The notes under the pieces are model-generated. The model did no database searches, had not been told where the DNA came from, and saw only the letters and a list, made by a program, of their open reading frames with translations. Below, piece after piece: positions 1 to 20,546 of a stretch of 20,546 nt of DNA (position 1 is the stretch's first letter; every line of letters starts with the position of its first letter). This DNA comes from Tannerella sp. GTDB taxonomy: Bacteria; Bacteroidota; Bacteroidia; Bacteroidales; Tannerellaceae. Location of the stretch: contig JAIRXI010000136.1 in NCBI GenBank assembly GCA_031268395.1, positions 1 to 20,546 on the forward strand, read 5' to 3'. Position numbers and translations under genes: made by a program.

Positions 1-268
1 ATTGCACAGAAAAACCATTTGTTTTTCAAAGAGCGAAACAGTACACGACAATGTTATCGGAATGTATATTGAAACCTTTTATTACAGAACGGGAACTTAT
101 GGTAATAATAATTTCAGCTAATTCATGACACTACCCGCATTTTTATATTTCGCAGGCATCTCCAAAACGGAAAATTTACCACTCAACATACGGTTCACAA
201 TATTTTGGCACAAAATTTGCCGTAGTTGTCGAAGCAATTATTATTTTTGCAGCAAAGAAACGTGCATA
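1..268. other. Intergenic region upstream of clpC
   Basis: No convincing coding region is visible here. The sequence is AT-rich compared with the genes. The right end (about 216-249) holds the candidate clpC promoter. The frame of clpC stays open back to an ATG at 125, but the extra 48 codons (rich in Phe, Cys and Tyr) do not resemble a Clp N-domain, so they are treated as noncoding. No CIRCE or CtsR-type heat-shock operator was recognised. Confidence 0.6.
216..249 (+). promoter_or_regulatory. Candidate Bacteroidetes-type promoter of clpC
   Basis: TATTTTTG at 242-249 matches the -7 consensus TAnnTTTG of the Bacteroidetes primary sigma factor. A TTTG lies at 216-219, 22 nt upstream, slightly longer than the usual 19-21 nt. 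Transcription would start near 256, giving a leader of only about 13 nt before the ATG at 269. No Shine-Dalgarno is present, as is normal in this phylum. Confidence 0.5.
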
Positions 269-2842
269 ATGGAAACTAACTATTCGAGAAAACTGATTGA
301 TGTGATTGAGTATAGCCGTGAAGAAGCGGCGCGATTGCGGAACAGTTATATTGGCCCCGAGCATTTGATGCTGGGCGTCATTCGCGACGGCGATTGCCAG
401 GCTGTCAGGCTGATGCAGGAACTGGACGTGAATGCGGGAGCGCTCAAGAAAGCCATTGAGTCGGACGTGCGCAACACGTCGGAAAAAGGGCAGGTGCCGC
501 TAAGCGAGATTCTTATCAGCAAGACGGCCGAGCGGGTACTGCGCATGAGTATGCTCGAATCGCGCCTTTTCAAAAGTGAATATACGGGCACCGAACATCT
601 GCTGCTGGCGCTGCTGAAGGAGGAGATGAACAATGTGGCACAATGGTTGAACAAAAAAGGAGTTACCTATACGATGACATACAACAAACTGTTAAGTGCA
701 AAAGGAATAGACTGTACGGAAATGGAAGAAATCCAGGCTGGATTTACCGACAACGACGACGATCCGGACGAGGACGAGTCCATGTTTCACAAGGAACCGG
801 CATACGGGGGCGCGGGGTCGGCACAGGCCAAACTGTCGAACGATACGCCGGTGCTGGACAACTTCGGCACGGACATGACAAAAGCGGCCGCAGACGGGAA
901 ACTGGACCCTATTGTCGGGCGGGAAAAGGAAATTCTGCGGCTGGCACAGATACTCAGCCGCCGGAAGAAAAACAATCCGGTGCTGATCGGCGAACCGGGC
1001 GTGGGAAAGTCTGCCATTGTGGAGGGGCTGGCCCTGCGTATTGTGCAGCGCAAAATCTCGCGAGTGCTGTTTGACAAACGGGTGATTAACCTGGACATGG
1101 CCTCCCTTGTCGCCGGGACGAAATATCGCGGACAGTTTGAGGAACGCATCAAGGCGGTTTTGAACGAACTGTCCAAAAATCCAAACATCATTCTGTTTAT
1201 CGACGAAATCCATACGATGGTAGGCGCCGGTTCGGCATCCGGCTCGATGGACGCAGCCAATATGCTTAAGCCGGCGCTGGCGCGGGGCGACTTGCAGTGT
1301 ATCGGTGCAACAACGCTGGACGAATACCGGAAAAGCATTGAGAAAGACGGTGCGCTGGAACGCCGTTTCCAGAAAGTGATTGTCGACCCGACTACGGCGG
1401 ACGAAACCCTGCAAATCCTGCACAATATCAAAGATCGCTATGAAGAACATCATAATATGATCTATACGGATGCGGCGCTGAAAGCATGTGTCAAATTGAC
1501 AGGACGGTATATCAGCGACCGGAATTTTCCCGACAAAGCCATCGACGCACTGGACGAATCCGGTTCGCGGGTTCATATCATGAATATCGTCGTACCTCGC
1601 TACGTGGAAGAACTGGAAGCAAAGATTGAGGCGATCAAGAAGGAAAAACTGGTGGCCGTAAAGGCACAGAATTTTGAAGTAGCGGCCAATTTCCGGGACA
1701 GAGAAAGGCAATACATCATCGAATTGGAACAAGCCAAGGCAAACTGGGAAAAAGAGATGCAGGCACATCGCGAAATCGTGGATGCCGACCAGGTGGCGGA
1801 AGTCGTTGCCATGATGTCGGGTATTCCCGTACAGCGGATTGTGCAGGCGGAGAATATCCGGCTGCGCGAAATGGCAGGGAGGCTCAAAGAAAAAATCATC
1901 GGACAGGATGAGGCGGTCGAAAGGATCGTGAGAGCCATCCAGCGGAATCGCGTAGGGCTGAAAGACCCGAACAAGCCGATCGGCACATTCATGTTCCTGG
2001 GCCCGACCGGCGTGGGGAAAACCCATCTGGCCAAAAAGATAGCGGAGATACTGTTTGACTCGGCCGATGCCCTGATACGCATTGATATGAGCGAATATCT
2101 GGAGAAGTTTGCCGTTTCCCGTTTGATCGGAGCGCCTCCAGGCTACGTGGGGTATGAAGAAGGCGGTCAACTGACAGAAAAGGTGCGCCGCAAACCCTAT
2201 TCCGTCGTCCTGCTGGACGAGATCGAAAAAGCGCATCCGGACGTGTTTAACCTGCTGTTGCAGGTGCTGGACGAAGGACGCCTGACAGACAGTCTGGGAC
2301 GCCAGATCGACTTTAAAAACACGATTTTGATCATGACTTCCAACATCGGAACGCGCCAGTTGAAAGACTTCGGCCGGGGGGTAGGATTTCACCTGCAAGC
2401 CGACGGAACAGACAGGGACTTTTCGCGCGGCATCATACGCAAAGCGCTGGAACGCAGATTCGCACCGGAATTTCTGAACCGTGTAGACGATATTGTCATG
2501 TTTGATCCGCTGGACAGGGACGTGATCCACAGAATCATTGAAATCGAACTGAATGAATTGTACCGGCGTGTCGAAGGGTTGGGCTATCGCCTCGAAATCA
2601 AGCCGGAAGCAAAGGAATACATTGCCTCAAAAGGCTATGACGTCCAGTTCGGCGCCCGTCCGCTGAAACGGGCCATCCAGAAATACCTCGAAGACGAAAT
2701 GGCAGAAATTATCCTTCGGGAATCGGTAGTGGAAGGCAGTCTGATTCAAATAGGCTATGACAGGGAAAAGGATAAAATGATAACTGAAATTCAGAAAGTT
2801 GAGAATTTCCAACTGCAGGAACTGGAAAACGGAGAACTTTGA
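269..2842 (+). CDS. clpC: ATP-dependent Clp protease ATPase subunit ClpC
   Basis: This is a cytoplasmic AAA+ unfoldase that feeds substrates to the ClpP peptidase and acts in protein quality control. The 857-residue product has the ClpC order: double Clp-N domain (about 1-145), D1 AAA+ module with Walker A GEPGVGKS at 241-248 and Walker B with D312/E313, a middle region with a UVR-like coiled coil (about 450-500), and D2 with GPTGVGKT at 578-585 and Walker B D650/E651. A ClpB-type long M-domain is absent, which favours ClpC. The start at 269 (METNYS) was chosen because Clp-N homology begins there and a promoter lies just upstream; an in-frame ATG at 125 would add 48 unlikely residues. The last 15-20 residues ([15 protein letters not shown]) look like a lineage-specific tail. 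A terminator follows at 2896-2926. Confidence 0.95.
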
Positions 2843-2895
2843 AAAGTGGACAATTTGAAAATGTCTGTTCAAGTCTTTATAAATTGAAGTCAAAA

Positions 2896-2926
2896 TGTCA
2901 GGCCGTAACGGTCTGGCATTTTTTTT
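2896..2926 (+). terminator. Intrinsic terminator after clpC
   Basis: The arms 2896-2905 and 2909-2918 form a 10-bp stem with two G-U pairs, closing a TAA loop. A run of eight T follows at 2919-2926. It separates clpC from htpG, so the two chaperone genes are probably separate transcription units. Confidence 0.85.
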
Positions 2927-2977
2927 GCCGGAGAGGGAGCATAAAGTTTAATGGTTATATTGAGTAAAAACAATAAA

Positions 2978-5029
2978 ATGGAAACAAAAGGAACGATTGG
3001 GGTAACAAGCGAAAACATTTTCCCCGTAATAAAAAAATTCCTGTACAGCGATCACGAAATTTTTCTTCGCGAACTGCTGTCGAATGCGATGGATGCCACC
3101 CAGAAATTGAAAACGCTGGCTTCGGTGGGCGAGTTTAAAGGCGAATTGGGTGACCTGACCGTTCGGATCAAGGTAGACGGCAACAAGCTGATCATATCCG
3201 ACCGCGGAATCGGGATGACCGCGGAAGAAATCGACAGGTATATCAACCAGATTGCCTTCTCGGGAGCGGAAGAGTTCATGGAAAAATACAAAAACGACGT
3301 GGCGGCGATGATCGGCCATTTTGGCCTGGGATTCTATTCGTCGTTTATGGTTGCCGGCAAGGTGGAAATCGTCACCAGATCCTGCAGGGAAGGCGCCGTG
3401 CCGATGAAATGGAGCTGCGAAGGTACGCCGGCGTTTGAACTGGCCGAAACGGAAAAGGCCGACCGGGGCACGGACATTATCCTCCACATTGACGACGAAA
3501 ACAGGGAGTTTCTCGAAAAACAGCGGATAACATCGCTGCTGACCAAATACTGCCGATACCTGCCCGTCCCGATAGCCTTCGGGAAAAAACAGGAGTGGAA
3601 AGACGGAAAATATGTTGACACGGAGGAAGACCTTGTTATCAACGAAACGCTGCCAGCCTGGGTGCGCAAACCCGGAGAACTGAAAGAGGAAGACTACCTG
3701 GAATTTTATCGGGAACTGTATCCGATGAGCGACGAACCGCTGTTCTGGATTCACCTGAACGTGGATTATCCCTTCCATCTGACGGGGATCCTCTATTTCC
3801 CGCGTATCAAGAACAACCTTGACATTCACCGGAATAAAATACAGTTATACTGCAATCAGGTGTTTGTGACGGATTCGGTGGAAGGCATTGTTCCCGAATT
3901 TCTAACCCTGCTGCACGGCGTACTTGATTCGCCGGACATTCCCCTGAATGTCTCGCGTTCGTATCTCCAGAGCGACCAGAATGTAAAGAAAATATCAACG
4001 CATATCACCAAGAAAGTGGCCGACCGTCTGGAAGAAATTTTCAAGTCCGACCGTCCGCAATATGAAAAGAAATGGGACAGCCTGAAGCTGTTTATCCAGT
4101 ATGGCATGTTGAGCGAGGAGAAATTCTACGACCGCGCAGTCAAGTTTGCCCTGCTGAAGGATACGGATGGTACGTATTTCACGCTGGACGAATACCGGAA
4201 ACTGACCGGGGAAAACCAGACCGACCGGGAAGGCACGCTGGTCTACTTGTATACAACCAGCATGAACGACCAGTATAGCTATATCCAGGCGGCCAGGGAT
4301 AAAGGCTACAGTGTGCTGGTCATGGACGGACAGCTGGACGTGCATCTGATTGGCCAGCTGGAGCAAAAACAGGAAAAGACTCGTTTCGTCAGGGTCGACG
4401 GCGACACGATCGACAAACTGATACGGAAAGCCGACAGTCAGACGGTTCAACTGACAGGGGAACAGCAAACAGCCCTGCAGGAAATCTTCAGGAGCCAGTT
4501 CCCGGCCATCGAAAAGACGGAATTTAATGTCGCCTTCGAAGCGCAGGGAGCGCAGGCCAATCCGGTCATGCTGACGCAAAGCGAATACATGCGCCGGATG
4601 CGCGACATGTCGTCCATGCAACCGGGCATGTCCTTCTACGGAGATATTCCGGACAGTTACAGCCTGGTACTGAATACCGATCATCCGCTGGTGAAAAATG
4701 TGCTGGCAGACGAAGAAAAAGCCTGCGCGGAGCAACTGCAGCCGATTCTTGCCGATATGAAAGGCTGGGAAGCGCGTCAGTCCGACCTGCGTGAAACGCA
4801 GAACAAAAAGAAGCCGGACGAAATCACGCCGGCTGAAAAGGACGACATGACGGAGACCAGCAAAAAACTGGACGAACTGCGCGAACAGCGCAATACGATT
4901 CTATCCGGATATGCTACCGGGAATCCCGTTGTCGGCCAGTTGATTGATCTGGCTCTGCTGGGCAACGGCCTCCTGAAAGGCGAGTCGCTGAGCCGTTTTA
5001 TCCGGCGAAGTGTCGAACTGATCCAATAA
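2978..5029 (+). CDS. htpG: Molecular chaperone HtpG (Hsp90 family)
   Basis: This is the bacterial Hsp90, a cytoplasmic dimeric ATP-dependent chaperone. The 683-residue product shows the GHKL ATP site: N-box with E32, N36 and D39 (ELLSNAMDAT), DRGIGMT at 75-81, GHFGLGFYSSF at 113-123, and GTDIILH further on. Middle and C-terminal dimerisation regions follow, including a charged stretch near residue 610-640. The length fits Bacteroides HtpG (about 680). The start at 2978 (METKGTIGV) aligns with the usual HtpG N-terminus; an upstream in-frame ATG at 2951 would add nine residues. A TATATTG around 2956-2962 is only a partial -7 match, so the promoter is uncertain. The gene converges with the acyl-CoA dehydrogenase gene, with a hairpin between them. 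Confidence 0.96.
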   Translation: METKGTIGVTSENIFPVIKKFLYSDHEIFLRELLSNAMDATQKLKTLASVGEFKGELGDLTVRIKVDGNKLIISDRGIGMTAEEIDRYINQIAFSGAEEFMEKYKNDVAAMIGHFGLGFYSSFMVAGKVEIVTRSCREGAVPMKWSCEGTPAFELAETEKADRGTDIILHIDDENREFLEKQRITSLLTKYCRYLPVPIAFGKKQEWKDGKYVDTEEDLVINETLPAWVRKPGELKEEDYLEFYRELYPMSDEPLFWIHLNVDYPFHLTGILYFPRIKNNLDIHRNKIQLYCNQVFVTDSVEGIVPEFLTLLHGVLDSPDIPLNVSRSYLQSDQNVKKISTHITKKVADRLEEIFKSDRPQYEKKWDSLKLFIQYGMLSEEKFYDRAVKFALLKDTDGTYFTLDEYRKLTGENQTDREGTLVYLYTTSMNDQYSYIQAARDKGYSVLVMDGQLDVHLIGQLEQKQEKTRFVRVDGDTIDKLIRKADSQTVQLTGEQQTALQEIFRSQFPAIEKTEFNVAFEAQGAQANPVMLTQSEYMRRMRDMSSMQPGMSFYGDIPDSYSLVLNTDHPLVKNVLADEEKACAEQLQPILADMKGWEARQSDLRETQNKKKPDEITPAEKDDMTETSKKLDELREQRNTILSGYATGNPVVGQLIDLALLGNGLLKGESLSRFIRRSVELIQ

Positions 5030-5039
5030 AAGAATGGGA

Positions 5040-5088
5040 AATGGAAAGTGGAGAATGTACGCGTTATTTCGCATTCTCCATTTCCATT
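5040..5088. terminator. Long hairpin between convergent htpG and acyl-CoA dehydrogenase genes
   Basis: The arm at 5040-5057 is complementary to 5072-5088 apart from one unpaired G, with a 14-nt loop. It sits between the htpG stop (5029) and the stop of the minus-strand gene (5094). Only short T runs flank it (TTTT on each side), so it may be a bidirectional terminator or an mRNA 3' end stabiliser. Confidence 0.6.
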
Positions 5089-5093
5089 CAACT

Positions 5094-6797
5094 TCAGGTT
5101 TTGTAATGCGCCAGACTTTCGCGATCAAAATTCGTGATGTACGCGCAGTTTTTTTCGATTTCGGCCTGCCCGTAACGGATGTAAACCTCGGCCGAATGGC
5201 GGAAACGGCCGTCCCTGCCAGCATCCTGCAGGAGGAGGTGTCCCATCACGCAGTGTGCGGCAGATTCTACCAGACGGCGCGCCTGAAAATCAATATATTC
5301 GCCGTCTTTTGTTCCCGTGACAAGCGATACAAGCATTTCGTAGCGGGCGGTCATGTCAACCAGTTTCCGTTTCAGCGGCTCCAGTTCCGGCCTGCAGTCG
5401 AGTGCCTCGTATGCGCGGATTTGATTCAGGTAGGTGCCGGTCGTGACGTGTCGGATGGCGGCTACGACCTGCAACTGCGTTGTTCCTTCGTAGATGTTTG
5501 TGATGCGGGCGTCACGGTAGAGGCGTTCACAGGTGTAGTCCTTCATAAATCCCGAACCGCCATGTATCTGAATGGCGTCATACGCATTCTGGTTGGCATA
5601 TTCGGTTGCCATTCCTTTTCCCATTGGCGTGAAGGCATCGGCCAGCCGGACGTACTGTTTCATCTCTTGACGTTCGTCCGGCTCCAGTTTGCGCTCTCTT
5701 GAGATGTCTTCGAGGGCTTTGTAAATGTCTACGAAACGGGCGGTTTCGTAAAGCATGGCGCGCGAGGCGTCCGTTTTGGCACGCATCAGCGCTACCATTT
5801 CATAGACGGCCGGAAATTCAATAATCGCCTTACCGAACTGCCGGCGTTCCCGTGCATACGCATACCCTTCCCGGCAGGCGGCGTCACACAGTCCCACGGC
5901 CTGTGCCATGATACCCAGCCGCGCGCCGTTCATCAGCGCCATCACGTATTTGATAAGGCCCAGCCTGCGTTCGCCGCAAAGTTCGGCACGGGCGTTCCGG
6001 AAAACCAGTTCGCACGTAGGCGATCCTTTGATGCCCAGTTTATTTTCGATGCGACGGACGTTTACGCCGCCATCGCGTCTGTCGTAGACGAACATGGAAA
6101 GGCCGCGTCCGTCTTTTGTGCCTTCTTCCGAACGGGCAAGTACAAGGTGGATATCGGAATCGCCGTTGGTGATGAAGCGCTTGACGCCATTTAGATACCA
6201 GCAACTGTCCGTTTCGTTGAAGGTGGCTTTCAACATGACCGACTGCAGGTCTGATCCGGCGTCCGGCTCCGTCAGGTCCATCGACATGGTTTCGCCGGCG
6301 CAGATGCGGGGCAGGAAACGCTGGCGCTGGTCGTCGCTGCCAAATTCGTACAGTGTCTCGGCGCAGTCCTGCAGCCCCCAGAGATTCTCAAAGCTGGCAT
6401 CGGCGCTTGATACCATGTCGGCTGCCATGATATAGGGTACGACAGGGAAGTTCAGCCCACCGTATCTCCGGGGAATGGCGACGCCCATCAGACCAGCCTT
6501 GCGGACGGCATCCAGATTGACTTGTGTCCCGGAGGCATACGCAACGCGTCCATTATGAACCGTCGGGCCTTCGCAGTCTACGCCTTCCGCATTGGGAGCG
6601 ATGATTTCGGCGCAGATTTCACCGACGATTTCCAGCACTTTTTCGTAGCTGTCCATGGCGTCGTCGAAGTCGACCGGTGCATAATCGTAGACATCTCTGT
6701 CGGCAAAGTTGCGCTCTTTCAACGCCACAATCCGTTTCATCAAAGGATGATGAAGGTGATGTTTATATACATCCGTATCTAAAAAATAGTTTGCCAT
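5094..6797 (-). CDS. Acyl-CoA dehydrogenase (long form with extra C-terminal domain)
   Basis: This flavoenzyme oxidises an acyl-CoA at the alpha-beta carbons and passes electrons to ETF; the encoded EtfBA just upstream is its likely partner. The 567-residue product is longer than the usual ~380. It has an N-terminal extension, an N-terminal helical domain, the beta domain with MDLTEPDAGSD and WYLNGVKRFITNGD signatures, and the helical domain with RRQFGKAI and IHGGSGFMKDY. The likely catalytic base is E437 in IYEGTTQLQ. About 100 extra C-terminal residues resemble the C-terminal domain of FadE-type dehydrogenases. Substrate chain length cannot be read from the sequence. The start ATG follows a possible own promoter at 6819-6850. 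The gap to etfA (363 nt) holds a short ORF. Confidence 0.9.
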   Translation of the reverse strand: MANYFLDTDVYKHHLHHPLMKRIVALKERNFADRDVYDYAPVDFDDAMDSYEKVLEIVGEICAEIIAPNAEGVDCEGPTVHNGRVAYASGTQVNLDAVRKAGLMGVAIPRRYGGLNFPVVPYIMAADMVSSADASFENLWGLQDCAETLYEFGSDDQRQRFLPRICAGETMSMDLTEPDAGSDLQSVMLKATFNETDSCWYLNGVKRFITNGDSDIHLVLARSEEGTKDGRGLSMFVYDRRDGGVNVRRIENKLGIKGSPTCELVFRNARAELCGERRLGLIKYVMALMNGARLGIMAQAVGLCDAACREGYAYARERRQFGKAIIEFPAVYEMVALMRAKTDASRAMLYETARFVDIYKALEDISRERKLEPDERQEMKQYVRLADAFTPMGKGMATEYANQNAYDAIQIHGGSGFMKDYTCERLYRDARITNIYEGTTQLQVVAAIRHVTTGTYLNQIRAYEALDCRPELEPLKRKLVDMTARYEMLVSLVTGTKDGEYIDFQARRLVESAAHCVMGHLLLQDAGRDGRFRHSAEVYIRYGQAEIEKNCAYITNFDRESLAHYKT

Positions 6798-7110
6798 AAT
6801 TGATTGTTTTTCTAATTTGTAACATACTTGTATTCTTCGTCAGTTCAAAAACAGGATTTCCGGTTTTTCGTACACGACCCGGAACGAACAGGTTTTCATT
6901 CTTTCCGAAACGCAGGATATCCTCATCCATCAGAGGTTTCAGGCGGGGGCTTATAGAATGGAAAAAGTCGGTAACAGTAGCGTCGGATCTGGTTTTGAAT
7001 ACGACGAGCCGTCGCGAATGATGCCCTTTCGCATTGAGCAAGTCGTTGAGCACAGAAACACAACTGCCTGTGCCACGCAAATCCGTAGATGTAATATGAA
7101 ATATGTTCAT
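6763..7110 (-). pseudogene. Short ORF resembling the N-terminus of a glycosyltransferase, possibly a gene remnant
   Basis: The 115-codon ORF starts 50 nt after etfA and overruns the start of the acyl-CoA dehydrogenase gene by 35 nt. Its first ~45 residues (MNIFHITSTDLRGTG, then GHHSRRLVVFKTRSD) recall the N-terminal Rossmann strand and first helix of family 4-like glycosyltransferases, where MNILHINTTDLRGG-like starts are common. The rest has no recognisable glycosyltransferase core, no sugar-nucleotide site and ends in low-complexity sequence. I read it as a 5' remnant of a lost gene, or possibly an intact small protein gene of unknown role. The similarity is judged by eye only. Confidence 0.35.
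6819..6850 (-). promoter_or_regulatory. Possible internal promoter for the acyl-CoA dehydrogenase gene
   Basis: On the minus strand TTTTG (6850-6846) is followed after 19 nt by TATGTTAC (6826-6819). The spacing suits a Bacteroidetes promoter, but the -7 box differs from TAnnTTTG at two positions. It would give a leader of about 15 nt. Confidence 0.3.
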
Positions 7111-7160
7111 TTCTCAACTTTTACGTTCGATATCCGACCGTCCACTCTCCAGCTGCTTTT

Positions 7161-8180
7161 CTACTTCGTATTCTTCCTGTAATACTTGATCATCCTGGGG
7201 ATTACCTCCTCGACCGTACCGGTAATCACATAATCGGCAATCGCATTGATAGGTGCATTCGGGTCGCTGTTGACGGAGATAATGATGGAACTCTCCTGCA
7301 TCCCTGCAATGTGCTGGATCTGTCCGGAGATACCGCAGGCGATGTAGAGTTTCGGACGGACGGTAAGCCCGGTCTGTCCGATTTGGCGTTCGTGTTCCGT
7401 AAAGCCGGCGTCCACGGCGGCACGCGAGCCGCCAACTTCGGCGCCGATCACCGCCGCCAGGTCATGCAACAACTGGAAATTTTCTTTCGACCCTACGCCG
7501 TAGCCTCCCGACACAATAATGGATGCTCCCTTGATATTTGTCCGGCTCTTTTCCATCTGGCGGTCGATGACGTGTACCGCGAAATCCGTATCGCTGACGT
7601 AATCATTGACGTTGTGCCGTTTTATTTCGCCCGTGAAGTCCGGCCGCAGGAGTTCCTTTTTCATTACTCCTTCACGAACGGTCGCCATCTGCGGCCGGCA
7701 GTCCGGATTGACAATCGTCGCCACGATGTTTCCGCCGAACGCCGGACGGATCTGATACAGCAGGTTCTTATATACTTTGCCTTCCCTTTTCTCCTCATGG
7801 TCGCCGATTTCAAGCGATGTACAGTCGGCTGTCAGGCCGCTTCCCAGTGCGGATGAAACGCGGGGGCCGAGGTCGCGCCCAATACTGGTGGCTCCCATCA
7901 GAACAATCTGGGGTTTTTCCTCGCCAAACAATTTTACCAGAATGGCCGTGTACGGCATTGAGGTGCAGGGCGCCAGGCGAGTGTCGTCAAACACGTGAAG
8001 CACGTCCGCGCCATAGGGAAATACCTGTGCGGCGACGTCCTCCAGTTTGTGCCCGATGGCTACTGCTTCCATCCGGCAATCCAGCTCGGTTGCCAGCGCA
8101 CGTCCCTTGGTGAGCAGTTCAAAACTGACATCGGCGACAATGCCGTCTTCTATTTCACAATATACAAACAAGTTATTCAT
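7161..8180 (-). CDS. etfA: Electron transfer flavoprotein alpha subunit
   Basis: EtfA binds FAD and, with EtfB, accepts electrons from acyl-CoA dehydrogenases. The 339-residue product has an N-terminal Rossmann-like domain and the typical C-terminal FAD domain from about residue 225. The FAD signature runs from GGSRAAVDAG at 250-259 through GQTGLTVRP, IACGISGQIQH and SVNSDPNAPI to about 311. The start is 18 nt after the etfB stop, so the two are cotranscribed and probably translationally linked. The acyl-CoA dehydrogenase gene downstream is the expected electron donor. Confidence 0.95.
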   Translation of the reverse strand: MNNLFVYCEIEDGIVADVSFELLTKGRALATELDCRMEAVAIGHKLEDVAAQVFPYGADVLHVFDDTRLAPCTSMPYTAILVKLFGEEKPQIVLMGATSIGRDLGPRVSSALGSGLTADCTSLEIGDHEEKREGKVYKNLLYQIRPAFGGNIVATIVNPDCRPQMATVREGVMKKELLRPDFTGEIKRHNVNDYVSDTDFAVHVIDRQMEKSRTNIKGASIIVSGGYGVGSKENFQLLHDLAAVIGAEVGGSRAAVDAGFTEHERQIGQTGLTVRPKLYIACGISGQIQHIAGMQESSIIISVNSDPNAPINAIADYVITGTVEEVIPRMIKYYRKNTK

Positions 8181-8198
8181 TTCTCTTTTTCTGTCTTC

Positions 8199-9071
8199 TT
8201 ACCCGATGGTATGGTTCGTAATCAGTTCCTTCATCAATTCGTCGATGGCGTCGTCGCTCGGGGCGAGGGATCTGCTTTCCTTGGTCTGGAAAACCACATT
8301 CTCTATCTTCTTCACTTTCGTGGGAGAACCGGACAAGCCGCACTGCGCGACATCAGCACCGACATCGGCAACACTCCATTCCTGCAGATTCAGGTACGGG
8401 CGACTGTCGTACAGCGACGTACAGGTCGCCGCCGCATCCTGCCGTTCGGTTGTCGTCCGGGCATGTTTGTATTTCTGGACGGATTTTGCGTTACGCGGGC
8501 GGCAGTCCGGAGCGCTTCCGTTCACGGTCACTACCAGCGGGAGACTCGTTTCGACGGTTTCCACTCCCCGTTCCAGCCGGCGTTTGACGGTAATCCTGCC
8601 GTTTTCCACCCGTTGGATCTCTTCGGCATACGTCACCTGATTCAGTCCCAGCTTCTCGGCCACCTGCGGACCTACCTGCGCCGTATCGCCGTCGATAGCC
8701 TGTCGGCCACAGATAATCAGGTCGCAGCCTTTGATTTTGCGGATGGCCATAGCCAGAGCGTAGGAAGTTGCCAGCGTGTCGGCGCCGGCAAAGGCGCGGT
8801 CGGTCAGCAGATAGCCTCCGTCGGCGCCACGGTACAAGCCTTCGCGGATGATTTCGGCCGCGCGTCCGGGGCCCATGGTCAATAGCGTGACCGTTGTGCC
8901 GGGATACGCATCTTTCAGGCGCAACGCCTGTTCGAGCGCGTTCAGATCTTCCGGGTTGAAAATGGCCGGAAGCGCCGCACGGTTGACCGTCCCATCCGCC
9001 TTCATCGCGTCCTTGCTCACGTTTCGTGTGTCCGGCACCTGTTTCGCTAATACAATAATATTTAAACTCAT
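8199..9071 (-). CDS. etfB: Electron transfer flavoprotein beta subunit
   Basis: EtfB pairs with EtfA and binds AMP, or a second FAD in bifurcating ETFs. The 290-residue product starts MSLNIIVLAKQVPDT, contains NPEDLNALEQALRL, and has GRQAIDGDTAQVGP in the nucleotide-binding region. That last signature resembles the EtfB of clostridial butyryl-CoA dehydrogenase/ETF complexes, which carry out flavin-based electron bifurcation. The subunit is somewhat longer than the common 250-265 residues, with an extended C-terminus after the VNGSAPDCRPRN segment. It is the first gene of the etfB-etfA-dehydrogenase unit, with a consensus -7 box at 9112-9119. Whether this ETF bifurcates is inference. Confidence 0.93.
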   Translation of the reverse strand: MSLNIIVLAKQVPDTRNVSKDAMKADGTVNRAALPAIFNPEDLNALEQALRLKDAYPGTTVTLLTMGPGRAAEIIREGLYRGADGGYLLTDRAFAGADTLATSYALAMAIRKIKGCDLIICGRQAIDGDTAQVGPQVAEKLGLNQVTYAEEIQRVENGRITVKRRLERGVETVETSLPLVVTVNGSAPDCRPRNAKSVQKYKHARTTTERQDAAATCTSLYDSRPYLNLQEWSVADVGADVAQCGLSGSPTKVKKIENVVFQTKESRSLAPSDDAIDELMKELITNHTIG

Positions 9072-9111
9072 ATATAGTGATATTAGGAATTATGCATTCA
9101 AAAACTGCGTG

Positions 9112-9119
9112 CAAAAGTA
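9112..9119 (-). promoter_or_regulatory. -7 box of the etfBA promoter
   Basis: Read on the minus strand the sequence is TACTTTTG, an exact TAnnTTTG match, 41 nt before the etfB ATG. No good TTTG is found at the -33 position, so the -33 half is weak. Start of transcription would be near 9105. Confidence 0.6.
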
Positions 9120-9120
9120 A

Positions 9121-9357
9121 TCAAAAATTCCAATAGATTGAACCGCTCCGGGATAAAATCTCTCTGCGGGAACGGCTGCATCCCGGGTCCGGAAGCTTTC
9201 CCGGCATTAGCCTGGCGGTATTGCTCCGGGGATGTATTCCAGCTGCATTACGCTGGCTCCTGACGGAACCAACGGCCTGTTTCTCCGGCGTATGCGGCGG
9301 GACTTCACCGGGACATCCTGTACGCTTCGGGCAAATGAACCTCATTTCCACCTCCTT
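9121..9357. other. GC-rich region of unknown content between the etfB promoter and the repeat element
   Basis: About 240 nt without a recognisable gene. A minus-strand reading frame of 76 codons covers it, but its Arg/Pro/Ser-rich product matches nothing I know and has no supporting signals. It directly adjoins the dispersed repeat and could be part of it; the second copy leaves the window before this part could be compared. Confidence 0.4.
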
Positions 9358-9470
9358 TTAATAACAAAACAACCTCAGTAGCAGCAGGAATGAACCCTCC
9401 GGCAAAACCTCATTATCTTATTCTTTGTAACCGTACGGAATAAGGAGGATTACTTATTCTGAATCATTGC

Positions 9471-9670
9471 GCGTCGACGCCCCGGCGCATCGACACTCGA
9501 CGCCCCGGCGCATCGACACTCGACGCCCCGGCCTTTCGACGTTCGATGCCCCGGCCTTTCGACGCTCGACACCCCGGCCTTTCGACGATCGACACCCTGG
9601 CCTTTCGACACTCGATACCCCGGCCTTTCGACGCTCGATACCCCGGCCTTTCGACGTTCGACACCGGGGA
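9471..9670 (+). repeat. 23-bp tandem repeat array
   Basis: Seven complete units start at 9490, 9513, 9536, 9559, 9582, 9605 and 9628, with partial units at each end. The consensus is TCGACRYTCGAYRCCCCGG followed by CCTT (first two units CGCA). Variation is concentrated at positions 6-7 and 12-13 of the unit, mainly transitions. Since 23 is not a multiple of three, any translated frame would rotate through three frames with a 23-residue period, which argues against a selected protein. Copy B at the right edge has only about one unit. Confidence 0.9.
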
Positions 9671-9775
9671 GAATGGAATGTTCGGTTTCAAATCGCGGTT
9701 AATCTGAATTTTGGACAGGCGAACTTTTTTCGGAACCGACCTGTCATTATCGCATACACCGGAAGGACATGCCCT

Positions 9776-9806
9776 GCCATACGCTGAACGTGTGATGGCT
9801 TTTTTC
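9776..9806 (+). terminator. Terminator-like hairpin at the end of repeat copy A
   Basis: GCCA pairs with TGGC and ACG with CGT around a CTGAA loop, with a small bulge, followed by six T. The equivalent place in copy B has a perfect CATACG/CGTATG stem and five T. Conservation of the fold plus the T tract suggests that the element can end a transcript in its own orientation. Confidence 0.5.
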
Positions 9807-9869
9807 AGGTACAGGGTTTTACGGGTGATCCGTATCCACTCTCCTTTACGTTATCTGTCCTTTATTTCT

Positions 9870-9893
9870 AAAAGAGATAGCATCTCAAAAAAA
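9870..9893 (-). terminator. Weak terminator after apbE
   Basis: GAGAT (9874-9878) pairs with ATCTC (9882-9886) around a 3-nt loop. On the minus strand it is preceded by seven T and followed by TTTT. It lies about 23 nt after the apbE stop. The stem is short and AT-rich, so strength is doubtful. Confidence 0.4.
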
Positions 9894-9915
9894 GAATGAA
9901 CCGAAAAGGCACATG

Positions 9916-10908
9916 TTATTTGAGCAAAATGGCCGACATCCCTTTGGAGCAGTTGACCTGAAACTGCCCGTCCGGAGTGGAATGGATGAAATAATATTCG
10001 ATACCGGACAATCCCTCCATCATCTGCACGGCCTTCTCCAGTCCCATCGCCATGCAGGCCGTGGCATAGGCATCGGCCGTCATGCAGTCGGATGCGACAA
10101 TTGTCGCGCTGAGGATCGACTGCCTGGAAGGATAACCGGTTCGCGGGTCAATGGTATGCGCATACCGCGTCCCATCTTTTTCGTAAAAGTTCCGGTAATT
10201 TCCGGATGTCGCCATTCCGCATTTGTCACACAACTGCACAATTCCGTTCATTTGGGTGTTCGTTCCGTACAGGTCGTCTTCCGGTTTACTGATGCCTATG
10301 CGCCAGCAATGACCGTTGGGATTGAGGCCGTTCACCGCCACTTCGCCGCCGATATCCACGCTGTAATTCGCAACGCCTTCCCGCTCCAGCAGTCCGGCAA
10401 TAACGTCACAGGCAAAGCCTTTTGCTATGGCGGAAAAATTCAGCATCATCCGCGGGTCGTCTTTTACGACATGACTGTTTTCCAGATGGATTTTTCGGTA
10501 GCCGACAAACGTCAGCAGACTGTCGACAACATGCGGCGAAACGCTGTCTTTCCGCTCAAACCCGAACCCCCACAGGTTGATCAGCGGGGCTGTCGTCACG
10601 TCAAACATCCCGTCCGAATGTGCCGATACATTCATTGCCCTGTTGAACACGGTCGCGAACCATTCATCCACCTCCACATCCTCATTGCGGTTGACCTTCG
10701 CCAGTATGGAATTGGGATTGAATGGATTCAGGGAGAGATTAAACGCCTGAAATTCCGCGTCGATTTTGTCTGTCAAGAACTGTTCCGACTGATATTTGAT
10801 GCGATAATAGGTATGAAACACCGTTCCGCTCTCTTCGTAATAGGGCGCCTGCTGTCTACACGATACTCCCAAACAGCATCCAGACAGGAATAAAATCCAT
10901 TTTTTCAT
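9916..10908 (-). CDS. apbE: FAD:protein FMN transferase ApbE, lipoprotein
   Basis: ApbE-family enzymes move FMN from FAD onto a Thr/Ser of target proteins, such as Na+-NQR or Rnf subunits, outside the cytoplasmic membrane. The 330-residue product begins with a lipoprotein signal peptide; LSGC at 8-11 is a good lipobox with C11 as the acylated residue. Family signatures follow: LNPFNPNS, LINLWGFG, NFSAIAKGFACD, YSVDIGGEV, TSGNYRNFYEKDG, HTIDPRTGYP and MTADAYATACMAMG, the last including metal/FAD-site residues. The length is normal. It stands alone: the repeat element lies downstream and a regulatory gap upstream. No target flavoprotein gene is in the window. A consensus -7 box lies at 10933-10940. 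Confidence 0.95.
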   Translation of the reverse strand: MKKWILFLSGCCLGVSCRQQAPYYEESGTVFHTYYRIKYQSEQFLTDKIDAEFQAFNLSLNPFNPNSILAKVNRNEDVEVDEWFATVFNRAMNVSAHSDGMFDVTTAPLINLWGFGFERKDSVSPHVVDSLLTFVGYRKIHLENSHVVKDDPRMMLNFSAIAKGFACDVIAGLLEREGVANYSVDIGGEVAVNGLNPNGHCWRIGISKPEDDLYGTNTQMNGIVQLCDKCGMATSGNYRNFYEKDGTRYAHTIDPRTGYPSRQSILSATIVASDCMTADAYATACMAMGLEKAVQMMEGLSGIEYYFIHSTPDGQFQVNCSKGMSAILLK

Positions 10909-10932
10909 TTGCTTTTCCAGTTAAAAACGCTG

Positions 10933-10962
10933 CAAAAGTACTCATTTGGGTGCGATTTCGCA
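10933..10962 (-). promoter_or_regulatory. apbE promoter with overlapping palindrome
   Basis: The minus strand reads TACTTTTG at 10940-10933, an exact -7 match, 25 nt before the apbE ATG. Ten nt upstream lies TGCGATTTCGCA (10951-10962), an inverted repeat with 5-bp arms placed between the -7 and -33 regions. This position suits a repressor operator. The -33 element itself is poor. Confidence 0.5.
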
Positions 10963-11034
10963 TCACTTTCATACGCCAATCCCCCTGTTTTGGTAAGAAA
11001 CTTTCCTGTTTTGTCCAATATGCCCGTAAAACTA

Positions 11035-11065
11035 TTGACAGACAGAATACTGCACACTATCTTTG
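11035..11065 (+). promoter_or_regulatory. Consensus promoter pointing away from apbE, no gene downstream
   Basis: TTG at 11035-11037 is followed after 20 nt by TATCTTTG at 11058-11065, an exact TAnnTTTG box with ideal spacing. It faces right, into a region with no open frame of note but with an intrinsic terminator at 11130-11160. Confidence 0.65.
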
Positions 11066-11071
11066 TGCCAT

Positions 11072-11160
11072 AGACATAATACTTCATAATTAGTCTTTTA
11101 ATGGTAAAAGGTAAATGGTTAATGCAGAAAATCCCGGACGTGATGTTCGGGATTTTTTTT
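11072..11160 (+). ncRNA. Predicted small noncoding RNA of about 88 nt
   Basis: It is bounded by a consensus promoter (TTG-N20-TATCTTTG, start near 11072) and an intrinsic terminator: arms 11130-11138 and 11146-11154, 7-nt loop, eight T at 11153-11160. Between them the sequence is AT-rich. An ATG at 11101 opens a frame that runs through the terminator, so translation is unlikely. Partner and function are unknown. It is a prediction from signals only, and lies in the gap between glnN and apbE, both on the other strand. Confidence 0.5.
11130..11160 (+). terminator. Intrinsic terminator of the predicted small RNA
   Basis: AATCCCGGA and TTCGGGATT form a stem of nine pairs with a wobble/mismatch near the loop, followed directly by eight T. 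It fits + strand transcription. Confidence 0.75.
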
Positions 11161-11192
11161 CGTTCGCCCGGCACACGGGCGAACGAAAAAAA
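11154..11192. terminator. 17-bp perfect hairpin, bidirectional
   Basis: Seven T plus CGTTCGCCCG (11154-11170) pair perfectly with CGGGCGAACG plus seven A (11176-11192) around GCACA. The symmetry would end transcription from both sides. It shares its T run with the preceding terminator and its A run with the next one. Confidence 0.8.
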
Positions 11193-11214
11193 GGATGCGT
11201 CTCACGACGCACCC
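11186..11214 (-). terminator. Intrinsic terminator of glnN
   Basis: On the minus strand GGGTGCGTC and GACGCATCC form a 9-bp stem (one G-U) closed by a GTGA tetraloop, followed by seven T. It begins 30 nt after the glnN stop at 11245 and ends the nitrogen operon. Confidence 0.85.
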
Positions 11215-11244
11215 TTCAATCAAACATAACATAAAAACAACTAT

Positions 11245-13440
11245 TTATCGAATAAATAGCAATTCCCTGTACTTGGGCAGCGTCCACATTTCGTCGTCCA
11301 CAATCAGTTCGAGTTTGTCGGCGTGATAGCGGATGACGTCAAAATACGGCAGCACCGTATCGTGATAGGCCAGTGCCTTTTCGTAGACGCTCTCCATCCG
11401 GTTGGCAACCTTGCGCGCTTCGACCATTGCGTCCGCATTCTCTTTGATGGCAACCACATGTTTTGCGATCTCCTCCACCAGCGAGGCGTCCAAGCCGGAC
11501 AGCTCGGCTGCCTTCCCGGCAGGATAGACGGCTTTAATCTTGTAGAGGTTATCCAGCAGGATAGACTGGTAGCGCGTGGCGACAGGGATGATATGGTTGA
11601 TAGCCAAGTCGCCTACAACACGCGCTTCGATCTGGATTTTCTTCGTATACGTCTCCCACTTGACCTCGTTGCGCGCATGCAGTTCCGTCTCGTTCAGCAC
11701 GCCGGTGGAAGCGAACAGGCGGATACTCTCCGCACTGGTGTATGCGTTGAATATCTTCGGGACGCTCGTCTCGCAGTCCAGGCCACGCCGGGCAGCTTCC
11801 TCCTTCCATTCCTCGCTGTAGTTGTTGCCATCGAAGCGGATGGGTTTCGAGATTTTGATGTATTCCTTTAGGACTTCGAAGATGGCCTTTTCCTTCGTCT
11901 CACCCCGAGCGATGATCCCGTCGACGCTCTGCCTGAATTCAATCAGCTGGGCGGCGACGGCGGCGTTGAGTGCCGTCATGGCCGAGGAGCAGTTGGCCAG
12001 CGACCCGACGGCGCGGAACTCGAACCGGTTGCCTGTGAAGGCGAACGGTGAGGTGCGGTTGCGGTCGGTGTTATCGAGCAGCACTTCGGGGATGTGCGAG
12101 ATGCCGAGGCGAAGCCGCTTCCTGCTGTCGACGACAATGGCCTGCTCGGTTGTGCTGCCCTCCAGCAGGTCAAGAATCTCGGAGACCTGCGTACCGAGGA
12201 AAGCCGAGATGATGGCCGGCGGCGCTTCATTGGCACCGAGCCGGTGGGCGTTGGTGGCCGAACTGATGGAGGCTTTCAGGAGCGCATTGTTCTTGTAAAC
12301 GGCCATCAGGATGTTGACCAGAAAGGTGACAAACTGGAGGTTCTCTTCAGGCGTCTTACCAGGGGTGAGCAGGCCAACGCCCGTGTCGGTGCCGAGCGAC
12401 CAGTTGTTGTGCTTCCCGGAGCCGTTGATGCCGGCAAAGGGTTTCTCGTGCAGCAGGATACGGAAGCCGTGGCGACGGGATACCTTCTTCATGATAGACA
12501 TGATAAGCAGGTTCTGATCGACGGCCAGGTTGGTCTCACTGAAGATGGGCGCCAGTTCGAACTGATTGGGTGCCACTTCGTTGTGACGCGTTTTCAGCGG
12601 GATGCCATACTTGTAGCCCTCGAACTCAAGATCCTTCATAAAAGCCGTTACACGGGTGGGAATGGCGCCGAAGTAGTGATCTTCGAGCTGTTGATTCTTG
12701 GCCGATTCGTGGCCGAGCAATGTCCGTCCGGTCAGCAGGAGGTCGGGGCGCGTGGCATACAGTCCTTCGTCAATCAGGAAATATTCCTGTTCCCAGCCGA
12801 GGTAGGAATAGACCTTGCGTACGTTGGGATCGAAGTAGTGGCAGACGGCCGTGGCGGCACGGTCGACAACGCTGAGCGCCTTCAGCAGCGGCGCCTTGAG
12901 GTCGAGCGCTTCGCCGGTGTAGGAGATGAAGATAGTGGGAATACAGAGCGTGTCATCCATCACGAAGGCGGGCGACGAAGGGTCCCAGGCCGTATATCCG
13001 CGCGCCTCGAACGTGCTGCGGATACCTCCGCTCGGGAAACTTGAGGCGTCGGGTTCCTGCTGTGCCAGCAGCTTGCCCGAAAACTCTTCGATGATGCTCT
13101 CGCCCGGGCCATTGGCATAGTCGATGAACGAGTCGTGCTTCTGCGCCGTGCCGTCGGTCAGGGGTTGGAACCAATGCGTGTAATGGGTGGCGCCCAACTC
13201 CATGGCCCACATCTTCATGCCGGAGGCCACCTCGTCCGCAATCATCCGGTCGAGCGTTTCGCCTTTTTCAACGGCGTTGCGGATAGCCTTCAGCGTCTCT
13301 TTCGAGAGATACCGGGCCATCGTCGAGGAGGTAAACACATATTTCCCGTAGAAGTCGGAAACATACTTGGACGGAGAGATAACCTGAAGCGCTTTCTTCT
13401 TGAACGCTTCTTCTACAGCTTTGAATCTTAATGTACTCAT
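11245..13440 (-). CDS. glnN: Glutamine synthetase type III (GlnN)
   Basis: This enzyme makes glutamine from glutamate, ammonium and ATP in the cytoplasm; the type III form is a dodecamer first known from Bacteroides. The 731-residue length matches the Bacteroides enzyme (about 729) and is far from the ~450 of type I. Signatures seen: RHNEVAPNQFELAPIFSETN upstream of the NGSGKHNNWSLGTDTG block at 339-354, EAPPAIISAFLG, and DRNRTSPFAFTGNRFEFRA, together with a long C-terminal helical region. It is the last gene of the nitrogen block, 35 nt after asnA, with no promoter visible in the gap. A strong terminator follows. Type III enzymes are generally not adenylylated, so control is probably by transcription and metabolites. 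Confidence 0.97.
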   Translation of the reverse strand: MSTLRFKAVEEAFKKKALQVISPSKYVSDFYGKYVFTSSTMARYLSKETLKAIRNAVEKGETLDRMIADEVASGMKMWAMELGATHYTHWFQPLTDGTAQKHDSFIDYANGPGESIIEEFSGKLLAQQEPDASSFPSGGIRSTFEARGYTAWDPSSPAFVMDDTLCIPTIFISYTGEALDLKAPLLKALSVVDRAATAVCHYFDPNVRKVYSYLGWEQEYFLIDEGLYATRPDLLLTGRTLLGHESAKNQQLEDHYFGAIPTRVTAFMKDLEFEGYKYGIPLKTRHNEVAPNQFELAPIFSETNLAVDQNLLIMSIMKKVSRRHGFRILLHEKPFAGINGSGKHNNWSLGTDTGVGLLTPGKTPEENLQFVTFLVNILMAVYKNNALLKASISSATNAHRLGANEAPPAIISAFLGTQVSEILDLLEGSTTEQAIVVDSRKRLRLGISHIPEVLLDNTDRNRTSPFAFTGNRFEFRAVGSLANCSSAMTALNAAVAAQLIEFRQSVDGIIARGETKEKAIFEVLKEYIKISKPIRFDGNNYSEEWKEEAARRGLDCETSVPKIFNAYTSAESIRLFASTGVLNETELHARNEVKWETYTKKIQIEARVVGDLAINHIIPVATRYQSILLDNLYKIKAVYPAGKAAELSGLDASLVEEIAKHVVAIKENADAMVEARKVANRMESVYEKALAYHDTVLPYFDVIRYHADKLELIVDDEMWTLPKYRELLFIR

Positions 13441-13475
13441 AATTGTAATTTTGAATTTGATTTATTTATAATGGA

Positions 13476-14510
13476 TTATTTCAGAATCATGTTGCCGGCC
13501 CGGCAGCGTTCAATCATATCGTCAGGCCAGAGCGACGCTTGTACTTCGCCGATATGTGCGCAGCGCAGGAAATACATGCACAAGCGCGACTGTCCGATGC
13601 CACCGCCGACGGAAAGAGGGATACGTCCCTCGAGCAGCGCCCTGTGGAAATCGAGCGACGCGCGTTCGGGACATCCCTCCAGCTCAAGCTGGCGCAGCAG
13701 GGCGGACGAGTCGACGCGGATACCCATCGAAGAGAGTTCAAAAGCGCAGTCGAGCAGCGGATTCCAAAGGATGATGTCGCCGTTCAGGCCGCGGTATGCC
13801 GCACCGGTTGGAGTCGACCAGTCATCGTAGTCGGGCGCGCGGCCGTCGTGTTTCTGCCCGTCGGCCAGGACAGAGCCGATGCCGACGACAAAGATGGCGC
13901 CATATTTGCGTGCCGCTTCCGTTTCGCGCTCGCGGGGCGGGAGCGAAGGATATTCGGCCAGCAAGTCTTCGGAATGGATAAACGTGATACGTTCGGGCAG
14001 GAGTGTTCCGGCCTCGGGCAGCAGGGCCGCTGTCTTCTGTTCGATGGTCTTGACGACGGAGTATATCCCGTCCACAATGCCGCGCAGGAAAGCCAGGTTG
14101 CGGTCTTCGGCGCGGATCGTACGCTCCCAGTCCCACTGGTCGACGTAGAGCGAATGGATATTGTCCAGCTCTTCGTCGGCGCGGATGGCGTTCATGTCGG
14201 TATACAGTCCGCTGCCGGCCGGTATCCGGTACAGCCCCAGTTTGAGGCGTTTCCACTTGGCCAGCGAATGGACGATTTCGGCACGCCGGTTGCCGATGTC
14301 GCGCACGGGGAAGGAGACAGCGCGCTCAACCCCGTTCAGGTCGTCGTTGATCCCGGTACCGGAAAAGACGAACAGCGGGGCGGTCACCCGTCTGAGGTTC
14401 AACGTTCGTGCCAACTCGTCCTGAAACAGGAGCTTGAGCATCTTGATAGCCTCTTCCATGTCCCCGTCGGGCAGGGAAGGCTGATAATTTGTTGGAATGT
14501 ACAGTTTCAT
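13476..14510 (-). CDS. asnA: Aspartate--ammonia ligase (AsnA-type asparagine synthetase)
   Basis: AsnA makes asparagine from aspartate, ATP and free ammonium, not glutamine. The 344-residue product has the class II aminoacyl-tRNA-synthetase-like fold signatures: GTGINDDLNGVERAV, SLAKWKRLKL, DQWDWE and the motif 3 segment GGGIGQSRLCMYFL near the C-terminus. Length is close to Bacteroides AsnA (E. coli has 330). It lies 168 nt after amt and 35 nt before glnN on the same strand; I find no TAnnTTTG box in the 168-nt gap. Its place beside Amt, P-II and GlnN fits a second ammonium-fixing enzyme in one operon. Confidence 0.96.
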   Translation of the reverse strand: MKLYIPTNYQPSLPDGDMEEAIKMLKLLFQDELARTLNLRRVTAPLFVFSGTGINDDLNGVERAVSFPVRDIGNRRAEIVHSLAKWKRLKLGLYRIPAGSGLYTDMNAIRADEELDNIHSLYVDQWDWERTIRAEDRNLAFLRGIVDGIYSVVKTIEQKTAALLPEAGTLLPERITFIHSEDLLAEYPSLPPRERETEAARKYGAIFVVGIGSVLADGQKHDGRAPDYDDWSTPTGAAYRGLNGDIILWNPLLDCAFELSSMGIRVDSSALLRQLELEGCPERASLDFHRALLEGRIPLSVGGGIGQSRLCMYFLRCAHIGEVQASLWPDDMIERCRAGNMILK

Positions 14511-14678
14511 TTCTACTTATTCGTTGTTTTTGTTTGATTATGTTTGTTATTCATCCAGTTGTTACCACCGGATTCGATGTGCAGGGGTGGAGGAGGGAAA
14601 TACCGCAGTCCCTCTTCAACAGATTTTCCTCCCCGATTGCCCCGTACATCATTTTCTCTATTGTTTAACTGTTAATTA

Positions 14679-16043
14679 TTAATTATAGGCAGCTTCGCCA
14701 TGTTCATAGATGTCGAGACCTTCTTCCTCAACGCGTCTGGAGACGCGGAGGCCGAACGTCACGTCAAGAACCTTGAATGTCACGTAGCCCATCCCGGCAG
14801 CCCACAGTCCGACGACTGCGGCTCCCACCGTCTGAGCCAGCAGCAGGCTTGCACCCCCGCCGTAAAACAAGCCGCCGTCGACCGCCAGCAGGCCGGTCAT
14901 CAGGGTACCCACCACGCCGCAGGTGCCGTGTACGGACGAGGCGCCTACCGGGTCGTCAATCTTGAACACCTTGTCGATGATTTCAACGGAGTAGACCATC
15001 ACGACACCGCAAACGGCGCCGATAACAATGGCGCCCCAGGGCGAAACAGCGTCGCAGCCGGCCGTGATGCCGACCAGGCCCGCCAGTACGCCGTTGAGCG
15101 TAAGGGAGAGCGACGGTTTCCCGTATTTTGCCCAGGCCGTCAGCAGCGACAGGAGTCCGCCGGCACAGGCCGCCAGATTGGTTGTCAGGAAGACATGCGA
15201 GATGGCTACGCGGTTATCTTCGCCGGCTGCCGCCAACTGCGAACCGGGATTGAACCCGAACCAGCCGAACCACAGGATGAATACGCCCAGTGCGGCGAAG
15301 GTGAGGTTGTGTCCCGGAATGGCCTTCGAGCGGCCGTCTCCGGCATACTTCCCGATACGCGGGCCGAGAATGGCGGCGCCGACAAGCGCAATCCAGCCGC
15401 CAACGGAGTGGACGATGGTGGAGCCGGCAAAGTCGTGGAACGTCGCTCCAACATGCGTTTCCAGCCATCCACCCTCCGCCATCAGCCATCCGCCGCCCCA
15501 CGTCCAGTGTCCGGAAATCGGGTAGATGATGACACTGATAAGGATCGTGTAGACCAGATACATGTGGAACTTGGTACGCTCGGCCATGGCGCCCGACACG
15601 ATGGTCGCCGCCGTAGCGCAGAAGACGGTCTGGAATATCAGGAATCCTTCCGTGGGCAGGCCGTTGTCGAAAAACGACAGGTCGCCGAAGTTCGGCATGC
15701 CGAGGAACCCGGCGCCGTCCGAACCGAACATGAATCCGAAACCGACAAAGAAGAACAGGAGCGAACCCATCGTGAAGTCGATGAAATTCTTCATCAGGAT
15801 ATTGCCCGTATTTTTAATGCGGGTGAAGCCGGCTTCGACCATGGCAAAGCCCGGCTGCATGAAAAACACCAGCATGGCAGCAAGCAGCATCCAGACGGTA
15901 TCGAGCGACACGCCGTTGCTTGCGACGGTTTCGCTCAGTTCGTCAGCCGTTTCATGTGCATAACCCTCCGCTGCAAAAAGGACGGAGCATGCGATCCCGG
16001 CCACGGCCGACCGGATCAAACGATGTAATGTATATTTTTTCAT
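14679..16043 (-). CDS. amt: Ammonium transporter Amt
   Basis: This is a trimeric inner-membrane channel for ammonium/ammonia. From the ATG at 16043 it has 454 residues, starting with a cleavable signal peptide (cut after GYA at 29), then about eleven membrane helices. The paired pore histidines are H212 (STIVHSVGG) and H372 (SSVHGTCGVVGT). Other signatures: QPGFAMVEAGFTR, NFIDFTMGSLLFF and FNPGSQLAAAGE. A longer start at 16067 adds eight residues; 16043 gives a normal signal peptide. The P-II gene lies directly upstream, the classical glnK-amt pairing, in which P-II plugs the pore when nitrogen is ample. Confidence 0.97.
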   Translation of the reverse strand: MKKYTLHRLIRSAVAGIACSVLFAAEGYAHETADELSETVASNGVSLDTVWMLLAAMLVFFMQPGFAMVEAGFTRIKNTGNILMKNFIDFTMGSLLFFFVGFGFMFGSDGAGFLGMPNFGDLSFFDNGLPTEGFLIFQTVFCATAATIVSGAMAERTKFHMYLVYTILISVIIYPISGHWTWGGGWLMAEGGWLETHVGATFHDFAGSTIVHSVGGWIALVGAAILGPRIGKYAGDGRSKAIPGHNLTFAALGVFILWFGWFGFNPGSQLAAAGEDNRVAISHVFLTTNLAACAGGLLSLLTAWAKYGKPSLSLTLNGVLAGLVGITAGCDAVSPWGAIVIGAVCGVVMVYSVEIIDKVFKIDDPVGASSVHGTCGVVGTLMTGLLAVDGGLFYGGGASLLLAQTVGAAVVGLWAAGMGYVTFKVLDVTFGLRVSRRVEEEGLDIYEHGEAAYN

Positions 16044-16079
16044 ATCTCTACATTTTAAACTGTTCATAAAACCTGATGA

Positions 16080-16433
16080 TTATTCCCGTTCGGCATTGTA
16101 CAGTGCAATGTCGCCCCGTTCAGCCGTCCGTATCCGCACGGCGTCGTCGACGGTCGAGATAAAGATGCGTCCGTCGCCAATCTCGCCCGTCCGGGCGGTA
16201 CTGAGGATGGCATTGACTGTCCTGTCCACATTCACGTCGCGCACCACAATTGTGAGCAGGGTGCGCTCAATGTAGCTGGTATCATACACTACCCCGCGGT
16301 AAATGCGTTCCTGCCGGGTCTTTCCCACTCCGCGCACGTCATAATAGGAGAACCATTCAATATCGGCTTCCAGCAGCGCTTCTTTCACGCTTTCAAACTT
16401 GGTCTTGCGAATAATCGCTTCAATCTTTTTCAT
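16080..16433 (-). CDS. P-II family nitrogen regulatory protein
   Basis: P-II is a small trimeric signal protein that reads ATP/ADP and 2-oxoglutarate and controls Amt. The 117-residue product starts MKKIEAIIRKTKF and keeps the T-loop segment YRGVVY at 45-50, with Y50 at the place of the uridylylated Tyr51. The B-loop TGEIGDGRIFIS is intact. The T-loop tip is YDTSYIERT rather than the E. coli type YMVDFLPK. An upstream in-frame ATG (16460) adds nine residues and overlaps the gap to the barrel gene; the MKKIEA start is the family standard. It is followed by amt after about 36 nt, which points to a GlnK role. No uridylyltransferase gene is in the window. Confidence 0.94.
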   Translation of the reverse strand: MKKIEAIIRKTKFESVKEALLEADIEWFSYYDVRGVGKTRQERIYRGVVYDTSYIERTLLTIVVRDVNVDRTVNAILSTARTGEIGDGRIFISTVDDAVRIRTAERGDIALYNAERE

Positions 16434-16474
16434 ATTGTTTCCATTTAACGGATAAAACATTCACAAATCCGGTA

Positions 16475-17209
16475 CTACAAACTGATACCAAAGACGAAAT
16501 ACGTTTGCCTGCCCGCCGGGTTGAAAATCACTTTCGAGAAGGCCGGAACGGTAAACGATTCCGTAACTTTGATTTCCTTCGACCCGGCGATTCCGACGTT
16601 CACAACGTTGAACTTGTCAGCATAAATGCCCTCCCAGGGCGTGAGGCCGAGTTCGAGGCTCAGGCCGCAGTTGCCTGCTTTGAATGGCGCGCTCGCCTGG
16701 ATATACGTGGAAAACGCCCGTTTTCCGACATCGGACACCTTGAAGTCGGCCCCGGCGAAAAACGTGTTCCACGACAGCCCCAGCGGCCCGAAGTCGTATG
16801 CGAGCGTAGCTTCAAACATGTGAGCCGTCTCGTCCGACCTGTAACTGAAATAGTCGGGAAGCCAGTCGTCATCCCCCCGGTATGCAAACCAGTAGTCCGT
16901 AAGGGCCAGATTGAGTCCGCCAATGCTGTAACCCAGCGTGAAATCGAACTCGTCCACATAAGAGGGCGAAGTGAAGCCGACCGACCCCCAGGCCGTCAGC
17001 GAAAATCCGCCCGCCAAAAACGACAGCGCCGGCTGTACGCTGACACCGCCACAATACGCGCCCCGCCAGACATAACTGCTGACCAGGTCGCCTCCCACAG
17101 AAAGTTCCTGCGCTCCCACGCGGACAGGAGCTGCCACCAACACGACGGCTACAATGACTGTTGCCGTCAAGATTCTTTTTCTAATGTCCATACTTTTCAT
17201 TCCTTTCAT
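16475..17209 (-). CDS. Outer-membrane beta-barrel protein associated with amt/P-II (possible TorF/Gcw_chp-type porin)
   Basis: The 244-residue product has a signal peptide (cut near VGA-Q, residues 33/34). Alternating strands follow, such as LSVGGDLVSSYVWRG, SLTAWGSVGF, FDFTLGYSIGGLNLALTDYWF and FEATLAYDFGPLGLSWNTFF, with a C-terminal TYFVFGISL typical of outer-membrane barrels. The start YVWRG.YCGGVSVQPAL pattern recalls the TIGR02001/Gcw_chp outer-membrane family, which often sits near ammonium transporter and P-II genes. The family call is by eye. It lies between dapL (96 nt) and the P-II gene (14-41 nt), all on the minus strand, so a role in letting ammonium or small nitrogen compounds cross the outer membrane is inferred from position only. 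In-frame ATGs at 17209, 17200 and 17191 leave the exact start open. Confidence 0.75.
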   Translation of the reverse strand: MKGMKSMDIRKRILTATVIVAVVLVAAPVRVGAQELSVGGDLVSSYVWRGAYCGGVSVQPALSFLAGGFSLTAWGSVGFTSPSYVDEFDFTLGYSIGGLNLALTDYWFAYRGDDDWLPDYFSYRSDETAHMFEATLAYDFGPLGLSWNTFFAGADFKVSDVGKRAFSTYIQASAPFKAGNCGLSLELGLTPWEGIYADKFNVVNVGIAGSKEIKVTESFTVPAFSKVIFNPAGRQTYFVFGISL

Positions 17210-17305
17210 TTTATTTAAGTTAGAGAATCAGTCAGGGGTTTCCCGCAGTGTCTGTCCGTGCATTGTGCGCATCAACTACATGAAAATACTCATACGTTCA
17301 CCCTT

Positions 17306-18538
17306 TTATTTTAACCACTTGTAAATTCTTTCCATCGCTTCGGTACAGTGTTCCCGAGTGCCGAAGGATGTGAGGCGGATATAGCCCTCGCCGCTCGGCC
17401 CGAAGCCAACGCCCGGCGTGCCGACGACCCTGGCTCCGTGGAGCATGCGGTCGAAAAACGTCCACGACGGGATGCCGTCGGGCGTCTTTATCCACAGGTA
17501 GGGAGCGTTGTCGCCGCCCGATGCAACCGTCAGCCCCGCGCCGGCAAGCCCTTCGAGCATAATGCGGGCGTTCTCCATATAATACCGGATCACCTCCTTG
17601 ACCTGCGTTGCGCCTTCGGGCGAATAGACCGCTTCTGCGCCGCGCTGGGTGACGTAACTCGTGCCGTTGAATTTCGTGCACTGGCGGCGGTTCCACAGCT
17701 GATTCAGCGGGACGGCCTCGCTGCCGGCCGTGAAGCCCTTCAACTCTTTCGGCACGACCGTATAACCGCAACGTACGCCCGTGAATCCAGCCGTTTTCGA
17801 GAAACTCCGAAATTCGATGGCGACCTTCTTGGCATCCTTGATTTCGTAGATGGAATGCGGGATGTCCGGGTCCTGGATATAGGCTTCGTAGGCCGCGTCA
17901 TAAAGGATCAGCACCTGGTTTGCCAGCGCATAGTCGACCCATTTCTTCAGCGCCTCGCGTGTGATGGATGCGCCGGTCGGGTTGTTGGGATAGCAGAGGT
18001 AGAGCATGTCCATCCGCCGATCGGGTATATCGGGAATAAAGTCGTTCGACTCGGTACAGGGGATGTAGACGACGTTGCTCCAGCGGCCATCTTTGAGTTC
18101 GCCGGCGCGTCCGCCCATGACATTGGAATCAATGTAGACGGGATAAATCGGGTCGGTCACGCCGACGCAGTTGTCGCGTCCGAGGATGTCGCCGATATTG
18201 CCCGAGTCGCTCTTGGCTCCGTCGCTGACGAAGACTTCGCCCGGTTCGAGCGCCACGCCGCGCGGGGCGTAGTCGTGCTTGATGATCGCGTCGATCAGGA
18301 ACGGGTAGCCCTGTTCGGGACCGTAACCGCGGAACGTCCGGGCGTCACCCATCTCGTCTACCGCCTTGTGCATGGATTCACGCACTGCCTGCGGCAGCGG
18401 ACGCGTCACGTCTCCGATACCTAAACTTATTACTTCTGCCCCGGGGTGCATCCGTTTGTAGGTCTGCACCCTCCGCGCAATATCCGAAAACAGATAATTG
18501 CCGGGCAACTTCAAAAACTGTTCGTTTACTAATGCCAT
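17306..18538 (-). CDS. dapL: LL-diaminopimelate aminotransferase
   Basis: DapL is a PLP enzyme that turns tetrahydrodipicolinate and glutamate directly into LL-diaminopimelate, bypassing the succinylase or acetylase steps to lysine and peptidoglycan. The 410-residue product starts [20 protein letters not shown], the family's usual N-terminus, and has the fold-type I signatures [20 protein letters not shown] and [14 protein letters not shown] with the PLP lysine K248. The frame remains open 64 codons upstream to an ATG at 18730, but that stretch is Arg/Gly/His-rich and unlike DapL, so 18538 is chosen. A consensus promoter lies about 240 nt upstream, leaving a long leader. Because no promoter or terminator is visible in the next 96 nt, the nitrogen genes downstream may share its transcript. 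Glutamate use links it to GlnN. Confidence 0.96.
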
Positions 18539-18772
18539 TTTTATTCGAATTGTAGTTATGTATGTATATATGTATGTTTGTCGATGCATGGAACGGAGCC
18601 GGATACACGGTACGGAGTGCGCGGCCACCGCTGTCCGCGCGCCGTGTCTGTTGTGCCGGGCGCCCGGACCGTTCGGAACAGATCCGGGACCGTTTCCGCG
18701 TCTCCTGTGAGTATGTATCGCTGTTGCCATTTTTTAATTATTCAAGCTTATATAAATTCTTTTTGCTCATTT
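18539..18772 (-). promoter_or_regulatory. Long structured 5' leader of dapL
   Basis: About 234 nt lie between the predicted start of transcription and the dapL ATG, which is unusual beside the 15-40 nt leaders of the other genes here. The middle is very GC-rich and folds: outer arms 18605-18610/18642-18647, inner arms 18619-18624/18635-18640, and a 12-bp palindrome CCGGGCGCCCGG at 18656-18667. The part next to the ATG is AT-rich with TATG repeats. I do not recognise a known riboswitch class. Confidence 0.45.
18557..18580. repeat. Tetranucleotide (TATG)-type microsatellite
   Basis: Six 4-nt units in a row, TATG TATG TATA TATG TATG TTTG, lie 19-42 nt before the dapL start codon, within the leader. 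Slippage here could alter the leader but not the reading frame of DapL if translation starts at 18538. Confidence 0.6.
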
Positions 18773-18778
18773 TCGATG

Positions 18779-18808
18779 CAAATATATATCTTTTTGTCGT
18801 ATTACAAA
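18779..18808 (-). promoter_or_regulatory. Promoter of dapL (and perhaps the nitrogen block)
   Basis: On the minus strand TTTG (18808-18805) is followed after 18 nt by TATATTTG (18786-18779), an exact TAnnTTTG match. This is one of the best promoters in the window. Transcription would begin near 18772. Confidence 0.65.
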
Positions 18809-18810
18809 TA

Positions 18811-19244
18811 TAAATCATGAACAAAATGTATAGTTCGCTTCACAATATTACAATCTGTCTTTAATCGGTTCGTATTTGCAACAAATTATTATCATATATC
18901 CGGTTTTTCCGTCAAATCAAACAGACCGGATGGGAGCGCGGGATTTAAAAATCCGCAGCTGTTTCTTCCGGTCACGGTTTGTCCGGCCGTCTTTCCCCGT
19001 TCCGGAACACGGAAACACGGGGAAAACAAAGCGCCTTTCAACGTGTAAAAACGGACGGGTGCACAGGTCTGCCGGCCGTGTCTCCCGTTTTCTCCGTCTT
19101 TTCCGAATGTTGTGATTGATTCCAAACTGTCCTGTAGTTATTAATTTGCACACGCCCTGTTTATACGGGCGTCTTTGTATTGACAATTGAATTGTTTGAG
19201 TGGCCGAATCATTGAGTTTCCGAATTAAAGTCCGTCCCGGCATG
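18811..19244. other. Intergenic region between pnp and the dapL promoter
   Basis: No gene, tRNA or known RNA is recognised in these ~430 nt. The left part is AT-rich. The middle (18940-19100) is GC-rich with small palindromes: GGATTTAAAAATCC at 18941-18954 and a TTCCGGAA core near 19000. A hairpin with arms ACGCCC/GGGCGT lies at 19152-19172. Short open frames are low-complexity and unsupported. Confidence 0.5.
19152..19172. terminator. Hairpin downstream of pnp
   Basis: ACGCCC and GGGCGT form a 6-bp stem with a 9-nt loop, about 75 nt after the pnp stop. There is no T tract on the minus strand (pnp direction) and only CTTTG on the plus strand, so it is a weak terminator candidate. Confidence 0.35.
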
Positions 19245-20054
19245 TCAGATCCGTCCAACCAGTTCCGAGAAGAGCAGCGTCATTGTATCTGCGGCCTTGC
19301 GGGCGACTGCGATCACACCGGCTCCGTCGTTGACAGAACCGTCTGCGAAGCGGTAACCTTCATTTGTGATCACCGACATGCCGAAGACGCGCAGTCCGGC
19401 ATGACGCGCCACGATGACCTCCGGCACCGTACTCATTCCCACGGCGTCGCCCCCCGCCCTGCCGTAAAAGGCGTATTCGGCCGGCGTCTCGAACGACGGG
19501 CCGGTCAGTCCCACATACACGCCCGTTTTCAGGGCGATGCCTCGGGAGGTGGCAATGGCTCCGGCGATACGGATAAACTCGCGGTCGTAGGCGCGTGTCA
19601 TGTCGGGGAAACGTGTCCCGAAGGCGTCGTCGTTCGGGCCGATCAGCGGATTGGGCATCAGGTTGATATGGTCGCGGATCATCATCAGGTCTCCCACGCT
19701 GAAGGCCGGGTTGATGCCGCCGGCAGCGTTCGAGACGAGCAGATTCTTCACGCCAAGGCATTTCATCACCCGCACCGGATACGTCACCTGCCGCATGGTG
19801 TAACCTTCGTAATAATGGAAACGTCCCTGCATGACCCAGACGGATTTCCCGCCCAGTGTGCCACAGATCAGGTTTCCCCTGTGACCGGTCGCCGTCGCAT
19901 GTACAAAATGCGGAATTTCTCCATACGGAATCCCGGTGGCATGCTCCAGACGCCCGGCCAGCGCCCCCAGGCCGCTGCCGAGTATGATGGCCGTTTCCGG
20001 CCGCTCCTCCACGCGGGAAGATAGATATTCAACTGTTTCCTGACAGGCTTTCAT
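19245..20054 (-). CDS. Purine nucleoside phosphorylase (trimeric PNP type)
   Basis: This cytoplasmic enzyme splits purine nucleosides with phosphate to base plus (deoxy)ribose 1-phosphate, for salvage. The 269-residue product has the trimeric PNP signatures: ILGSGLG and GHRGNL for phosphate, [30 protein letters not shown], and [15 protein letters not shown] followed by SVITNEGY. The Asn of VITN is the residue that in trimeric PNPs favours 6-oxopurines (guanosine, inosine). Length is normal. It is a single-gene unit with a consensus -7 box at 20081-20088 and a leader of about 20 nt. Confidence 0.95.
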
Positions 20055-20080
20055 TGCTGATCTGGTGTTTGTTTACCGCG

Positions 20081-20088
20081 CAAAGATA
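20081..20088 (-). promoter_or_regulatory. -7 box of the pnp promoter
   Basis: The minus strand reads TATCTTTG, an exact TAnnTTTG match, 26 nt before the pnp ATG. No clear TTTG is found at -33; that position is instead occupied by the first of two direct repeats. Confidence 0.6.
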
Positions 20089-20099
20089 CACGATTTCCA

Positions 20100-20141
20100 C
20101 CGGATAATTCCGGGGACAAAACAAAAATCCGGATAATTCCG
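20100..20141. promoter_or_regulatory. Two direct copies of CCGGATAATTCCG upstream of pnp
   Basis: Identical 13-mers lie at 20100-20112 and 20129-20141, 29 nt apart (nearly three helical turns). Each contains the inverted arms CGGA/TCCG. They overlap and lie upstream of the -33 region of the pnp promoter, a typical place for transcription-factor sites. Confidence 0.5.
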
Positions 20142-20251
20142 AAGGATCAGGCCTCTTTTTCCGGTAAACCCGGCGGCAGCCGGCAGTAAAAAATCATGCC
20201 GGAACCGATGGAATAAGCCTCGCCGGCTCTCCGGTAAAGCCATGTGTTTAT

Positions 20252-20546
20252 GGGATGAACACGGGTCACCTGTAAACCCTGTGTCTGAAAAAGCCGTCAT
20301 ACGTTCAGCGTATGGCATGGCCCTCCGGTGTACGCGGAACAGCGATTGGGAGCCGAACGTTCCATTCTCCCCGGAGTCGAGCGTCGAAAGGCCGGGGGTG
20401 TCGAACGTCGACGCACAATGATTCAGCACAGATAATCCTCCTTATCCTGTGATGAAAGAGCGGATACGGCTACAGGAAATAAGGTAATGAGGTTTGCCGG
20501 AGGGATCATGCTGCCTGCCTGCTACTGAGGTTGTTTTGTTATTAAA
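20252..20546 (-). repeat. Dispersed repeat element, copy B (inverted, short array, cut by window edge)
   Basis: Read on the minus strand this repeats the block order of copy A: left end with TTTAATAACAAAACAACCTC, CCCTCCGGCAAA, GATAAGGAGGATTA, GCTGAATCATTG, the 23-bp unit sequence, CCGGGGAGAATGGAA, ACACCGGA, CCATACGCTGAACGT and ACAGGGTTT. It has only about one complete 23-bp unit (with one extra C) plus a partial one, and lacks the ~50-nt insertion of copy A. Its left end touches the window edge, so it may continue. It lies upstream of pnp. Confidence 0.8.
20287..20318 (-). terminator. Terminator-like hairpin at the end of repeat copy B
   Basis: On the minus strand CATACG and CGTATG pair around a CTGAA loop, with GCC/GGC extending the stem, followed by five T. 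It is the counterpart of the hairpin at 9776-9806 in copy A. Confidence 0.5.

Follow-up and report, generated by a model that had tools for sequence, protein, structure and literature searches.

Dispersed nested palindromes in a Tannerella genome, with core arms linked to one clade of Y1 transposases

Two intergenic stretches of the window (the whole stretch of Tannerella sp. DNA analysed, 20,546 nt, which is the entire contig C164 of a 3.13-Mb, 82%-complete genome in 425 contigs) resemble each other in inverted orientation, and the question they raise is what kind of element they represent and what could have moved it. A reading made from the sequence alone had described them as an element present twice, with both ends conserved, a variable middle and no transposase. 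The features on which the following account draws are these:

8199-9071, minus strand: ETF-beta-like gene, left neighbour of copy A
9274..9831, plus strand: copy A, the whole element with its left outer arm truncated, bounded by homology to copies in its own genome
9274..9337, plus strand: left outer arm of copy A, of the second arm type and with its outer part missing, placed by the start of homology and the arm sequence
9338..9382, plus strand: left core arm of copy A, AACCTCATTTCCACC...AACAAAACAACCTCAGTAGC, conserved in its own genome, the genus and public contigs, and delimited by the flank boundary
9407..9423, plus strand: left strand of the inner stem of copy A (ACCTCATTATCTTATTC), from sequence and comparison with long relatives
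9438..9452, plus strand: right strand of the inner stem of copy A (GAATAAGGAGGATTA), from sequence
9474..9665, plus strand: 23-nt minisatellite of copy A, 8.3 copies, which replaces the right core arm (Tandem Repeats Finder; repeat family D1)
9751..9831, plus strand: right outer arm of copy A, with GGTTTTACGGGTGATCC as its end and matches on, for example, contigs C57, C20 and C358
9832..9905, plus strand: weaker block outside the outer end of copy A, common to contig C39 (own-genome alignments, L004 and L002)
9916-10908, minus strand: apbE, right neighbour of copy A
19245-20054, minus strand: purine-nucleoside phosphorylase gene, with copy B upstream of it
20263..20546, minus strand: copy B, the portion present on the contig, its left part cut by the contig end (repeats, matches and the C151 overlap)
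20263..20336, minus strand: right outer arm of copy B, with GGTTTACAGGTGACCC as its end (C164:20261-20336 matches query 412-494; sequence)
20373..20411, minus strand: remnant of the 23-nt repeat in copy B (inverted-repeat pairs I6, I12 and I17)
20521..20546, minus strand: part of the left core arm of copy B (sequence; 28-nt identity I4)

The ordered series of conserved blocks on which the two copies were first recognised is borne out: six inverted blocks (pairs I4, I11, I5, I2, I1 and I3), of 26-60 nt and 81-100% complementary, join 9357-9804 on the plus strand to 20288-20546 on the minus strand, the longest being 60 nt at 88% and one of 28 nt reaching 100%. Both copies do lie between genes, A between the ETF-beta-like gene and apbE and B upstream of the purine-nucleoside phosphorylase gene. 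Neighbouring genes apart, the only frames of at least 80 amino acids that overlap the copies are 9467-9787 (plus) and 20073-20429 (minus); neither matches a Pfam family at E <= 1, so that no transposase is recognised in A or B, as the sequence-only reading had it. Searches of the window found no tRNA and, at gathering cut-offs, no Rfam match. The upstream distance from a minus-strand gene start to the beginning of the copy is about 200 nt in both cases (9071 to 9274 for A, 20054 to 20263 for B). Elsewhere in the window, a 731-amino acid frame at 11245-13440 on the minus strand shows a weak resemblance to glutamine synthetase, with NCBIfam matches (TIGR00653, 8.4e-10) that stay far below the cut-off.

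The extent of the copies had to be redrawn. Matches to copy A within its own genome rise from 0 per base at 9260 to 16 at 9280 and 101 at 9340, and stand at 29 at 9820 and 2 at 9840, counts that are inflated by overlap among the own-genome loci; alignment starts cluster at 9274 and 9323 and ends at 9831-9833, and homology to L002, L006, L009, L010 and L024 begins at 9274-9275. Copy A is homologous to the others over 9274 to 9831, with the exact outer end at 9815-9831, and the left edge originally placed at 9358 is an artefact of the truncation of B. Part of the weaker block beyond this end, 9877-9907, is also common to contig C361. At the other end of the window, contig C151 overlaps C164 by exactly 119 nt, and this overlap, together with the position of B at the contig end, indicates that the apparent end of B is an assembly break inside a repeat; conservation of both ends therefore holds for one end of copy B and fails for the other. 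As for the variable middle, A and B do differ there, the middle of A being the tandem array of which B has only a remnant. Other intergenic minisatellites of about 21-24 nt, differing in sequence from that of copy A, were seen by eye beside elements at L069, L068 and L065 in related genomes and at L028 in the window's own genome.

The copies are far more numerous than two. In the window's genome 84 pieces match 9340-9860 (the self match and several pieces per copy being counted). When one mismatch is allowed, the 21-base core block TTTTAATAACAAAACAACCTC is found at 64 places and its reversed control at 0; when two are allowed, the outer end GGATCACCSGTAAAACC is found at 52 and its control at 2. 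Chance duplication, which had been doubted from the start, is ruled out by the 84 pieces and the core counts. A genome-wide copy count had been set beforehand as the check, and it returned many copies with common ends, not just two with fading edges; with dozens of copies in both orientations, A and B are not special as inversion partners. Comparison of the copies shows that a full one, some 340-390 nt in length, is built of palindromes nested in one another, with two types of outer arm, core arms and an inner stem. The core arms start AACCTCATTTCC and are laid out as AACCTYATTTCC..ACAAAACAACCTYAGTAGC, some 20-33 variable nucleotides and then ACCTYATTACCTYATT, inverted on the other side; the inner stem is ACCTCATTACCTTATT, and the outer arms of the compound unit in this genome are GGATCACC..GGTGATCC. 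The copies thus have the features of a MITE, being short, non-coding and numerous, with inverted ends. The copy set used below comprises 87 entries listed after removal of those with identical first 120 nt; some of them overlap (L086 appears three times and L215 twice) and some are poorly bounded (L143, L169, L180).

The surroundings of the copies in this genome are themselves rich in repeats. Other dispersed intergenic repeats are common to the flanks of L011, L015, L017, L021, L022 and L024, including CCCAACATGTCCATTAGACGCTTC.., short runs of CGTTCATCGTTCATCG and a stretch with TTTAATCGCTTTTTCTATGGATATGAATGCCCTGACGGGC, and one repeat of this type breaks up a family copy at L022. At L031, L042, L053, L307 and window 20225-20262 a second partial outer end lies directly outside the first, about 40 nt away, as if copies had inserted near their own ends.

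Beyond the window's genome, a full-element query, with up to 11 first-look candidates scored per genome, matched 12 of 61 genomes, namely 12 of the 37 of the same genus (its own included) and none of the 24 from other genera. Outside the own genome these matches cover almost only the core, with a weaker relative of the outer arm in G021. A pattern scan of public genome contigs for the arms yielded at least 112 stretches; among the 80 titles listed, 24 are from Planctomycetaceae (9 bins) and 56 from Bacteroidota contigs, whose titles include Prevotellaceae, Dysgonamonadaceae, Tannerella, Symbiothrix, Azobacteroides and others, and viral contigs gave 0 matches to the arm pattern. The exact pattern was found in 12 of 16 chosen genomes (18 times in the window's genome, 50 in G065, 29 in G012, 18 in G052 and 11 in G038, for example), and its reversed control in none of the 16. 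It was absent from G178, G004, G030 and G055; G178 has the transposase gene described below, and G004 has family members, without the exact pattern. The repeated motif of the arms is ACCTTA in G038, G052, G127, G152 and G023 and mostly ACCTCA in the other genomes, a difference that occurs jointly across the blocks of an arm, and the ACCT motifs of the core arm lie 11 and 22 nt apart in several copies (L194, L149, L078), with L062 departing from this spacing.

Ten proteins from element-bearing loci of the Planctomycetaceae bin G065 were compared with Pfam families, and two of them carry DUF1559 (PF07596), a domain typical of Planctomycetes. This, together with arms on many G065 contigs, makes it unlikely that all Planctomycetaceae contigs bearing the element are mis-binned. 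That bins of two phyla have this repeat in common suggests that mobile DNA has passed between unrelated bacteria. The element-bearing public bins are, going by their names, presumably for the most part termite-gut assemblies. A paper on 145 termite gut metagenomes (PMC9137090) fits such an origin.

It is the longer relatives that connect the arms to an enzyme. Among the at least 112 loci, six wide-armed copies (L162, L181, L191, L194, L199 and L211) enclose a transposase frame between the inner repeats, shortened in L191, while five other long copies (L120, L146, L160, L178 and L220) hold other DNA in place of the gene; the gene is placed inside the stem equivalent to that at 9407..9423 in copy A. 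The suggestion of a non-autonomous element family is upheld by these longer relatives, with the transposase gene between the same arms, and by the many copies with common ends. In L162 and L194, which come from different bins, gene and arms form one block with 91.5% identity over 683 nt. Three of the proteins (L194, L181 and L066), of 147-152 amino acids, match the Y1 transposase domain PF01797 at E values of 2.6e-17, 9.3e-19 and 4.8e-16, and score 54.6, 54.2 and 44.0 bits, under the cut-off of 55, with the NCBIfam model for IS200/IS605 transposases, NF033573. The HVH and YIENQ of L181 align with the HIH and YIENQ of ISHp608 TnpA. The HUH motif takes the forms EHVH, NHVH, DHVH and EHIH, with a varying first residue, and among five close proteins WQ is found in L194, L181, L309 and L310 and LQ in L308. 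The tyrosine motif Y---Q--HH is present in all 11 genes at 55% identity or more, as YIENQKEHH in L194, L211, L162 and L181, YIENQPEHH in L279 (G003) and YILGQKEHH in L280 (G038); in many distant genes the pattern used for this motif picks up an earlier Y...Q stretch. At E 1e-10, 4241 database proteins match, and the NCBI names in the best 120 of these are Prevotellaceae, Prevotella, Paludibacter, Planctomycetaceae and Bacteroidales. Of 395 sampled genomes of the class, 47 have a match at 1e-25, with a gap in identity between 63-65% and 43% and below. The window's own genome has no Y1 transposase at E 1e-5 and no PF01797 match at 0.01, in an assembly that is 82% complete and in 425 contigs.

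The nearest published group is subclass 1.2 of TnpA_Y1, which Quentin et al. 2018 (PMC6006769), in the sections available, give as proteins of about 148 amino acids with DH[IV]H, WQ and Y---Q--HH, close to IS200 and without hairpins, listed as 'REP: no' and without IS properties. By its sequence, the transposase found here matches this subclass in tyrosine motif, length and phylum: it shares 147-152 amino acids, HVH or HIH, the W-Q pair (4 of 5 close proteins), Y---Q--HH and an occurrence in Bacteroidetes, and the family is likewise predicted to have no classical IS200 terminal hairpins. Unlike the subclass as described in those sections, the gene is enclosed by long inverted arms, of which many dispersed copies exist, and it extends to bins titled Planctomycetaceae. 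Among the matches listed for open-licence literature from 2018 on, 'subclass 1.2' occurs only in Quentin et al., and the repeat is not named in the titles or abstract openings listed from the open-licence literature as a whole.

The arms follow the protein clade closely. Among genes at 55% identity or more, the inner block flanks both sides at 10 of 11, and the GTAG block does so at 10 of 11 as well, with all four blocks present at 9 of the 11; each of these two blocks flanks both sides at 0 of 47 more distant genes, of which two are without one flank, two have a short flank and one has a one-sided GTAG block. Five of the 11 loci were recovered by scanning for the arm and are thus biased, and the G003 locus was also recovered by DNA search; for the genes known from the protein search only (G038, G052, G127, G152 and G178) the counts of two-sided flanking are 5 of 5 for the inner block and 4 of 5 for the GTAG block. 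Several distant Y1 genes are also flanked by long inverted repeats; the linkage is claimed for one protein clade and not for subclass 1.2 overall. At the more distant Y1 genes L311, L312, L313 and L314, which also have Y---Q--HH, the flanks hold other GTAG-containing hairpins with ACCTGT nearby (GCTCCGTAGGAGC..ACCTGT, for example), as if each Y1 clade might have its own repeat.

How such an enzyme would find these ends depends on how they fold. In five long copies, three of them nearly identical, the left or right 88 nt alone show no unusual pairing with DNA parameters (z from -1.4 to +1.7), whereas the joined ends are predicted to pair strongly (z from -12 to -19), and five short copies each form one predicted hairpin (z from -11.5 to -19). 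The left and right ends are thus predicted to pair with each other and not within each end. Strong pairing of short copies, and the position of both A and B some 200 nt upstream of a gene start, are also what a structured regulatory or terminator-like RNA held in place by selection might present. Such an RNA is, however, at odds with the lack of an Rfam match at gathering cut-offs, the near symmetry of the structure on both strands, the unrelated flanks and the genome-specific outer arms, and because transposase-bearing relatives exist we regard it as very improbable.

IS200/IS605 elements such as IS608 and ISDra2 resemble the family in having a Y1 HUH transposase as a single small gene, with no target duplication seen at the core; they differ in having subterminal hairpins (PMC6006769, sections available), where the ends found here have by prediction no hairpin of their own and carry long terminal inverted repeats instead. 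TIRtrons, with their TIRYT proteins, also have a Y1 gene between terminal inverted repeats that are dispersed as families (Di Nocera 2013, PMC3733652, as far as its accessible text goes). In the available sections of PMC6006769, subclass 2.1 accounts for 20 of the 26 TIRYT described, and most of the repeats contain GGGG[AT][CG]A[CG]; that GGGGWSAS repeat and a subclass 2.1 protein with an extra C-terminal domain set them apart from ACCTYATT arms and a protein of 147-152 amino acids.

REP and REPIN sequences with their RAYT enzymes share with the family the GTAG of the arms, inverted doublets and a transposase located elsewhere, and the arms could accordingly be read as REP-like units, their pairs resembling REPINs or BIMEs, of a domesticated RAYT-type enzyme whose gene does not move as a unit. 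Many proteins among the best 120 are named RayT by one source, REPtrons are described in the portion of PMC6006769 at hand as low-copy genes with dispersed repeats, and G038 holds everted pairs and a single listed arm. A REP is however a short self-folding hairpin with GTAG at its foot, and the class 2 enzymes of that portion have Y---NP, while here GTAG occurs in ends for which no folding alone is predicted, the enzyme has Y---Q--HH, and L162 and L194 hold gene and arms as one block in different bins; we consider REP-like units rather unlikely. The everted pairs, with both arms outward, are at C3:204729-204852, C4:25799-25923, C26:181767-181890 and C26:185670-185793 of G038, with facing pairs elsewhere, and because of them it might be one arm alone that can move.

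Just beyond AACC, the flanking sequence is A-rich over some 3 bases and then flat in composition, which places the boundary of the core at AACCTC/GAGGTT; no fixed target motif, such as the tetra- or pentanucleotide 3' of which IS200/IS605 elements insert, is apparent there. A set of 84 copies (the 87 less two from the own genome and another whose flank is short) shows no direct repeat at these ends above shuffled pairs, in a test whose sites are not independent since many core flanks are repeated within genomes. The outer ends behave otherwise: for the five two-ended copies in the window's genome the flanking octamers match at 8/8, 8/8, 6/8, 6/8 and 4/8, as against none at 8/8 and 12 at 6 or more in 737 cross pairs, and the fifth of these copies, L006, has at 4/8 a direct repeat of about 23 nt by eye. 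Target duplication, which it had been proposed to look for, is hence seen at the outer layer in the own genome (exactly 8 bp in 2 of 5) and not above chance at the core ends, and the compound unit probably has a second way of moving, one that duplicates 8 bp.

Core copies in several genomes have further common flanks that differ from genome to genome, such as GTAACTATTCAGT..ACTGAATAGTTAC in G065 as against GGATCACC..GGTGATCC in the window's genome, and since these flanks are repeated and genome-specific, present-day movement may be that of a unit other than the core; at the G065 outer ends (GTAACTATTCAGT) no duplication was seen by eye. The own-genome elements might then be ordinary MITEs, belonging to a DDE-type transposon that has GGATCACC at its ends and duplicates 8 bp, with the Y1-linked core as a passive passenger. 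The exact octamers in two of the five copies and the 6/8 matches in two more speak for this, as do the absence of a detected Y1 transposase from the genome and the 30 outer-arm loci read (40 matches), in all of which the arms are attached to the core or truncated and none of which is a core-free outer palindrome. The core does, however, occur in other genomes with other outer flanks, and the octamers of L006 match at 4/8, though it has the longer direct repeat; we place ordinary MITEs with a passenger core only slightly below an even chance.

Sites without the element were sought with joined flanks of 12 elements from 11 genomes (one right flank being of 24 nt), and no clean empty site is among the matches listed. 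Two of these matches span a junction, both for L171 in G062, at 78% and 76%, and they consist largely of ACTATTA repeats with a poor fit at the junction. The better one is on G062:C510, which aligns with the joined L171 flanks over 161 nt at 79%, mostly in tandem repeats, and has no core motif; the other, on G062:C168, adjoins the core of L144. A local flank search over 107 two-armed places gave 7 rows, of which the L171-L121 rows are mainly ACTATTA tandem repeats. On the reverse strand of G062:C510 (L358), at about 476-629, a core-free palindrome lies between ACTATTA tandem repeats and is related to the outer layer of L171; it could be an ancestor of an occupied site. Palindromic flanks are found at 4 of the 84 copies, where 0.85 would be expected and 4 is the maximum in 200 shuffles. 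That cores insert at the centre of older palindromes would agree with the C510 palindrome but is not established.

Two archaeal repeats of Haloquadratum can be compared by their descriptions in the accessible part of PMC3119063: PATE are transposase-free relatives of IS605 without terminal inverted repeats, and SMR-A are elements of about 110 bp with inverted ends, no duplication and up to 54 copies, which insert into palindromes. The family found here has in common with SMR-A the inverted ends and the missing duplication, and perhaps the preference for palindromes. Nearer in phylogeny is the BrickBuilt MITE of Porphyromonas gingivalis, also from Bacteroidales, which the portion of PMC4596501 available describes as intergenic, with a 23-nt minisatellite of variable repeat number. 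Its ends are of the IS5 type, GAGACCTTTGCA, in contrast to GGATCACC..GGTGATCC and AACCTC..GAGGTT, and no tie to a Y1 transposase is described in that portion.

Taken with the long relatives, copies A and B are likely to be non-autonomous mobile palindromes, in which a small Y1/HUH transposase of the subclass 1.2 type would have the core arms as its DNA partner and the outer layer would be moved by a second transposase. The family would have spread by transposition. In such a scheme the Y1 enzyme would act on single-stranded DNA whose two ends, left and right, have paired as one long stem, would cut at or near the base of that stem, and the hairpin would be carried to a new place, in a single-strand reaction like that of IS200 with the paired ends as the stem that the enzyme recognises. 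Short copies may have arisen from long members by loss of the transposase gene. In the lineage of the window a gene-less core would then have become the centre of a larger unit moved by a second transposase, which the two exact 8-bp duplications suggest for the unit with GGATCACC..GGTGATCC arms, and the branch leading to copy A would have gained the 23-nt minisatellite.

A bolder possibility, to which we give somewhat less than an even chance, is a third Y1 architecture, in which the whole unit is one end-to-end hairpin recognised by subclass 1.2, has spread among Bacteroidota and Planctomycetota of one gut habitat, and is nested in layers one of which is moved by another transposase. Its ends would have no hairpin each and would instead be long terminal inverted repeats with a second stem inside, as the folding predictions suggest. 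The loci offer a candidate DNA substrate with clear ends for the orphan transposase subclass 1.2, on which binding and cutting are directly testable. End-to-end pairing, if true, would differ from the IS608/ISDra2 and REP systems and would raise the question of how a Y1 enzyme finds its ends.
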